From Verrucomicrobiales bacterium (lineage in GTDB: Bacteria; Verrucomicrobiota; Verrucomicrobiia; Verrucomicrobiales; DEV007): a stretch of 62,592 nt of DNA. This document shows, in pieces, positions 1 to 62,592 of this stretch. Every line of letters starts with the position of its first letter. The stretch's first letter is position 1. Position numbers and translations under genes: made by a program. The notes under the pieces were generated by a model. That model made no database searches. It saw nothing but the letters and a program-made list of their open reading frames with translations, and was not told the origin of the DNA. Location of the stretch: positions 1-62,592 of the forward strand of contig JARGOP010000015.1 of assembly GCA_029233965.1 (NCBI GenBank), read 5' to 3'.

Positions 1-1
1 A

Positions 2-256
2 CTAGAGCTTTTCGTAAGTGCCTTCGTCCCGTTTTTCCAACACGGTGAAGCCTGCCTTCTTCGCGTCGGAAACCGAGAGTGGTTTTGTGATTTTAGGAGA
101 GTTGATTCCCCTGGAAATCAGCTTTTTAACCGGCCCCTTGCAAAGCGGGCACGTCTCCATGGGCGGACGCGTCACGGGCCGCCTGATTTCGAAGCCTTTG
201 CGGCAGATTCGGCAGCCGTTCTCTTCGTCAGAGGAGATGTATTCGTAGAGAGGCAT
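2..256 (-). CDS. FmdB-family zinc-ribbon protein
   Basis: This is an 84-residue protein opening with MPLYEY, the usual start of FmdB/CxxC_CxxC_SSSS putative regulatory proteins. An in-frame ATG 17 codons upstream exists, but the family's typical N-terminus fixes the start at 256. Two CxxC pairs (C15/C18 and C36/C39) form the predicted zinc ribbon. The rest is basic and lacks the serine-rich tail of many relatives. It lies downstream of rpsN on the same strand, but a strong terminator separates them. The family has been linked to formamidase/amide regulation in one organism; its role here is unknown. Family assignment is firm and function is not. Confidence 0.8.
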   Translation of the reverse strand: MPLYEYISSDEENGCRICRKGFEIRRPVTRPPMETCPLCKGPVKKLISRGINSPKITKPLSVSDAKKAGFTVLEKRDEGTYEKL

Positions 257-306
257 CTCGAAACATTCGATCCCGGGAGAGGCTTTGCAAGTAATTCTCA
301 GGGACA

Positions 307-335
307 CAAAAAAAGCGGAGCCTTGCAGCTCCGCT
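307..335 (-). terminator. Rho-independent terminator after rpsN
   Basis: A perfect 8-bp inverted repeat (314-321 with 328-335, 6-nt loop) is followed on the minus strand by seven T residues (A308-314 on the plus strand). This is a textbook intrinsic terminator for the minus-strand rpsN transcript, and it lies between rpsN and the fmdB-like gene. Confidence 0.85.
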
Positions 336-366
336 CCCGGCGATAAATCTACGCGATAACCGTAAT

Positions 367-636
367 CTACCAGCTGGACTTGGTCACGCCGGGGATCATC
401 CCGTGTGAAGCAAGCTCGCGGAAAGTGATCCGGGACATCTTGAAGCGACGAAGATACCCGCGGCGACGGCCGGTCACTTCGCAGCGATTCACGACGCGAG
501 TCGGACTGGCATCGCGGGGAAGCAGGGTGATGCCTTCATAATCACGCTCTGCTTTCAGCTTTGCACGAAGCTTCGCATACTTGTTCACAGTACGCGCTTT
601 ACGCTTGTTTCGTTCGATCCAACTCTTCTTCGCCAT
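367..636 (-). CDS. rpsN: 30S ribosomal protein S14
   Basis: This 89-residue basic protein begins [13 protein letters not shown] and ends with the conserved S14 region ([16 protein letters not shown], then [13 protein letters not shown]). It binds 16S rRNA in the head of the 30S subunit. It has a single cysteine, so it is the zinc-free long form rather than the short four-cysteine form. The frame stays open well upstream, but that extension is antisense to the next gene and unlike S14. The ATG at 636 is the obvious start. It is a lone ribosomal gene here, away from the spc operon, with its own terminator. Confidence 0.96.
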
Positions 637-729
637 AGGGAGGGGAATGTATCCAGATCCACAACAATTCAAGCGGAAAATCAACATTCCGACTGGCAGA
701 AGTGTCGTATTTCGTGATTCTATACCTGA

Positions 730-1506
730 ATGAGACTTCTCCCTCCGATTTCCGCTTTTTTCGCCGCTTTCGTCGTCCTGGCCGTTTCCTCCGGATTTTC
801 GCAGGACGGGGGAACGGAAGAGGAGCGAGACTGGCTCGAATACTACTACCAGAATCCTTCTCCGGATCGCTTCGTCAGTGAAATGAAAGACTGGGCGGAA
901 GACGGGACGCTCGACAATGAGTATGCAAAACCGGCCCTGATTGCATTTCTCAGTCAGGTCATCCGCAACAATCGGGGCGAGATTGCCGACTGGTATGAGG
1001 CTCTCAGCGGGCTGTCCATCGAGCAAAAGCAGGTGCTTCACACGGCGATGCTTTATTCGCGCATTTCCGAGGCTGATGAAATCATGCAGAGCATTTTCGG
1101 GAAGCGCTACGACGAGCAGAAACTGGAGACCCGGAAGATTCTGGAAATGCCTTTGGATAAGGAGTCGACGATCGACATGCTGTGGGGCTTTTTTTACGCG
1201 ACGGGATCGGAACATGCGGTTCGCAGGGTGGTCCTCTCGTTCCGGTTTCTGGAGGCTCCGGAGCGGCCCGATGGAGTTGATGTTCCCGAGGGCTACCAGC
1301 CACTCTACAAGGCACTGCCGGTTTTTGCCTCCAACTCGCTCATTGCCAATGCGGAGAGGCACCCGCGCGTGAAAGAGATCCTCGAAGGGTTCCTCGAAAA
1401 CGACGATTCGCTGATTGCACCGGAGACGAACGGTGTCTATGACGTTCTCTCTGAAGTCGATCCGGATAAGTATCCTCCGGTCGACCGGGAAGGAAAGAGT
1501 GCCTGA
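730..1506 (+). CDS. Secreted hypothetical protein
   Basis: This 258-residue protein has a clear Sec signal peptide (hydrophobic stretch at about residues 5-22, then SSGFSQ). The mature part is acidic and probably alpha-helical, rich in W/Y/E near its start and with leucine-rich helices. I do not recognise a domain. It is transcribed divergently from rpsN and converges with the sugar kinase gene, only 11 bases away. It is probably periplasmic or exported. Signal peptide and codon use support a real gene; no function can be proposed. Confidence 0.75.
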
Positions 1507-1517
1507 GGCGCGGGGTG

Positions 1518-2615
1518 CTATCGGACCACCCGGGCGCCGCCGCCGCCCATGACCTTTTCAACTTCCGCCTGAGACACCATCGTCGTATCGCCGGGGGTCG
1601 TCATGGCCAGGGCTCCATGCGCGGCTCCGTAGTTGACGGCTTTTTCCGGGTCGTTGTGCTCAAGAAATCCAAAAGCGAATCCGGAAGCAAAACTGTCTCC
1701 TCCTCCGACACGGTCCATGATCTCGAGTTCCGGATACTGATCCGCTTCGTAGAATTCACCTTCGTGCCAGCAGATCGCACCCCAGTCATTTACCGTTGCC
1801 GTATGCACTTCGCGGAGAGTGGTCGCGGTTGCTTTGAAGTTTGGAAACTCTTTCACGGCGGTTTCGATCATGCGCTTGAAGTTGCCTACATCGATACCGC
1901 GAATGTTTTCATCGACCCCTTCCACTTCGAATCCGAGTGAAGCCGTGAAGTCTTCTTCGTTTCCGATCATGACATCGACATACCTCGCGATCTCACGATT
2001 CACTTCCTGAGCCCTGGCCTGACCTCCGATCGCCTTCCAGAGGGATGGACGGTAGTTCAGGTCGTAGCTCACGATCGTTCCATGTTTCTGCGCTGCGCGG
2101 CAGGCTTCGATGGTCAGTTCGGCGGCGGTTTCGCTGAGGGCCGCAAAAATTCCGCCGGTGTGAAACCAGCGGGCACCATGATTTCCAAAAATGTCGTCCC
2201 AGTCGATGTCACCGGGTTTGAGCTGGCTCGCTGCGGTGTTAGCCCTGTCGGGGCAGCCGACGGCCCCGCGAATTCCGAAACCGCGTTCGGTGAAGTTCAG
2301 ACCGTTGCGGACCTCGCGGCCGATGCCGTCATAGTCTCTCCATTTCACAAAGCGCGTATCGACTCCGCCCTGGAGCATAAAGTCTTCGACGAGGCGCCCG
2401 ATTGGATTGTCGGCGAACGCGGTCACACAGGCGGTGCGAAGGCCGAAGCAGCGACGCAGTCCGCGGGTCACATTGTATTCACCACCGCCTTCCCAGGCGG
2501 AAAAGTGGCGCGCGGTGTGAATGCGACCTTCGCCTGGATCGAGGCGAAGCATCACTTCTCCCATGGAGATACAGTCGAATGCGACGTCGGAAGCGGGTTT
2601 GATAGGAAGTGCCAT
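1518..2615 (-). CDS. kdgK: PfkB-family sugar kinase, probably 2-keto-3-deoxygluconate kinase
   Basis: This is a 365-residue ribokinase/PfkB kinase. The N-terminal substrate region is [16 protein letters not shown] (about 43-58). The C-terminal PfkB signature [16 protein letters not shown] (301-316) contains catalytic Asp307. The family phosphorylates sugars or ketoacids with ATP. Overall layout and length fit KDG kinases, which feed the lower Entner-Doudoroff pathway from uronate breakdown. The gene lies 27 bases downstream of a 2-hydroxyacid dehydrogenase on the same strand, which suits a sugar-acid pathway. Family is certain. KDG as substrate is inferred, and fructose or another ketose remains possible. 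Confidence 0.8.
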
Positions 2616-2642
2616 GTTTTTACAGAATCGGGAGATGAGGGA

Positions 2643-3617
2643 TTAGAAACGGTTCGCCTGAATGAAGTCGCTGTCGCCGTTGAGGTAGTTGATGAGATTG
2701 TGAGTCGCCCGCAGTGCCTGGCGCTCGACGCTCTCGTAGGTCCGCGAGGCGATGTGGCTCGTGATGAGGCAGTTGGGAGCAGAGAATAATTTGTGGTCAG
2801 CTGCCGGAGGTTCCTCGTCGAGAACATCCGCGCCGTAGCCACCGAGTTTACCGCTCTCGAGGGCGGTCGCGATGCAGTCGGTCTCAACGAGTTCCCCTCG
2901 TGCGCAGTTCAGGACAATGGCCCCGTCCTGCATTTCTTCGATCTTCGCCGTGCTGATCATGCCGCGTGTATTCTCGTCGAGAAAGCAGTGCAGGCTCACG
3001 ACGTTGGCTCCGGTGAGGACTTCATCCATGGTTTCACAGCGGGTTACTCCGTGCTCAGCCGCAAATGCTTCATCAAAGTAGGGGTCGTAGGCAATTACCG
3101 ACATGCCGAAGGCTTTGGCGCGCGTCGCGACCTCTTTGCCGATGCGGCCCAGTCCGATGATTCCCATGGTGCTGCCGAGAATCTCGTGACCGACCGGCTT
3201 CTTCCAGCCCGCCTGCCACTTTCCGTTCGCGACATCGATTCCGTTTTCGTGAATCTTTTTGGTGATGCCGAGAAGAAGTCCGAACGTGTGTTCCGCCACA
3301 GTGGTGTGATTCACTCCGGGGGTGTTCAGGACGGGGATTTTCTGAGTAGTGGCAAATTCGACGTCGATCTTGTCGAGGCCGATGCCGTATTTGCTGATCA
3401 CCTTGAGGCGGGGTTGTGACTTCTCGATCACGGATTGGGTGATTGCGTCGTCGCCGCAGAGAAAGGCATCAAACTCACCCACCAGTTCCAGCATTTCAGC
3501 TTCCGGAAGAGGTCCGCGCGCCCGCACAATTTCGAATCCCTGAGATTCAAGGAGTTCGTGATGTGGACCGGGAGTGTCCTGATAACTCGTGGTGGTGAGT
3601 AAAATACGGGTTGTCAT
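2643..3617 (-). CDS. D-isomer-specific 2-hydroxyacid dehydrogenase
   Basis: This 324-residue NAD(P)-dependent dehydrogenase belongs to the D-phosphoglycerate dehydrogenase/hydroxypyruvate reductase family. The Rossmann motif GLGRIG is at 155-160. The catalytic triad is visible as Arg240 (NCARGE), Glu269 (DEEP) and His288 (SHIAS). There is no C-terminal ACT domain, so it is the short form. It is followed by the KdgK-like gene, which suggests reduction of a keto acid (2-ketogluconate, hydroxypyruvate or glyoxylate type) in sugar-acid metabolism rather than serine synthesis. The exact substrate cannot be read from the sequence. Confidence 0.85.
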   Translation of the reverse strand: MTTRILLTTTSYQDTPGPHHELLESQGFEIVRARGPLPEAEMLELVGEFDAFLCGDDAITQSVIEKSQPRLKVISKYGIGLDKIDVEFATTQKIPVLNTPGVNHTTVAEHTFGLLLGITKKIHENGIDVANGKWQAGWKKPVGHEILGSTMGIIGLGRIGKEVATRAKAFGMSVIAYDPYFDEAFAAEHGVTRCETMDEVLTGANVVSLHCFLDENTRGMISTAKIEEMQDGAIVLNCARGELVETDCIATALESGKLGGYGADVLDEEPPAADHKLFSAPNCLITSHIASRTYESVERQALRATHNLINYLNGDSDFIQANRF

Positions 3618-3693
3618 AAGCTAAGCCAACGATTAGCGAGATGAGAATGCGAGGCAATCTACAAATTGCGCAGCGAAGCGACGAATTACGCAA

Positions 3694-3963
3694 ATGACGG
3701 ATTCTGCTCCCACGGGCGAACAGCGCGACCACGGCCCCCAGCCGATTGATACCCTCATGGAGACATTGGGCCTGGCAAATCACGAGCTGGTGGCAGCAAG
3801 CACAGAGCAACTGACCCACAAGCAGGTTCAGAAAGCGCGGAAAGGGCGACGCGTCACCCGCAACATTCAGACGAAGATCAAGAATGCCCTTGAGCGTCTT
3901 CTCTCTGATCGGGGCGAGGAGCGCCGCTTTGCGTTAGACGAGCTTTTCAACTACGTTTCCTGA
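3694..3963 (+). CDS. Small conserved-looking hypothetical protein, possible DNA-binding
   Basis: This is an 89-residue protein with a helical core around residues 17-70. The pattern LGLANHELVAASTEQLTHKQ followed by a basic KARKGRRVT stretch resembles a helix-turn-helix followed by a basic wing, but I cannot assign a family. It ends 3 bases before the Rrf2 regulator start and is very likely co-transcribed with it. It diverges from the dehydrogenase gene across a 76-base gap. A transcriptional accessory role is an inference only. Confidence 0.65.
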   Translation: MTDSAPTGEQRDHGPQPIDTLMETLGLANHELVAASTEQLTHKQVQKARKGRRVTRNIQTKIKNALERLLSDRGEERRFALDELFNYVS

Positions 3964-3966
3964 TCC

Positions 3967-4395
3967 ATGCAGATTTCCCGAAAAGCCGACTATGCGGTGC
4001 GAGCGATGACGATTCTCGCGGGACTTCCGCCTGATCGAACGATGCAGGCCCAGGAAATGGCGGAAGCGGGAAAGATCCCGATCAAGTTTCTCGAGCAGAT
4101 TCTTCTCGTCCTGAAAAAATCGGGAATGCTGCGGAGCAAGCGCGGGGTCGGGGGAGGGTATCGATTGAACCGGGAAAGCCGACTCATCAGTCTCGCCGAG
4201 ATCATTGAGACAGTCGATGGCGAACTCGTTCACCTGGTGGATCGGGACGACTTTCCATCCTTCGACGGTTCTGCGGGTATCATTCACTACCTGGGTAGCG
4301 CCGAAGAAGGTCTCAACAAGGCCCTTCGAAAGACGACTCTCGAAGATGTCGCCGGTCATGACGCCGGTGATTCCATGGTCGGCTACGGGATTTGA
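3967..4395 (+). CDS. Rrf2-family transcriptional regulator
   Basis: This 142-residue protein opens with MQISRKADYAVRAM, the Rrf2 N-terminal helix. A winged helix follows, with recognition helix about 38-52 and wing LRSKRGVGGGYRL about 56-68. IscR/NsrR-type members bind an Fe-S cluster through three cysteines near residues 90-105. This protein has no cysteine at all, so it should sense something else or act as a cluster-free repressor. It is the second gene of a three-gene operon and is followed directly by the kinase gene, making self-regulation of that operon the simplest idea. Confidence 0.88.
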   Translation: MQISRKADYAVRAMTILAGLPPDRTMQAQEMAEAGKIPIKFLEQILLVLKKSGMLRSKRGVGGGYRLNRESRLISLAEIIETVDGELVHLVDRDDFPSFDGSAGIIHYLGSAEEGLNKALRKTTLEDVAGHDAGDSMVGYGI

Positions 4396-4418
4396 CACCT
4401 CCCTTATGCTCTCTTCCT

Positions 4419-5528
4419 ATGATTGCTGAATCGATTGCCACCCAGTTTGATGTTCCCGGTCGTCTCGTCGCACTACAGCCGATTGGAGCGGGCAACGTGA
4501 ATGACACCTACCGGGTCATCCTGAGGACGACATTTTCCGAGGAGCAATACATTCTCCAGCGAATCAACCGCAAGGTGTTCAAAGATCCCGCAGCCGTGAT
4601 GTCGAACATGAAAGTGGTCACGGATCATGCGCACCGTCGGATTGAAGAGGAGGCCGGGGAAGCAGATCGCATCTGGCAACTGCCCCGGGTCATCCCGACC
4701 AAAGGGGGCGGGGATTATGTGGTGGATGAAAACGGGGAATACTGGAGAGCACTTTCGCTGATCGCGAGCACGACGAGTTACGAGAAGGTCAGTGTGCCTG
4801 AGCATGCGCTTGAAGCCGGCCGCGTTCTCGGCCATTTCCAGCGGATCATTTCTGATTTTCCGATTGATGAACTGGAGGATACACTGCCGGGGTTTCACAT
4901 TGCTCCCGCCTACCTGGGGCAGTATGACGAAGTGTTGAAATCGGACGGAGCAAAACAGCGTCTCTCGGCTTCCTCCGAAGCGACCCGCCTGAGCCGCTTT
5001 GTCGAGGGGCGGCGCGATTTTGTGGGAATTCTGGAAACGGCACTCTCCGCAGGCGAGCTCCAGTTGCGCCCCATTCATGGGGATCCGAAAATTACGAATG
5101 TGATGATCGATAAGCTGACAGGCAAAGGTACCTGCATTGTCGATCTTGATACCGTGAAGCCCGGGCTGATTCACTACGATTTCGGCGACGCGGTGCGGAG
5201 TGGTTGCAATCCGGCGGGCGAGGAAACGAGTGATCTAGAAGAGGTCTTCCTCGATCTGGATCTCTTTGAGGCGTTGGTGAAAGGATACCTCGCCGAAGCG
5301 AAAGGGTTCCTCACGGAGTCGGATCGCCAGTATCTGTTTGATTCGGTGCGCTTGATCACCCTGGAGTTGGGGCTGCGTTTTTTCGCCGACTATCTTGCCG
5401 GTGACGTCTATTTCAAAACGAGCTACGAGGGGCAAAATCTCAATCGGGCCCGGGTCCAGCTCGCCCTGTGTGAAAGCATTGAGGCGAGAGAGGGAAAAAT
5501 GCGTGCGATTCTCGATAGGCACTGCTGA
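4419..5528 (+). CDS. APH-fold kinase resembling N-acetylhexosamine 1-kinase
   Basis: This 369-residue phosphotransferase has an aminoglycoside-kinase-like fold. The glycine-rich loop is around residues 21-30. The catalytic loop HGDPKITN is at 220-227 and the metal-binding segment DLDTVKPGLIHYDFGDAVR at 242-260. The DLDTV...YDFGDA pattern closely matches NahK-type N-acetylhexosamine 1-kinases, which make GlcNAc/GalNAc-1-phosphate for salvage. An upstream TTG at 4392 overlaps the Rrf2 stop, but the ATG at 4419 gives a more natural N-terminus. Located after an Rrf2 regulator, it may serve amino-sugar use from glycans. The fold is certain and the sugar substrate is inferred. Confidence 0.82.
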   Translation: MIAESIATQFDVPGRLVALQPIGAGNVNDTYRVILRTTFSEEQYILQRINRKVFKDPAAVMSNMKVVTDHAHRRIEEEAGEADRIWQLPRVIPTKGGGDYVVDENGEYWRALSLIASTTSYEKVSVPEHALEAGRVLGHFQRIISDFPIDELEDTLPGFHIAPAYLGQYDEVLKSDGAKQRLSASSEATRLSRFVEGRRDFVGILETALSAGELQLRPIHGDPKITNVMIDKLTGKGTCIVDLDTVKPGLIHYDFGDAVRSGCNPAGEETSDLEEVFLDLDLFEALVKGYLAEAKGFLTESDRQYLFDSVRLITLELGLRFFADYLAGDVYFKTSYEGQNLNRARVQLALCESIEAREGKMRAILDRHC

Positions 5529-5578
5529 AACCCGGTGTCAAAAATCGAGGGAGAAACGCAGAAAGGCGGGCCCGCGCA

Positions 5579-5743
5579 TCAATAGCCGAAATACTCGCGG
5601 TTAACCCGCTGCCCGTAGTAGACTCCGAACACGCTCGCAACGGTGCTGATGACGAGAGCGGGCATGAATCCGAAGAATTCGCCCACCCACCAGCCGATCG
5701 CACCGGCGACACAAGACATGCCAAGAACGAAAATCGCAGCCAT
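5579..5743 (-). CDS. 54-residue membrane protein
   Basis: A short frame on the minus strand reads MAAIFVLGMSCVAGAIGWW at the N-terminus and ends VNREYFGY. Two hydrophobic helices (about 2-20 and 26-43) with a short GEFFGF turn predict a hairpin inner-membrane protein with a polar Gln-Arg-Asn-Arg tail. It fills the otherwise empty space between the kinase and the secreted hydrolase. Glycine-rich helix packing and clean amphipathic ends suggest a real gene. I do not recognise a family. Confidence 0.6.
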   Translation of the reverse strand: MAAIFVLGMSCVAGAIGWWVGEFFGFMPALVISTVASVFGVYYGQRVNREYFGY

Positions 5744-5815
5744 AGATGAATTATTGTAAATATGGAAATTATATAACGCAAGTCCGCTACGTGAAAGGAC
5801 TATTATTGACCGCGA

Positions 5816-7855
5816 TCAGGGGAGCGCTTTGACCTGCCATTGCTCGTCGAAAAATCCGGCGGCAACGACTTTCCCCGGGAATCGGGTTCCCGGAGGCTCC
5901 CGGAGATCGATCACCGCCCAGTCGGGAAGCTTCGGTGTCTGCCTTGCATTGTTGAGGTAGGCATATTCCCGATAGGTGAAGCCACTGTTGAAAACCACGT
6001 ATCGTTCCGGGTTGAGCGGGTTCGGATAAATGAGGATCAGGGAATGGTGTTTCGCCGCAAAGCGTTCATCTCCGACAATAATCGTGTCGGAATCCCAGCT
6101 CATCGGCATTTCCTTGAGGACCTGCTGCATCAGGGGCTGGCTCGACGGATCACCCCAGAGCACGAGATGGTGTGCCGCGATGTCTTCGTCCGTGACTTCA
6201 GATGCCGGTTTCGTGCGTGCGTCGCCCCGGAACTGCTTCCGCCAATGCACAAGCGCCCGTTCCCGCTCTGAGTGCGTCCACTCTCCCGGCAAATCGTATT
6301 GCGGCTTTCCGGTGGGGGAAACCATGAGGAAACTGTCGGTAAAGGCATCATCGACCGGTCCCTGAAGGCCGGGTTTCTTCTTCGGTTGTGGTTTGCGGTC
6401 GTCAGAATAGACCGGATGCAGTTTAAGCGACCACTGTTCATCTAAATTGACAAATCCTGCCCGCCACGAGCGGTCGGAGCGAACTTTCCCGGGACGAAGG
6501 ACCTCATCATTGATCCGGAGAACCGGCTGCGTCATGGGATCGATCCAGCATTCGCCGGGTCCGAAATCGAGAGAAAACGCCGTGATCCCTTCGGTCGTGA
6601 TCGTGATTTCGCTATCACCGGTGCGCCGGGCTTCGATTCGGGACCGTTCCCAATGCTCCTCAAGCCCGTCGATTTGAATCCAGTGATGCCGATGATATCG
6701 CAGTGTGTATGTCGTGAAGCGCAGTTGTTCCGGAACCGTCGTGGGCGTGGCCGACACGATGGAAGCGAGTCGGGATTCGATCGTGCCGAGGGTGTCCGGG
6801 TGAAATTGATGTTCCGTTTCCGGACCGACGAAATGAACGAGGTCGAGTCCGACTTCACGGCCCGCTGAAACCATCATGTCTGCAGCCTGCTTCTGGCGAT
6901 CCAACTCTCCGGAATAGGCAATCGTCGGGACTTGAGAAAGATTTTCGACCCATTCGGTCGCGTCATACCATCGCCAGAGCTTCTTTTCCCACCACGCAGG
7001 GTTGAGGGTTTCCCCCTGGAAGGTTTTCAGAAAATCGGGTGTTTCCGAAAAACCGGCCCCGGGCTGAGCGGCCGCCCATTTTCCCGGAAAGTGAACCGCG
7101 AACTGCCAGCAGGAGGCCCCTCCCATGGAGAAGCCCCGCGAGAGAATCCGGTTTTCGTCGATTCTGTAATCCTTCCCGGCATGTTCCAGCGCTTCGAGTA
7201 CATCGGTCTCCCCGGCAAAGCGATTCGCGTTTGAGTAGCGGCCATAGGGATGCAGCACGATGGTATGGGGCGGTGAAATCTTTCCCCCCTTGCCGGTGCG
7301 ACGTTGTTGAAGAAAGGCTACCTCGCTCAGCGTTTCGCCCCGCCCGTGGAACCAGAGATCGAGGCGGATAGGGGACGGATGCGCGAAATCATAGGTCGAA
7401 GGAATCTCGAGGCCGTAAGGCTGCACCGAGCCGTCGATGCGGGAGAGAAAGCCGCGGATCACCGGACCGGACTCCTCCAGCCAGGGCGTTTCGCCCCGAT
7501 TGAGTTGATCGGCCCGTTCCATCCCGAGCTTCAGATGGTCGAGCGCGAAATGAATCTCAGCCGGTTTGAAAAACTCATCATGTCTCAGCGCATCCCGCAC
7601 CGCTTTGTGGAAAACTTCCACATCGGGAAGGTAGGAGAGAAGGGCGGGGGAGAGTGATTCATTGGCGCGGATTGTCTCGATCTTTCCTTGCAGGGTATCG
7701 AGGCCGGCCTGGATCTCCGCCCGTTGCTCCGGTGTCACTTCAATTCCCGGGGGCGGAACCTGGCGGACTGTTTTCGGATCGTTGTCCTCCGGACCGTCCG
7801 CGAGAGCAGAGGAGAGGAAAAGCGATAACAGGATGAGAACCGGGACATGGCGCAT
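5816..7855 (-). CDS. Secreted alpha/beta hydrolase with C-terminal extension
   Basis: This is a 679-residue exported protein with a signal peptide (about 1-19). An N-terminal helical region (about 40-130) precedes an alpha/beta-hydrolase domain (about 150-370). The nucleophile elbow GFSMGG places Ser243; Asp319 (GELDRQ) and His349 or His352 (TEHQFHP) plausibly complete the triad, as in prolyl-oligopeptidase and esterase families. The last 300 residues look beta-rich and hold a second conserved-looking block (about 540-679) without an obvious known domain. It probably acts in the periplasm or outside as an esterase or peptidase, perhaps deacylating polysaccharides. Substrate is unknown. Confidence 0.78.
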   Translation of the reverse strand: MRHVPVLILLSLFLSSALADGPEDNDPKTVRQVPPPGIEVTPEQRAEIQAGLDTLQGKIETIRANESLSPALLSYLPDVEVFHKAVRDALRHDEFFKPAEIHFALDHLKLGMERADQLNRGETPWLEESGPVIRGFLSRIDGSVQPYGLEIPSTYDFAHPSPIRLDLWFHGRGETLSEVAFLQQRRTGKGGKISPPHTIVLHPYGRYSNANRFAGETDVLEALEHAGKDYRIDENRILSRGFSMGGASCWQFAVHFPGKWAAAQPGAGFSETPDFLKTFQGETLNPAWWEKKLWRWYDATEWVENLSQVPTIAYSGELDRQKQAADMMVSAGREVGLDLVHFVGPETEHQFHPDTLGTIESRLASIVSATPTTVPEQLRFTTYTLRYHRHHWIQIDGLEEHWERSRIEARRTGDSEITITTEGITAFSLDFGPGECWIDPMTQPVLRINDEVLRPGKVRSDRSWRAGFVNLDEQWSLKLHPVYSDDRKPQPKKKPGLQGPVDDAFTDSFLMVSPTGKPQYDLPGEWTHSERERALVHWRKQFRGDARTKPASEVTDEDIAAHHLVLWGDPSSQPLMQQVLKEMPMSWDSDTIIVGDERFAAKHHSLILIYPNPLNPERYVVFNSGFTYREYAYLNNARQTPKLPDWAVIDLREPPGTRFPGKVVAAGFFDEQWQVKALP

Positions 7856-7988
7856 CGGGGAATATTGCCGGAGTCGGCCCGTGTGGCCAGCCCGAAATAT
7901 CTCCCTCTGTTTGAACGGGATATGAGTGACAGATTTGCCACGATTTTCGAGATACCGAAAGGGATAGGTTGAGGCACTGTCCTCTTCG

Positions 7989-8621
7989 ATGAACGTGGAT
8001 TTAGTCTGGAAAGCCCTCCTGCTTGGAGTGCTGAATGCAGCTCCGATTGGTCCGGTCGGGTTGATGTGCCTTCGAAAGAATGTCGAAGGTCAACGCCTCC
8101 CCGGGATCCTTGCAGCGATGGGAATGGCGTTCGCCTATGCGATCGTTTCTTTCTGTGTGCTTTTTGGTTTGAATGGAATCGGTCAGTGGCTGAATGACTA
8201 TCGAGTAATCTGCCAGTTGGTTGCCGGGATTTGTCTATTGGTCATGGGGTGGCAGGGACTCAGAAAAGCGGCGGCTCCACTGCCTCGAACGCTCTGTCCG
8301 AAAAAGCTGGCGGGGGATTTCACGCAGAGTTTTGCGATGACGCTGTTGAATCCGGTTCCCTTTGCGACATTCGCGTTCATCCTCACGAGTTTCCATATCG
8401 TTCGAGGGAAGCTTGATCTGGCCGCCGACCTGATTTTCTCCGTCCTCGTTTTTAGCGGGACGATGCTCTTCTGGGTCAGCGCGAACCAGATCCTTCACGG
8501 GGTGAAAAAGCGGAGAGGGGAGCGGACCTTTCGACTCGTGAACCGGGGAAGTTCCGTCGCCCTCATGATTTTCGGGGCTTTGATTCTTGTAAAAGGAGCA
8601 CTCGAGCAAAGCCGACTGTGA
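7989..8621 (+). CDS. LysE/RhtB-family exporter
   Basis: This 210-residue inner-membrane protein has about six hydrophobic segments. The N-terminal motif NAAPIGPVGLMCLRKN (about 16-31) is the LysE-family signature. The family exports amino acids such as lysine, arginine, homoserine or threonine. The second conserved block QSFAMTLLNPVPFATF matches the usual position-120 motif. The gene stands alone and diverges from the hydrolase gene. Which solute it exports cannot be told from the sequence. Confidence 0.85.
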   Translation: MNVDLVWKALLLGVLNAAPIGPVGLMCLRKNVEGQRLPGILAAMGMAFAYAIVSFCVLFGLNGIGQWLNDYRVICQLVAGICLLVMGWQGLRKAAAPLPRTLCPKKLAGDFTQSFAMTLLNPVPFATFAFILTSFHIVRGKLDLAADLIFSVLVFSGTMLFWVSANQILHGVKKRRGERTFRLVNRGSSVALMIFGALILVKGALEQSRL

Positions 8622-8625
8622 CCAA

Positions 8626-8823
8626 TCAGCCCTGCTTCTGACGTTTGAGGAAGTCTTTTTTCCACTCGGTCCGGCAATTCAAAACCCAGTCGACGAGGGC
8701 GGTTTCGAGGCCGACGTCAGAACCTGCCTGCTCGCTGAGAAGCCACTTGTGCCTCATGACTTCGTCGCGCTCCGCAAGAAATTCCTGATAAAGCGACGGG
8801 CTGGAGGGGCTTGATTCGGACAT
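8626..8823 (-). CDS. Small conserved-looking hypothetical protein
   Basis: This is a 65-residue acidic protein without signal or membrane segments. The core reads HKWLLSEQAGSDVGLETA followed by DWVLNCRTEWKK. A pattern of Trp-Leu-Ser-Glu-x-Ala-Gly-x-Asp-Val-Gly is familiar from small cytoplasmic proteins of many bacteria and from the C-terminus of DUF4032 proteins, but I cannot name its role. It converges with the LysE gene 4 bases away. Confidence 0.65.
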   Translation of the reverse strand: MSESSPSSPSLYQEFLAERDEVMRHKWLLSEQAGSDVGLETALVDWVLNCRTEWKKDFLKRQKQG

Positions 8824-8901
8824 GTAAGCGTGGCGTGAATGCCTACCCCAATCTGAATCGGAAAATTCGCTTTTTCAACTGCTCGTGACGTAAACTGCCA
8901 C

Positions 8902-10137
8902 ATGAACTTCCTCCGTTCTTCTGTCCTCATTTGGGCCATTTTTTTCTCTGTTCCGGACATCTTCGCCTCAGGTGGTGACTGGTTGCAGTGGCGTGGTCCG
9001 AACGGAAACGGAGTTGCGGAGAGCAACTCGGCGCCGCCGGAAAACTGGAGTGCCGAGGAGGGCGTCAAATGGAAGGCTTTCATCCCGGGGCGGGGTCACG
9101 CCAGCCCCATTGTCTCAAAGGATCTCGTCATCATCGCGACGGCAACCGAAGAGGGGCAGTTCGCGATCGCCTATGACCGGGAAGAGGGTTCCGTGAGGTG
9201 GAAGCAGCGGGTTCATGAGGGCGGAGTTCCGACCGAGCTGCATCGCAAGAACACCGCCGCGAGTTCCACTCCCGCTTCCGATGGAGAGCATTTTTTCCTC
9301 CTTTTCCACAACGCGGGACAGCTTGTCCTCACCGCCCTGGATCGTTCCGGAAACGTCGTCTGGCAAAAAGATACGGGAGGCTTTCAGTGTGATTACCGGT
9401 TCGGATACGGACCGAGCCCGATCCTCTACGGAAACTCGTTGATTGTCGTTTCAGAGTTTGGAGAAGGCTACATCGCCGCTTTCGACAAGTCTGACGGCGC
9501 TGAGCTTTGGCGGGTTCCGCGTCGAAACAAAACCTCATACTCTTCTCCCGCCGTGGCCCGTGTTGCGGGGAAGGATCAACTGCTTCTCAGCGGAGCGGAT
9601 AAGGTCGTCAGTTACAATCCTGACAATGGCCAAATTTTATGGGAGGCAGCAGGGAGCAGTCTCGCCACCTGCGGCACCATGGTCTGGAGCGATGACCTCG
9701 TCTTTGCCAGTGGCGGGTTTCCTAACAAAGAGACCATCGCGGTGCGGGCTGACGGATCCGGCGAAGTGGTTTGGAAAAATGGAGATAAGAGTTACGAGCA
9801 GTCACTTCTCTACCATGACGGGCATGTCTACACCTTGAATGACAATGGAATTGCCCTGTGCTGGAATGCTGAGACCGGGGAGGAAAAATGGAAAGTCCGG
9901 CTCGGAGGTCCCGTCAGCTCATCGCCGATTCTCGCTGGTGGTTTGATCTACGCCACGAACGAACAGGGCATCACATTTGTGTTTCAGCCGAATCCTGAGG
10001 CTTTTGAAAAGGTCGGCGAGTTTCAGCTCGGGGATGAAGGTTTCGCGACGCCGGTATTTGTGGGGAATGAGGTTTTTGTAAGGACGGCGGAGCAGGGCGT
10101 CGAGCGGCAGGAGTATCTCTTTTGTATTGCCCCGTAG
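8902..10137 (+). CDS. Secreted PQQ-like beta-propeller protein
   Basis: This 411-residue protein has a signal peptide (1-23) followed by DWLQWRGPNGNGVAESN, the standard opening of the PVC-group PQQ-like (BamB-fold) propellers. Repeats with W-x-x-x-Gly-like blade motifs (for example GQLVLTALDRSGNVVWQKDT and GQILWEAAG) recur through the chain. No catalytic dehydrogenase domain is evident, so it is likely a binding or scaffold propeller in the periplasm. It stands alone. BamB itself is a lipoprotein, and no lipobox is seen here. Confidence 0.85.
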   Translation: MNFLRSSVLIWAIFFSVPDIFASGGDWLQWRGPNGNGVAESNSAPPENWSAEEGVKWKAFIPGRGHASPIVSKDLVIIATATEEGQFAIAYDREEGSVRWKQRVHEGGVPTELHRKNTAASSTPASDGEHFFLLFHNAGQLVLTALDRSGNVVWQKDTGGFQCDYRFGYGPSPILYGNSLIVVSEFGEGYIAAFDKSDGAELWRVPRRNKTSYSSPAVARVAGKDQLLLSGADKVVSYNPDNGQILWEAAGSSLATCGTMVWSDDLVFASGGFPNKETIAVRADGSGEVVWKNGDKSYEQSLLYHDGHVYTLNDNGIALCWNAETGEEKWKVRLGGPVSSSPILAGGLIYATNEQGITFVFQPNPEAFEKVGEFQLGDEGFATPVFVGNEVFVRTAEQGVERQEYLFCIAP

Positions 10138-10245
10138 CTGGATCGGCCGTTTTATAGAGGCTGCTTTTCCTGCCAGTGTGGCGTAGCGCTGTTTTTATCC
10201 ACCCCTTCGGAATAGAAATTGCGTCGTCCGGCAGAGCCCTGAGTC

Positions 10246-10911
10246 ATGAATTCAGAAAAAAAATTACTCATTCTCGTTGGAAGCCCGAGGCGCGAAGGAA
10301 ACTCTGCGGCCCTTGCCCGTTCCGTCCAGCAAGGGGCGGAGTCGGCAGGGACGGAAGTGGAGTTGCTCTTCCTTGATGATTACATCACCAGCTTTCTCCG
10401 CGACTGCCGCTCCTGCCGGAAGGAGAGCGGTGAATGCTCGATTGAGGATCGCTTTCGAGAGTTGTTTTTCGAAAAGTTTCTGCCGGCGGAAGGAGTTGTG
10501 ATCGCGTCACCGGTCTACTGGTATGGTCTCTCGGCACAGGCGAAGGCGTTCTTTGACCGAACCTTCTGCTATTACGCAGCTTCCTATCCGGAAGCGGAGC
10601 GCGTCGTTGCCGCGATGACCCGGAAGCGGATCGGGCTGGTCATGGCTTCAGAGGAAACCTACCCGGGAGCTTCCCTGGGGATGGTTCATCAGATTCAGGA
10701 GTATTCGCGCTACACTCATTCGGAGTTTGTCGGCTACGTGCGAGGAGTCGGGAACAGCCGGAACGAAGTGACGCGCGATCCGTCCGATCCTCTCGTCGCG
10801 GCTGAAAATCTCGGGCGGGAGATGTTCGTCCGGCGGTTTTCAGATTACCGGATCGACACCGATCGAAGCTCTAAGGTCTGGCCTTCGGTGCGGGATCCGG
10901 AGCAGGGTTAG
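10246..10911 (+). CDS. NAD(P)H-dependent FMN reductase / iron-sulfur flavoprotein-like
   Basis: This 221-residue flavodoxin-fold protein has the FMN phosphate loop GSPRREGNSAAL at about 12-23. The second FMN contact SPVYWYGLSAQAKAFFDR follows at about 88-105. Cysteines C54, C57 and C64 between them match the cluster-binding Cys pattern of iron-sulfur flavoproteins and related quinone reductases. It probably reduces quinones or metal-bound substrates with FMN. Its stop overlaps the convergent deoB stop by 4 bases. Confidence 0.84.
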   Translation: MNSEKKLLILVGSPRREGNSAALARSVQQGAESAGTEVELLFLDDYITSFLRDCRSCRKESGECSIEDRFRELFFEKFLPAEGVVIASPVYWYGLSAQAKAFFDRTFCYYAASYPEAERVVAAMTRKRIGLVMASEETYPGASLGMVHQIQEYSRYTHSEFVGYVRGVGNSRNEVTRDPSDPLVAAENLGREMFVRRFSDYRIDTDRSSKVWPSVRDPEQG

Positions 10912-12080
10912 GTAAGGGAGTCGGATTCAACAGGGTGAAATGACTGACCTGACCCTGTTGACTTCACTGTAAACCAGTCGGCGAGCGTGGCGGCAACATC
11001 GGCGTAAGAATCGCGAATCCCCAGATTCCGTGGGCTTCCGGGGAACCGGGCGAGCAGCGGAACCCGTTCGCGAGTGTGATCGGTTCCGGTCCAGGTCGGG
11101 TCATTCCCGTGGTCGGCGGTGATAAGAAGCAGCGTTTCATCGTCGAGGCGGGGGAGCAGGGTGGAGAGCCACTGGTCGAAATCCATGAGGGCGCGACCGT
11201 AGCCTGCCGGATCACGACGATGCCCGTAGAGCATGTCGAAGTCGACGAGATTGGCAAAAATAAGATGAGGCCGCTCCAGGGGGGCTCCGAGCCGTTTGTC
11301 GATCACCTCGCAGGCTTCCGCATTACTCTTCGTGGGGTGGGACTCAGTGATGCCGGAACCGGCGAAGATATCGCTGATCTTTCCGACGCCAATGGTGTGG
11401 ATGTTAGCATCCTGTAAATGATTGAGGATTGTCTCAGGAGGTTGCAGGGAGAAATCGTGACGGTTTGAAGTGCGGGTGAAGTTCCCCGGTGAGCCGATGA
11501 AAGGGCGGGCAATGACGCGCCCGATTCGCTCGCGGTCCGCGATGAGACGAAGCTTTCGACAGACTTCGTAGAGCCTTTCGAGGCCAAAAGATTCCTCGTG
11601 AGCCGCGACCTGGATCACGGAGTCGGCACTGGTATAGAGGATGGGATGTCCGCTTTCGAGGTGCCGTTCTCCCAGTTCCCCGAGAATGACAGTTCCGGAT
11701 TGGGCGTAGTTTCCGATGAAAGAAACCCCCGTGGCGGCTTCCATTTCCTGAACAAGTGATTTCGGGAATTTTTCGAAAACGGAGAAGGCTTTGGTGACGG
11801 GTGCTCCGGCCAGCTCCCAGTGTCCTGTCGTGGTGTCTTTTCCGGCAGAGACTTCAGTGAGACAGCCATATGAGAGAGTGGGTTCGCCCTGAACCGGCTT
11901 TCCTGCCGCAATCGCTTCGGCAGCACGAAGCCCGGCGGCATCGAGGGCGGGGACGCAAAATTCAGGCACCGCCTCACGGATGTGACCGACGGTATTGGCA
12001 CCTTCATCACCGAAGGCGGCCGCATCGGGGGCGTTTCCGATCCCGACAGAATCAAGAATGATGAGGAGAGCCCGTTTCAC
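10908..12080 (-). CDS. deoB: Phosphopentomutase
   Basis: This 390-residue alkaline-phosphatase-superfamily mutase interconverts (deoxy)ribose 1-phosphate and 5-phosphate in nucleoside breakdown. It opens MKRALLIILDSVGIGNAPDA with metal-binding Asp10, then has the phospho-acceptor loop GKDTTTGHWELAG (about 81-93). Near the C-terminus it has TADHGNDPTWTGTDHTRERVP, which supplies further Asp/His metal ligands. Length is normal. The last dozen residues form a nonconserved tail encoded over a perfect inverted repeat. A truncated aldehyde-dehydrogenase gene lies 6 bases upstream on the same strand, implying a deoxyribose or nucleoside salvage operon. Confidence 0.95.
   Translation of the reverse strand: MKRALLIILDSVGIGNAPDAAAFGDEGANTVGHIREAVPEFCVPALDAAGLRAAEAIAAGKPVQGEPTLSYGCLTEVSAGKDTTTGHWELAGAPVTKAFSVFEKFPKSLVQEMEAATGVSFIGNYAQSGTVILGELGERHLESGHPILYTSADSVIQVAAHEESFGLERLYEVCRKLRLIADRERIGRVIARPFIGSPGNFTRTSNRHDFSLQPPETILNHLQDANIHTIGVGKISDIFAGSGITESHPTKSNAEACEVIDKRLGAPLERPHLIFANLVDFDMLYGHRRDPAGYGRALMDFDQWLSTLLPRLDDETLLLITADHGNDPTWTGTDHTRERVPLLARFPGSPRNLGIRDSYADVAATLADWFTVKSTGSGQSFHPVESDSLT
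10927..10961. repeat. Inverted repeat in the deoB 3' end
   Basis: A perfect 10-bp inverted repeat (10927-10936 and 10952-10961, 15-nt spacer) lies in the codons for the DeoB tail. Its right arm is part of a 16-nt word (10946-10961) that occurs again at 27239-27254 inside rsmB. There is no T-run after it on the minus strand, so it is not a clear terminator. Confidence 0.5.
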
Positions 12081-12086
12081 AGCGGA

Positions 12087-12968
12087 TCAGACTCCGATGG
12101 GGTGCCAGGCGGTCTTGAACTCGACGGTGTCGAGAATGCGATACGGATCCGTCGCTGCTTCGGAGAACCAGTCTTCTTCGGATGCCAGCGCGTGCGACTG
12201 AACCCGCTTCAGGTTGTCGCCGGCGCCCGACTGAAGCTGTTTCTGCAGCTTTCCGCCACCGGCCCCATTGAGAATCGCATTGACATCCATGTGGCTCGCG
12301 AGCCAGGGCGCGAGTTCATCCCGTTTCCCCGTGAGGATATTGACGACCCCGCCCGGGAGATCGCTCGTCGCAAACACCTCCGCGAGAGAAATGGAGGAAA
12401 GAGGGGCCGTCTCCGAGGCGACGACGACGACTGTGTTTCCTGAGAGAATTGTCCGGGCCGTCAGCGTCACAAGACCGAGAAGAGAGGGGGCGTCGGGCGC
12501 AAAGATGCCGACGATGCCGGTCGGGTCCGGGGTCGAAAAATTGAAGTGGGAGGACGCAACGGGGTTCACGGAGCTGAAGACCTGGCTGTATTTGTCGGTC
12601 CATCCGGCATAGTGAACAAGGCGGTCAACGGAAGCTTCCACCTCGCGAGTGGCTTCCTGTTTGGACTTGCCGGTGGAGGCGATGATCTCCTGCAGGAAGC
12701 TCTCCGCGCGGCTTTCGAGCATTTCCGCAGCGCGGTAGAGAATCTGCCCTTTGAGATAGGCGGTCGAATTTCGCCAGCCGGGGAATGCGCCGCGGGCAGC
12801 GACGACCGCATCGCGGAGGTCTTTGCGTGACGCGTGGCAATAGTGGGCGAGGTGGGTTCTGTCAGTAGCATCCACTGCAGTCATGGTTCTTCCGCTTTCG
12901 GTCCGGGGAAACTTCCCGCCGATATAAAGTTTGTAAGTTTTCAGGACGTTGAGTCTCTGTCGCGACAT
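12087..12968 (-). CDS. Truncated aldehyde-dehydrogenase-like protein, probably non-catalytic
   Basis: This 293-residue protein matches only the NAD-binding half of aldehyde dehydrogenases, which are normally about 480-500 residues. The start (KLYIGGKFPRTESGRTM), middle (PTGIVGIFAPDAPSLLGLV) and GGVVNILTG segment align by eye with the family. Where active enzymes have Leu-Glu-Leu-Gly-Gly-Lys, this has VQSHALAS (256-263). The catalytic Glu and the downstream Cys are therefore absent. It ends cleanly with FKTAWHPIGV. Shortened, inactive ALDH proteins are known beside deoC/ALDH genes and as the second half of ALDH16. Here it sits 6 bases before deoB, so a role in deoxyribose metabolism, perhaps as a partner subunit, is plausible. 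Confidence 0.82.
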   Translation of the reverse strand: MSRQRLNVLKTYKLYIGGKFPRTESGRTMTAVDATDRTHLAHYCHASRKDLRDAVVAARGAFPGWRNSTAYLKGQILYRAAEMLESRAESFLQEIIASTGKSKQEATREVEASVDRLVHYAGWTDKYSQVFSSVNPVASSHFNFSTPDPTGIVGIFAPDAPSLLGLVTLTARTILSGNTVVVVASETAPLSSISLAEVFATSDLPGGVVNILTGKRDELAPWLASHMDVNAILNGAGGGKLQKQLQSGAGDNLKRVQSHALASEEDWFSEAATDPYRILDTVEFKTAWHPIGV

Positions 12969-13027
12969 GCGGGTACGGTAAGGGGAAAAGAGGCGGCTGA
13001 ACAGTCCCGAGAACCGGAAAAATCGAG

Positions 13028-13441
13028 ATGGCCAAGAGAAGGGGAATGTGTTTTTCTGGTTCGGTGGAAGAGGAATCGGAAGAGAAAGTGAATCGTTTCG
13101 CGATGGGAATCGCGACCGGATGGTTGATCCTTCGCCATCGTCCCTATCGGAGGAATTTGCTCTTTTTTACCACCCTTGTGACCCTGATTCTGGTCTTTGT
13201 CGGGGCTGCTCCCCTCGGGAGGATTCTCGCAGCGAATCCGGTGTGGTTTGCGGCCTATTGGATCGTGGTATTTCTCCTTGCGGCGTTTGTCCTTCTTCTT
13301 GCGGTCTATGACCTCATCCGGATTCGGAGGGATCATCGCAAGCGGGTCAGCAGCCTTGAGCAGGAACTGGCCGGGGCGGCGGAGGAAGCGCGTCGTCTCG
13401 CGAGAGAGGAGTTGGAGAAGGATACAAAGAAAGGCGAATGA
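13028..13441 (+). CDS. Small membrane protein with charged C-terminal helix
   Basis: This protein of 137 residues (117 if the GTG at 13088, preceded by a purine-rich GGAAGAG, is used) has two hydrophobic helices at about 43-64 and 70-95. A strongly charged helix (about 100-137, RDHRKRVSSLEQELAGAAEE then Lys/Glu-rich) follows and may form a coiled coil. No family is recognised. It diverges from the ALDH-like gene and precedes the M48 protease on the same strand. Confidence 0.6.
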   Translation: MAKRRGMCFSGSVEEESEEKVNRFAMGIATGWLILRHRPYRRNLLFFTTLVTLILVFVGAAPLGRILAANPVWFAAYWIVVFLLAAFVLLLAVYDLIRIRRDHRKRVSSLEQELAGAAEEARRLAREELEKDTKKGE

Positions 13442-13545
13442 TGGGGGCGAAAACTACCCATCCCGGCGAGGTCGTGGCCAAGGGGGACCTGCTCATCGCG
13501 GGTCCTTTCATTTTCCAAGTCGGCACTCTCACGCTAAGTTGAACG

Positions 13546-14781
13546 ATGCAGTATAATATTTGGTTCATCGGGATCGTTCTGGCGCTTTTCCTCCTCTGGA
13601 AGCTGGACTTCTTTGCAACCCTGTTGAATCTCAAAGCACTCACTCCGGAGATTCCCGCAACTTTTCGCGGCTATATCGATGATGAGGCCTACGCACAGTC
13701 GCAGGAATACACGAGGGAGAAGTCCGTCCTCGGAATCACGGAGGGAGTGGTTTCGCTGGTGGTCCTGTTCATCTTCTGGTGGTTCGGTGGATTCGGATGG
13801 CTGGATGAAAAAGTGCGGTCTTTAGGCTATGGGCCGGTGGTGACGGGAATGGGTTTCATCGCTGCCTTGATGATCGCGCAGCAAGTTCTGTCGACTCCGT
13901 TTGATCTCTACTCGACTTTTGTCCTCGAGGAAAAGTTCGGATTCAACCGGACGACCTTCGCTATCTGGGTGATGGACCGGATCAAGGGAGCGACGCTGGG
14001 AGCCCTCATCGGTTTGCCTTTGCTCGCCGCCCTGCTTTGGATTTTTCAAACCGTGCCGATGGCCTGGCTCTGGGGGTGGGGACTCGTGACGGGTTTCTCG
14101 CTGCTTCTCGCCTACGTCGCCCCGACCTGGATTATGCCCCTGTTCAATAAATTCGAACCGCTTGAGGAAGGGGCGCTGAAAACAGAGATCCACGCGATGG
14201 CGGAGAAGTGTGAGTTCCCCTTGAAAGAAGTCAGTGTGATGGATGGCTCGAAGCGTTCCGCGAAATCGAATGCCTTTTTTACCGGCTTTGGAAATAACAA
14301 GCGCATCGCTCTTTTCGATACCCTGATCGAAAACCATACCGTACCTGAACTCGTCGGAGTGCTCGCGCATGAGATCGGTCATTTCAAGAAACGGCACATC
14401 GTGAAGTCTCTCGTCATCGGAATCCTCACGACCGGAGTGACGTTTTTCCTCCTTGGGCTCATGATGCAGAACCGCGCTCTGCACGATGCCTTCGGGGTGA
14501 AAGAGACAAGTGTCTACGTGAGTCTTGTTCTCTTCGGGATTCTCATGTCGCCGGTGAATGACCTGCTCTCCATCGGGAGTCATTGGCTGAGCCGGAAGCA
14601 TGAATTCGAAGCCGATGCCTACGCCGCGGATGTTACCGGGAATCCAACCGCGATGGCAGATGCCCTGAGGAAGTTAAGCAAAGACAATCTCAGTAATCTG
14701 ACGCCACACCCGTTCTACGTGTTCCTGAACTACACCCATCCACCTGTCACGGAACGAGTGAAGGCATTGGGAGTGGAGTAG
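13546..14781 (+). CDS. M48 family membrane metallopeptidase (Ste24/CaaX-protease type)
   Basis: This 411-residue integral membrane protease has several hydrophobic helices and the zinc motif HEIGH at 275-279. The third ligand is in HEFEADAYA (about 350-358), as in Ste24/CaaX prenyl endopeptidases. The long N-terminal membrane region and Ser-Asn-Ala-Phe-Phe-Thr-Gly-Phe block before HEIGH are typical of the Ste24 subgroup rather than HtpX. Bacterial members are thought to take part in membrane protein quality control. It is transcribed alone. Confidence 0.93.
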   Translation: MQYNIWFIGIVLALFLLWKLDFFATLLNLKALTPEIPATFRGYIDDEAYAQSQEYTREKSVLGITEGVVSLVVLFIFWWFGGFGWLDEKVRSLGYGPVVTGMGFIAALMIAQQVLSTPFDLYSTFVLEEKFGFNRTTFAIWVMDRIKGATLGALIGLPLLAALLWIFQTVPMAWLWGWGLVTGFSLLLAYVAPTWIMPLFNKFEPLEEGALKTEIHAMAEKCEFPLKEVSVMDGSKRSAKSNAFFTGFGNNKRIALFDTLIENHTVPELVGVLAHEIGHFKKRHIVKSLVIGILTTGVTFFLLGLMMQNRALHDAFGVKETSVYVSLVLFGILMSPVNDLLSIGSHWLSRKHEFEADAYAADVTGNPTAMADALRKLSKDNLSNLTPHPFYVFLNYTHPPVTERVKALGVE

Positions 14782-14867
14782 TTGGCTGCTCGATGTAGCG
14801 AAAGAGGGCGGTCTCCCGGGCGGAGGCAGCAGGGGTGGCCGGACCCGGAATTCACCCTGCGGCCGCC

Positions 14868-15638
14868 TTAGATCTCACCTTCTTCGACCTGTCGGATGAG
14901 CTCGAGCACGGCACTGGAGGCTCCTTCCTCAAGATGGAAGAACAGGTAGCGGGTGAATCCCGGCTTTTCAAAGAAGCAGCTCAATCCGTAGAGGAGTCGC
15001 GCGTAGTCGGCGCGGGCCTCTTCTTTGATCGTCAGAGAAAGGTTGAGCAGAGCGTTCAGAGAATCGGGGTCGCCTTCGAGAGCTCCAAAGGTCGTGTCGG
15101 CGAGATCCTGAATTCCATGGGCGGCCGCGGCTTCCGCGAGGGCCGGGGAGGCGTTTTGCTGAAGGAGGAGTCGCCCGGCGATGGCTTTGGAAACGTTCTC
15201 CTCTTCCCGAAGAGGAAAGGGAGGGCGGGCATCATGGTATTTCACCGAAGCATCGGTCACGGTCCAGACACCATCGACGAGAGCGAAGACGTAGCGATGG
15301 TCAATGCGCCGGGTCGCGTCATCGAAGAGCCCGTCCTCTTTGACAACCACGGTGATGCCGGATTGAGGATCTTCACCTGCGGTAGACCCGGAAACCTCCC
15401 GGCGTTGTGACATCCATTCTCCGCCCGGAACGATCCAGGGACCAGCCAGCGTGGCGGCGATCAGGGAAGGATCTTTCGTCCACTCCTCCCCGGCAACGGT
15501 CGCTTCGCGGATTCGCTGATTGAACTCAGAGGGATCAACGGCCTGCTCTTCCGCGAGAAGCGGGGAGATCAAGGCAAAGAGAAAAACAGGGATCAGGCGC
15601 ACGGTCATCCCCTTACGACGCATGAAGATTCGATTCAT
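14868..15638 (-). CDS. Secreted hypothetical protein
   Basis: This 256-residue protein has a signal peptide (MTVRLIPVFLFALISPLLAE); translation could begin at that Met (15608) or 10 codons upstream. The mature part looks mixed alpha/beta: a strand-rich centre with a SGITVVVKEDGLFDDATRRI stretch and a helical end. No known domain is evident. It lies 42 bases downstream of cysJ on the same strand. Confidence 0.7.
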   Translation of the reverse strand: MNRIFMRRKGMTVRLIPVFLFALISPLLAEEQAVDPSEFNQRIREATVAGEEWTKDPSLIAATLAGPWIVPGGEWMSQRREVSGSTAGEDPQSGITVVVKEDGLFDDATRRIDHRYVFALVDGVWTVTDASVKYHDARPPFPLREEENVSKAIAGRLLLQQNASPALAEAAAAHGIQDLADTTFGALEGDPDSLNALLNLSLTIKEEARADYARLLYGLSCFFEKPGFTRYLFFHLEEGASSAVLELIRQVEEGEI

Positions 15639-15680
15639 GCAAGAAGAAGGGGATGGCGGGAGACAGACTCTCCCTTCGAT

Positions 15681-17447
15681 CTAATACACATCCCGCTGGT
15701 AGCGGCCGTCGTCCTTCAGCTTTTTGAGGTAAACGGTGGCCCCCTCATGATCATAGCCGCCATACTTGCGGACGAGTTCGAAGAGAGCCTTGTCCACATC
15801 GCCGGCCATGTAGGTGGCATCGCCACAGACGTAAAAGTGGGCGCCGCCTTCGAGCCATTTCCAGACTTCCTCTGAAAATTCGCGAATCTTGTCCTGAACG
15901 TAGATCTTGTGCTTCTGATCACGTGACCAGGCGCAATCAATGCGGGTGAGGACTCCCTCCTTCGCCATCTCGTCGAATTCCTCTTTGTAAAAGAAATCAG
16001 TCGACTCGTGAGGATTGCCGAAGAAAAGCCAGTTGCGGCCGGTCGCCTTCGTTACCTGTCGCTCTTCGAGAAAAGCGCGGAAGGGGGCGATCCCGGTACC
16101 GGGACCAACCATGATGACATCCTTACTGAGGTCGGTCGGCAGCTTGAAATGCTTTGTCGGCTGCATGAAGACACGGACTTCCTGCCCTTCCTCCATCCAT
16201 TCGCAGAGGAAATTAGACGCGACTCCTTTGCGGACCCGCCCCCTGGATTCGTAGACCACTTTCGCCACCGTGAGATGAACTTCGTCCGGATGCTTCTTCG
16301 GGCTGGAGGCGATGGAGTAAAGCCGAGGCTGCAACTTGCGGAGCAATCCGATGAAATCCTGACCGCTCTTAATGTCGGCCGGAAAGTCATAGATGAGGTC
16401 GACCACCTCGATCCCGTCGATGAGAGCCGACATCTGTTCGTCGTCCTCCAGCACGGCATGAAGGTAGGGATGACAAGTGAGGGGAGCCCACTTCTTCACC
16501 ATCGCTTTCGTGACAGTCCGGATGTCGTAGCACTCCAGAAGAGCATCCCGAAGCGCCAGCTTGCGCCCGTCGTGCGCGGTCACCGACACCGCTGTGTTGA
16601 AAGGAAGAATACTGATGATCTCATCAACCAGAGCTGTGTCGTTGAGTGGATACGTCGCGACAGCGTCTCCGACTTCATATTCCAGCCCGGACCCGTTGAG
16701 CTTAAGTTCGATGTGACGAGTGTCGCGGGGCGAAGGCTCGAGGTTGAGTTTGTACCGATACTTAAGCGGAGCTGGAAACGGACGTTTCTTGCCGAAGGGA
16801 ATGTCCTCGACGGATTCGACTTCAGCAACCCCGTCGGTTGTCACGGTGGTTGTGAAGACTTCCTTCCCGATTTCGTCCAGCTTCCTCGACACGACGCGGA
16901 ACCATTCCTCGGCCGGGTCTTCGTAGTCGACATCGCAATCGACCCGGGCTGCGATTCGCTCGGCGCCGAGTTCCTCGAGGCGCTTGTCCATGAGCTTGCC
17001 CATCTCGCAGAAGTCCGCGTAATTCGTATCCCCGAGGGAAAGAACGGAGAACCGGCTGTTGGGGAGCTTTGGAAAATCGGAAGACTTGAATTTTTCCCAG
17101 AATTCGACTGCGTTATCGGGGGGATCGCCTTCGCCCCAGGTACTGGTGACCACAAGGATGAGAGGCTCCTCGACGAGATCGACGGTCGCATGATTCTCCA
17201 TGTCGACCGCATCGGCGGCCCAGCCGTCGTTGTTCATGACCTCAGCAAATCCCTCGGAAAGCGCCTGGGCGTTGCCGCTTTGACTGCCATACAGAAAAAG
17301 AGCACGTGGTTTGCCGGCTGCTTTGCTGATGCCTGAACTCCCTTTGCCCAGGGTCTGAACGAGCTGGGTAAGGTAAGACTTGAGCCAGGCGCGCTGTTCC
17401 GATGAAAAAGGGGCATCTTCTGGAATTTCTGGAATGGTGTTGGCCAT
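15681..17447 (-). CDS. cysJ: Sulfite reductase flavoprotein / diflavin reductase
   Basis: This 588-residue CysJ-type diflavin reductase moves electrons from NADPH through FAD and FMN. An FMN-binding flavodoxin domain (about 47-190, phosphate loop GSQSGNAQ at 54-61) leads. The FAD domain carries RLYSIASSPK, and the NADPH pocket VGPGTGIAPFRAFLEER starts near 447. The C-terminal RYQRDVY ends with the flavin-stacking aromatic residue. Partner hemoprotein CysI is not in this window, so it may serve sulfite reductase elsewhere or another acceptor. Family is firm and the physiological partner is inferred. Confidence 0.9.
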   Translation of the reverse strand: MANTIPEIPEDAPFSSEQRAWLKSYLTQLVQTLGKGSSGISKAAGKPRALFLYGSQSGNAQALSEGFAEVMNNDGWAADAVDMENHATVDLVEEPLILVVTSTWGEGDPPDNAVEFWEKFKSSDFPKLPNSRFSVLSLGDTNYADFCEMGKLMDKRLEELGAERIAARVDCDVDYEDPAEEWFRVVSRKLDEIGKEVFTTTVTTDGVAEVESVEDIPFGKKRPFPAPLKYRYKLNLEPSPRDTRHIELKLNGSGLEYEVGDAVATYPLNDTALVDEIISILPFNTAVSVTAHDGRKLALRDALLECYDIRTVTKAMVKKWAPLTCHPYLHAVLEDDEQMSALIDGIEVVDLIYDFPADIKSGQDFIGLLRKLQPRLYSIASSPKKHPDEVHLTVAKVVYESRGRVRKGVASNFLCEWMEEGQEVRVFMQPTKHFKLPTDLSKDVIMVGPGTGIAPFRAFLEERQVTKATGRNWLFFGNPHESTDFFYKEEFDEMAKEGVLTRIDCAWSRDQKHKIYVQDKIREFSEEVWKWLEGGAHFYVCGDATYMAGDVDKALFELVRKYGGYDHEGATVYLKKLKDDGRYQRDVY

Positions 17448-17571
17448 AGGTCGGGGTGGAGTTATAACGCACGATCGGCATTGGTCAAATAGAGCATGAA
17501 GCGCGCCGTTCCACGCAGCAGATACGATTCAGCCGCCGAACTGGAAACGGTCAAAAGGCTTCGTTTCTCAA

Positions 17572-18948
17572 TCACGCCAGAATCGCCCTGGCGACAGTGC
17601 CATGGACGTCCGTGAGACGGAAGTCGCGACCGGCGTGGCGGAAGGTGAGGGCTTCGTGATCCAGTCCCATGAGATGTAAGATAGTGGCATGCAGGTCGTG
17701 AACGTGCATTTTATCTCTCTCCGCGTAATAACCGTAGTCATCCGTCGCTCCGTAGGCGAGCCCGCCTTTGACGCCTCCACCCGCCATCCAGACGGTGAAT
17801 CCGTGGGGGTTGTGGTCCCGTCCGTTTCCGCCCTGCGCGGTGGGGGTCCGACCGAATTCTCCGCCCCAGATAACGAGCGTGTCTTCGAGCATTCCCCGTG
17901 ATTTCAGATCCTTGAGGAGTCCGGCGATCGGCTTATCCACCTCGGCTGCGTTCTTGGTATGTCCCTGGTAGAGATTGGAATGCTGATCCCACTGCACTTC
18001 GCTATCGGAATGTGTCACCTGAACGAAACGGACCCCGCGTTCGCAGAAACGACGCGCAAGCAGGCACTGCCGTCCGAAATCCTCAGTGACCGGATCATCG
18101 ATGCCGTAGAGTTTCTGCGTGATCTCCGTTTCACCGGAGAGGTCCTGCGCATCGGGCATTGAGGTTTGCATGCGGTAGGCGAGTTCGAAAGAGCTGAGGC
18201 GGGCGTTCAGGGCCTCGACTTCAGGTTTTTCGGCGACGCTTCGCTCATTCATTTTCCGAAGAAAATCGAGCTGCTTCCGCTGGTCTTTGCCGATCACAGC
18301 CGGAGGGGTGATGTGCTTGACCCTCGCCTGGAGCGAAGAGGAACTCGCCGTGCCCATCGGGGTACCCTGGCAGTGCTGGGGGAGAAACGCGGAGCCCCAG
18401 TTGTTCACACCGCCATGGGCGAGGGTCGGGCAAATCGTGATGAATGAGGGAAGGTTCCGGTTTTCTGAGCCGAGTCCGTAGACGATCCACGACCCCATGC
18501 TCGGGCGGACAAAGGTGTCGCTCCCCGTGTGCAGTTTCAGCATGGCTCCTCCATGGGCCGGATTCGTGCCGTGAACGCCTCTGAGGATACAGAGGTCATC
18601 GATGCATTGCGCCACGTTCGGAAAGAGGTCACTCACGGGCAGGCCGCTTTCACCGTATTGCTTGAACTGCCAGGGTGATTTAAGGAGATTGCCCTGCTTC
18701 GCAAAGGTGACGCGAGGGAGTTCGAAAGGAGGGGGCTTGCCGTGATCCCGGTCGAGCATGGGCTTCGGATCGAAGGTGTCGATGTGCGACGGACCTCCTT
18801 TCATGAAAAGGAAAATCACTCTCTTGGCCCGGGCCGGAAAATGGGGACGCGGACTGCTCCCGGAAGCGAGCAGTGACTGGAACGCGACCTGACCGAAACC
18901 GAGGGCGGCGGTCCCGAGAAATTCACGGCGCTGGAGGAGGGGGCTCAC
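17572..18948 (-). CDS. DUF1501 secreted protein (sulfatase-like fold)
   Basis: This 458-residue DUF1501 protein begins with a twin-arginine-like leader (QRREFLGTAALGFG, Arg7-Arg8), suggesting Tat export. It continues RVIFLFMKGGPSHIDTFDPK, the family's first metal-like motif. Near the end GGEFGRTPTAQGG and GRDHNPHGF supply the second. The frame stays open upstream into the preceding gene, but GTG at 18948 overlaps that gene's TGA (GTGA) and places the leader correctly. DUF1501 proteins have an alkaline-phosphatase-like fold of unknown activity. They are almost always coupled, as here, to a DUF1549/DUF1553 cytochrome. Confidence 0.92.
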   Translation of the reverse strand: MSPLLQRREFLGTAALGFGQVAFQSLLASGSSPRPHFPARAKRVIFLFMKGGPSHIDTFDPKPMLDRDHGKPPPFELPRVTFAKQGNLLKSPWQFKQYGESGLPVSDLFPNVAQCIDDLCILRGVHGTNPAHGGAMLKLHTGSDTFVRPSMGSWIVYGLGSENRNLPSFITICPTLAHGGVNNWGSAFLPQHCQGTPMGTASSSSLQARVKHITPPAVIGKDQRKQLDFLRKMNERSVAEKPEVEALNARLSSFELAYRMQTSMPDAQDLSGETEITQKLYGIDDPVTEDFGRQCLLARRFCERGVRFVQVTHSDSEVQWDQHSNLYQGHTKNAAEVDKPIAGLLKDLKSRGMLEDTLVIWGGEFGRTPTAQGGNGRDHNPHGFTVWMAGGGVKGGLAYGATDDYGYYAERDKMHVHDLHATILHLMGLDHEALTFRHAGRDFRLTDVHGTVARAILA

Positions 18949-21701
18949 TGGAGATAGACAAACTGGTTGGAGGCGAGGAGGCTCTGACAGAAGAGGGACC
19001 ACTGCTGCGGCGAATCCGGTGCCTCGTTGAGAAACCCGGCGGACATCGCCATTTCGTCGGCGCTGGGCAATTTCCCGAAGGCAAGCTGCCACGCCCGTTC
19101 GATGCGGTTGGTGAGCGTTTTTTCCTCCCGCATGATCCGGGAGGCAAAGGCGGAGGAACTGTCGGTCATGAGCGCAGAATTCATGAGCAAAAGCGCCTGG
19201 GGAGCGATCACAGTGGAGGGGCGGTTTCCTGTCGGCATCGTCGGATCCGGATAGTCGAAGAGGTGGAGCCAATCGTAAACGTGATTGCGAACGATGGGGA
19301 GATAGGCGGTTCGACGGAGTGAATCGTAGGAGGTGTGATCTTTCGAAGTGTGATTGAACACCATCTGGCGATTGCGGAGCGGGATCGTTTTCCCTCCCAT
19401 TTCAGGATCGAGGCGCCCGGAAACATGGAGAATCGAGTCACGGATCGCTTCCGCTTCCAGTCTGCGAACGGGAAAGAAGCTGAGGAGTCGGTTCTCAGGA
19501 TCGGCCTCCGGATCCCGTGACGGCAGAGGATCCGAGGAGCGACCGTAGGTGTCGGAGAGAAGAATAAGGCGGTTGAGCTCCTTGATGCTCCAGCCGTTTT
19601 CGACAAACCGGTTCGCAAGGTAATCGAGCAATTCCGGATGACTGGGTTTCCCGCCGAGAACGCCGAAATTCTCGGTTGTCGGGACAAGGCCCTCTCCAAA
19701 ATGCCAGCGCCAGACGCGATTCACGATGACGCGTGCGGTGAGGGGGTGCTCAGGACGCGCCATCCAATGGGCGAGCTCGAGTCGGCCGCTCGAGGACTTG
19801 GGGAAATGGATCTCTTCATGGCCAAAGACAGCGGGGACGGCGCGGGGCACGGGATCGCCGAGGCTGAAATGATTGCCGCGAATGTGAATCGGAAGCGTGT
19901 CTTCGATTTCTTCGCGGTCGGTGAGGCCCATCGCGCCCGGATAGTCCGGCGAACTGCTTTCGAGCACACGGGCTTCATCGGAGAGACGATCATATTCCGC
20001 GAGATCAGCTTCGGAAAAGGCATGTTCGGGCTTGGCGGGGACGGCGAGAAATCCGGAAGCATCGAAGAGGGCGGCGCGGAAGGCTTCGAGAGTTTCATCA
20101 GGGAGAGCCTTTGCCTTGGGATCTTCTTTCTGTAACTCGGAGAACTTGAGGACAGCGGTTCCGAATCTGTCTTCGTAGAATTTTATCATGCCCTCGCGAT
20201 CGTTCGCTTCCCGGAACTTCCACCAGGGGCCGAAGACCTCCGACTTCATGTGATTATCGAGATGACGCCTTGAGTGGTACAGGATGCGGGGATGAAGGTC
20301 CGCTTTCGCCGCGACCTCCGATACCGTCTTCAAAGAATCATCAGCCGTGAAATCGAAACAGGCCGCGAGGTAGGCGACGGCTTTGCTGCGTGCTTCTCCC
20401 CGCAGGCGAACCGTCACGTCGCTCTTGTATTTGGCGGCGGCCTTTTTCGCTTCACTGATTGCCGCATCGATTGCTTTGAATTTCTCCTTCTCCGCTTCGG
20501 TGGAGAAGTCGTGCTCATACCAGTGCTTGATGGCTCCGGTATTGGTTTCGCCAAAACTCTCCGAGTTCTTAAAGATCGCAGCGAGAGAGTAGTAATCCGA
20601 ATGAAGAATGGGATCGAATTTGTGATCGTGGCATCGCGCACACCCGAGCGTCAGACCCATGAACGCTTTGCCGGTCGTGTCGAGTTGCTCGTCGATTACG
20701 TCCATGACGAGCTTCTCCCGATCAGGCTCGGCGAGGACGCGGGCACCGAGGGCGAGGAATCCTGTCGCGATCAGTGACTCTTCGGTCGGGTTTTCAATGA
20801 GATCCCCCGCCAGCTGCTCAACGAGAAAACGGTCGAAGGGTTTGTCTTCATTGAAGGCGGCGATGACGTAGTCGCGATACTTCCACGCGTTCGCGAAGGC
20901 AAGGTTCTCATCCAGCCCGTTTGAGTCGGCGTAGCGGGCGACGTCGAGCCAGTGGCGACCCCAGCGGATTCCGTAGTGAGGAGAGGCAAGGAGGCGATCA
21001 ATCACCGTTGCCTTTGCCGTAGGGGATTGATCCGCGAGAAAAGACTCCAGTTCCTCCGGCGTCGAAGGCAGGCCGATCAGGTCGAAAGTGACGCGTCGAA
21101 GCCAGGTTTCCCTGGAGGCGGAATCCACCGCAGCCAGTCCGCTTTCTTCCAGCGCGGTATCAATGAAATAATCAACGGGGTGAACTCCTTCCGGAACCTC
21201 AGGTTTTTCCCGATCTTTGAATGACCAGAACTCCCGTCCCTTTTCCGGGTCCATCCCTGTCGGTGCGGGTGCAGCATCCTTGAGCTCGGGTCGCGGGTCA
21301 GGTGCCCCCATTTCTATCCACGTTTCCAGATCGCGAACCTCCGCTTCAGAGAGCGGTGACTTCGGAGGCATCTGCAGATCACGGTTGTGATACCGCACCG
21401 CTTCAATGAGGAGGCTTTTGTCCGGTTCGCCCGGCACGATTACAATCTCTCCATGGTCACCCCCGGCCCGAAACGAGGCCGGAGAGTGCATCGAGAGCCC
21501 GCCTTTCACATCCTTTTCCGTCGCATCGTGACAGCGAAAGCAATTCTCGACGAGAAGAGGGCGGATCTTCCGCTCGAAAAACTCAGTCTCCGCCGCCGTG
21601 ATTTCGGTAGCGAAGGCAGAAAAGGAGGGAGCAAGTGACAGGAATGCGCAAGCTGCCCGGAGGAAACTCGAAGAAAGCCCGGATTTTCTTTCGCGTATCA
21701 C
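18945..21701 (-). CDS. PVC-type cytochrome with DUF1549 and DUF1553
   Basis: This 918-residue secreted protein has a signal peptide (about 1-31) and an N-terminal planctomycete-type cytochrome c domain with the heme motif CFRCH (54-58). DUF1549 follows, then a second cysteine/histidine motif (CARCHDHKFDP), then DUF1553 (DRLLS, FGEGLVPTTENFGVLG, LSDTYGRSS). The family is expanded in Planctomycetes and Verrucomicrobia and is thought to act with DUF1501 partners in carbohydrate degradation, though its reaction is undefined. It is the first gene of the pair and overlaps DUF1501 by 4 bases. Its divergent promoter faces glcD. Confidence 0.93.
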   Translation of the reverse strand: MIRERKSGLSSSFLRAACAFLSLAPSFSAFATEITAAETEFFERKIRPLLVENCFRCHDATEKDVKGGLSMHSPASFRAGGDHGEIVIVPGEPDKSLLIEAVRYHNRDLQMPPKSPLSEAEVRDLETWIEMGAPDPRPELKDAAPAPTGMDPEKGREFWSFKDREKPEVPEGVHPVDYFIDTALEESGLAAVDSASRETWLRRVTFDLIGLPSTPEELESFLADQSPTAKATVIDRLLASPHYGIRWGRHWLDVARYADSNGLDENLAFANAWKYRDYVIAAFNEDKPFDRFLVEQLAGDLIENPTEESLIATGFLALGARVLAEPDREKLVMDVIDEQLDTTGKAFMGLTLGCARCHDHKFDPILHSDYYSLAAIFKNSESFGETNTGAIKHWYEHDFSTEAEKEKFKAIDAAISEAKKAAAKYKSDVTVRLRGEARSKAVAYLAACFDFTADDSLKTVSEVAAKADLHPRILYHSRRHLDNHMKSEVFGPWWKFREANDREGMIKFYEDRFGTAVLKFSELQKEDPKAKALPDETLEAFRAALFDASGFLAVPAKPEHAFSEADLAEYDRLSDEARVLESSSPDYPGAMGLTDREEIEDTLPIHIRGNHFSLGDPVPRAVPAVFGHEEIHFPKSSSGRLELAHWMARPEHPLTARVIVNRVWRWHFGEGLVPTTENFGVLGGKPSHPELLDYLANRFVENGWSIKELNRLILLSDTYGRSSDPLPSRDPEADPENRLLSFFPVRRLEAEAIRDSILHVSGRLDPEMGGKTIPLRNRQMVFNHTSKDHTSYDSLRRTAYLPIVRNHVYDWLHLFDYPDPTMPTGNRPSTVIAPQALLLMNSALMTDSSSAFASRIMREEKTLTNRIERAWQLAFGKLPSADEMAMSAGFLNEAPDSPQQWSLFCQSLLASNQFVYLQ

Positions 21702-21804
21702 TGGTCAAGACTATACCGAACCGTTAAGAATGAAGCGATGGCGCAATGGGGGGATGCCTCCGGGGGAGCATTCGATGATCCGTCTGTTGCGCCTTCGGAA
21801 TTAT

Positions 21805-21816
21805 ATTGTATACAAT
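21805..21816. promoter_or_regulatory. 12-bp perfect palindrome upstream of glcD
   Basis: ATTGTATACAAT is a perfect palindrome ending 7 bases before the glcD ATG. It has the TTGT-AT-ACAA layout seen at GntR-family (FCD type) operators, such as regulators of hexuronate, lactate and glycolate genes. AT-rich sequence directly upstream could hold the -10 element. Operator function is an inference. Confidence 0.5.
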
Positions 21817-21823
21817 CTGCAGA

Positions 21824-23239
21824 ATGGCTTTGCTTCAATCTGAACCTATCGCGCTGATCGATCAGCTCAAGACTGTCGTCGGGGACGGGGATTTACTCAC
21901 CGAACCTGAGGATTTGATCCCGTACGGATTCGATGGCACGGCGGCGATGAAGCACGCGGCGACCTGTGTCGTGACTCCGCGAACCGTGAAAGAAGTGGCC
22001 TCGATTGTCAAAATTGCGGGAGCTGCCGGTGTTCCTGTCGTGACGCGAGGTTCCGGGACGGGCCTGTCCGGTGGAAGCATTCCCGTGGATGGGGGCATCG
22101 TGCTTTGCCTCGTGAACATGGATGAGATCATCGAACTCGATCCGGCGAATTTGACGATCCTCTGCGAGACCGGAGTGATCACGAAAGCGATTGACGATGC
22201 GGCGCATCCACACGGCTTGTTCTACCCGCCGGATCCCGGCTCCATGAAAATTTCCACGATCGGAGGGAATGTCGCGAACAATTCCGGGGGCCTTCGCGGG
22301 CTCAAGTATGGTGTGACCCGTGACTACGTCATGGGATTGGAAGTCGTTCTTCCCTCCGGCGAAGTGGCCTGGCTCGGCTCAAAGTGCGTCAAAGATGTCG
22401 CGGGGTATTCGATGAAAGATCTTTTCGTCGGATCGGAGGGAACGCTGGGCATTATCACGAAGGTGCTCCTGAAGCTGGTTCCGCGACCGAAGGCGCGGCG
22501 GACGCTGCTCGCTTCGTTTGATTCCATGGAAGCTGCGGCCAGGACGGTTTCTCAGATCATCGAAAAGCAGATCATTCCCTGCACCCTGGAGTTTCTCGAC
22601 CGGAAAACCTGCGGATGCGTCGAGGATTATGCCAGGGTCGGTCTCCCGACGGAGGCCGCCGCGGTTGTGCTGATGGAGTCCGACGGTCCGGAGAGCGTCG
22701 TGGAGGAGGAGGGGGATGCGATGGCGGCGATTGCGGAAGCCAACGGAGCGATCAAGGTCGAAAAGGCAAAGGATGATGCTCATGCGACACGACTGGCGAC
22801 AGCGCGGCGCACGGCCTTTTCTGCGCTCGCAAGGATTCGTCCGACCACCATTCTTGAGGATGTCACGGTGCCGCGGAGCCGGCTTGTCGAAATCGTGAAT
22901 TTCGTCGAGGAGGTCGGGAAAAAGCATCGGCTTGAGATCGCGACCTTTGGACACTTCGGTGACGGGAACGTGCATCCGACGATCCTTACGGATGAAACCG
23001 ACAAGAAGGAGATGGAGCGGGTCGAGCACGCCCTTTCCGATATTTTTGACAAGACCATCGAGCTTGGCGGAACCATCACCGGTGAGCATGGAGTCGGCCT
23101 GGCGAAGAAACCATTCCTCCCGCGCCAGTTTTCAGAGGCGAGCTACCAGTTGATGAAGCAGGTGAAGCAGGCACTCGATCCGGCGGGGCTCTTGAATCCC
23201 GGTAAAATCTTTGATCTTCCTGAGACCAAGGTGTCATGA
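21824..23239 (+). CDS. glcD: Glycolate/D-lactate dehydrogenase FAD subunit
   Basis: This 471-residue FAD-linked oxidase is of GlcD type. The PCMH FAD-binding domain includes GTGLSGGSIPVDGGIVL and NVANNSGGLRGLKYGVT. The C-terminal domain carries HFGDGNVHPTIL and GEHGVGLAKK. It oxidises glycolate (or D-lactate) to the keto acid and passes electrons on. A TTG 18 bases upstream lies inside a palindrome, so the ATG at 21824 is preferred. It overlaps glcF by 4 bases (ATGA). No glcE is present, so this looks like a two-subunit version. Confidence 0.92.
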   Translation: MALLQSEPIALIDQLKTVVGDGDLLTEPEDLIPYGFDGTAAMKHAATCVVTPRTVKEVASIVKIAGAAGVPVVTRGSGTGLSGGSIPVDGGIVLCLVNMDEIIELDPANLTILCETGVITKAIDDAAHPHGLFYPPDPGSMKISTIGGNVANNSGGLRGLKYGVTRDYVMGLEVVLPSGEVAWLGSKCVKDVAGYSMKDLFVGSEGTLGIITKVLLKLVPRPKARRTLLASFDSMEAAARTVSQIIEKQIIPCTLEFLDRKTCGCVEDYARVGLPTEAAAVVLMESDGPESVVEEEGDAMAAIAEANGAIKVEKAKDDAHATRLATARRTAFSALARIRPTTILEDVTVPRSRLVEIVNFVEEVGKKHRLEIATFGHFGDGNVHPTILTDETDKKEMERVEHALSDIFDKTIELGGTITGEHGVGLAKKPFLPRQFSEASYQLMKQVKQALDPAGLLNPGKIFDLPETKVS

Positions 23240-24552
23240 GCGAAGCAAAGACCCTGACACCACTCAAATATCTCGGTGACCTCGACTACTCCGTCGTCCA
23301 GCAATGCATGCACTGCGGCATGTGCCTGCCGAGCTGTCCGACCTACCTTGAGACGAAGAAAGAGCGGAACAGCCCGCGCGGTCGCATTGCCCTGATGCGT
23401 TCGATTGCCGACGGCGAACTCAAGGTAACGAAAGAGTTTGGTGAGGAAATGTATTATTGTCTCGGCTGCCTCGCCTGCACCACGGCCTGTCCTGCCGGGG
23501 TGAATTATCCGGAGCTGTTCGAAAATGCGAGAGCTGAGGTAGAGCATCAGGGAGTGCTCTTCAATCCGGAGCGCCGATTCTGGCGATGGCTCACGCTGAA
23601 TCAGCTTTTCTCCAAGCCGCGCCTGCTCCGGGCTGTAGGGCGACTTCTCTGGTTGTATCAAGTCAGCGGGCTTTCCTGGTTGGTCAGGAAAAGCGGGCTC
23701 CTTTGGCTGGCGCCGAAGAATCTCCGGGAACTCGAGCCGAGCACGCCGGTGGTGCAGCGCCGGTTTTCGGATGAGCTGATTGAGGAATCGGAAGCGCCTT
23801 CGGGAATTCGATACCGGGTTGGATTGCTCACCGGATGTGTGCAGGATCTCATTTTCCCGGACGTAAACCGGGCGACGGCTGACGTTCTTCTTGAAAATGG
23901 ATGCGAAGTGACGACGCCGCGTTTGCAGGGCTGTTGCGGATCGCTCCATGCGCACAACGGGGATCTCGATCAGGCGGCGGAACGCGCGAGAGCATTGCTG
24001 GATCGTTTCGATCTCTCGTCGCTGGACGCGATCATTACCAACGCAGCAGGCTGTGGCTCTCACCTCAAGCATTTCTCCAATCTGCTCAGGGATGACGCTG
24101 CCTACGCAACAAAGGCGGCGGAGTGGGATCAGAAGGTGAAGGACATTTCGGAGTGGCTCGTCGCAATCGATTTCCGGAAGCCTTCCAAGAGCGACACGGG
24201 TGAAGCAGTCACGGCGACTTATCACGAGGCCTGCCACCTGTGCCATGGCCAGGGGATTTCCAGTCAGCCGCGCGAACTGCTGAAATCGATTCCGGGACTG
24301 GAGCTGGTGGAACTGGAGAACGCGACCGATTGCTGTGGCAGTGCCGGCATTTACAACATCACACAACCGGAGCAGGCGGGAAAACTGCAGAAGGCAAAGG
24401 TCGCTTCTTTGCAAAAGACCGGCGCTTCTCTCGTTGCGACAGCGAATCCGGGATGCCACCTGCAGATTCAGAACGGTCTCGGTGATTCCGCGACCGTGAT
24501 TCATCCTGTCACGCTCCTTGCTGATGCGTATCGTAAGGAAAGAAAATCATGA
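23236..24552 (+). CDS. glcF: Glycolate dehydrogenase iron-sulfur subunit
   Basis: This 438-residue protein has two 4Fe-4S motifs near the N-terminus: CMHCGMCLPSC (C24, C27, C30, C34) and CLGCLACTTAC (C75, C78, C81, C85). Two CCG-type domains follow (GCCGSLHAHNGD and CCGSAGIYNIT regions), as in GlcF and heterodisulfide reductase relatives. It takes electrons from GlcD to the quinone pool. It is coupled to both neighbours by ATGA overlaps. Confidence 0.92.
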   Translation: MSEAKTLTPLKYLGDLDYSVVQQCMHCGMCLPSCPTYLETKKERNSPRGRIALMRSIADGELKVTKEFGEEMYYCLGCLACTTACPAGVNYPELFENARAEVEHQGVLFNPERRFWRWLTLNQLFSKPRLLRAVGRLLWLYQVSGLSWLVRKSGLLWLAPKNLRELEPSTPVVQRRFSDELIEESEAPSGIRYRVGLLTGCVQDLIFPDVNRATADVLLENGCEVTTPRLQGCCGSLHAHNGDLDQAAERARALLDRFDLSSLDAIITNAAGCGSHLKHFSNLLRDDAAYATKAAEWDQKVKDISEWLVAIDFRKPSKSDTGEAVTATYHEACHLCHGQGISSQPRELLKSIPGLELVELENATDCCGSAGIYNITQPEQAGKLQKAKVASLQKTGASLVATANPGCHLQIQNGLGDSATVIHPVTLLADAYRKERKS

Positions 24553-24983
24553 AAACGTTCTGGTTTAGTCTCCGCCTTGCCTTTGGCGCGCTCTTCATCT
24601 TCAGCGGAGTCATGAAGTTGAAGGATCCGATCTTCTTTGCCGACGTGGTTCGCAACTACCAGCTCATCGGGGATCCCATGGCTCCGGCGATGGCCCTGTT
24701 TGTGCCCTGGATCGAGATCTTTGCCGGCATTGCCGTGATGCTCGACCGCTTTGTCCGCGGCGGCTCTTTTTTACTCACCGCGAGTCTGGTCGTCTTCACC
24801 ATGGCGATCGCCGTCTCATGGATGCGCGGGTTGGACATCACCTGCGGATGTTTCGGGCAGAACGAAGAACTCAACTACCCGGTGAAGATGATGCAGAACT
24901 TCGTCCTCCTCGCTATCGGGATCTCGATCTGGTGGAAGGCTGAGATGGGTGCCTTCAGCAAAAAAGCAGGACGGACGGCCTAG
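24549..24983 (+). CDS. DoxX/MauE-type membrane protein
   Basis: This 144-residue four-helix membrane protein starts with LRLAFGALFIFSGVMKLKDP, the DoxX/MauE pattern. It also carries the paired-cysteine segment ITCGCFGQNEELN typical of MauE-like proteins. That family has been tied to disulfide or redox chemistry and to membrane oxidoreductase maturation. The ATGA overlap with glcF makes it the third gene of the operon, so it may help electron transfer or assembly for the dehydrogenase. This last step is inference. Confidence 0.85.
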   Translation: MKTFWFSLRLAFGALFIFSGVMKLKDPIFFADVVRNYQLIGDPMAPAMALFVPWIEIFAGIAVMLDRFVRGGSFLLTASLVVFTMAIAVSWMRGLDITCGCFGQNEELNYPVKMMQNFVLLAIGISIWWKAEMGAFSKKAGRTA

Positions 24984-25012
24984 CCCGTTTTCACCGGCCG
25001 GGACATTGGAAA

Positions 25013-25031
25013 GACGGACCGGCAGTCCGTC
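25013..25031. terminator. Hairpin between convergent genes
   Basis: A perfect 7-bp stem (25013-25019 with 25025-25031, 5-nt loop) sits between the ends of the glc operon and the convergent phosphodiesterase-like gene. There is no following T-run on either strand, so terminator function is only suggested by position. Confidence 0.35.
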
Positions 25032-25068
25032 GCGCGTTTGGGGAGAACGCGGAAGTCCTTCAGCACGA

Positions 25069-26514
25069 TTACTTTACATCGAGTGTCTCGGTCCCGGCGC
25101 CTTCGGCGGGCTCGATCCCGAGAAGTTTGCACACCGTGGCATGAAACGTGAGCTGGCTGATTTCATCGAGCTCGCCGCTGAGCGGGGAGTTCGGGTAACC
25201 GGCCATGATGACCTGACCTGACATCCGGATCGATTCTTCGACGGGGTAGCCGTAGGCTCCAAAGAATCCCGGCCCTTCTGAAGGATCGAAGACCGGCTCT
25301 TCCGCTTTCTCCTCCGCGAAGGCGTAACCCGTTTTGAGGACGAGGACCCGGTCCCCGGTGCGCTCGTGGAGATAATTCCACTCTTCCGGGAGCTCTTCCT
25401 TTTTCAGGGTCCGGAAATAGATGCGCTTGCTCAGTTCGCCATCGAATTTGTCCACGAAGATTTTCTGCTCACCTTCGGATTCGGGAAGATCCTTGAAGTA
25501 GAGGTTGGCGACGGCATCGTGAGCAACAATGTCGGCGTTGGCCATCATCTCATCTCCGAGGAGGTGGGCGATGTTCACATTCTTATCAAGCTCCGCCATG
25601 CCGTGATCCGTCGAGATGAAGATCACAAGATTCGCGGCCGGCGGCGCGAGCTTGTCCCACTCCGACTGAACGGTGTCGAAAAACGATTTCAAAGCGATGT
25701 CGGTTTTGCCGACCGCGGCATAGGTTTCATCGGCACGCGGCCCGTTCACGAGCCCGGCTTTGTAGATGTCATTGAGCCGGAGCATGACGAGGCGGAGGCG
25801 GTCGCCCCCGTCGGCGGCGGGTTCAGCGCCCTCGGGAACCGAGGCGCGCCAGGCTTCGAGTGCTTTGTTGAGGCGAGCCTCGTCGGTGGCTTCCTCGTCG
25901 TAGGCATCGAGGAAAAGGGAAGCGGGATGATCGCCGGTCTGGTTCTGAGACAGCGGCCAGTCGTGGACCAGCGTCTTGATGCCCTGACGGGTCGCGGTGG
26001 ACCAGATCGGCTCGGCCTGGAGAAACTCTGCATCTTTCGGATTCTTGACCACTTCGCCCGGGGCCAGTCGCAACTGGTCGGCGACGATACCGTGTTTTGA
26101 AGCGGTCACTCCGGTCGCCATGGTCGCATGAGCGGGGTAGGTGAGGCAGGGAAAGCTGGGCCGCATCTTGTTGGTGCCGCTTCCATCGCTGATGAGCTGA
26201 TCGAAGAATGGCGTCTCCGATTTTTCAATGTAATCGCCGCGGAAACCGGGAATACTGATCCAGACCACGACCGGCGGTCCATCTCCCGAACTGGTCTGCT
26301 TCGGAGCCGGCGTATCGGTTGGTTGATCAGTGGTCATCCGCTCATTGGCAGCTTCCATTTGCTTGCGCTGAAAGTCTGCGATGACGGCCTGGGTAGAGCG
26401 GTCCCCATCCATCGCAACCCGCTTGAATTCGAGTTCCTTGCTGCCGCTCCAGAGGAGCATGACAACGAAGGCAAAAAGGATCACCGCGACGAAAGTTACT
26501 AGCGAACGGAACAT
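25069..26514 (-). CDS. Phosphodiesterase/nucleotide-pyrophosphatase-like protein lacking metal ligands
   Basis: This 481-residue protein has an N-terminal membrane anchor (about 5-23) and a type I phosphodiesterase (ENPP) domain. The fold is recognisable from MRPSFPCLTYPAHATMATG (nucleophile-position Thr125) and STDHGMAELD (Asp303, His304). By eye, however, the Asp of the first metal motif is Pro89 (SIPGFR rather than S-x-D-G-F-R). The His in the usual D..GH..GP motif is Leu255 (NDIYKAGLVNGP), and the late His of GxHGY is Tyr421 (GAYGYP). One zinc site should therefore be largely lost. It may be a binding pseudoenzyme or use a different metal arrangement. Confidence 0.84.
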   Translation of the reverse strand: MFRSLVTFVAVILFAFVVMLLWSGSKELEFKRVAMDGDRSTQAVIADFQRKQMEAANERMTTDQPTDTPAPKQTSSGDGPPVVVWISIPGFRGDYIEKSETPFFDQLISDGSGTNKMRPSFPCLTYPAHATMATGVTASKHGIVADQLRLAPGEVVKNPKDAEFLQAEPIWSTATRQGIKTLVHDWPLSQNQTGDHPASLFLDAYDEEATDEARLNKALEAWRASVPEGAEPAADGGDRLRLVMLRLNDIYKAGLVNGPRADETYAAVGKTDIALKSFFDTVQSEWDKLAPPAANLVIFISTDHGMAELDKNVNIAHLLGDEMMANADIVAHDAVANLYFKDLPESEGEQKIFVDKFDGELSKRIYFRTLKKEELPEEWNYLHERTGDRVLVLKTGYAFAEEKAEEPVFDPSEGPGFFGAYGYPVEESIRMSGQVIMAGYPNSPLSGELDEISQLTFHATVCKLLGIEPAEGAGTETLDVK

Positions 26515-26568
26515 AGATCAGTTTTTACTCGAAAAGAACCCGTCGCGCAAGTGGTGGGAGCAGTCAAT

Positions 26569-27798
26569 TCAAGCACGCAGCCGTGCGGCAAAAGCCCCGT
26601 CGTGGCCGTCCCGCCAGGGGAGAGAGTTCACGGTCCCCTCCACGGTGAGGCCGGAGCGCTCGATGACCCGCTCGTTTTCCTCCTGATCGATGGAGCAGGT
26701 GCTGTAGATAATGCGTCCGCCCGGTTTGAGAAAACGGGTCACACTGTCGAGTAGTTTTTCCTGCAGTTCGGCCTGTCGTTCGAAGTCACCTTCCTGAAGC
26801 CTCCATCTTACATCCACCCGCCGGCGGATCACGCCGGAGTTGGAACAGGGGACGTCGAGGAGAATGGCATCAAACGGCTCCAGTTCAGAAGGCTCCGGTT
26901 TTTCATCGGTCCAGTCGATCTTCCGCAGGGTTGCGGAACCGGCCCCGAGACGCTCGAGGTTGCCGCGGGTGCGTTCGAGACGTTTTTCCGAGCTGTCGGC
27001 CACAGTGATCGATCCGGGATCGCCGGAGAGCGCGGCAAGATAGGCGGCTTTTCCACCCGGAGCGCCACAGGCGTCGAGGATGCGTTCGCCGGGCTTTGGA
27101 TCGAGAAGGCGGCAGGCCAGCGAGGTGCTGGGGTCCTGAACGTAGACGAGACCCGCATCGAGCCACTCGTGATTTGGCGCTCCTTCGAAGAGAAAGAAAT
27201 CGGGGTAGTCAGGGCCGACCAAAGAGGGCTCAGTCGCGGACCTGACCCTGTTGAGTGCCTCTTTGTCTGCGGCGAGAGTGTTGATGCGGGCGTAGTTGGA
27301 CGGAGGCTGGTTGTTCCACTCGCAGAGGGCGGTGGCTGCTTCTTTGCCATACTGCATCTCCCAGCGCTCGATGAGGAAGCCCGGGTGGGAGAATCGATCT
27401 TCGAGCGGCCAGGTCGGAATCGCGGCCTCGAATTCATCCCGCCGACGGAGGGCATTCCGGAGGATGGCGTTGACGAGGCCCCGTTCGTGCTTTCGGGCGA
27501 GATTTACGGTTTCGTTGACGGCCGCATGATCGGCGATTCCGGAGAGAAAGATCTGGAAGAGACCGATGCGGAGGAGGTTTTGGGTCTCCGATTTGATCTT
27601 TCCGCGTCGGAGCTGATCGATGATTTCGTCGATGAGAAAAAGGTTTCGGATCGTTCCGTAGAGGATCTCAACGGCGAGGGCCCGATCGGGTCCCGTGAGC
27701 TTGTAGTGCGAGGCGAGGTCGGCGAGAATATCCCCGGCATACGAGGAGGTGTTATCCCATTCAGTGAGGGCTTCGAGCGCGACGCGGCGTGAGGACAT
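26569..27798 (-). CDS. rsmB: 16S rRNA m5C967 methyltransferase
   Basis: This 409-residue RsmB/Sun protein has an N-terminal NusB-like domain (from MSSRRVALEAL) and a C-terminal SAM-dependent domain. SAM binding is seen in ILDACGAPGGKAAYLAAL. The catalytic cysteine motifs are DVPCSNSG and YSTCSIDQEENE. The frame extends 45 codons upstream without family similarity, so the ATG at 27798 is chosen. Codons around 27239-27254 contain a 16-nt word shared with the deoB tail. Housekeeping enzyme placed between a propeller gene and the phosphodiesterase-like gene. Confidence 0.93.
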   Translation of the reverse strand: MSSRRVALEALTEWDNTSSYAGDILADLASHYKLTGPDRALAVEILYGTIRNLFLIDEIIDQLRRGKIKSETQNLLRIGLFQIFLSGIADHAAVNETVNLARKHERGLVNAILRNALRRRDEFEAAIPTWPLEDRFSHPGFLIERWEMQYGKEAATALCEWNNQPPSNYARINTLAADKEALNRVRSATEPSLVGPDYPDFFLFEGAPNHEWLDAGLVYVQDPSTSLACRLLDPKPGERILDACGAPGGKAAYLAALSGDPGSITVADSSEKRLERTRGNLERLGAGSATLRKIDWTDEKPEPSELEPFDAILLDVPCSNSGVIRRRVDVRWRLQEGDFERQAELQEKLLDSVTRFLKPGGRIIYSTCSIDQEENERVIERSGLTVEGTVNSLPWRDGHDGAFAARLRA

Positions 27799-27841
27799 AA
27801 TGGAAGGGGGGGGCGAAAGACGCCCGTCTTTCGTTGCGGCT

Positions 27842-28813
27842 CTACGGGTGACTCGCCAGCTTGGCGCGGAGTGCTTTGGCGCGGTCCCCGTCGATGACGA
27901 GGGTGTTGGCGAGTGAGTTTCCGAAGGTGTCAAAGTCGTGGAAGGTCCAGACGACTTCTTTGTCGCGGGTGATCTCGATGATTTGCGGATTGTCAGGGCC
28001 GGCGTGGCAGTTTCCGATCATGAGATTTCCGTTCTCCCGTTCCTCAATCGTCGTGACCCAGGCGAGGGTGATGCCTTCGAGGTCATTCTGCTCCAGTTTC
28101 CAGACAATTTCTTTCTCCGGTGTCACTTCGAGAACGCTGTGTCCGTTCCCGGTCGTGATGAGATAATTGCCGTTCTCTGCCTTGATCGCCGAAAAACACT
28201 TTCCGCCAAACGCGTCGGGGCCATGGCCCTTTTTGGGTTCTTTGCCGAAGAGGGGAACCGGGAATTCCCAGATCGCTTTCCCGTCGGCATTATATTCCTT
28301 CACGGTTTGATCGGCTTCGTGCGCGACGAGATAGTGACCGTTTTCGAGGCGGTGGACCTGCCGGGTGTCGGAGTGGGCGCTGGGTGAAGACACCGCGAGC
28401 GGGAATTCCTTCACAATCGTTCCGTCCGCTTTGACCTCGAGGATCCGGCTCGACCCGGATTCAGCGATCATGGTGGTTCCGTCAGGAAATCGTTGGGCGG
28501 CGTGAATCTCGACTTTACTGAGTCCGTCGTCCCGGTTTTGAGTGATCGCGTCGTAAGACCAGACCGTGTTCTTCCCGAGATCGAATTCGACGACGAGCGG
28601 CCACCCGTCCTGTGTCAGGATCGTGTCGTCCGGAAGAAGATGCAGGATATGAACCTGCTTGATAGGGTGATGCCAGAGGACCTTGTTCTTGTCAGCAGGG
28701 TCAACGATTGCGACGCCTTTTCCGGCTTCCGCACCGATGATGAGCCTTTCCGGAGGAGCGGCCTGAAGGGGGGAGGTGAAAAGCAGCGGGAGGACAAAGA
28801 GAAAACGAATCAT
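27842..28813 (-). CDS. Secreted beta-propeller protein
   Basis: This 323-residue protein has a signal peptide (about 1-18). Repeated blade motifs end in Trp-rich strands such as KNKVLWHHPIKQ, KNTVWSYDAITQN, GKAIWEFPVPLF, KEIVWKLEQND and KEVVWTFHDFD, giving about six or seven blades. This PQQ/NHL-like propeller probably binds ligands or proteins in the periplasm. Its start overlaps the batE stop by 4 bases, so it is the last member of the first Bat operon. No catalytic residues are evident. Confidence 0.8.
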   Translation of the reverse strand: MIRFLFVLPLLFTSPLQAAPPERLIIGAEAGKGVAIVDPADKNKVLWHHPIKQVHILHLLPDDTILTQDGWPLVVEFDLGKNTVWSYDAITQNRDDGLSKVEIHAAQRFPDGTTMIAESGSSRILEVKADGTIVKEFPLAVSSPSAHSDTRQVHRLENGHYLVAHEADQTVKEYNADGKAIWEFPVPLFGKEPKKGHGPDAFGGKCFSAIKAENGNYLITTGNGHSVLEVTPEKEIVWKLEQNDLEGITLAWVTTIEERENGNLMIGNCHAGPDNPQIIEITRDKEVVWTFHDFDTFGNSLANTLVIDGDRAKALRAKLASHP

Positions 28814-29592
28814 GATTGGGGGGTGGGTACCGGCCAGACGGGTTCAATTTGTTCGGCACGGACCCAGCCCCGGAGTTGCCCCGGAATGTCAACGTAGCGC
28901 CACTGGCCTGATGCCTGGATGATGCGAACTTCGGAACCCGGTGGCAAGTCGATAACGGTCTTTGAGGCCGGGGCCGGAGCGGTAAGGGCTTTCGCCCCGG
29001 AGGCGATCACGGTGGCAAAGTTTTCCGGTGCAAGCTGTGTCTTCTCGTAGTGGTTCATTCTCAAGGCGACGTAGCCAAACATCCCGAGGATCACTCCGAG
29101 GACGACCATTCCGGAACGGTTTGGACGAAGCGAGGGGAGGGAGAATGCTGCGGCCACCGCGATCGCACCGGCCCAAAGCAGGATAGAACCAAGCCAGCGC
29201 CCTGTGCCTGAAGGGAGTGAACGCAGAAATCCGGCGAGGCCCGATTCGCCAAACTCAAGGAAGCCGATTTTGGTTTTCAAAAATTCGATATTCTGCGGGA
29301 TCTCCGGGGCCCTCGGTTCGATGATCTGTGCGCGACGAAACCACAGCATCGCCTCTCCCGGTTTCTCGAGCCGATACCGGGTTGTCCCCAGATTGAAAAA
29401 AAGATCGGCGGAAATGAGACCGTTATCGACGAGGCTTTGATACTTGAGCGCGGCCTGTTCGAGTTCGCCGCTCTCGAAGTCAGCATTGGCCGAAGTGAAG
29501 ACCTCGAGAGACTCCTGAGAAGATCCGGGAGTCAGAATGAGGGCGATCCCGATGACAATCAGCGGGAGCATGATGAACGTACGAGAGGTCAC
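28810..29592 (-). CDS. batE: BatE-like TPR/SH3 membrane protein
   Basis: This 260-residue protein has a signal peptide or anchor. A TPR unit (about 32-105: NADFESGELEQAALKYQSLV, then FFNLGTTRYRL) follows, with two transmembrane helices (about 133-150 and 160-178). A C-terminal SH3-like domain follows (LPPGSEVRIIQASGQWRYVD, GWVRAEQIEPV). This order matches BatE of the Bacteroides aerotolerance cluster, which is thought to work with BatA-D at the inner membrane. It overlaps batD and the following propeller by 4 bases each. Confidence 0.86.
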   Translation of the reverse strand: MTSRTFIMLPLIVIGIALILTPGSSQESLEVFTSANADFESGELEQAALKYQSLVDNGLISADLFFNLGTTRYRLEKPGEAMLWFRRAQIIEPRAPEIPQNIEFLKTKIGFLEFGESGLAGFLRSLPSGTGRWLGSILLWAGAIAVAAAFSLPSLRPNRSGMVVLGVILGMFGYVALRMNHYEKTQLAPENFATVIASGAKALTAPAPASKTVIDLPPGSEVRIIQASGQWRYVDIPGQLRGWVRAEQIEPVWPVPTPQS

Positions 29593-31325
29593 TTTTTGGC
29601 AAGCTTTTGAAGGGTGGGAACGATTTCGGCAACGTCGCGATCCGTGACCGGTCCGTCACTTTGGTTGGCTCCGCTGTAAAGAACAGTATCGCAGCGGTCG
29701 GTGATGCGATCAGCAATATCGAGCACAGGCGCAGGTGCGTCGGGATATTCATCCCGCCACAACATCAGGGATGTCGAAACGGCGTGGTAGAATTCTCGCT
29801 TCGGTGCTCCGGCTTTCGGAATGCGTTTGAGAGATTGCCGGAAGCTCAGGACGGGAAGGTGACCTTCGCGGTCGAATTCCCGCTGCTTCACCCGGCGAAT
29901 CACACCAAAGCCGAGAACGGTGAAGAAACCGATCGAGAAAACCGCCTGCACGAGATAGAATAGGGTCGAGTCGGATTTCAATGAAGCGGCGGAAATCCAG
30001 CGGGGCTGCGTTTTCCTGATGTGAAGGATGTCGTCGAACTGCGGGTTCGGGCGCGAGGCTTCGGGCACCCGGGTCAGTTCGCCGGAATCGGTGGGAAAAC
30101 GGATCGTGGCCGGAGCGCTGCTTCGCTCATCTGAACTCACCGTGATCGGAATTTCAGGGGTCTCCAGCGAGACGTACTTTTCCTGATCCGGGTCAAAGTA
30201 GGTGAGTTCGAAAGGAGGAATGGATTTCACTTTGGCCTCCGGAATGATGACTTGTGAGAACACAGTGCGACCGGCGGAGCTGCCGGAGTTCTCGCTCGCG
30301 GTCGCTTCGAAGGTTTTCGACGGCTCATAGCTTTTCCACAGACCGGTGGGAGGCACTTTGAAAACCGGAGCCCCGAGGGTTTCAAAATTGCCCGACCCGT
30401 CGACGACAAACTCCATTGAAATAGGATCGCCGATGCTGACCTCAGCCGTCGAGGCGGTCGCGGTCAGTTCGAAGATTCCGACACCGCCGTTGAAGCTGAC
30501 CGGAGCGCCGGGGGGCAGCGGCTTTACCGTGACGTTCACGGTATTGGTCGCCATTTCCCGCACTACGGTCCGGGAGAAGAATCCGCCGAATCCGAAGCTG
30601 GCACCCTGATTGTCTTTTACCCGGACGCCAAGGGTCGCGGGTCCGATGCGATGCTCTCCGGCTTTCAGCGCAAAGAGGTTTGAAGGCAGCGACGCCGATG
30701 TGTAGTAGGTATTCCCCAGATCCGCGCCGTCAGTCTGCACATCGCGGAAGGCTTTGATGATGAAACTTTCGTGCTCGAGCTGAGGCGGGAGAACATCCTG
30801 AATCGAGTTTCGTCCCTGCACATACAAACTCAACGTGAGCGGCACGATTTCATTCACGTAAAAAGTGTTCTTTGAAAGCTCAAACTTACCAAAGTAGGGC
30901 TTCGTCGCGTCGATGGTTTCATTCTGGTCCCTTTCGTAGATGGTGATTTCAAGCGGGTTCGTCGAATAGGTTTGAGTTCCGAGGACGACATTGAGCGACG
31001 GAATCGTGAAAGTCCCCGGGGTTTCCCCGCGAAAGCGGTAGAAGTGGGTCACCTCTATGGTTTGGGTTTGGTTGATGATCGAAATTTTCGAATTCTGACC
31101 GGAGTGGGAAATGTCGAGTCCCGGAACGCCAATCGTCTCAGGCACGGAGGCATCAACGCCGGTGACTTTGAGGATGAGCGTTCCCACTTCACCGATCGCG
31201 ACGCGACTGGACAGTGCATTCATAGAAACCCCGAAACCATCCGGGGGCTGTTGTCCCGATGAGGGCAATGCCGCGAGCGCGACAAAAAGGCCGATCAAAA
31301 AGGCTGCAGTGGAAAAGCGAGGCAT
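29589..31325 (-). CDS. batD: BatD-like protein
   Basis: This 578-residue BatD-family protein has a signal peptide (about 1-25) and a large periplasmic region of beta domains (for example EVGTLILKVTGVDASVPETI and PGTFTIPSLNVVLGTQTYS). A transmembrane helix follows near residues 450-475 and then a short cytoplasmic tail. Bat proteins are linked to oxygen tolerance and envelope stress; the mechanism is unclear. It follows the BatB-BatC fusion by 9 bases and overlaps batE by 4. It is longer than the second BatD copy at 60118. Confidence 0.87.
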   Translation of the reverse strand: MPRFSTAAFLIGLFVALAALPSSGQQPPDGFGVSMNALSSRVAIGEVGTLILKVTGVDASVPETIGVPGLDISHSGQNSKISIINQTQTIEVTHFYRFRGETPGTFTIPSLNVVLGTQTYSTNPLEITIYERDQNETIDATKPYFGKFELSKNTFYVNEIVPLTLSLYVQGRNSIQDVLPPQLEHESFIIKAFRDVQTDGADLGNTYYTSASLPSNLFALKAGEHRIGPATLGVRVKDNQGASFGFGGFFSRTVVREMATNTVNVTVKPLPPGAPVSFNGGVGIFELTATASTAEVSIGDPISMEFVVDGSGNFETLGAPVFKVPPTGLWKSYEPSKTFEATASENSGSSAGRTVFSQVIIPEAKVKSIPPFELTYFDPDQEKYVSLETPEIPITVSSDERSSAPATIRFPTDSGELTRVPEASRPNPQFDDILHIRKTQPRWISAASLKSDSTLFYLVQAVFSIGFFTVLGFGVIRRVKQREFDREGHLPVLSFRQSLKRIPKAGAPKREFYHAVSTSLMLWRDEYPDAPAPVLDIADRITDRCDTVLYSGANQSDGPVTDRDVAEIVPTLQKLAKK

Positions 31326-31334
31326 GGAGCGTGG

Positions 31335-33458
31335 TTACCAGTTCTTGTAGTTCTCTCCGCGCGAGGGGGCAAGGACAGGACGAACTTCGGTTTCGTCGGC
31401 GAGAGCTTCGAGAAGCTGTCTCGCTTCACTGGGAGCGTAGCCGGTCTCCGGATTCGTTTTCATTTCCTGCGGATTCATCTGGCGGGGGTCCTGAGGCTGG
31501 GACTGATTCGGGTTCGCCTCCAACTCCCCGTCACCCGGGGCTTCAGGCTGTTCCGGCTCCTGTCCTGCAGGCTGTTGAGGTTCTGAGGGTTCTCCGTCTT
31601 CGCCTTCCTTCTCTGAGGGATCTTCGGGCTTTTCCCCGTTTTCGCCATCGGATTCGGAGTCCGATTCATTTTCCTGAGGATCCTGCTCCGACTCGTTCTC
31701 CTGCTCGTCACCCTTGCCGTCTTCGTCCTGCGGTTCTTCGCCGGATTCCTCCTCCCCCGGATCTTCGTCCCCCTTCTCCTGCTCGTCGTTGTCTTCTTTC
31801 TCTTCTTCGTCCTTCTTGTCTTCCTGATCCTTTTTTTCCTCTTCCTCCTGTTCCTGCTGCTCCTGTTCCTGTTTTTCCTGTTCTTTCTTCAGCTCCTCAA
31901 TTCTCTTTGTGACGACTTCGATGTTGTGAGTCGTTTTCGGATTTTCAGGATTGAGTGAGAGAGCCGATTCGTAGTGCTCCAGTGCGCTTTCCCACTGGGC
32001 GAGGACTTCCCCGACCTGCGCGGGTGGTCCCTCGAGGTTTTGCAATTGATCCGGATTTGCCGACTGACCGAGTGCCTTCAACGCGGCTTCGCCCTGACGA
32101 AAGAGTGTGTTGCCGAGGTTGTAGTGAGCGTGTTCACGAAACGCATCTTTGGGTTCGATGAGAGCCCGGCCATACGCTTCGGCAGCGCGCTCGTAATCGC
32201 CTTTTCGAAAAGCGGCCGCTCCTATTGCGAGATTGAGACGGGAGACATCATCACTCGAGGGGCGATCAGCGAGGGCACCCTCGTAGGCCTGAATTGCTTC
32301 GTCGAACTCACGACGTTCGAAGGCTTCGTGTCCGGCGAAAAGTGCGTCCTCCCCGGAGGCTTGCGAAAAAAGGAGGAGGGCGGGAGCAAAGATCCAGGCG
32401 GAGTTTGAACTCAGTGTTCTGAGGCCGGTGGGGCGGGGGGCTCTGCTCCAGAGCGCGGGAGTGAGGTGAGCGAGGATGAGACATATCACCGCAAAACTCA
32501 GTGGCCACATGAATCGTTCGATGGGGCGGAGCTGCGAATCGCTTTGCTCGCGGGAGCTTGCGATTCCGTTCTGGATCTGCTGCACGACACGGCTGAGTGA
32601 GGTGGCGCCGTCGAGGTGAACGTAGAGTCCGCCACCGGAGGCGACCCGCTGAAGCACTTCAGGATCGAGACGGCTGCGAACGACCTGCCCGGCTTCGTCC
32701 TTGATGAAAACCCCGGGGACCGGGTTGCCGCGATCATCCAGTTCCGGAATGATCGCCCCATCGTTGGTACCGACTCCGACCGAGATAATAGTGAGAGACG
32801 CTTCGCGGGCCTTTTCTTTAACATCCTCCACTTCTTTGCTGCCCTCGAGTGCTTCCCCGTCGGAGAAAATAACGAGAGCGCTCTGATCGACTTCAGCTTC
32901 TTCGATTGTCTCCAGAGCAAGATCGATCGCCGCGGCAATATTGGTTCCCCCGCGGGGAATAATTTCCGTATCGAGCTGGACGATGGCTTCGCGGATCGCT
33001 TCGTGATCCACGGTGAGCGGGGCTTGCAGAAAGGGGCGTCCCGCAAAAGCGATGAGACCGATACGATCTTCGGGAAGTGAATTGACGATGTCCGTCGCCG
33101 CAAGCTTCGCACGCGAAAGGCGTGAGGGGCGGAGATCATTCGCAAGCATGCTCCGCGAGGTGTCGATCGCGAGAAAGAGATTTCGGGCCTGAATCTCGGA
33201 CGCGACTTCATCAAACCCGAGTTGCGGCCGGGCCAGGGCGGTGAAGGTTGCGGCAAGAGCGAGGCATTGCAGGGTGAAAACGGCCCAGCGTTGAACCTGG
33301 CTTCCACTGCTGACGAGTTGTCTTTGCAGCCTCGGGGAGACCAGTCCGGGGAGCTTGCGGCGTCGCGACGAAGCGGCCCTGATTCGCAGGGCGAGCAGCG
33401 GGATGAGGACGAGCAAACCCCAAAACCAAAGCGGGCTGTGAAAGGTTAGATTGCTCAT
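31335..33458 (-). CDS. BatB-BatC fusion: VWA domain, TPR and acidic tail
   Basis: This 707-residue protein fuses two normally separate Bat subunits. The N-terminal half is BatB: two N-terminal membrane helices and a von Willebrand A domain with intact MIDAS (DTSRSM at about 95-100, GGTN, then FSDGE), and a helix near 330. The second half is BatC: TPR units (about 365-515). An extraordinarily acidic Glu/Asp/Gln stretch (521-650) then precedes the usual BatC end, GYAPSEARQLLEALAD. It overlaps batA by 4 bases. The acidic region is low complexity and probably disordered. Confidence 0.88.
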   Translation of the reverse strand: MSNLTFHSPLWFWGLLVLIPLLALRIRAASSRRRKLPGLVSPRLQRQLVSSGSQVQRWAVFTLQCLALAATFTALARPQLGFDEVASEIQARNLFLAIDTSRSMLANDLRPSRLSRAKLAATDIVNSLPEDRIGLIAFAGRPFLQAPLTVDHEAIREAIVQLDTEIIPRGGTNIAAAIDLALETIEEAEVDQSALVIFSDGEALEGSKEVEDVKEKAREASLTIISVGVGTNDGAIIPELDDRGNPVPGVFIKDEAGQVVRSRLDPEVLQRVASGGGLYVHLDGATSLSRVVQQIQNGIASSREQSDSQLRPIERFMWPLSFAVICLILAHLTPALWSRAPRPTGLRTLSSNSAWIFAPALLLFSQASGEDALFAGHEAFERREFDEAIQAYEGALADRPSSDDVSRLNLAIGAAAFRKGDYERAAEAYGRALIEPKDAFREHAHYNLGNTLFRQGEAALKALGQSANPDQLQNLEGPPAQVGEVLAQWESALEHYESALSLNPENPKTTHNIEVVTKRIEELKKEQEKQEQEQQEQEEEEKKDQEDKKDEEEKEDNDEQEKGDEDPGEEESGEEPQDEDGKGDEQENESEQDPQENESDSESDGENGEKPEDPSEKEGEDGEPSEPQQPAGQEPEQPEAPGDGELEANPNQSQPQDPRQMNPQEMKTNPETGYAPSEARQLLEALADETEVRPVLAPSRGENYKNW
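31481..31898 (-). repeat. Acidic low-complexity coding region of BatB-BatC
   Basis: About 140 codons of almost unbroken Glu, Asp, Gln, Lys, Ser and Pro encode residues about 521-660 of the fusion. On the plus strand this appears as CTTC/TCCTCC-rich tracts. It is translated in frame, so it is a disordered linker rather than noncoding repeat. Confidence 0.8.
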
Positions 33459-34465
33459 GGGTATCTACGCCAGAAGGTCTCGTCTCCAACCAGGGTTATC
33501 AATCCGAAAAAGACACCGGCCATCGCGAACCAGTGGAAAAATTCATCGGCTTCAACGCGGGTCGTGCGGAGGACCTCCGTTTTCTCCATTTCGTCGATCA
33601 ATTCGAAAATGCGCTCCAGCCCGGAAGTGTCCTGGGCGCGGAAGTATTCCCCGTCCGCAATCGCCGCGATTTCCTGAAGCGTCTTTTCATCAAATTCCTG
33701 ACGAAGCCGCTGCGGTCCCACCGGCGTCTGCACGACATAGTCTCCATAGGTGCCGACCGCGATGGTGTAGACCTTGATGCCCAGCGTTTTCGCGAGTTTG
33801 GCCGCCTCGACCGGAGCGAGCTTGCCGGCATTGTTGACCCCGTCCGTGAGGAGGACGATCACCTTACTTTTCGAGGGGCGCTTGTCGAGCCGCTTTGCAG
33901 CAGCGGCAATGGCGGATCCGATTGCGGTGCCGTCTTCAACAAGACCGATCCGGACCCGGCCCAGTCCCTGCTCCCCTTCCAGCCACGATTTTGACAGTGT
34001 CAGGGGGCTGGCAAGGTAGGGTCGGCCGGCGAAGGCGAGAATTCCGATTCGGTCATTGTCGCGCCTTTTGATGAAATCGCGGGTGACCTTTTTTGCCGCC
34101 TGGAGCCGGTTCGCGCGGTTGCCTTCGATCCTGAAGTCTTCGACCTGCATGGAACGGGAGACATCAATCGCGAGGATCAGTTCAACACCGCTTTCAGAGA
34201 CCTGCTCTGATCGATTGATCCATTGCGGGCGTGAGAGAGCGAGGATCAGGCAGGTCAGGGCGAGAAAAAGGCTCGCCAGGCGAAACCCTCCGCTTCGTCC
34301 TTTCGCAACGGGTCCGAGGCGTTTGAAAATGTGCAGGGAGGAAAAGGTAACGGCGTGCTGATTTCCGGAACGGCTCCGGAGGAGCGCGAGAAGCGGAATG
34401 AGGGCCAACAACCCGAGCACCCACGGGTGGGCAAGTGAGAAGGTGGTTTCAGCGGGAAGATTCAT
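33455..34465 (-). CDS. batA: BatA-like VWA membrane protein
   Basis: This 336-residue BatA protein has two N-terminal membrane helices and a VWA domain with intact MIDAS residues (AIDVSRSM near 95-102, DGTAIG, and LTDGVNNAG). A C-terminal transmembrane helix (about 310-330) follows. VWA/MIDAS domains bind metal and protein partners. It leads the first Bat operon, 81 bases after fabH, but no moxR or DUF58 gene precedes it. The stop overlaps the next start (ATGA). Confidence 0.9.
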   Translation of the reverse strand: MNLPAETTFSLAHPWVLGLLALIPLLALLRSRSGNQHAVTFSSLHIFKRLGPVAKGRSGGFRLASLFLALTCLILALSRPQWINRSEQVSESGVELILAIDVSRSMQVEDFRIEGNRANRLQAAKKVTRDFIKRRDNDRIGILAFAGRPYLASPLTLSKSWLEGEQGLGRVRIGLVEDGTAIGSAIAAAAKRLDKRPSKSKVIVLLTDGVNNAGKLAPVEAAKLAKTLGIKVYTIAVGTYGDYVVQTPVGPQRLRQEFDEKTLQEIAAIADGEYFRAQDTSGLERIFELIDEMEKTEVLRTTRVEADEFFHWFAMAGVFFGLITLVGDETFWRRYP

Positions 34466-34546
34466 GACGCTGCGGTCGCTCCAACGTTTCGGTTTGTCCC
34501 GTTGCAGGGAAGTTTGACACCGTAAACGTGCAATCGCTCGATGCCA

Positions 34547-35563
34547 CTACCATTCGATGACCGCACTCGCCCAGGTCAGGCCGGCTCCGAAGGCGACGAG
34601 AAGGATCTTGTCACCCCGTTCGATGCGACCTTCGCGATGCGCTTCATCAAGAGCGATCGCAACGGCAGCGGCCGAAGTGTTGCCGTATTTATCGAGATTG
34701 ATGAAGACGTCGTCCCGGTTGATTTCGAGGCGCTCAACGATCGCATCGATAATGCGAAGGTTGGCCTGGTGGGGAATAAGGAGTTTGATGTCTTTCGCGG
34801 TGAGTCCGGCGGCAGTGATGCCGTCGAGGCTCGCTTTCTTCATCGCATTGACCGCGTGCTTGAAGACTTCGCGTCCCTGCATCGCGAGAGTCGCCATCTT
34901 CCGGGGCGCATTCTCCACTGTGATGGGGCAGGCGGATCCGCCTCCGGGAATATTCAACAACTCGGCTTGTGCCCCGTCCGTTCCGAGTTGGGAAGAGAGG
35001 ACGCGGCCTCCACCGTTTTCCGAAGGAACAATCACCGCGGCACCGGCACCGTCGCCGAAAAGGACGCAGGTGTTGCGGTCCGTCCAGTCGACAAAAGCAC
35101 TGAGCTTCTCCGCGCCGATGATCAGCGCGTTCTTGAAAGCGCCTGCGCCAACGCTGTGACGGGCAATTTCGAGCGCATAGAGGAATCCGGAGCAGGCTGC
35201 GGAAACGTCGAAAGCAACCGCTCCGTAGGCTCCGATCTTCTGCTGAACGTAGCAGGCCGTAGCGGGAGTGAGGGTATCGGGAGTGATCGTGGCGACAATG
35301 ATGAGATCGACCTCGGAGGCGGGAATGCCCGCCTGCTCCAGCGCTTTGAGCCCGGCCTTGCTTGCGAGGTCGCTGGTATTTTCGTCCTCCGCTGCAATGC
35401 GCCGGGCGCGGATGCCGGTGCGGGAGGTGATCCACTCGTCGGAGGTGTCGACGGATTTCTCCAGTTCCTCATTTGTCATGATCCGCTCAGGGAGATAGCT
35501 ACCCGTCCCGGCGATGCGAACCGGGGTGATCGTTTGACCGGGCTGTGGAGCGGATGATGTCAT
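34547..35563 (-). CDS. fabH: 3-oxoacyl-ACP synthase III
   Basis: This 338-residue FabH condenses acetyl-CoA with malonyl-ACP to start fatty acid synthesis. The catalytic triad is clear: Cys124 (SAACSGF), His265 (PHQANLR) and Asn295 (GNTSAAA). TGSYLPERIMTNEELE at the N-terminus and SRTGIRARRIA are family hallmarks. It follows plsX by 36 bases in the widely conserved rpmF-plsX-fabH order. Confidence 0.96.
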   Translation of the reverse strand: MTSSAPQPGQTITPVRIAGTGSYLPERIMTNEELEKSVDTSDEWITSRTGIRARRIAAEDENTSDLASKAGLKALEQAGIPASEVDLIIVATITPDTLTPATACYVQQKIGAYGAVAFDVSAACSGFLYALEIARHSVGAGAFKNALIIGAEKLSAFVDWTDRNTCVLFGDGAGAAVIVPSENGGGRVLSSQLGTDGAQAELLNIPGGGSACPITVENAPRKMATLAMQGREVFKHAVNAMKKASLDGITAAGLTAKDIKLLIPHQANLRIIDAIVERLEINRDDVFINLDKYGNTSAAAVAIALDEAHREGRIERGDKILLVAFGAGLTWASAVIEW

Positions 35564-35599
35564 AAGCGGTAATTCAGAGCCGTTTTGAAGAGGGCACTG

Positions 35600-36613
35600 T
35601 TAACTGAGGAGACTGGCTGAGCGAGCCATTTCTTCCTCAATATGAGGATTCACGTGATGTTTCACGGCTTCGTACGCGACCCGGATTGCATTCTTGACGG
35701 CAAGAGGTGAGCTGGAGCCGTGGCCGATGATGCAGACACCGTTGACGCCGAGGAGGGGACTTCCCCCATAGGTCTCGTAGTTTCCGCGTTCCTTCGTGGC
35801 ACGGAAGGCGTCTTTGGCGATGAGGGCACCCATCTGGCGGATCGGGTTCGCCATGAGATCCTGTTTCAGCCATTTGAACATGACTTTCGCCGTCGCTTCG
35901 CAGGATTTGAGAATCACATTCCCGACGAAGCCGTCACAGACGACGACGTCGATTTTTGATTCGAAGAGGTCATGCCCCTCCACATTGCCGATGAAATTCA
36001 AATTCGAGGCCTTGAGCAGCTCAAAGACTTCCCGGGTGAAATCCGTTCCTTTGGAATCCTCTTCGCCTACGGACATGAGGCCGACAACCGGGTTCTTCTT
36101 CCCCTGGACATGGCGCGCGTAGACGCTTCCCATGATGCCATAGCCGAGAAGATGAGAGGGCTTCCCATCGACGTTGGCACCCGCGTCGACGATGTTGCAG
36201 GGACCGTGTTCATTCGGAAGCGGTGAGGCGATCCCGGCGCGGCCGACGCCGGGAATGGTGCGGAGCTTGATCGTGGCTGCGGCAACGGCGGCACCTGTGT
36301 TTCCGGCGCTGACGACGGCGGCACACTCACCCTGCTTCACGAGATCGGTGGCGATGCTGATCGATGATTTCTTTTTCTCCCGCACGGATTTCACGGCGGA
36401 GTCTTCCATCGTGACGACCTGCTCGGCATGGATGATCTCGATCTTCCCGTGGGCGTAGGAGAGGTGGTTCAGCTGCTCCTTGATCTGTGCTTCGTCTCCG
36501 ACCAGGAAGAGTTTTTCGAGATCGCTACCAAACCCTTCCAGCGCTTGCATAGCGCCTTCCATCGTTGCGGCGGGAGCATGGTCGCCCCCCATGACATCAA
36601 GGGCAATCTTCAT
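35600..36613 (-). CDS. plsX: Phosphate acyltransferase
   Basis: This 337-residue PlsX makes acyl-phosphate from acyl-ACP for phospholipid synthesis. It opens MKIALDVMGGDHAP, the invariant PlsX start, and contains AVVSAGNTGAAVAA, LDVGANVDGKP-like VDAGANVDGKPSHL and GFVGNVILKSCE. It is soluble and acts at the inner membrane with PlsY. It lies between rpmF and fabH; an intrinsic terminator separates it from rpmF, so it may also have its own promoter. Confidence 0.97.
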   Translation of the reverse strand: MKIALDVMGGDHAPAATMEGAMQALEGFGSDLEKLFLVGDEAQIKEQLNHLSYAHGKIEIIHAEQVVTMEDSAVKSVREKKKSSISIATDLVKQGECAAVVSAGNTGAAVAAATIKLRTIPGVGRAGIASPLPNEHGPCNIVDAGANVDGKPSHLLGYGIMGSVYARHVQGKKNPVVGLMSVGEEDSKGTDFTREVFELLKASNLNFIGNVEGHDLFESKIDVVVCDGFVGNVILKSCEATAKVMFKWLKQDLMANPIRQMGALIAKDAFRATKERGNYETYGGSPLLGVNGVCIIGHGSSSPLAVKNAIRVAYEAVKHHVNPHIEEEMARSASLLS

Positions 36614-36660
36614 AGGAAAGTCAGGGCGCTATCTAGGATGAGGAGAGTGCAAGTTGCAAC

Positions 36661-36696
36661 TCTGAAAACAACAAAGTCACCTCAACCGAGGTGACT
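36661..36696 (-). terminator. Rho-independent terminator after rpmF
   Basis: A perfect 9-bp stem (36675-36683 with 36688-36696, 4-nt loop) is followed on the minus strand by a T-rich run (TTTGTTGTTTTC). It sits between rpmF and plsX, so it should limit or attenuate read-through from the ribosomal gene to plsX. Confidence 0.75.
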
Positions 36697-36727
36697 CCGT
36701 AGAAAGAAATAGAAGAGGAGGAAGCGC

Positions 36728-36910
36728 TTAGAGCTCGTCCACCGTGATGACCTGACGGCCTTTGTAGTAGCCACAGCTTGGGCAGGCAATGTGAGAAGGA
36801 GTAGCGCTGCCGCACTCGGAACACACATTGAGCTTCTGGGCACGCCAGCGCTGGCCGGAACGGCGGAGGCGCTTTTTCATTTTGGAGGTGCGACGTTTTG
36901 GAACTGCCAT
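36728..36910 (-). CDS. rpmF: 50S ribosomal protein L32
   Basis: This 60-residue L32 starts MAVPKRRTSKMKKRLRR and holds the zinc ribbon CSECGSATPSHIACPSCG (two CxxC pairs). The frame is open upstream but the standard L32 start at 36910 is clear. It is placed before plsX and fabH as in most bacteria. A DUF5069 gene replaces the usual DUF177 neighbour. Confidence 0.96.
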   Translation of the reverse strand: MAVPKRRTSKMKKRLRRSGQRWRAQKLNVCSECGSATPSHIACPSCGYYKGRQVITVDEL

Positions 36911-36982
36911 AGCTAAAGTTGGTTGGGGGGCGCATTTTGCCCCCAAAACAGGGAAAGTCAACGGGGGATTGCTCCCGAATCG

Positions 36983-37431
36983 TTAAATTCTTTCCTCTTC
37001 AATGTCATAAACGTCGAACCAGTAGTAGACGATTTTGTCTGCGGGGAGGAATTCGGGGATATATCCCTCAAGAAATTCCTGCAATTCAATGGGCATTTCG
37101 CTGATGCGCTTGTAGCGAAGATCGTTGTTCCATTGAATGATCTCACGGCTTTCGAGATGGCGGTCTTCTCAGGAAGCCATTCGGCAAAAGCCTCGTCTGA
37201 GAGGCCTTCGGCAACTTTCGCTTTGAATTCATCGGCGGTGATTCCGGTGAAGTCGAAGAGAAGATGATCAAGTGGGCAATCGAAGTGATACTCCCCGGCT
37301 GTTCCGGCAAGCACTGCGCGGCACTTGTCGAGAGTCCGGGCCGCGACAACAAACCCGCCGAGAGTGTTCCGCGGGCTTCTCGGGAAAGCCGAATTCAAAT
37401 CAGGGGTCGTGGAATCAGGGGATTGGTTCAT
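36983..37431 (-). pseudogene. DUF5069 protein, interrupted by one frameshift
   Basis: Two frames together encode a complete DUF5069 protein of about 149 residues. The first frame starts at MNQSPDSTTPDL (37431) and gives LGGFVVAARTLDKCRAVLAG and CPLDHLLFDFTGI, then AEWLPEK. The rest of the family (EIIQWNNDLRYKRISEMP through YYWFDVYDIEEERI, stop at 36983) is in a different frame. The span is one base short of a whole number of codons. The switch must lie near 37150-37172. I see no slippery heptamer, so a deletion or a sequencing error is likeliest. The family has no established function. Confidence 0.82.
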
Positions 37432-37532
37432 CGGATGGATAGGACGTTTCCGGAGGGGCGGACGTACAGATGAATCGGAAAAGGCGCGTTTGCGACGGGT
37501 GACAAAGCGCCTCGTAAGCTTCACGATAGGTC

Positions 37533-38918
37533 ATGATCCGAAATTTCATTTTTCTTTCTTTCATCAGTCTGGTCGGTTTGGCTGGTGCGGCGGACCGTCC
37601 CAATGTCGTGGTCCTGCTCGCTGATGATCTCGGTTATGAGGATATCGGGGTTTATGGAGGGCCGGTGAAAACGCCGAATCTCGACGGGCTCGCCGCGGGC
37701 GGAACGCGCTTCGCGACGTTTTACTCCGGCTGCGCCGTCTGCTCTCCATCACGAGCGGTATTGCTCACGGGCAGGCACCATATCCGAACCGGAGTCTACA
37801 GCTGGATTTTTGATGAAACGCAGGAATCCCATCTCCGAGAGCAGGAGACGACTCTGGCTGAAATTTTGAAAAGCGAAGGCTATGCCACCGCCCACGTCGG
37901 AAAATGGCATCTTGGTCTTCCTACAGAAAAGATCGACAAGCCGACCCCGGACAAGCACGGGTTTGATCACTGGTTTGCGACAGGCAACAATGCCTCGCCG
38001 AGTCATGAAAACCCGGACAATTTCGTGCGCAACGGGGAGCCGGTTGGCGAAATCGAGGGATATTCCTGTCAGATCGTGGTCGACGAGGCGCTCCGTTGGC
38101 TTGATTCCCGGGAAGACAAGGAGGCGCCGTTTTTTCTCAACGTCTGGTTTCATGAGCCTCACGCGCCGATCGCGGCTCCGGATGAGATCGTGAAGACCTA
38201 CGGGGAAGTGCCCGGGAAGAAGGGGCAGGGGAAATCGGCCGCAGTTTACTCCGGAACGATCGACAACACCGACTGCGCCATCGGAAGGCTGGTCGCAAAA
38301 TTGAAAGAGATCGCCCCGGCGGAGGATACCCTCATTATTTATGCATCGGACAACGGGAGCTACCGTGACGACCGGACCGGTGGTCTCCGTGGGCGCAAGG
38401 GAATGAACTGGGAAGGTGGCATCAGAGTCCCCGGTATCTTTTCCTGGCCGGGGAAAGTGAAGTCGGGAGTGGTGGCGACTGAGCCGGCCGGTCTCGTCGA
38501 TGTTCTTCCGACGGTCTGCGGACTGCTTGATCTTGAGAGACCGGAGGGTGTTCATCTCGATGGCAGCGATATTTCTCCTGTTCTCACCGGGAATGCCGGT
38601 GATTTTTCCCGTGAGCAGCCACTCTTCTGGCACCTGCAGAAAGCGCGTCCTATTGTCGCGATGAGAGCGGGGGACTACTCGCTCGTCGCTGATCCTGATT
38701 TCGAGCTGTCTGAGAGCAATATGTTCGATGAAAGTTGGATCCCCGCGATCAAAGGCGGAAATTACACCAACTATCAATTGTTCGATCTAAAGTCGGATCC
38801 GAATCAAACGATCGATCTCTCGGCGGAGAATCCTGAACTTCTCAAAAAGCTGAAAAAGCAGCTCCTTGAAATCAATGCCAGCGTCATGGCCGACGGTGCG
38901 GATTGGCATCTCGACTAA
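37533..38918 (+). CDS. Secreted sulfatase
   Basis: This 461-residue type I sulfatase has a signal peptide (about 1-19). The formylglycine motif CSPSR is at 70-74 within AVCSPSRAVLLTGRH. Metal-binding Asp-Asp (ADDLGYEDIG, 30-39), the HVGKWHLG segment and the ASDNG motif are all intact. It would remove sulfate esters from polysaccharides or small molecules after maturation by a formylglycine-generating enzyme, which is not in this window. It diverges from the DUF5069 gene. Confidence 0.94.
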   Translation: MIRNFIFLSFISLVGLAGAADRPNVVVLLADDLGYEDIGVYGGPVKTPNLDGLAAGGTRFATFYSGCAVCSPSRAVLLTGRHHIRTGVYSWIFDETQESHLREQETTLAEILKSEGYATAHVGKWHLGLPTEKIDKPTPDKHGFDHWFATGNNASPSHENPDNFVRNGEPVGEIEGYSCQIVVDEALRWLDSREDKEAPFFLNVWFHEPHAPIAAPDEIVKTYGEVPGKKGQGKSAAVYSGTIDNTDCAIGRLVAKLKEIAPAEDTLIIYASDNGSYRDDRTGGLRGRKGMNWEGGIRVPGIFSWPGKVKSGVVATEPAGLVDVLPTVCGLLDLERPEGVHLDGSDISPVLTGNAGDFSREQPLFWHLQKARPIVAMRAGDYSLVADPDFELSESNMFDESWIPAIKGGNYTNYQLFDLKSDPNQTIDLSAENPELLKKLKKQLLEINASVMADGADWHLD

Positions 38919-38996
38919 CGTGATGCCGGATCAGGCACAGGAATTGCCGTTGTTGAAAAGCGGGGAGGGTGGTGGCTAAGTGCGCGCTCCTATCCT

Positions 38997-41900
38997 ATGA
39001 GACGACTGACCTTTTACGCTGCCTGCTTCCTCGCCATTTCCTCCGTTTGTGCGGATTCCATTCCGGATGATCTGAAGCTCACGACCTTCGCCGGACCTGA
39101 GCTGACGCCGAGTCCCGCCTGTCTCTGCACCTCAGCCGACGGAACCGTCTACGCGGGAATCGATCTCAACGGTTCGCTGGGCAAGGGACCGGGGAGGGGG
39201 CGCATCGTTCGTCTCGTTGATACGGACAAGGACGGGGTTGCTGATGAGCACACCGTTTACGCTGAGATCGACAACCCGCGAGGGCTCATTGCGATCGGGA
39301 CAAAGCTTTACGTGCTCCACACTGCCTACGACAGCGAAGGCGCATCGACGGGGATGGATTTGGTCGTGCTTACCGATGCGGACGGAGACGGCGTTGCCGA
39401 TGGACCTGCGGAGAAACTGATCGAACACATTTGTTCCGCGACCGCGATCAACAGCCGGGGGACAGATCATTCGACAAACGGCATTCAGATGGGAATCGAC
39501 GGTTGGATCTACATCGCGATTGGCGACTTCGGATTCGCTGATGCGATCGGGAAGGATGGAACCAAACTGACCCTGCTGGGAGGTGGGATTGTCAGGGTTC
39601 GTCCCGACGGCAGTTCGATGGAGCTCTACACCAGCGGGATGCGCAATATCTACGATGTCGCGATTGACCCGTTCCTGAACATCTTTACCCGCGGCAACAC
39701 CAATGACGGGGGCGGATGGAACGTTCGTTTCACGCATCATATCCAGAGCGGGGAATATGGGTATCCGCGGCTCTTCGTGAATTTCGCGGAAGAAATTATT
39801 CCGGCGCTGGAAGATCTCGGAGGTGGTTCGGGAGTGGGGGCTCTCTTTCTCGACGAGCCGACCTGGCCGGCGCACTACAACAAGCAACCGCTCATGGCTG
39901 ACTGGGGAAGAAAGGCGGTCTACCTTCATCGACTGGAAGAGGACGGGGCATCGTTTACGCAAACGCAGGAAGAGTTTGTTCAGATCTCGCAGGTGTCGGA
40001 CCTCGATATCGATCCCTCCGGGCAGCTTTTTCTGAGCGCCTGGGATGGAGCCGGTTTCAAGGGCGATGAGACTAAGGGGTATCTTGTGAGAGTGGTGCCT
40101 CAGGATTGGAAGTATGAGCCTGCCCCTGATTTTCAGGCGGCCGATCTGGAAACTCTCGCTGCGCTGGTCGGCTCTGCCAGCGACAAGACCCGTCTCTATG
40201 CCCAGCAGGAGCTCATTTCGAGAAAGGATGCGGCCACGATGATTCCGTCGCTCGTCCGGATTTTCGAGAACGAATCCATGAGTCTCGAAGCGAGGGTAGC
40301 CGCTTTCTACACCTTTGCTCAAATCGAAACAGCCCCTGCCGTAATCCTTGCGAAGGGGACAGGAGATCTTCGCGAGTTCGCGCTGCGCGCCGCGACGGAT
40401 CGTCTCGAACGCCTCAAGGAAAATGACCTGCCCGTGGCACCCTTTGTGAAAGTTCTCCACGAAGGAACTCCCCGCGAAAAGGCGGCGGCAGCGGTTGCAC
40501 TGGGACGTCTCGGCAAGCCCGAGGCAGCGGAAGTTCTCCTCGCGGTGAACTACGAGAAGCCGGCCCGGGAAACACGAGCCGTTTCCACTCAACTCGACAC
40601 ACTCAAGGGGAACCGGAAAACCAGGGCAAAACTGCAGGTCGAGCCGGGTGAGAAGATCTATCTGAATCTTTCGGAGACCAACCCGGTGGAAAAGGCCTCC
40701 CACCTTGCCCTGCTCGACGCTGCCTTCGCTCTCGCCGATGGTTCGCCGGTCCCTCTCGCATCGCTCAAGCCGGTCGGGGGTGAGGTTTTTGTGAACCAAA
40801 ATCCGAACGGTTCTGCGCCTTCGAAGAAGCTGAAGAAGGGCGTCAGTTCCATCGTTACGATGAAAGCTCCGGGCACCATTGTCTACGAGGTTCCCGCCAA
40901 CGCCGTTCATTTCGAAACCGGCGCGACTCAGGCCGATTCGAATCCCGGGGATGGCTCCATCGATTTCTTCGTTTCGACCGTCTCACCGGACGAAGCCGGT
41001 GCCGGTGTCTCTGCAACGCCCCGCCATGCGACACCGAATGCGGAGGTCGTTCTTCCGCATCTCGCGGTTCGATCACTGGTCCGCCTCGGGAACGTGGAGG
41101 CCTGCCTCAATGCCGTGGGAACGTCGAGCCGGGATCTGGCCCTGTGGGCACTGTCCTATCTCCATTCTGAGAAGGCGGTTGACGGTCTCCTCGGGAAACT
41201 CAAGGAGGCTGAGGGTGAGGGTGAGGCGCGTGAGGCGATTTTGACCACCCTGGCGAGACTCTATCAGGAGGAAGCCCCCTATGATGGAAGCTGGTGGTGG
41301 ACGACCCGACCTGACACCCGTGGTCCCTACTACAAACCGGTGACGTGGACCGCCTCCCCGAAGATTGCGGAAGCTTTCCGTCAGGAACTGGAAGGAGCGG
41401 ATGAAGTGACTGCAACGGTTCTGGCTTCGTTGAATGACCGCATGCGAATGGGGATTGAGGATCTTGGAACATTGATTGTGGAAGACACCGTGGAAGCGAT
41501 GCCGACGGTTGACCTTGTCAAGATTCAGGCGCAGAAAGGCGCCGTGGGATCAACCCCGATCGAGGACGTCATCCTTTCGCTGGATAAGATTCAAGGCAAT
41601 GCCGACAGGGGGGAGAAGCTTTTCACACAACAGGGCTGTATCGCCTGCCATGCGCTGACGAATACCGGTCCGGTCCTCGGGCCCTACATGGGACAGATCG
41701 GCTCGATCATGAACCGCGAGCAGATTGCGACTGCGATTCTCCGTCCTAACGATACCATTTCCCAGGGCTTTCAGACCGCCGAGGTGAAGATGAAAGATGG
41801 CTCCGTCCACATCGGCTTTGTCACGGAAAGCGATGTCAATAAGATGGTCCTTCGTGACATGGCAGGTCAGGTTAAGACGCTGAAAGTGGCTGATGTCGAA

Positions 41901-42008
41901 CACGAGGAGCATCTCCCGACTTCGATGATGCCCCCCGGACTGGCGAACGCACTCTCGCTGGAGGAATTCGCCGACCTCGTGACCTTCCTTGCCGCGAAGA
42001 AAGGCTGA
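38997..42008 (+). CDS. PVC-type CxxCH membrane-bound dehydrogenase
   Basis: This 1003-residue secreted protein has a signal peptide (1-19) and an N-terminal beta-propeller dehydrogenase-like domain (about 25-370, for example TDADGDGVADG and IAIGDFGFADAIG). Helical HEAT-like repeats follow (about 380-500). A further beta-rich region comes next, and a C-terminal cytochrome c domain with CIACH at 881-885 and Met ligand candidates (TSMMPPG). The family is expanded in Planctomycetes and Verrucomicrobia and is presumed to oxidise sugars at the cell surface. It follows a sulfatase by 78 bases on the same strand. Substrate unknown. Confidence 0.92.
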   Translation: MRRLTFYAACFLAISSVCADSIPDDLKLTTFAGPELTPSPACLCTSADGTVYAGIDLNGSLGKGPGRGRIVRLVDTDKDGVADEHTVYAEIDNPRGLIAIGTKLYVLHTAYDSEGASTGMDLVVLTDADGDGVADGPAEKLIEHICSATAINSRGTDHSTNGIQMGIDGWIYIAIGDFGFADAIGKDGTKLTLLGGGIVRVRPDGSSMELYTSGMRNIYDVAIDPFLNIFTRGNTNDGGGWNVRFTHHIQSGEYGYPRLFVNFAEEIIPALEDLGGGSGVGALFLDEPTWPAHYNKQPLMADWGRKAVYLHRLEEDGASFTQTQEEFVQISQVSDLDIDPSGQLFLSAWDGAGFKGDETKGYLVRVVPQDWKYEPAPDFQAADLETLAALVGSASDKTRLYAQQELISRKDAATMIPSLVRIFENESMSLEARVAAFYTFAQIETAPAVILAKGTGDLREFALRAATDRLERLKENDLPVAPFVKVLHEGTPREKAAAAVALGRLGKPEAAEVLLAVNYEKPARETRAVSTQLDTLKGNRKTRAKLQVEPGEKIYLNLSETNPVEKASHLALLDAAFALADGSPVPLASLKPVGGEVFVNQNPNGSAPSKKLKKGVSSIVTMKAPGTIVYEVPANAVHFETGATQADSNPGDGSIDFFVSTVSPDEAGAGVSATPRHATPNAEVVLPHLAVRSLVRLGNVEACLNAVGTSSRDLALWALSYLHSEKAVDGLLGKLKEAEGEGEAREAILTTLARLYQEEAPYDGSWWWTTRPDTRGPYYKPVTWTASPKIAEAFRQELEGADEVTATVLASLNDRMRMGIEDLGTLIVEDTVEAMPTVDLVKIQAQKGAVGSTPIEDVILSLDKIQGNADRGEKLFTQQGCIACHALTNTGPVLGPYMGQIGSIMNREQIATAILRPNDTISQGFQTAEVKMKDGSVHIGFVTESDVNKMVLRDMAGQVKTLKVADVEHEEHLPTSMMPPGLANALSLEEFADLVTFLAAKKG

Positions 42009-42028
42009 GTTGGTGCGGCGCCCCGGAA

Positions 42029-43576
42029 TCAGGCTTTCTTTTTTCCGGGGGCGGGCACTGGCTTGATCATTTCGACCGGCACGTCGTTTTCCAACTTCGG
42101 TCCCGGGGTGGTGCGGCCCTGATCGATCATTGACTGGAGGGCTGCGGTCATTTTTTTGACCCGGTCAGGATGCTTTTCGGCGAGGTTCGTCTGCTCTCCG
42201 GGATCGCTCGCGAGATCAAACAGCTGCACGGGTGGCAGGCCGGACAGATCGGAGCGACCGGGACGGGGCTCACTCCAGCCGCCGGAGCCGGGGCAGAGGG
42301 CCAGTTTCCAGTTCCCGTCACGAACCGCAAAGCTGCCGTTGATCGATTGAGTGATCACCGCGTCACGCGTCGGTTCCGCAGTGGCGTCCTTAAGGAGGGA
42401 AAGGAATGAGACGCTGTCTTCTCCCTGGGTTTCCGGAACTTCCACTCCGGTGATTTCCGCAGCGGTGGCAAGAAGATCGATCTGGCTGATGAGCGCGTTC
42501 GACTGTGAACCGGCGGTTACCACTTTCGGCCAGCGGGCGACAAAGGGGACGCGATGCCCGCCTTCGTAGATGTCGGCTTTGTGACCGCGATAGATATAGC
42601 TCGCCTTGTGCCCGGCCGCCTCGAGTTCGGCAAAGTTGGCCTGCGGGGAACAGCCATTGTCGGTCGTGAAGATGATGAGGGTGTTCTCCGCAATTCCGCC
42701 TTCATCAAGGGCGGCGAGGACCTGCCCGACGCAATGATCCACCTGCATCGTGAAGTCTGCATAAATGTTGACCCCGCTTTTTCCGATCCACTCTTCCGGG
42801 GGAACAATCGGAGTGTGGGGGGCATTGAGCGGAAAGTAGATGAAAAAGGGATTTCCCTCCTTCGCCGCGGCAGCACGCTCCTGAATGATCGCCACGGTTT
42901 TGGCGGTGATGTCAGGCAAAACATCAACCGCTTCAAAATCCGCTCCCGCCGGACCGGGGCGGTGGAAGGCCTTTTCGACGGTGGCTTCCTGCGTCGCTAC
43001 TCTGTCCTGAATGTAGACGTAGGGAGGCATGTCCAATGAGGCGCTGATTCCGAAGAAGGTATCGAATCCCACATCGACGGGGCCGTTTTGAATCGGCGCC
43101 TTGTAATCGACTTCCCAACCTCCTTTGAAGCCTCCCGAAAAGTCGCCTTCGTCGTCGGCGATGCTGCCGTCCTTCATCTGCCAGTCGAATCCGAGGTGCC
43201 ATTTTCCAACACAGGCCGTGTAGTAACCTTTGTCTTTCAGCAGTCCGGCGATGGTGAGCCGGTCCGGAGCGATGAGCGGGGGGGAGAATCCTCCGAGGAC
43301 GCCCTTTTGGAGATGGGTGCGCCAGTGGTATCTTCCGGTGAGCAGGGAATAGCGCGTCGGTGTGCAGACGGAGGATGAGGTGTGGGCATCCGAAAAGATC
43401 ATTCCCTCTTTCGCGATCCGATCGATATGCGGTGTCGGAATCTTCGACCCGGGGTTCAACGCGGAGACATCACCAAAGCCCTGATCATCTGCCAGGATAA
43501 TAATAATATTAGGCTGGTCGGCAGAGGCAAGGGCGACGGAAAAAGCGAACGCGAGAGTGAGTAGAAACGACTTCAT
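42029..43576 (-). CDS. Secreted arylsulfatase
   Basis: This 515-residue type I sulfatase has a signal peptide (1-19) and formylglycine motif CTPTR (71-75) within SSVCTPTRYSLLTGRYH. Metal ligands LADDQGFGD, CVGKWHLGFD and FTTDNGC are present. It converges with the large CxxCH protein; their stops are 21 bases apart and a CCCCGGAA/TTCCGGGG hairpin spans its 3' end. Clustering with another sulfatase suggests sulfated-polysaccharide use. Confidence 0.94.
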   Translation of the reverse strand: MKSFLLTLAFAFSVALASADQPNIIIILADDQGFGDVSALNPGSKIPTPHIDRIAKEGMIFSDAHTSSSVCTPTRYSLLTGRYHWRTHLQKGVLGGFSPPLIAPDRLTIAGLLKDKGYYTACVGKWHLGFDWQMKDGSIADDEGDFSGGFKGGWEVDYKAPIQNGPVDVGFDTFFGISASLDMPPYVYIQDRVATQEATVEKAFHRPGPAGADFEAVDVLPDITAKTVAIIQERAAAAKEGNPFFIYFPLNAPHTPIVPPEEWIGKSGVNIYADFTMQVDHCVGQVLAALDEGGIAENTLIIFTTDNGCSPQANFAELEAAGHKASYIYRGHKADIYEGGHRVPFVARWPKVVTAGSQSNALISQIDLLATAAEITGVEVPETQGEDSVSFLSLLKDATAEPTRDAVITQSINGSFAVRDGNWKLALCPGSGGWSEPRPGRSDLSGLPPVQLFDLASDPGEQTNLAEKHPDRVKKMTAALQSMIDQGRTTPGPKLENDVPVEMIKPVPAPGKKKA

Positions 43577-43636
43577 GATTGAGTCGGAGAGGGTAGCGAG
43601 TCGGTCCGGGTTCGTCGAGAACGCAAACGAGGCGGA

Positions 43637-43972
43637 TTAGCGTTTTCCGGTTCTTGCGGATCGGAGAATCGTCTGAACCGTCTTTTCACCAAAGCCGGGG
43701 AGGAGGATGAGTTCGTCGAGTTTTTTCAGCGGCCGGTATTTCTGAATCGTTGCGGCGCGGGCTGGCCCGATTCCCGGAATCCGCGCGAGGTTTTTCAGGT
43801 CAGCGGTGTTGAGCTTGCTGAGGAGGTTTTTCGGTCTTTCAGGAGTTGATTCCTTTTTTGCAACAGCCGCTTTCCCGGATGTTTGTGCCCCTTCTGATGC
43901 GGGGGAATTTGTCTGAAAGAGGACGCAGGAAAGTGAGAGTAGCAAGCTGACTGAAATGGTTCGAATTGTCAT
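43637..43972 (-). CDS. ComEA-like helix-hairpin-helix protein
   Basis: This 111-residue protein has a signal peptide (about 1-25), a short Ala/Lys/Glu linker and two helix-hairpin-helix motifs. These are LSKLNTADLKNLARIPGIGP and LDELILLPGFGEKTVQTIL. The arrangement is that of ComEA, the periplasmic DNA receptor for natural transformation, although some secreted HhH proteins have other roles. No other competence gene is in the window. Confidence 0.85.
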   Translation of the reverse strand: MTIRTISVSLLLSLSCVLFQTNSPASEGAQTSGKAAVAKKESTPERPKNLLSKLNTADLKNLARIPGIGPARAATIQKYRPLKKLDELILLPGFGEKTVQTILRSARTGKR

Positions 43973-44088
43973 TTTGAACAGTTTTACCGGTTTGAGTGGT
44001 GCGCTGCAATGGGGAAGTGTTCAAAAAAACAATATTTTCCTGTTGGATTCGGACTTTCTCAGTGGCCCTCGTTCCGTAGAGTATCGCC

Positions 44089-45354
44089 ATGTCAGACGAT
44101 TCCTCCTCCACGTTGCCTGTTCGTCCCCGTCTTCTCGATTTCTGGAAAGAAGGGGATGTCTGGTTTCTTGACTGGATTCGCCGCGACCGGCCATGGGGGG
44201 ATGAGAAACTCCTCGAAGAGGTCCCCGAAGGTGCCGGCGGAAGTTACGGTGTGAAGGTCGGAGAATACGTGAAGCTGGACGGACAGAGCTATGAACCCGG
44301 GCAGGTCGTCGTCGTGGAAACGAGGGAGGAACTTCGCCAACTCGTCGGAGGAATGAGCAAGGTGGAAGGCCTCATTTTTCCCTGGTTTGATCGTATCGTG
44401 ACGCCGGGCCTCTGGTTGCCGCATCTGAACAAGATCGATTTTGCCCGCTACCGCGAGGAGAATGGAAAGCGTTTTGGAAAGGCCCTTGCGATTACGCTTG
44501 GGCTTGCCGCGCTGGGATTCTACCAGCCTCAATTTTTGATGCTCGCTCTTCTCGGAGCGGTTTTCTTCGGTCTGTTTCCACTCGTCGATTCAGGGATGGC
44601 CTGGCTGCGTCGGGTGGATCGCCTGAGCGTTTCTGATTTGAATTCACAATTGGTGAACAACGAGTTGTTTCAGATCTGGATAGCGGAGCGGCCGACCGGA
44701 TTGCTGAAAATTGCGGTCGGGATTCTCGTGGTTGTTTTTGCGGGGCAGTTTTACGTGGACTCTTCCGGAGGGAACTCTTCATTGCAGGGAGCGGCACTCG
44801 TGAGGGATTCCGTGTTGAACGGTGGCGAGTGGTGGCGTCTCGTCACGACCGGACTGATGCACGGCAGCATTCCCCATATTCTGTTTAACGGCATGGCGCT
44901 CTTCAGTCTCGGGCGGGTCATTGTCGCGCTGGTGAGTCCGTCGCTTCTCGGGATCGTTTTTCTTCTCACCGTGATCACCGGATCTCTCGCCAGCCTTGCT
45001 TTGGGGAATGCCCCGGTTTCGGTCGGGGCGTCCGGAGGCATTCTCGGTCTCCTCGGTTTCCTTCTCGTTGTGACTCACAAGTTTAAACGACCGCTCCCCG
45101 GTTATCTGCAGGCCAGCCTGATCCAATCCACCATCGTCGTCGCGATCTTCGGCCTTCTCGGCGCCAGGTTTATCGACAATGCGGCTCACGCCGGCGGGCT
45201 GATCGGAGGAGTCATTCTTGGAATGATCTGTTTTCCCTGGATGAGATTGGCCCCTCCAAAGACGCGTCCAATCGTCTTGTTTCTAGGCTGGGTATCGGTT
45301 GCCGTGCTTTTGGCCGGTGTCGTGAAGATTGCGATCGAAATCCGGCCGTCCTGA
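44089..45354 (+). CDS. Rhomboid intramembrane serine protease
   Basis: This 421-residue protein has a long cytoplasmic N-terminal part (about 1-130). A helical hairpin follows, then a six-helix rhomboid domain (about 205-410). The catalytic dyad is Ser315 (SVGASGGILG) and His367 (NAAHAGGLIGG), with Asn267 in HGSIPHILFNGMAL forming the oxyanion site. It cleaves transmembrane proteins within the membrane. The extended N-terminus is not usual in small bacterial rhomboids. It diverges from the ComEA-like gene. Confidence 0.93.
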   Translation: MSDDSSSTLPVRPRLLDFWKEGDVWFLDWIRRDRPWGDEKLLEEVPEGAGGSYGVKVGEYVKLDGQSYEPGQVVVVETREELRQLVGGMSKVEGLIFPWFDRIVTPGLWLPHLNKIDFARYREENGKRFGKALAITLGLAALGFYQPQFLMLALLGAVFFGLFPLVDSGMAWLRRVDRLSVSDLNSQLVNNELFQIWIAERPTGLLKIAVGILVVVFAGQFYVDSSGGNSSLQGAALVRDSVLNGGEWWRLVTTGLMHGSIPHILFNGMALFSLGRVIVALVSPSLLGIVFLLTVITGSLASLALGNAPVSVGASGGILGLLGFLLVVTHKFKRPLPGYLQASLIQSTIVVAIFGLLGARFIDNAAHAGGLIGGVILGMICFPWMRLAPPKTRPIVLFLGWVSVAVLLAGVVKIAIEIRPS

Positions 45355-45379
45355 TTTGATTTCAAGTCCAGCCGCTGAA

Positions 45380-46075
45380 ATGGAAGTCATCCCTCTCGCT
45401 GACAATGAGATCGAAGTGATCGGTTTCGATCTCGATGATGAGAGCGGTCTCAGGCTCGAACTCGCAGAGACCTGGCTGAGCGGTGAGGAAAAGACGAGAG
45501 CTGCGGCATTCAAGTTTCCAGTCCACCGGGAGCGCTACATCCGGGGGCGCGGCATGGTGAGGCGTCGTCTCGGGGCTCATCTGGGGACAGAGCCGGGGGC
45601 CTTGAACTTTGTCCTGGGCGAGAAGGGAAAGCCGTATCTCGAAAACGACGAGCTGCATTTCAACCTTTCCCATTCCGGGGAAAAAGCCGCTCTCGCGATT
45701 TCGAGGCTTCCTGCGATCGGGATCGACATCGAAAAATTTGATCGCAAGGTGGATATCAAGGGCCTCAGCAAGAGGTGTTTCCGACCTTCTGAAATCAAGA
45801 GGCTGGAAGGCTTGAGAGATGAGGCGCTGCAGCGGGCGTTTTTCTGGACCTGGACGGCGAAGGAGGCGCGGATGAAAGCAACCGGGGAGGGATTCGGGTT
45901 GGACCCCGGGAAGATTGAAATTTCATTCGACGGAGAGTGGCCTCATCGCTGTCTCGCTCCCCTGGATCCCGAGGTTTATGTCTCAGCGGTCCGGCTTGTC
46001 GGATTCCACTCCGCCTGCACCGTGGCTGCGACGAATCCGTTTGAAGTGAGGATCGCGGAACCACTACCCGAATAA
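45380..46075 (+). CDS. 4'-phosphopantetheinyl transferase
   Basis: This 231-residue Sfp-type transferase moves the phosphopantetheine arm from CoA to carrier proteins. The magnesium-binding motif GIDIEKF is at 114-120 and WTAKEARMKATGEG at 158-171. NLSHSGEKAAL (95-105) contacts CoA. An upstream TTG overlapping the rhomboid gene is possible, but the ATG at 45380 is favoured. Its size and Sfp-like layout differ from the short AcpS, suggesting activity on polyketide, peptide or fatty acid carriers. None are in the window. Confidence 0.88.
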   Translation: MEVIPLADNEIEVIGFDLDDESGLRLELAETWLSGEEKTRAAAFKFPVHRERYIRGRGMVRRRLGAHLGTEPGALNFVLGEKGKPYLENDELHFNLSHSGEKAALAISRLPAIGIDIEKFDRKVDIKGLSKRCFRPSEIKRLEGLRDEALQRAFFWTWTAKEARMKATGEGFGLDPGKIEISFDGEWPHRCLAPLDPEVYVSAVRLVGFHSACTVAATNPFEVRIAEPLPE

Positions 46076-46171
46076 AAGGGAAAAGGTTTGAAAAAGGCAC
46101 CAAAACAGTGTCCAGATCTCTACATATCAACTGTCGCAGCCGCCGGTTGCTCTCAATCTCTCATATTTCCT

Positions 46172-47098
46172 ATGCAGCGCATTTTAGTGACCGGAGGTGC
46201 CGGATTCCTTGGCTCTCACCTGTGTGAACGACTCCTCAACGAGGGGAATGAGGTGATCTGTCTGGATAACTTTTTCACGGGGAGGAAGAAAAACATCACC
46301 CATCTGATGTCGAATGCCTACTTTGAGCTGGTTCGCCACGATGTCATCGACCCCTTCAAGTTCGAGGTCGATCAGATTTACAACCTTGCCTGTCCTGCCT
46401 CTCCGCCGCATTACCAGTTCAACCCGATTAAAACAACGAAGACCTCAGTGATGGGGGCGATCAACTGCCTCGGGCTGGGAAAACGGGTCAAAGCCCGTGT
46501 CTTTCAAGCCTCGACCTCCGAGGTTTACGGGGATCCTGAGATCCATCCCCAGCCGGAGAGCTACAAAGGGAGCGTGAATCCGATCGGGATCCGGGCCTGC
46601 TATGATGAAGGCAAGCGCTGCGCCGAGACTCTCTTTTTTGACTACCATCGCCAGAACGGCGTCGAGATTCGGGTTGTCCGGATTTTCAATACCTACGGCC
46701 CGAGGATGCTTCCCGATGACGGTCGCGTTGTCTCCAATTTCATCATGCAGGCTTTGAAGGGGAACGATATCACGATTTACGGAGACGGAACCCAGACGCG
46801 TTCGTTTTGCTACGTCGATGATCTCATTGAGGGGTTTGTCCGCTTGATGAATCATCCGAGTCAAACCGGCCCGGTGAACATCGGGAATCCCGGTGAGTTC
46901 ACGATGCTGGAGCTGGCGGAGAAGGTTCTCGAAAAGGTAGGAGGGTCTTCCAAGCTCACCTTTCATCCGCTTCCCGGTGACGATCCTCTCCAGAGGCAGC
47001 CTGATATCACGCTGGCCCGGAAAGATCTTGGATGGGAGCCGACGATTGATCTCAGTGAAGGGCTTGACCGCACCATCGAATACTTTAAGACTTGCTGA
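46172..47098 (+). CDS. uxs: UDP-glucuronate decarboxylase (UDP-xylose synthase)
   Basis: This 308-residue extended short-chain dehydrogenase has NAD motif GGAGFLG (8-14), catalytic Tyr144 and Lys148 (ACYDEGKR), and [19 protein letters not shown] and [15 protein letters not shown], hallmarks of Uxs1. It converts UDP-glucuronate to UDP-xylose. The ATG at 46172 precedes MQRILVTGG; an upstream in-frame ATG adds 28 residues of doubtful quality. The next gene makes the substrate, so the pair forms a UDP-xylose route for glycan or exopolysaccharide synthesis. Confidence 0.94.
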
Positions 47099-47185
47099 TC
47101 GACTGGCCCGCCGGTTTGGAGTCGTTTCTGTCACTTGCTGATCCGCCTCGAACAAGGCACCGAACCCTTTTTCCCAAAATTTCCC

Positions 47186-48559
47186 ATGTTTCACACGAAA
47201 ATCTGTTGTATCGGCGCCGGCTACGTAGGCGGTCCCACCATGGCGATGATCGCCAATAAATGTTTGGATGTCAGGGTGGAAGTGGTCGACATCAATGCAG
47301 AGCGGATTGCGGCGTGGAACTCAGATCAACTTCCCGTCTATGAGCCGGGACTGGACGGGATTGTGGCGGAGGCTCGCGGGAGGAATCTCTTTTTCTCGAC
47401 GGCGGTTGAAGCGGCAATTAAAGAAGCCGACATCATCTTCGTAAGCGTGAACACGCCGACGAAGACCTACGGTCTCGGGGCGAACCGTGCTGCAGATCTC
47501 CGCTTCGTCGAGTCAGTCGCGCGTTCCATCGCAGAGCACGCGGACAGTGCGAAGATCATTGTGGAGAAAAGCACCATCCCGGTTCGGACCGCAGAGGCGA
47601 TCAAATCCATTCTCGTAACCAGTGGCACCCATCATGCCCACCAGGTCCTGTCGAATCCGGAGTTTCTTGCGGAAGGAACGGCGGTCTCCGATCTTGAGAA
47701 TCCCGACCGGATCCTGATCGGAGGGGAGTCGACCCCGGAGGGGCAGGCGGCGATTGAGCGCCTCGCAAACGTCTACGGGACCTGGGTCCCGCAGGAGCGA
47801 ATCATACGGACCAATCTCTGGTCGTCAGAGCTGGCGAAGCTCGTCGCGAATGCGTTCCTCGCGCAGCGAATCTCCTCGATCAACAGCATCTCGGCGCTTT
47901 GTGAGGCGACCGAAGCGGACGTCGATGAAGTGGCGAATGCGATCGGGACGGACTCACGAATCGGACCGAAGTTCCTCAAAGCCTCCGTCGGGTTCGGCGG
48001 TTCCTGCTTCCAGAAAGACGTCTTGAACCTTGTCTACCTTTGCGGCCATTTTGGTTTGCCGGAGGTCGCTGAGTATTGGGAGTCGGTCATCACCATGAAC
48101 CAGTGGCAGAAGCGGAGGTTCGCTGATTCGGTGGTGCAGGCTTTCTTCAACACGGTAAACAATAAGCGCCTCGCGGTGCTGGGCTTTGCGTTCAAGAAAG
48201 ACACGAACGACACACGGGAAACCCCTGCGATTGATGTCTGTAAGCGCTTGCTTGAGGAGCAGGCTTCCCTCGCGATTTTCGATCCCAAGGTCGAGCCGGA
48301 GAAGATCTTCCGTGACCTCGAAGTCGAAGAGAGTGATGAGCGCCTTGAAGTCAGCTCCAGCGCCGCTGAAGCTGTCAAAGGCTCAAACGCCATTCTCATT
48401 ATCACTGAGTGGGATGAGTTTAAAGATCTCGATTTCGAAGCGCTTTACGAAAGTATGATCAAGCCGGCGTGGGTGTTTGACGGTCGGAATCTTCTTGACC
48501 ACGCAGAGCTCCGCGAAATCGGATTCAAAGTCCGCGCGATCGGAAAGCATTGTGAGTAA
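47186..48559 (+). CDS. ugd: UDP-glucose 6-dehydrogenase, eukaryote-like type
   Basis: This 457-residue enzyme makes UDP-glucuronate from UDP-glucose with two NAD+. The Rossmann motif is [17 protein letters not shown] (7-23). Catalytic Cys274 lies in [13 protein letters not shown]. The [21 protein letters not shown] segment and overall layout resemble the animal/plant form, unlike the shorter usual bacterial Ugd. It sits 87 bases after uxs. Start at 47186 (MFHTKICC) avoids an unlikely N-terminal extension. Confidence 0.94.
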
Positions 48560-48590
48560 GTGCCCCGCTTCGGAGCGATTAGCCAATCAG

Positions 48591-49382
48591 TCAGCGGCTG
48601 TAGCCGAATCCGAGGAAGATACCGCTGGTATCCGAAGTTGAACTCATTCGCGGGCCACTAGTGCTGTAGGACAAAACGCGGTAGCCCAGGCTGGCATGCC
48701 AGTTCTCGTTGATGATGTAGCCGACGCCGCCATAGGCCTGCCAGGTTTCATCTGAGTCTCCGCTGCCGTAATCACCGTAGGCGGAGAGAAACCATTCGTC
48801 GTTCAGAAAATATTTGGCGCGGAGACCACCCACAGGGTCCCAGGATTGGCTCGAGCTGCGGCGGGAAAATCCTCCGGCAAGGCCCGGAGTGACACTGAGC
48901 GTGGTGTCCACGTTCAGGTAGCGGGCTCCGCCGAGGACCGAAAGAGTGAAACGGTCTGCCGCAATGAGATCATAAGAGCCAAGCAGGGCGAGACTTGTTT
49001 GCTCAAGCGTCAGATTGACGTCGCCGAAGACAGGGCCGCGGGTGGGGCGGCCGGGAGAAACTTTCAGATATTGAAAGTCGGTGAGGAAACCAAGTCGCTT
49101 GTATTTGAAGCCGCCCACGAACATCGTGGTCATGTCGAGGTCGCTGATCAATTCATCAAAATCGTAGGTGTAGGTGCTGGTAAGGTTGCCGATCGAAGTG
49201 GTTCCCTCGACGCCTGCCGCCCAGAGATAGGGCATGAACTCAAAGCTCCAGTCGGATTCCTGTACGTAGTCAACCGCCGGACTTTTCGGGGATCCCGGAT
49301 CCCCGGCAGCTGCGATTAACGGGGCCGTGATGAGCGTGAAAATGATCGCTATTTGAAGTGTGGGGCAGAGGCGGATCTTCAT
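48591..49382 (-). CDS. Outer-membrane beta-barrel protein
   Basis: This 263-residue protein has a signal peptide (about 1-25) and repeating amphipathic beta strands, for example SDWSFEFMPYLWAAGVEG, YDFDELISDLDMTTMFVGGF and GWRNEN-like turns. The last strand ends SGIFLGFGYSR. The pattern fits an 8- to 12-strand outer-membrane barrel. Its function is unknown. It converges with ugd and diverges from the 3D-domain gene. Confidence 0.72.
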   Translation of the reverse strand: MKIRLCPTLQIAIIFTLITAPLIAAAGDPGSPKSPAVDYVQESDWSFEFMPYLWAAGVEGTTSIGNLTSTYTYDFDELISDLDMTTMFVGGFKYKRLGFLTDFQYLKVSPGRPTRGPVFGDVNLTLEQTSLALLGSYDLIAADRFTLSVLGGARYLNVDTTLSVTPGLAGGFSRRSSSQSWDPVGGLRAKYFLNDEWFLSAYGDYGSGDSDETWQAYGGVGYIINENWHASLGYRVLSYSTSGPRMSSTSDTSGIFLGFGYSR

Positions 49383-49546
49383 GAGTGATAGTGGAGAGAC
49401 GTTATGAGAATACGTTCAACCGCCGAATTAAAAAGGAAAAAGTACCAATGCCATTCGGTGGACAAATCACCGGAATCGATCAGGCATGAATGAAATGCAC
49501 AAATGGGATTGAACTCGATGGAACGACTCGTCATGCTTGTCGCGAC

Positions 49547-50422
49547 ATGAGAGTTCAGCCCGTTCTTCAATTAATCGTCGTGATTGGATTAAGTTCCGTT
49601 TCCTGCCGGGCCGCAGAGATTGCCCTGCCGGAGCAACCCGGGGCGAAAGTGGAGGGGGACCTCACCGCCTATTACATCAAGAATATCCGCCTCAAGAAAG
49701 ATGGGGCGGGGAATAAGATTGCGCTCACCAATTTGGATGGAGAGCGGGTGGAGTATTGGTTGGAGAATGGCGAGTATAAGCAGGCCGAGATGCAGGCGGT
49801 GGCGCAGGCGGAGAAGCTGGATGGAACCTACAAGTCGATCTATCGCATTCGTGAAGGGGAATGGATCCAGTTGCCTCCGGGAAGCATGGGAATGGGAAAC
49901 CGCATGAACCCGCTTGTCCCGTTTCACCATGTTGCGGCCGATCAGTCCTTCTGGCCTTTCGGGTCGATGATCTATTGCGAGGAAATGGAGGGGCGGAAGA
50001 CGATGGATGGAAAAATCCACGACGGATTCTTCTGGGTCGCTGATGTCGGCGGCCTCATCAAGGGACGCGACCGCTTTGACATTTTCGTCGGCGAGGAACG
50101 CGTCTACCTCGATCTTCTCGATAAATACGCAGATCCTGAGAACGAGCCGAAAGAGCATTTCCAGATCTTCCCGATGCCGAAGGCGCCCTCACCTGAGTTG
50201 GATCCCTTCAACGGGATCCAGCCGGTGGTCGAAATTTTGCGCAGGATGGGATACCGCCTTTCAGGAGAAGAGCGAACCGACGAAGAGATCGAGAAGGAAC
50301 TCACCAAGTTTCAGAGGAAGGAAAAGAAGATCAGAGAGGCGGAATACGGGAATCGACGGGGAGCAACGACGCTTTGGTTCCTGATGCAGGCGGCACATGA
50401 AGTGTCGGATCAGGAGCTTTGA
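49547..50422 (+). CDS. Secreted protein with a 3D/double-psi-barrel-like domain
   Basis: This protein is about 291 residues counted from MRVQPVLQLIVVIG, which forms a signal peptide. A mid-protein block (SFWPFGSMIYCEEM, then FFWVADVGGLIKGRDRFDIF) resembles the 3D (Asp-Asp-Asp) domain of MltA/RlpA-type double-psi barrels, including ADVGG and the RDRFD pair. The C-terminal 80 residues are charged and helical. Cell-wall or peptidoglycan-related activity is inferred from that resemblance. Confidence 0.68.
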   Translation: MRVQPVLQLIVVIGLSSVSCRAAEIALPEQPGAKVEGDLTAYYIKNIRLKKDGAGNKIALTNLDGERVEYWLENGEYKQAEMQAVAQAEKLDGTYKSIYRIREGEWIQLPPGSMGMGNRMNPLVPFHHVAADQSFWPFGSMIYCEEMEGRKTMDGKIHDGFFWVADVGGLIKGRDRFDIFVGEERVYLDLLDKYADPENEPKEHFQIFPMPKAPSPELDPFNGIQPVVEILRRMGYRLSGEERTDEEIEKELTKFQRKEKKIREAEYGNRRGATTLWFLMQAAHEVSDQEL

Positions 50423-50458
50423 GCTCGGGACACGAAAAACCGAGAACGTAGGCTCTCC

Positions 50459-50493
50459 GTTTCAGTCTCCGTTCCCGGTGCGGGGACTGAAAC
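50459..50493. terminator. Strong hairpin at a convergent junction
   Basis: A 12-bp stem with one G-T pair (50459-50470 with 50482-50493, 11-nt loop) lies between the 3D-domain gene and the convergent small lipoprotein gene. There is no adjacent T-run, so it may be a bidirectional or Rho-assisted stop. Confidence 0.45.
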
Positions 50494-50501
50494 ACGGGGT
50501 C

Positions 50502-50729
50502 CTAGTAGTAGTAGCGGTTCCGGTTTCGTGCCGCGCGATTCTTGGAAATCTCCGAACCGGCAACGGCGCCGATGGCTCCGCCGATGAGGGCTCCGGTGCT
50601 GTCTCCGATGAGAGCGCCGGTTCCGGCACCAATGGCAGCACCCGTGACAGCTCCGCGTTCGCCGGGAGTGCAGGAAGTGAAGCTGATCATTGCTGCAATG
50701 CAGGTGGTGAGAATGAGAAGTTTCTTCAT
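50502..50729 (-). CDS. Glycine-zipper lipoprotein
   Basis: This 75-residue protein has a lipobox-like signal end (MISFTSC, Cys20). A glycine-zipper helix of repeated small-residue steps follows (GAAIGAGTGALIGDSTGALI, then GGAIGAVAG) and a basic tyrosine tail. YMGG/glycine-zipper lipoproteins sit in the outer membrane or periplasm. No specific function is implied. Confidence 0.8.
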   Translation of the reverse strand: MKKLLILTTCIAAMISFTSCTPGERGAVTGAAIGAGTGALIGDSTGALIGGAIGAVAGSEISKNRAARNRNRYYY

Positions 50730-50780
50730 GAAATTTCAGTAGTTGGACTTGGTTTTTATGGAGAGGCTATTCAGTTGGGC

Positions 50781-51713
50781 CTACTCCGACATCGTTCCGT
50801 TACGTTTCAAGGTTTCCGAAGGGAGTTCGTCAAATAGATCCCGATACCTCTCCGAAAAACGGCCCAGATGATCAAAGCCGAACTCGATCGCGATTTCCGC
50901 CACGGCCCCGGGACGGCTCTCCGCAGAAAGCAGCCGGGAACGAGCCTGGTTCAGTGAAAGCTTCGTGAACCAGGTCTTTGGACTCATCCCGAAGGCTTCA
51001 CGGAAGTGGATCTGAACGCTTCGCTCGGAGACTCCGATCATCTCGCAGAGGGTCTTGCTGGAATATTTGTCGCCGACGAGGCTGCGCAGCGCCCGGTCCG
51101 CTCGCGAGACGATTTGAAATCGATACGGCTCCCTGTCTCCGTCGTCGCTGGAGGAGGAGAGAATCGCTTCCACGATGATCCAGATCAGTCTGGAGGAGTC
51201 TTCTTCCTGCGGACTCGACCGGATTAGCCGGAAAATTTCTTTGCAGATCTCCACTGAGATCGGAAGTTCCACCATCCCCCGGGACGGGAGAGAGAGTTCT
51301 TCGCCACGAAGCCTGAGCGCGGCTTTCTGAAGCGTTTGCCGTGCGATGGAAAACCCCATCCAATCGGTGTTTCTTCCGGCACGATACAGCATTTCGGTCC
51401 CTTCGGCGTAGACCTGTAGCGAAGGACGTTCGATGCTGATCCCGTTGACCCAGGTGGGGTGCTCCGGTCCCATCGACATCCCAATGCAGAGCCTTTTTGG
51501 AGGGAATTGCCCCCGGACGAGGACCGGGAAATTGTAGAATCCGGAATCGGCGGAAAATTCATCGGTGACTTTCCGGACAACACGCGCTGAACACTCACCC
51601 GGCTCCAGGATGGTGTGCTCGAGATCTGATCCGTTGATAATCTCGCGCAACTGTTCGGGATGAAAACGATCGAAATGGAATTCCTGGGAATTCACGGGAG
51701 CCTCCTTTGGCAC
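50781..51713 (-). CDS. AraC-family transcriptional regulator
   Basis: This 310-residue protein has a poorly conserved N-terminal sensing region and a C-terminal AraC/XylS double helix-turn-helix domain (about 220-305). That domain includes TLCEMIGVSERSVQIHFREA and IAIEFGFDHLGRFSERYRDL. It diverges from a sulfatase across a 149-base gap holding an inverted repeat at 51801-51826. It probably controls that sulfatase gene in response to a sugar or sulfated ligand. Confidence 0.88.
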   Translation of the reverse strand: MPKEAPVNSQEFHFDRFHPEQLREIINGSDLEHTILEPGECSARVVRKVTDEFSADSGFYNFPVLVRGQFPPKRLCIGMSMGPEHPTWVNGISIERPSLQVYAEGTEMLYRAGRNTDWMGFSIARQTLQKAALRLRGEELSLPSRGMVELPISVEICKEIFRLIRSSPQEEDSSRLIWIIVEAILSSSSDDGDREPYRFQIVSRADRALRSLVGDKYSSKTLCEMIGVSERSVQIHFREAFGMSPKTWFTKLSLNQARSRLLSAESRPGAVAEIAIEFGFDHLGRFSERYRDLFDELPSETLKRNGTMSE

Positions 51714-51800
51714 GAAGATTGAAACGATGTCACTATTCGAAGAGTGGATTTTGTTTCTGACAAGGTAAAGAGAATTATTCGGAATATGGATAGACTCAAA

Positions 51801-51826
51801 TTGGTAAGTATGCGTAAGATTACCAA
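51801..51826. promoter_or_regulatory. Inverted repeat between araC-type gene and sulfatase
   Basis: TTGGTAA at 51801-51807 is matched by TTACCAA at 51820-51826 (12-nt spacer). Two GTAAG words (51804-51808 and 51814-51818) lie exactly 10 bases apart, the face-to-face spacing favoured by AraC-type activators. Lying in the divergent gap, it is a good operator candidate for the neighbouring regulator. Confidence 0.5.
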
Positions 51827-51862
51827 ATCAAGCTTCACGTATCCCGATTCAGAAAGAACTGT

Positions 51863-53398
51863 ATGAAATCCACTCTACTCGCCCTAGTCGCCCTAGTCGC
51901 CGGACCCGTTGCTATGGCGACGCTTTCCGCGCAGGACAAAAAACCCAATATCGTCGTCATCTGGGGAGATGATGTCGGCTGGAATAACCCGAGCTGCTAC
52001 AACCGTGGCATGATGGGTTACCAGACACCCAACATCGATCGCATCGCCGCTGAGGGGGCGCTCTTCACTGACTGGTACGGTCAGCAGTCCTGCACGGCGG
52101 GACGGGCTGCCTTCATTACCGGGCAGAGCCCGTTCCGGACCGGTCTTCTCGCAGTGGGTCTTCCGGGCGCAAAGGAAGGCATTTCCGAGCTCGATCCAAC
52201 GATTGCGGGTCTTCTCAAGAATCATGGCTATATGACGGCACAGTATGGCAAGAATCACCTTGGTGACCTCGACAGTATGCTGCCGACAAACCACGGGTTT
52301 GATGAGTTCTTCGGCAACCTCTATCACCTGAACGCCGAAGAGGAGCCTGAGCATCCCGACTACCCCAAGATTGAGGGCTTCAAGGAAAAATTCGGCCCTC
52401 GTGGCGTCATCAAATCGACTTCTGATGGACAAATCGAAGATACGGGTCCCCTGACCAGGAAGCGGATGGAGACGGTGGATGAAGAGATTGCCGCGGGGGC
52501 CCTCGACTTCCTGGATCGGGCTGGCGCTGCGGAGAAGCCGTTTTTCCTCTGGTTTAACACCACCCGGATGCACGTGAACACTCACCTGAAGGAGGAGTCT
52601 GAGGGGGTCACGGGTCTCGGTATTTACCCGGACGGAATGGTCGAGCATGACGGTCACGTCGGTCAAATTCTTGATAAGCTCGATGAAATGGGCGTCGCAG
52701 ACAATACGATCATTATGTATTCCAGCGACAACGGTGCCGAGTGCTTTTCGTGGCCTGACGGAGGATCGACTCCGTTCCGCAACGAGAAGAACTCCAACTG
52801 GGAGGGCGGTTATCGCGTGCCCTGTCTCATCAAGTGGCCTGGCGTTATCGAGCCGGGAACAGTCTACAACGAAGTCTTTTCTCACGAAGACATGCTTCCG
52901 ACGCTTCTCGCTGCAGCGGGTGAGCCGGACATCAAGGAAAAACTTCTTGAGGGGCATCAGGCGATCAGTCGTGACTACAAGGTTCACCTCGATGGCTACA
53001 ACATGATGCCATTTTTCAAAGGGGAAGTGGAGCAGTCTCCCCGCAGCGAATTCTTCTACTGGACCGACAACGGTGGTTTGGCGAACCTTCGCTTCAATCG
53101 CTGGAAGCTGGTTTTCATGGAGCAGCGGGCCGTTGGATTCGGTGTTTGGGAAGAGCCTCTCGTCACACTTCGTGTGCCCAAGCTGTTCTGTCTCCGCACC
53201 GATCCGTTTGAGCGTGCTGACTGGGAGTCGGAGAATTACGGGATGTGGAGATTCGACCGCATCTTCCTCCTTCTTCCCGCAGCCGCCTACGTGGCGCAGC
53301 ACCTTGAAACCTACAAAGAGTTTCCGCCTCGCCAGGAGGCTGCGAGCTTCAATCTCGATCAAGTGTTGAGAAGCCTGCAGGACAACTCAGGTCAGTAG
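51863..53398 (+). CDS. Secreted arylsulfatase with CTAGR active-site motif
   Basis: This 511-residue sulfatase has a signal peptide (1-23) and metal motif WGDDVGWNN. The active-site sequence is QQSCTAGRAAFITGQ (Cys77). Unlike the other two sulfatases here, Ala replaces the Pro of Cys-x-Pro-x-Arg. Cys-x-Ala-x-Arg sites are accepted by the radical anSME maturase, while aerobic FGE prefers Pro. YGKNHLGD and YSSDNGAE are intact. A divergent AraC-type gene and an operator-like repeat lie upstream, so it is likely substrate-induced. Confidence 0.93.
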   Translation: MKSTLLALVALVAGPVAMATLSAQDKKPNIVVIWGDDVGWNNPSCYNRGMMGYQTPNIDRIAAEGALFTDWYGQQSCTAGRAAFITGQSPFRTGLLAVGLPGAKEGISELDPTIAGLLKNHGYMTAQYGKNHLGDLDSMLPTNHGFDEFFGNLYHLNAEEEPEHPDYPKIEGFKEKFGPRGVIKSTSDGQIEDTGPLTRKRMETVDEEIAAGALDFLDRAGAAEKPFFLWFNTTRMHVNTHLKEESEGVTGLGIYPDGMVEHDGHVGQILDKLDEMGVADNTIIMYSSDNGAECFSWPDGGSTPFRNEKNSNWEGGYRVPCLIKWPGVIEPGTVYNEVFSHEDMLPTLLAAAGEPDIKEKLLEGHQAISRDYKVHLDGYNMMPFFKGEVEQSPRSEFFYWTDNGGLANLRFNRWKLVFMEQRAVGFGVWEEPLVTLRVPKLFCLRTDPFERADWESENYGMWRFDRIFLLLPAAAYVAQHLETYKEFPPRQEAASFNLDQVLRSLQDNSGQ

Positions 53399-53492
53399 GT
53401 CCAATACATGTGATTTCCGTTCACGGAATCAAACTTCAGGAAGGGACCGCCTCAAGAGATTGAGAGCGGTCGTTTCATTTAATTCTTCCATC

Positions 53493-54452
53493 ATGATCCC
53501 GCACGAAGCGTTTCAGCAAATCTCGAAGGAGATGAATGCTGCTATCATCGGACAGGAGGACGTCGTCGAGCGCCTCCTCATCGCCTTTCTCGCAAATGGT
53601 CACGTTCTCATGGAGGGGCTCCCGGGAGTTGCCAAGACTCGATCCATCAAGACGCTCGGGAAACTGATCGAAAGTGAGTTCAGCCGGGTTCAGTTCACCC
53701 CCGATTTGCTACCCAGTGATGTCACCGGATCGGAGATCTACCGGGAGCAAAACGGAACCTTCGATTTCCAGAAAGGGCCGATCTTTGGAAATCTTGTCCT
53801 CGCCGATGAGATCAACCGGGCTCCGGCCAAAGTGCAAGCAGCCCTCCTCGAGGCGATGGAGGAACGCCAGGTCACGGTGGCGGGCACGACTCACAAGCTT
53901 CCGGATCTCTTCCTCGTCCTCGCAACGCAGAACCCGATCGAACAAGAAGGGACCTACCCGCTGCCGGAGGCGCAGATGGACCGCTTTCTTCTCTATGTGA
54001 ATGTTCCCTATCCGCCGGCCGAAAATGAAGGTGCGATTCTTCGACTGGTTCGCGGAGAGAAATCGGGAGCCTTGGCGGAAGACTCCGAAGTGATTCCGCA
54101 GGAGTTTATCTTCGCGGCCCGTAAGGAAGTGAACGAGATTCACGTTGCGGAAGCAGCCGAGCAGTACATCGTCGACCTCGTCATCGGGACTCGTGAGCCG
54201 TCGCGTTTCGGCGGGGATCTCGAAAAATGGATTCGGCTCGGGGCGAGTCCGCGGGGCACTCTCGCCCTCGATGCAGCAGCCCGGGCTCACGCGTGGCTCC
54301 AGGGGCAGGACTTTGTTTCTCCTGACAATATCCGGGCAGTCGCTCCCGCCTGTCTCGCTCACCGCATTCATCTCAGTTACGAGGCGGAAGCGGCGGGGAA
54401 GACCCGATCCGAAGTGATCGATCTTCTTCTCGAGAGTGTCGTCTCAATCTGA
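53493..54452 (+). CDS. moxR: MoxR AAA+ ATPase
   Basis: This 319-residue MoxR-family ATPase has Walker A GLPGVAKT (43-50) and Walker B LVLADEINR (101-109). The sensor segment ATQNPIEQEGTYPLPEAQ follows. An upstream in-frame ATG adds 11 doubtful residues. MoxR proteins act with VWA-domain proteins, probably as chaperones. It opens a nine-gene operon: DUF58 begins 9 bases later and most later junctions overlap. Confidence 0.95.
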   Translation: MIPHEAFQQISKEMNAAIIGQEDVVERLLIAFLANGHVLMEGLPGVAKTRSIKTLGKLIESEFSRVQFTPDLLPSDVTGSEIYREQNGTFDFQKGPIFGNLVLADEINRAPAKVQAALLEAMEERQVTVAGTTHKLPDLFLVLATQNPIEQEGTYPLPEAQMDRFLLYVNVPYPPAENEGAILRLVRGEKSGALAEDSEVIPQEFIFAARKEVNEIHVAEAAEQYIVDLVIGTREPSRFGGDLEKWIRLGASPRGTLALDAAARAHAWLQGQDFVSPDNIRAVAPACLAHRIHLSYEAEAAGKTRSEVIDLLLESVVSI

Positions 54453-54460
54453 GTTCCACC

Positions 54461-55384
54461 ATGAAAGCAAGAGTCGCCGTCAGCCTGGAGGAGTTGATTC
54501 AACTTCAGGCGGAGGCGCGGGGCTTCAGCTTTCTTCCGAAGCAGCCGGTTCATTCGCTGCTCTCGGGTCGGCATGCTTCGCGACTGCGGGGACGCGGTCT
54601 CGCGTTTGAAGAACTGCGACACTACGCCCAGGGGGATGACGTTCGCACGATCGATTGGAAGGCGACGGCCCGGCTTCGGTCACCTCATGTCAGGGTTTAC
54701 AGTGAAGAGAGGGAACGCCCTGTCCTTCTCCTCGTCGATCAGCGCACTCCCATGTTTTTCGGAAGTCAGCGCACCATGAAATCAGTGGCCGCCGCTGAAG
54801 TGGCTGCTCTCGCCGCGTGGCGAACCCTCGGGGCGGGGGATCGCGTTGGAGGGATCGTCTTCAATGAAGAGGAGATTGTCGATCTGCAGCCGCTGCGAAA
54901 CCAGACTGCAGTCCTGCGCCTGCTGCACGAGGTCGTTCGTCTCAATGAACGACTTGCGCAGGGAACTCCTCACCCGGGAACCATTTCGGTCAACGAAGTG
55001 CTCAAGGCAGCGGCGCGTCGGGCGAAGCACGATCACCTCGTCGTGATCATCAGTGATCTCGACGGGGCCAACGAGGAAACACAGCGCCTTGCGACGCGGC
55101 TCGCAGCGCACAACGATGTGCTCATGGTAGCCGTCTATGATCCCCTGGGCGGATCGCTGCAGAATCATCCCGGGATGATTGCATCGACTTCGGAGGGACT
55201 GCTGCCTCTGCCGGAGGAGCGGTCTTTTCCCGGAGCTTTTCAGAAAGCGTTTGCCAATCGGCTCGATGAGTGGCGGGATATTTTTCAGGCCCTGCGTGTT
55301 CCCGTGATTCCAATCTCGACGGCCACTCCTCCCGCGGAGCAGCTTCGGGAACTCTTCGGCCAGCATTTTTCCGGGATCTCATGA
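54461..55384 (+). CDS. DUF58 domain protein
   Basis: This 307-residue DUF58 protein has the conserved segment GRGLAFEELRHYAQGDDVRT followed by DWKATARLRSPHVRVYSEE. A VWA-like fold follows, with LLVDQRTPMFFG replacing a canonical MIDAS. DUF58 proteins regularly accompany MoxR. The next gene starts in its stop codon (ATGA). Function of the family is unknown, but a scaffold for MoxR/VWA assembly is likely. Confidence 0.92.
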   Translation: MKARVAVSLEELIQLQAEARGFSFLPKQPVHSLLSGRHASRLRGRGLAFEELRHYAQGDDVRTIDWKATARLRSPHVRVYSEERERPVLLLVDQRTPMFFGSQRTMKSVAAAEVAALAAWRTLGAGDRVGGIVFNEEEIVDLQPLRNQTAVLRLLHEVVRLNERLAQGTPHPGTISVNEVLKAAARRAKHDHLVVIISDLDGANEETQRLATRLAAHNDVLMVAVYDPLGGSLQNHPGMIASTSEGLLPLPEERSFPGAFQKAFANRLDEWRDIFQALRVPVIPISTATPPAEQLRELFGQHFSGIS

Positions 55385-55857
55385 GCGACCCTTCCACCAG
55401 TCTCGAACGGCTTCATGATCTCGTGCCTCCTCCCGGGATCAGTTGGTGGCCGTTGGCTCCGGGATGGTATTTCGTTGCCGTCTGCATTCTGTTCTTTATC
55501 GGAGTGACCGCCTTTCGTGGCTGGAAAAGATGGAAGGCGAATGCCTACCGTCGCGCGGCCCTCCGGGAGTTGGAGAGCGCCTCCGACATCACTGCCGTTG
55601 CTGAGATTCTCCGCCGCACCGCGCTCATGACCGCACCGCGCGCGAGTATTGCGGCCAAATCAGGCAATGCCTGGGTCGACTGGTTGGCTTCGGTCATTCC
55701 GGACCCGATGCCGGATGAGGTGCGCCATCAACTCACCTGCGGAATCTATGATCGCAGCGAAGGGGATTTGATGCTTGTCAGTCAATACGCGGACCGGTGG
55801 ATCCGCAATCATCAATCGGAACCCAACCTTCTCAATTCGATCAATACCTCTTCATGA
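55381..55857 (+). CDS. DUF4381-type membrane protein
   Basis: This 158-residue protein starts with a short N-terminal segment (LVPPPGISWWPLAPGW). One transmembrane helix follows (about 30-45), then a cytoplasmic helical part (KRWKANAYRRAALRELESAS then AEILRRTAL). This is the DUF4381 pattern found in MoxR/Bat operons. It overlaps DUF58 and the phosphatase by 4 bases each. Confidence 0.88.
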   Translation: MSDPSTSLERLHDLVPPPGISWWPLAPGWYFVAVCILFFIGVTAFRGWKRWKANAYRRAALRELESASDITAVAEILRRTALMTAPRASIAAKSGNAWVDWLASVIPDPMPDEVRHQLTCGIYDRSEGDLMLVSQYADRWIRNHQSEPNLLNSINTSS

Positions 55858-57551
55858 AAACAACTCTGAGACTTACCTTTTTCCTGGGCTGCTTTGGCAT
55901 AGCGGCGGCTGCGATTTCTGCTGATGAAGCCAAACCGAAGCTCATCCTGCAGATCACGGTTGATCAACTTCGCGGAGATATGCCGACCCGTTTCCTTGAT
56001 CGGATGCCTGAGGGTGGGTTTCGTTGGCTCCTTGAGAACGGGGTGGTTTATAAGAATGCCCATCATGCTCACGCAAATACTGAAACGATTGTCGGACACG
56101 CGACGCTCGCGACGGGTGCGCATCCCTCGGTGCACGGGATGATCGGGAATACCTGGTTTGATCGTCAGACGGGTGAGTTGACCTACAATATCGAAGATCC
56201 GAGATACAGCATCCTCACCCGTGGCGCCGGGGTCGATCAGGCGCAGGAAATTGATCCGACACAGCGGGTCGCAAAAAGTGACGGGCGCTCTCCCGCCGCC
56301 ATTCTCTGTTCCACTTTCAGCGATGAACTTGCGATCCAAACCGCGGGAGCTGCGAAGATCTTCGGTGTCTCAGTGAAGGATCGGGGCGCCGTTTCCATGG
56401 CCGGTCACGCCGGGAAGGCTTTCTGGTTTTCGAAGAGTGTCGGCGAGTTTGTTTCCAGTAACTTCTACTACGAGAAATACCCTGAGTGGGTTGAGAAGTG
56501 GAACGGCGAAGGCTATCCGAAACGCTACGGAGGCACCGCGTGGGAGTTGCTGCACGATCAATCCACCTATCTTTTCAGGGATCGCGATGATCAGGAGTGG
56601 GAGACGACGATGCTTCCGTTTGGAAGGGTCTTTCCTCATTCGTACGGATCCGCCGAAGGAAAAGGGTTTACGACCTTCCTCACCTTGAGCCCTGCCGGTG
56701 ACGAACTGGTTCTCGACTTTGCTAAAGCGGTTGTGGAAAACGAGGACATCGGAGGAGACGAAGTCACGGATTACCTCTCGGTGAGCTTTTCAGCGACGGA
56801 CTATGTGGGGCATCTTTTCGGCCCTTCGAGCCTTGAGGCAGAAGACAACCTTCTTCGGCTGGACCGCACTCTCGCGGCTTTGCTTTCCTTCATCGATGAG
56901 AAAGTGGGACTGGATAACACCGTCATCGTCCTGGCGGCAGACCATGGTGGTCCGGAGGTGCCTGCTGATCTGAATCTACACGGATTCGAGGCGAACTACG
57001 TCCATCCCGAAAAATGGGAGAAGGAAGAAGGCTTTGCAAAATTGAAAGAACGATTCGGTATCGGTGAGGATATCATTCGTGAGTATGCCCATCCTTATCT
57101 GTATCTCAATCGCGAGCTTATCGCTGAGAAAGGCCTCGACGTTGCGGAGGTGGAGGAAGCGATCGCGGAGGAGTTGGTGAAGTTTGAAGGAGTCGCTCTT
57201 GCGATTTCAAGCACGGCGCTTTCGAGAGGGGAAGTGTCCGGAACTGATGTCGTCCAATCGATCCTTAACAATCATCATCCGAAACGCTCCGGCGACATCT
57301 ATGTGGTCTTCGAGCCTCACTGGTTTATCAACGATTTTGATGGCCTTTCCGTTGCCGCCACTCACGGCTCTCCCTGGCGTTACGACACCTTTGTCCCTGT
57401 CATTTTTGCCGGCTTCGGAACCCAGCCTGCGAAGATTTATCGTGAGATCAAGACCACCGCAGTGGCGCCCACGCTTTCCGCTCTCATGGGAACGAAATCG
57501 CCGTCGGGGAGCTTCGGCGAAGTTCTTATTGAAGTCATGAATCGTCCCTGA
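55854..57551 (+). CDS. Secreted alkaline phosphatase
   Basis: This 565-residue exported enzyme has a signal peptide (1-23) and a PafA-like alkaline-phosphatase domain. Metal and catalytic positions look intact by eye: ITVDQLRGD, then NTETIVGHATLATGAHPSVHG with the Thr nucleophile, SATDYVGHLFGP, AADHGG and VAATHGSPW. It would release phosphate from monoesters in the periplasm. Its start overlaps the DUF4381 stop and the VWA gene starts 13 bases after it, so it is embedded in the Bat operon. That placement is unusual. Confidence 0.9.
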   Translation: MKTTLRLTFFLGCFGIAAAAISADEAKPKLILQITVDQLRGDMPTRFLDRMPEGGFRWLLENGVVYKNAHHAHANTETIVGHATLATGAHPSVHGMIGNTWFDRQTGELTYNIEDPRYSILTRGAGVDQAQEIDPTQRVAKSDGRSPAAILCSTFSDELAIQTAGAAKIFGVSVKDRGAVSMAGHAGKAFWFSKSVGEFVSSNFYYEKYPEWVEKWNGEGYPKRYGGTAWELLHDQSTYLFRDRDDQEWETTMLPFGRVFPHSYGSAEGKGFTTFLTLSPAGDELVLDFAKAVVENEDIGGDEVTDYLSVSFSATDYVGHLFGPSSLEAEDNLLRLDRTLAALLSFIDEKVGLDNTVIVLAADHGGPEVPADLNLHGFEANYVHPEKWEKEEGFAKLKERFGIGEDIIREYAHPYLYLNRELIAEKGLDVAEVEEAIAEELVKFEGVALAISSTALSRGEVSGTDVVQSILNNHHPKRSGDIYVVFEPHWFINDFDGLSVAATHGSPWRYDTFVPVIFAGFGTQPAKIYREIKTTAVAPTLSALMGTKSPSGSFGEVLIEVMNRP

Positions 57552-57564
57552 GTGAACCCTTCGC

Positions 57565-58602
57565 ATGCTGAGCTTCGCCCATCTCTGGATCTTCGCCCTG
57601 CTGCCACTGCCGTGGTTGCTGCGCGCGGCATTGCCGCCGCGCCGGGTCCCGGAGGTGGCGGTGCGGGTCCCGTTTGGAGATCGGCTTCGCAGCGCGAGTG
57701 AGAATGCAGGGGCGACGGCGAAAGCCGCGAAGAACACCCGGCAATGGTTCGTTCCGGTGCTCCTGTGGATTCTGCTCCTTGTCGCTCTCGCGAGACCGCT
57801 TTGGTTGGAGCCTCCGATCACCAAAGAGTTGCCGACTCGCGACCTTCTTCTCCTCGTCGATCTCTCGGGCTCGATGCAGACGGAGGACTTCAACAATGCC
57901 GAAGGCAAAACAGTGAGCCGGCTCGATGCGGTGAAGGAGGTGCTTGGCGAGTTCCTCGGGAAACGCGATGGCGATCGCGTGGGTCTCGTCGTCTTCGGGG
58001 ATGCTCCTTTTCTTCAGGCCCCCTTTTCGACGGATCTCGATCTTTCCCGCCAGCTGCTCGACGAGACCGCCGTGGGCATGGCCGGTGCGAAGACCGCCTT
58101 CGGAGATGCGATCGGTCTGGGAGTGAATCTCTTCGAGGACAGCGATGCGCCTGGGAAAACGATCATCGCGCTGACGGATGGAAACGATACGAAGAGCCAG
58201 GTTCCCCCGGTCGAAGCCGCCCGGGTGGCGGCTCAGAGGGACATCCGTATTCATACCGTCGCGATCGGAGATCCTTCCTCGCTCGGGGAGGAGAAGCTCG
58301 ATGAAGAAACTCTTCGCAACGTCGCAAAGACTGCCGGCGGGTCCTATTTCTTTGCGGCTGACCGGGAGGAACTCTCCGGAATTTACGAGGAACTGGACCA
58401 ACTCGAAACCCGTCAGGTCGATGTGATCAGCCATCGGCCGCAGCGTGATCTTTTCTACTGGCCTCTCCTCGTGGCACTGCTGGTTTCGCTTTCGGAAAAG
58501 GTGGTTCTCATCCTGAGGCAGTCACGGGCGGCGGCTCCCCTGAGTCAGAGCGGGACCGTCAGGGTGCATCCGCTCACCGGGAAAATGGAGGTGGTGAAAT
58601 GA
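57565..58602 (+). CDS. batA: BatA-like VWA protein
   Basis: This 345-residue protein has two N-terminal membrane helices and a VWA domain with a full MIDAS: DLSGSM (about 100-105), KTAFGD and LTDGNDT. A C-terminal helix follows. It is the second BatA of the window and is only loosely similar to the first in sequence. Its end overlaps the next gene by 4 bases (ATGA). Confidence 0.9.
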   Translation: MLSFAHLWIFALLPLPWLLRAALPPRRVPEVAVRVPFGDRLRSASENAGATAKAAKNTRQWFVPVLLWILLLVALARPLWLEPPITKELPTRDLLLLVDLSGSMQTEDFNNAEGKTVSRLDAVKEVLGEFLGKRDGDRVGLVVFGDAPFLQAPFSTDLDLSRQLLDETAVGMAGAKTAFGDAIGLGVNLFEDSDAPGKTIIALTDGNDTKSQVPPVEAARVAAQRDIRIHTVAIGDPSSLGEEKLDEETLRNVAKTAGGSYFFAADREELSGIYEELDQLETRQVDVISHRPQRDLFYWPLLVALLVSLSEKVVLILRQSRAAAPLSQSGTVRVHPLTGKMEVVK

Positions 58603-59540
58603 GAGAGCTGATTACCGATTTCCATTTCATTCGACCGGCCGTGCTCCTGCTGATTCCCGTCGTGATCGCAATCTGGTGGCTGTGGCAACGACGTTCGGAT
58701 CCGCTGCGTGGATGGCGGAAGCAGATTGATCCGGACCTCTTGAAGGCCCTTCTCGTGGGGCGGGAATCCTCTCTTCGAGGACCCGCGCAATGGGTGCTGG
58801 TGGTTTGGTTAGTTTCAGTCGTTGCGATCGCCGGGCCGACGTGGCGGCTCGAACCAAGTCCGTTTGCGGACGATGCAACGCCCCTCATGATTCTGCTCAA
58901 GTCGGATGTCTCGATGGACACTCCGGATCCGGCCCCTTCGCGTCTCGAACGTGCTCATCTCAAGATTGCCGATCTCGCGGAAGCACGGAAAGGGCAGGCT
59001 CTCGGCCTCATTGCCTACTCCGGATCTGCCCACCTCGTCCTGCCCCCGACCCGCGACACCGCGGTCGTCGCGGAAATGGCCGCGGAAATCAGTCCGGAGA
59101 TCATGCCGGTTCGCGGCGACCGTCTCGATCTCGCTTTGCTGGAAGCGGCCCGGGTTCTTACCCGGGGGGAAGCCGGGGGCAGTATCCTCGTGGTTGCCGA
59201 CCTCGTTGATTCCGATCCGGAGGCCTTGAGTTCCGCGCGAAAAGAGTTCCCGTTCCCCGTTCAGTTTTTGCAAATTCAGGCTCCCGACGCCCCGCGTGAC
59301 AATTCGCTCCGCGACGCTGCAAAGGTTCTCCGGGCCGGCGTTGAGATGCTCTCGGTGGATGATGGTGACATCAATGTGATCGTGCGCCGGGCGAGCAGTG
59401 CTCCCGTCGCCCAATCCGGAGACCGGAGCGACCGCTGGGAGGAAAGTGGCTACTGGCTTCTGCCGCTCCTGGGACTGATCCTGCTGGCCTCGTTCCGGCG
59501 GGAGAAGAACGAACTATCCACCGGGGAGGTGTCGGCATGA
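58599..59540 (+). CDS. BatB-like protein with degenerate VWA metal site
   Basis: This 313-residue protein has two N-terminal membrane helices, a VWA-fold domain and a C-terminal helix, the layout of BatB. The MIDAS is not conserved: DVSMD stands where DxSxS is expected, GDRL where GGTN is, and VADLVD where TDG is. It should therefore not bind metal the usual way and may only support its intact partner. It overlaps both neighbours by 4 bases. Confidence 0.83.
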   Translation: MRELITDFHFIRPAVLLLIPVVIAIWWLWQRRSDPLRGWRKQIDPDLLKALLVGRESSLRGPAQWVLVVWLVSVVAIAGPTWRLEPSPFADDATPLMILLKSDVSMDTPDPAPSRLERAHLKIADLAEARKGQALGLIAYSGSAHLVLPPTRDTAVVAEMAAEISPEIMPVRGDRLDLALLEAARVLTRGEAGGSILVVADLVDSDPEALSSARKEFPFPVQFLQIQAPDAPRDNSLRDAAKVLRAGVEMLSVDDGDINVIVRRASSAPVAQSGDRSDRWEESGYWLLPLLGLILLASFRREKNELSTGEVSA

Positions 59541-60121
59541 AGCCTTTGATCCTTCTCGCGGCCATCACCTGGGCCGGTCTCTGGTTCACGCCTGACCAGC
59601 AGGGGAAGCGCCACTTTCAGCGCGGGGAGTTTGCCGGGGCGGCGAATGCGTTTCAGGATCCGCTCTGGCAGGGCATGGCGCTCTACCGGGCAGGGGAGTT
59701 TGAAAAGGCAGCCCGTGCCTTTGCCCGAAGAGACACTCCGGAGGCGCATTTTAATCAGGGGAATGCCTGGCTCATGAACGGCAAATACGACGCAGCAATC
59801 GCCAGCTATGAGCGGGCCCTGACAAAGCGACCGGATTGGAAAGAGGCAAAGGAAAATCGCGATCTCGCCGCGGCGCGCGCTGCCCTGGTAAAGAATGAGG
59901 GGGGCGACATGGGGGACCAGACTCTGGGAGCGGACGAAATCAAATTCGACAACAGGAGGCGCGACTCCGGTCAGGACACCGAGGTGAATACGGAGCAGGC
60001 CGCGACGGATCAAAGCGTGCAGGCACTCTGGCTCCGCCGGGTGCAGACGAAGCCGGCCGACTTTCTGAAGGCCAGGTTTTCGTATCAGGAAGCGATGAGA
60101 AGCGGGGAGGGCGGCGAATGA
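59537..60121 (+). CDS. BatC-like TPR protein
   Basis: This 194-residue protein has a signal-like N-terminus and two to three TPR units (FQRGEFAGAANAFQDPLWQG, then HFNQGNAWLMNGKYDAAIAS and KRPDWKEAKENRDLA). Unlike BatC in the first module it has no long acidic tail. It is separate here rather than fused to BatB. It overlaps batD by 4 bases. Confidence 0.84.
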   Translation: MKPLILLAAITWAGLWFTPDQQGKRHFQRGEFAGAANAFQDPLWQGMALYRAGEFEKAARAFARRDTPEAHFNQGNAWLMNGKYDAAIASYERALTKRPDWKEAKENRDLAAARAALVKNEGGDMGDQTLGADEIKFDNRRRDSGQDTEVNTEQAATDQSVQALWLRRVQTKPADFLKARFSYQEAMRSGEGGE

Positions 60122-61374
60122 GGGTAGTCGTCCTGATTCTCCTCCTGACCGCTTTTCTCGGGGGCGGCGCAAGAGCGGAGGTTCCGCCGGTGAGTATCAC
60201 CGCTCCCGAGTCGGAGGCCTGGACCGGCGAGCGGGTTCGGGTTTTTGTCGAGTTACGGGCGAACGGCTCCTTCTCGGGCAGTGCCAGTTTCGATCTGCCG
60301 GAAATCCCAGGAACCCTCTTGATCAAGGTGGGGAACCCGGTTGTGGGCACGAAGGAAATGGACGGCGAAAGCTGGTTCGTGCAAACCCACGAGTTCGCCC
60401 TGTTTTCGCAGAAGACCGGCACCGTGACGATTCCTCCGTTCGCGGTCCGATTTGGAAGTCGGGATGGGTTTACCGGTCCGGGGAAGGAGGTGACGGTGAA
60501 GACGGAGGCACTTCCGGTGAAAATTCAAAGACCTCCCGGGAGTGAGGGAATTCCTTTCCTGGTGACGACGGAGAAGTTGACGGTCGAAGAAACGTGGGAT
60601 CCGGTTCCCGGGGCTGCGACCGTTGGCGACGTCTTTCGCCGCACGATCATCCAGAAGGCGGAAGGATTGACGGGAATGGCTCTGCTGCCTGCTCCGACGG
60701 TCGCCCCCGACGGCGTTCGAATCTATGAGCCCCGGGTGGAAACAAGCGACAATACTCAACGAGGAGCTTTCATGGGGGAGCGTCGCGAGACCCTGACCTA
60801 TCTCCTTCAGGAGGACGGTTCGATCACTCTTCCGGAGCTGACCTACACCTGGTGGAATCCGGAGAAAGAGTCGCTCGAGTCGAAGACTCTGCCTGCGGTT
60901 GCCGTGCAGGTCGTTCCGGTGCCGTTCCTTGTGGAGCCTGCGGCGACGGGTTGGTTCCGGGCCAACGGAGTGGTACTCGCGGTTCTGGTTGTTGGCTTGG
61001 TGGTCTTTCTCCGACAGCGCATTGCCACCGTGTTTCAGAAAGCGTGGCGAATTTTGAATCCTCCCGAACGGGTTGCGGTTCGTCACCTTCGGCGCGCCTG
61101 TCATCGAAATGATCCCGCGGCCGCTTGCGAGTCCTGGAACGAGTGGCGGTCAGTCGTCGCGCGCGATGTTCATCCTGATGCCGAGCTTCGAACTGCAGTT
61201 CTTGCGATGAATCGGGCACTTTTTGGCCCGGTCGCGGAATGTGCTTGGGAGGGAAGGGCTTTGTGGTATGCTTTTTCAAAATCAAGACACGCCGCCCGGT
61301 CTGTTGGGGTTCTTTCCTCAACCTCTGCGCTCCCTTTTCTCAATTACCCTAACAATAACAGATGGATTTCATGA
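60118..61374 (+). CDS. batD: BatD-like protein
   Basis: This 418-residue BatD protein has a signal peptide (about 1-20) and periplasmic beta domains (AWTGERVRVFVELRANG, SQKTGTVTIPPFAVRFG). A transmembrane helix follows (about 283-303, ANGVVLAVLVVGLVVF), then a cytoplasmic helical tail. It is about 160 residues shorter than the other BatD. It overlaps the next gene by 4 bases through an internal ATGA. Confidence 0.85.
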   Translation: MRVVVLILLLTAFLGGGARAEVPPVSITAPESEAWTGERVRVFVELRANGSFSGSASFDLPEIPGTLLIKVGNPVVGTKEMDGESWFVQTHEFALFSQKTGTVTIPPFAVRFGSRDGFTGPGKEVTVKTEALPVKIQRPPGSEGIPFLVTTEKLTVEETWDPVPGAATVGDVFRRTIIQKAEGLTGMALLPAPTVAPDGVRIYEPRVETSDNTQRGAFMGERRETLTYLLQEDGSITLPELTYTWWNPEKESLESKTLPAVAVQVVPVPFLVEPAATGWFRANGVVLAVLVVGLVVFLRQRIATVFQKAWRILNPPERVAVRHLRRACHRNDPAAACESWNEWRSVVARDVHPDAELRTAVLAMNRALFGPVAECAWEGRALWYAFSKSRHAARSVGVLSSTSALPFLNYPNNNRWIS

Positions 61375-62270
61375 AGCCGCTGCCCGCTATCCTCTTCGGT
61401 GTCATTTTTGCTTTGTCCCAAGCGGTTTATTCGCAGGAAGATCTATCGAAGCTGGAACAATCCGCGGTCTCTCTCATCGAAGCGTTCAATGAGGGCGATG
61501 CCGAGGCCGTCGCTTCGCTCTTTGTTCCCCGGGGCGAGTTGGTCCTGTCCTCAGGGGAGCTGGTTATCGGGACTGAAGATCTCCTGAGTCATTACACAAC
61601 CGTCTTTGCTGATCCCGGGCGACCTCAGGCCGCTCTTGAGGCGGGGTCGGTGCGTTTCCTCACCGGGGACGTGGCGATGGAAGACGGGACAGTGCATCTC
61701 ACCTATCCTGATGGAGAGATTTCCTCGCACTTTTATCAGGCAGTTCACGCAAAGCAGGAGGATGGAAGCTGGCGGTTCGCCAGTATACGCGATGTCGCGG
61801 GCGATCATGCGCTACCCTCGGAAAAGCTTCTCGCTCTTGAATGGTTGATTGGAGACTGGTTGATCCAGACAGGGGGAGTTGATACCTGGATCACTTTTTT
61901 GTGGAGCCCGGACGGTCCTTACATTGATGCAAAAGCACTGACCGATTCCACCGGTGGGCCGGCGACGGCAGCGACGATGCGCATCGGGTGGAATGAAAAG
62001 GAGGAGGCCTTCCATTCATGGGCCTTTGATGCGGACGGGGGATTCAATCAATCCATCTGGTTTGAAGCCGGAGAGAGCCGGTGGATCTTGAAAACAAAAG
62101 GGGTAACCGCCGATGGAGAAACAAACACGCTGACTCAGGTGCTGAGCCCGAACGGTTCAGGGCAGGGGTTTTCATGGACGAAACGGGATCAGGTGATCGG
62201 TGGGGCGGTTTTGGAAGATCGGATCATTGAAGCGGTGAAACGTCCGCCCGCACCCGCTGAAGCAGAATAA
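61371..62270 (+). CDS. Secreted NTF2-like protein with lipocalin-like C-terminus
   Basis: This protein of about 299 residues starts at the ATGA overlap with batD (an ATG 9 bases upstream is also possible). It has a signal peptide (about 1-20) and then an NTF2/SnoaL-like domain (residues about 25-150: SLIEAFNEGDAEAVASLFVP, then ELVIGTEDLLSHYTTVF). A beta-rich C-terminal domain follows (LIGDWLIQTGGVDTWITF onward). It ends the operon. Role unknown; ligand binding is the usual function of both folds. Confidence 0.8.
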   Translation: MKPLPAILFGVIFALSQAVYSQEDLSKLEQSAVSLIEAFNEGDAEAVASLFVPRGELVLSSGELVIGTEDLLSHYTTVFADPGRPQAALEAGSVRFLTGDVAMEDGTVHLTYPDGEISSHFYQAVHAKQEDGSWRFASIRDVAGDHALPSEKLLALEWLIGDWLIQTGGVDTWITFLWSPDGPYIDAKALTDSTGGPATAATMRIGWNEKEEAFHSWAFDADGGFNQSIWFEAGESRWILKTKGVTADGETNTLTQVLSPNGSGQGFSWTKRDQVIGGAVLEDRIIEAVKRPPAPAEAE

Positions 62271-62293
62271 TTTCCTACCCATCTATCAACACG

Positions 62294-62592
62294 ATGAAAA
62301 CATTCTTCCATGTCTCTCTTTCGATCCTGCTGATTCTGGGATTGCCTCTTCAGGATCTTTTTGCCAGAGGCCTCGGAGGAGGCGGTTTATCCAGGGGTGG
62401 TGGAGGTGGAATATCGAGGCCGTCGAGCCGGCCCTCGGTGAGTCCGAAAGTTCCCAACCGAAGCCCGTTGACAGGCTCGCGCCCATCCACACCGGTATCG
62501 AGGCCTTCGATTCCCACGACCCGACCCTCCGTTCCCACGACCCGACCCTCCGTTCCCACGACCCGACCCTCTGTTCCCACGACCCGACCCTC
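62294..62592 (+). CDS. Secreted Ser/Pro-rich repeat protein (partial)
   Basis: An open frame begins at 62294 with a signal peptide (MKTFFHVSLSILLILGLPLQ) and a glycine-rich stretch (GLGGGGLSRGGGGGISRP). It then becomes a repeat of Pro-Thr-Thr-Arg-Pro-Ser-Val units and runs off the window. It lies 23 bases after the NTF2-like gene and may belong to the same operon. Proline/serine/threonine-rich secreted proteins often span the periplasm or sit at the cell surface. Confidence 0.7.
   Translation, partial: MKTFFHVSLSILLILGLPLQDLFARGLGGGGLSRGGGGGISRPSSRPSVSPKVPNRSPLTGSRPSTPVSRPSIPTTRPSVPTTRPSVPTTRPSVPTTRP
62510..62592 (+). repeat. 21-bp tandem repeats within coding sequence
   Basis: Four almost identical 21-bp units (62510, 62531, 62552 and 62573, the last cut at the edge) encode PTTRPSV. 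Only two bases differ between units, so expansion is recent or continuing. Confidence 0.85.

Follow-up and report, generated by a model that had tools for sequence, protein, structure and literature searches.

A probable pseudo-phosphodiesterase of the NPP fold conserved in a clade of Verrucomicrobiales

The locus and its gene neighbourhood

The window analysed here is a stretch of 62,592 nucleotides from a Verrucomicrobiales bacterium (contig JARGOP010000015.1 of assembly GCA_029233965.1), and the gene under study occupies positions 25069-26514 on its minus strand, stop codon included. The coordinates, strand and intact frame given in an earlier note on this DNA held up: the ORF runs uninterrupted from ATG to stop, encodes a protein of 481 amino acids and belongs to a family of orthologues. 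The sole Pfam match of the protein is PF01663 (type I phosphodiesterase/nucleotide pyrophosphatase), at 166 bits against a cut-off of 23 (E 2.4e-48), and the same model was matched, at 124 to 178 bits, by all six further members that were scanned of the 42-member clade described below. No NCBIfam model reached its cut-off with the 481-aa protein; the best of them, that of the alkaline phosphatase PafA (NF042991), gave 21.6 bits against a cut-off of 650, and an identity as PafA was rejected on this ground. The closest solved structures by sequence are those of the Xanthomonas NPP (7mw8, 2gsn and 7n1s; E 6e-21 to 1e-19).

Residues ~5-22 (26449-26502, minus strand) form an N-terminal hydrophobic segment with a Kyte-Doolittle 19-residue maximum of 2.75. 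A similar segment was present in all 18 clade members examined (of 42), and in the clade proteins it is followed by a loosely kept Gly-Asp stretch. In line with the earlier description of the protein as membrane-anchored, this segment suggests, as far as sequence can tell, that the protein is probably held in the membrane and faces the periplasm.

Directly upstream, across a gap of 54 bases, lies an rsmB-like gene (26569-27933, minus strand; TIGR00563, 282.9 bits, cut-off 269.05), which we regard as a neighbour only. Within the short flanks covered, an rsmB match adjoins the gene in 17 of the 28 remaining loci of the genus and in none of the 13 loci from other genera. Among those 13, a GlcF/GlcD pair recurs beside the gene in one (L111) and PSD1-type matches stand beside it in three (L107, L109 and L117). 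None of these was accepted as a conserved partner gene. Near rsmB, the interval 28810-34465 (minus strand) of the window holds a BatD-domain gene and genes for two BatA-domain VWA proteins, one of them with TPR repeats; a frame without a Pfam match within this interval was taken for BatE.

Predicted fold, metal ligands and substrate pocket

An AlphaFold2 model of the domain (residues 78-481, 14 rows) had a mean pLDDT of 70.2 and a pTM of 0.73, with residues ~309-430 unreliable and the cap region poorly modelled; an earlier AlphaFold2 model, built on the full-length sequences of 11 orthologues, was of low quality (mean pLDDT 53.2, pTM 0.52). Against chain A of 7n1s, the domain model gave a Z of 30.4 and an rmsd of 2.6 with 276 residues aligned in VIA-align, and a TM of 0.62 in Foldseek, where the rmsd of 8.3 is over the whole model. 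The best 50 rows from Foldseek and the best 50 from VIA-align were all NPP-type chains, those from VIA-align with Z values of ~25-30. Structure prediction, which the earlier note had put forward as a check, points in this way to an NPP fold. The protein shares this predicted fold, PF01663, the threonine and the Asp-His motif with Xanthomonas axonopodis NPP (XacNPP; 2gsn, 7n1s, 7mw8) and with vertebrate ENPP1 to ENPP7, and GFR, TG-x-HGI and TDHG stretches are common to all of them. Unlike XacNPP and ENPP1 to ENPP7, the window protein has four of the seven zinc ligands and the counterparts of Asn111 and Tyr205 replaced, and it carries new near-invariant Arg/Lys residues.

We take the zinc ligands of XacNPP to be D54, T90, D210, H214, D257, H258 and H363, and these numbers match the sequence offset of 2gsn in both the phmmer and the profile alignment. 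Two of them, T90 and H214, are named in excerpts of PMC9173814. In the phmmer alignment the seven ligands fall, in the same order, on P89, T125, Y251, L255, D303, H304 and Y421 of the 481-aa protein, and a profile alignment to the XacNPP chains gave the same columns, the C-terminal piece with H363 being weak when taken alone. MAFFT alignment with intact relatives, which like the column assignment as a whole is sequence-based and motif-anchored, likewise put P89, L255 and Y421 in ligand columns and T125, D303 and H304 in the columns of T90, D257 and H258. Where the dinuclear zinc site reads D,T,D,H,D,H,H, the window protein reads P,T,Y,L,D,H,Y; as aligned, four of the seven ligands are replaced, namely the complete Zn1 set of three and one that belongs to Zn2. 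The earlier note had reported Pro89, Leu255 and Tyr421 as replacements, rightly but with one too few, and the Thr125, Asp303 and His304 that it listed as remaining do each occupy a ligand column. Its retained Asp249, however, was a misalignment: the D210 column holds Tyr251, and D249 lies opposite XacNPP H208 (by offset).

The ligand columns were tallied over 42 non-redundant clade rows, three of them fragments, and 36 other rows, the latter being the relatives that passed a profile E of 1e-10 (the own-genome proteins L073, which is degenerate, and L074, PafA-like and by eye intact, fall below it at E ~1e-7). The fragments (L016, L021 and L030) were left out of the trees and conservation tables and entered the tally where the column exists. 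Of identical sequences a single copy was counted (L032-L042 duplicate loci of L003-L030, L065 is L031, and L131 is L063), a second NPP frame of L136 (DTDHDH, last column missing) was kept out of the tally, and of the G010 gene the second piece, on contig C104, was left aside. Among the 36 other rows, 33 show the full DTDHDHH, two are without only the last column, and one covers only the first two columns; in the alignment with homologues that had also been proposed as a check, the 36 nearest non-clade relatives therefore keep every ligand covered.

Within the clade, all codons given here and below being on the minus strand, Pro89 (26248-26250) replaces ligand Asp54, with Asp in 0 of 40 clade rows and 36 of 36 others; Tyr251 (25762-25764) replaces Asp210, with Asp in 0 of 42 and 35 of 35; and Leu255 (25750-25752) replaces His214, with His in 2 of 42 and 35 of 35. 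Tyr421 (25252-25254) replaces His363, the clade having Tyr in 17, Phe in 19, Trp in 2, Gly in 3 and His in none of 41 rows, and the others having His in 33 of 33. Asp303-His304 (25603-25608), in the columns of Asp257-His258, is retained (Asp in 40 and His in 41 of 41 clade rows), as is Thr125 (26140-26142), in the column of the nucleophile and ligand Thr90, which is Thr in 34 of 40 clade rows, Asp in 2, Glu in 1 and His in 3. The window protein thus has the threonine nucleophile, and the six clade rows with Asp, Glu or His in its place are L108, L115, L020, L107, L109 and L117; in L020, D303 is changed to P along with T125 to D.

The losses extend beyond the metal ligands. With 24 intact NPP relatives as the reference, 53 positions are conserved, and at these the clade has lost four of the seven ligands and 5 of the 46 others (N146, D150, Y246, G333 and P429; Fisher p 0.012), and with a stricter 95% cut 4 of 32 non-ligand positions are lost (Fisher p 0.022). 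Two of the five correspond to N111 and Y205 of XacNPP, presumably substrate-pocket residues, Y205 for base stacking. Asp146 (26077-26079) stands in place of Asn111 (Asp in 35 and Asn in 4 of 39 clade rows, Asn in 24 of 24 intact NPP relatives), and Arg246 (25777-25779) in place of Tyr205, by offset (Arg in 32, Lys in 3 and Ser in 4 of 39, Tyr in 24 of 24). The phosphoryl-contact Asn (N111 of XacNPP by offset, N259 of ENPP1) is D146 in the window protein. In mouse ENPP1, according to excerpts of PMC9173814, N259 hydrogen-bonds a non-bridging phosphoryl oxygen, and its mutation inhibited activity. The earlier suggestion that the protein binds phosphodiesters consequently finds no support where binding in the NPP manner is concerned, with Asn changed to Asp in 35 and Tyr to Arg or Lys likewise in 35 of 39 clade rows.

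D146 and R/K246 co-occur in 34 of 39 clade rows. A D146-R246 salt bridge filling the old pocket is only a suggestion from this co-occurrence, the independent changes within the clade being few (two at 146 and five at 246, R-K swaps included). New in the clade are also Arg260 (25735-25737) and Arg430 (25225-25227). Arg260 is near-invariant, being present in 38 of 39 clade rows and in none of 35 others, and 19 of the 24 intact NPP relatives have Asp, Asn or Glu there; Arg430 is invariant, being present in 39 of 39 clade rows and in none of 33 others, and 19 of the 24 have Glu, Asp or Ser there. R389 and K394 are new and near-invariant as well, in a region where the alignment is less sure. Acidic residues were gained too (D195, D358, E401 and E406), and the net charge of the domain is -19, against -12 in intact relatives. 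A basic anion pocket was considered and set aside, being weakened by these near-invariant acidic gains and by a domain that is more acidic overall.

Distribution, descent and selection

Relatives of the protein, some of them weak, were found by protein search in 37 of 56 related genomes, and of the 386 genomes sampled from the order, 47 gave matches in a profile search at E 1e-20. Ligand-lost proteins account for 42 of the 47 matching genomes, all within the window's own bacterial family and spread over seven genera, and the remaining five (G027, G037, G050, G079 and G152) keep every ligand. Within the genus, 29 of 33 genomes have the gene, and the four without it are 53-79% complete. A sample of 387 genomes from the phylum contained 18 with a match at E 1e-25, namely the window's own and 17 more; no other ligand-lost match was found in this sample at that threshold, the proteins of the 17 genomes keeping the ligands covered.

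In the tree of 54 rows, the ligand-lost proteins make up one side of a branch with support 100/99. With positions 146 and 246 removed together with the seven ligand columns (62 rows, quick method, L129 and L140 left out), the clade branch had an SH-aLRT of 99. Long-branch warnings were raised on both trees, above all for L031 and L141, and the sister group is unsure. We infer a single ligand loss in the ancestor of the clade.

The best-scoring relatives outside the clade are L121-L128, L138 and L139, from other Verrucomicrobiota families, and L031, from a same-genus bin. All of these are similar to the window protein across most of the domain and differ from it in having seven of seven ligands present. 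By eye, L121, L122 and L125 start with a signal-peptide or lipoprotein-like segment. L031 (also L065; contig C428 of G027) is an NPP relative with intact ligands and 35% identity, and the ligand-lost protein was not found in the same-genus bin from which it comes. It has an odd composition and a long branch, and perhaps reflects transfer or a binning error. Four scans of viral contigs yielded a single intact NPP locus, the NPP-like gene L141; three of them gave the same contig, which is 71.6 kb long and listed as viral (IMGVR_UViG_3300037462_000758), and the fourth gave no locus.

Pairwise dN/dS was ~0.03-0.10 in the five of six orthologue pairs that gave a value, with dS near saturation. On the tree, the replaced positions 251, 255 and 421 changed 12, 9 and 12 times, respectively, with 421 mostly aromatic; D303 changed once and H304 never.

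Possible functions of the clade proteins

By descent and predicted fold the 481-aa protein is an NPP, but as aligned it does not have the dinuclear zinc site by which an NPP enzyme is recognised. It combines lost catalytic residues with clear homology, and, like its orthologues in 42 genomes of seven genera, it has been conserved by selection over speciation (dN/dS ~0.03-0.10), both of which are marks of a pseudoenzyme. In the mutants described in excerpts of PMC9173814, mouse ENPP1 was inactive when one of its six Asp/His zinc residues was replaced by alanine, except in H362A, and XacNPP H214A, which is without Zn1, nevertheless degraded ATP faster than the wild type, so that an NPP may stay active when only Zn1 is lost. 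The clade is without D54, D210 and H363, ligands of the essential kind, and H214 is also missing in all but two rows; because ligands of the essential kind are absent, we infer that canonical phosphodiester hydrolysis by the clade proteins is very unlikely. The earlier note had raised the possibility of a pseudoenzyme, and a two-zinc site that appears dismantled across a conserved clade, in a fold in which ENPP1 ligand mutants are mostly inactive, argues for it.

We think it likely that these proteins are lineage-specific pseudo-phosphodiesterases, membrane-anchored and of the NPP fold, that are selected for a non-hydrolytic role. The two-zinc, threonine-nucleophile active site of the ancestor would have been dismantled once in the clade, and the remodelled pocket and the anchor would serve the binding or scaffolding of an envelope partner. 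The anchor, the new near-invariant residues and the low dN/dS point to a non-hydrolytic role at the membrane that has been kept. Other observations fit this reading less well. Almost the whole clade keeps Thr125, Asp303 and His304, which a pure scaffold would need only if they are structural; residues ~309-430 of the model are unreliable, and a compensating ligand may exist; the loci compared between genera showed no conserved partner gene; and ligand loss in PF01663 is not unique to the clade, L073 of the same genome being degenerate too.

The persistence of these three residues is what would be expected of a protein in which position 125 (T, D, E or H), D303 and H304 hold a single metal, for structure, ligand binding or another, weaker chemistry, a reading akin to the single-metal mechanism of the earlier note that we nonetheless consider unlikely. 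Besides the conservation of D303 (40/41) and H304 (41/41), the best evidence for such a residual site, recognised post hoc, is that the four changes inferred at T125 were each to D, E or H. With a probability of 0.125 for a change of T to one of these three (BLOSUM62 with background frequencies), four of four would have a chance of ~2e-4, again judged after the fact. In L020, with P at 303 and D at 125, it is as if the Asp had moved, and XacNPP H214A was crystallised with one zinc (excerpts of PMC9173814). Against a single metal, D54, which would complete that site as its fourth ligand, is missing from 40 of the 40 rows that cover the position, the Thr at 125 in most rows leaves two strong ligands, and the Asp and His could have been retained for packing. 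It is possible, though still on the improbable side, that the protein works in the periplasm as a sensor, carrier or enzyme whose ligand or chemistry is new; here Zn1 would have been erased, an Asp/Arg pair would have taken the place of Asn111 and Tyr205, new arginines would have been gained, and the kept Asp-His would perhaps hold one metal with a ligand relocated to position 125.

A new catalytic site free of metal, made up of the gained Arg/Lys residues and Asp146, strikes us as quite improbable. It would account for the near-invariance of R260, R389, K394 and R430 and for the pairing of D146 with R/K246 in 34 of 39 rows, but no catalytic motif was recognised by eye, the domain is more acidic than that of intact relatives (net -19 against -12), with acidic gains among its new residues, and D146-R246 may be a mere salt bridge in the old pocket. 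The wrong assignment of Asp249 might lead one to suppose that the protein is an ordinary active NPP whose ligands had been mis-aligned by eye. The same columns emerged, however, when the alignment was anchored on motifs and took in the 36 other rows, of which 33 have seven ligands, and position 249 is Asp in 27, Gly in 12 and Ser in 3 of 42 clade rows; being Gly or Ser in 15 of 42, it is not a family-wide ligand, and we hold an ordinary NPP to be exceedingly improbable. Loss of active-site residues would also be seen in a decaying pseudogene, but with no internal stop in any match listed, a dN/dS of ~0.03-0.10 and a gene that is missing only from four genus genomes of 53-79% completeness, decay is hardly credible.

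If the clade proteins are indeed pseudo-phosphodiesterases, they would constitute a lineage-wide pseudoenzyme family, previously uncharacterised, in the NPP branch of the alkaline phosphatase superfamily. The natural series within the clade (position 125 occupied by T, D, E or H, and His still present at 255 in two members), together with the intact outgroups, would make the order in which a two-metal site is lost open to testing, and likewise what selection keeps once an active site is gone. Annotation by PF01663 alone would call these proteins phosphodiesterases. No NPP-family pseudoenzyme in bacteria was found among the matches listed in the open-licence PMC literature. A partial parallel is the metazoan pseudophosphatase PHLPP2, which we take to belong to a phosphatase family unrelated to NPP. 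As described in excerpts of PMC12002173, PHLPP2 is alike in its lineage-wide loss of activity in a metal-dependent phosphatase and unlike in being eukaryotic and biochemically tested.

In the window's own genome, the protein search gave a single further match, that to the degenerate L073, at a weak E of 0.007; PF01663 has 87 matches in this genome, and the ligands were read in three of them. Intact distant paralogues are present in five same-genus genomes (L066, L067, L070, L071 and L078), and the 481-aa protein may regulate an active sibling enzyme. L073 (L144:6960-8378, plus strand; contig C135 of the own genome, also L043) is a second PF01663 protein with degenerate ligands and scores best for PF01663 in that genome (215 bits). 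By alignment, its first Asp is changed to Val, His214 to Gln and Asp257-His258 to Glu-Tyr, a pattern unlike that of the clade, and the frames beside it match methyltransferase, aldolase II and Exo_endo_phos domains. The window itself also encodes a PafA-like alkaline phosphatase (55797-57551, plus strand), which reached 454 bits with NF042991, below the cut-off of 650. It belongs to the same superfamily and matches the same Pfam model as the 481-aa protein but differs from it in keeping, by eye, all seven ligand columns and in belonging to another subfamily, and it serves as an intact control within the window.
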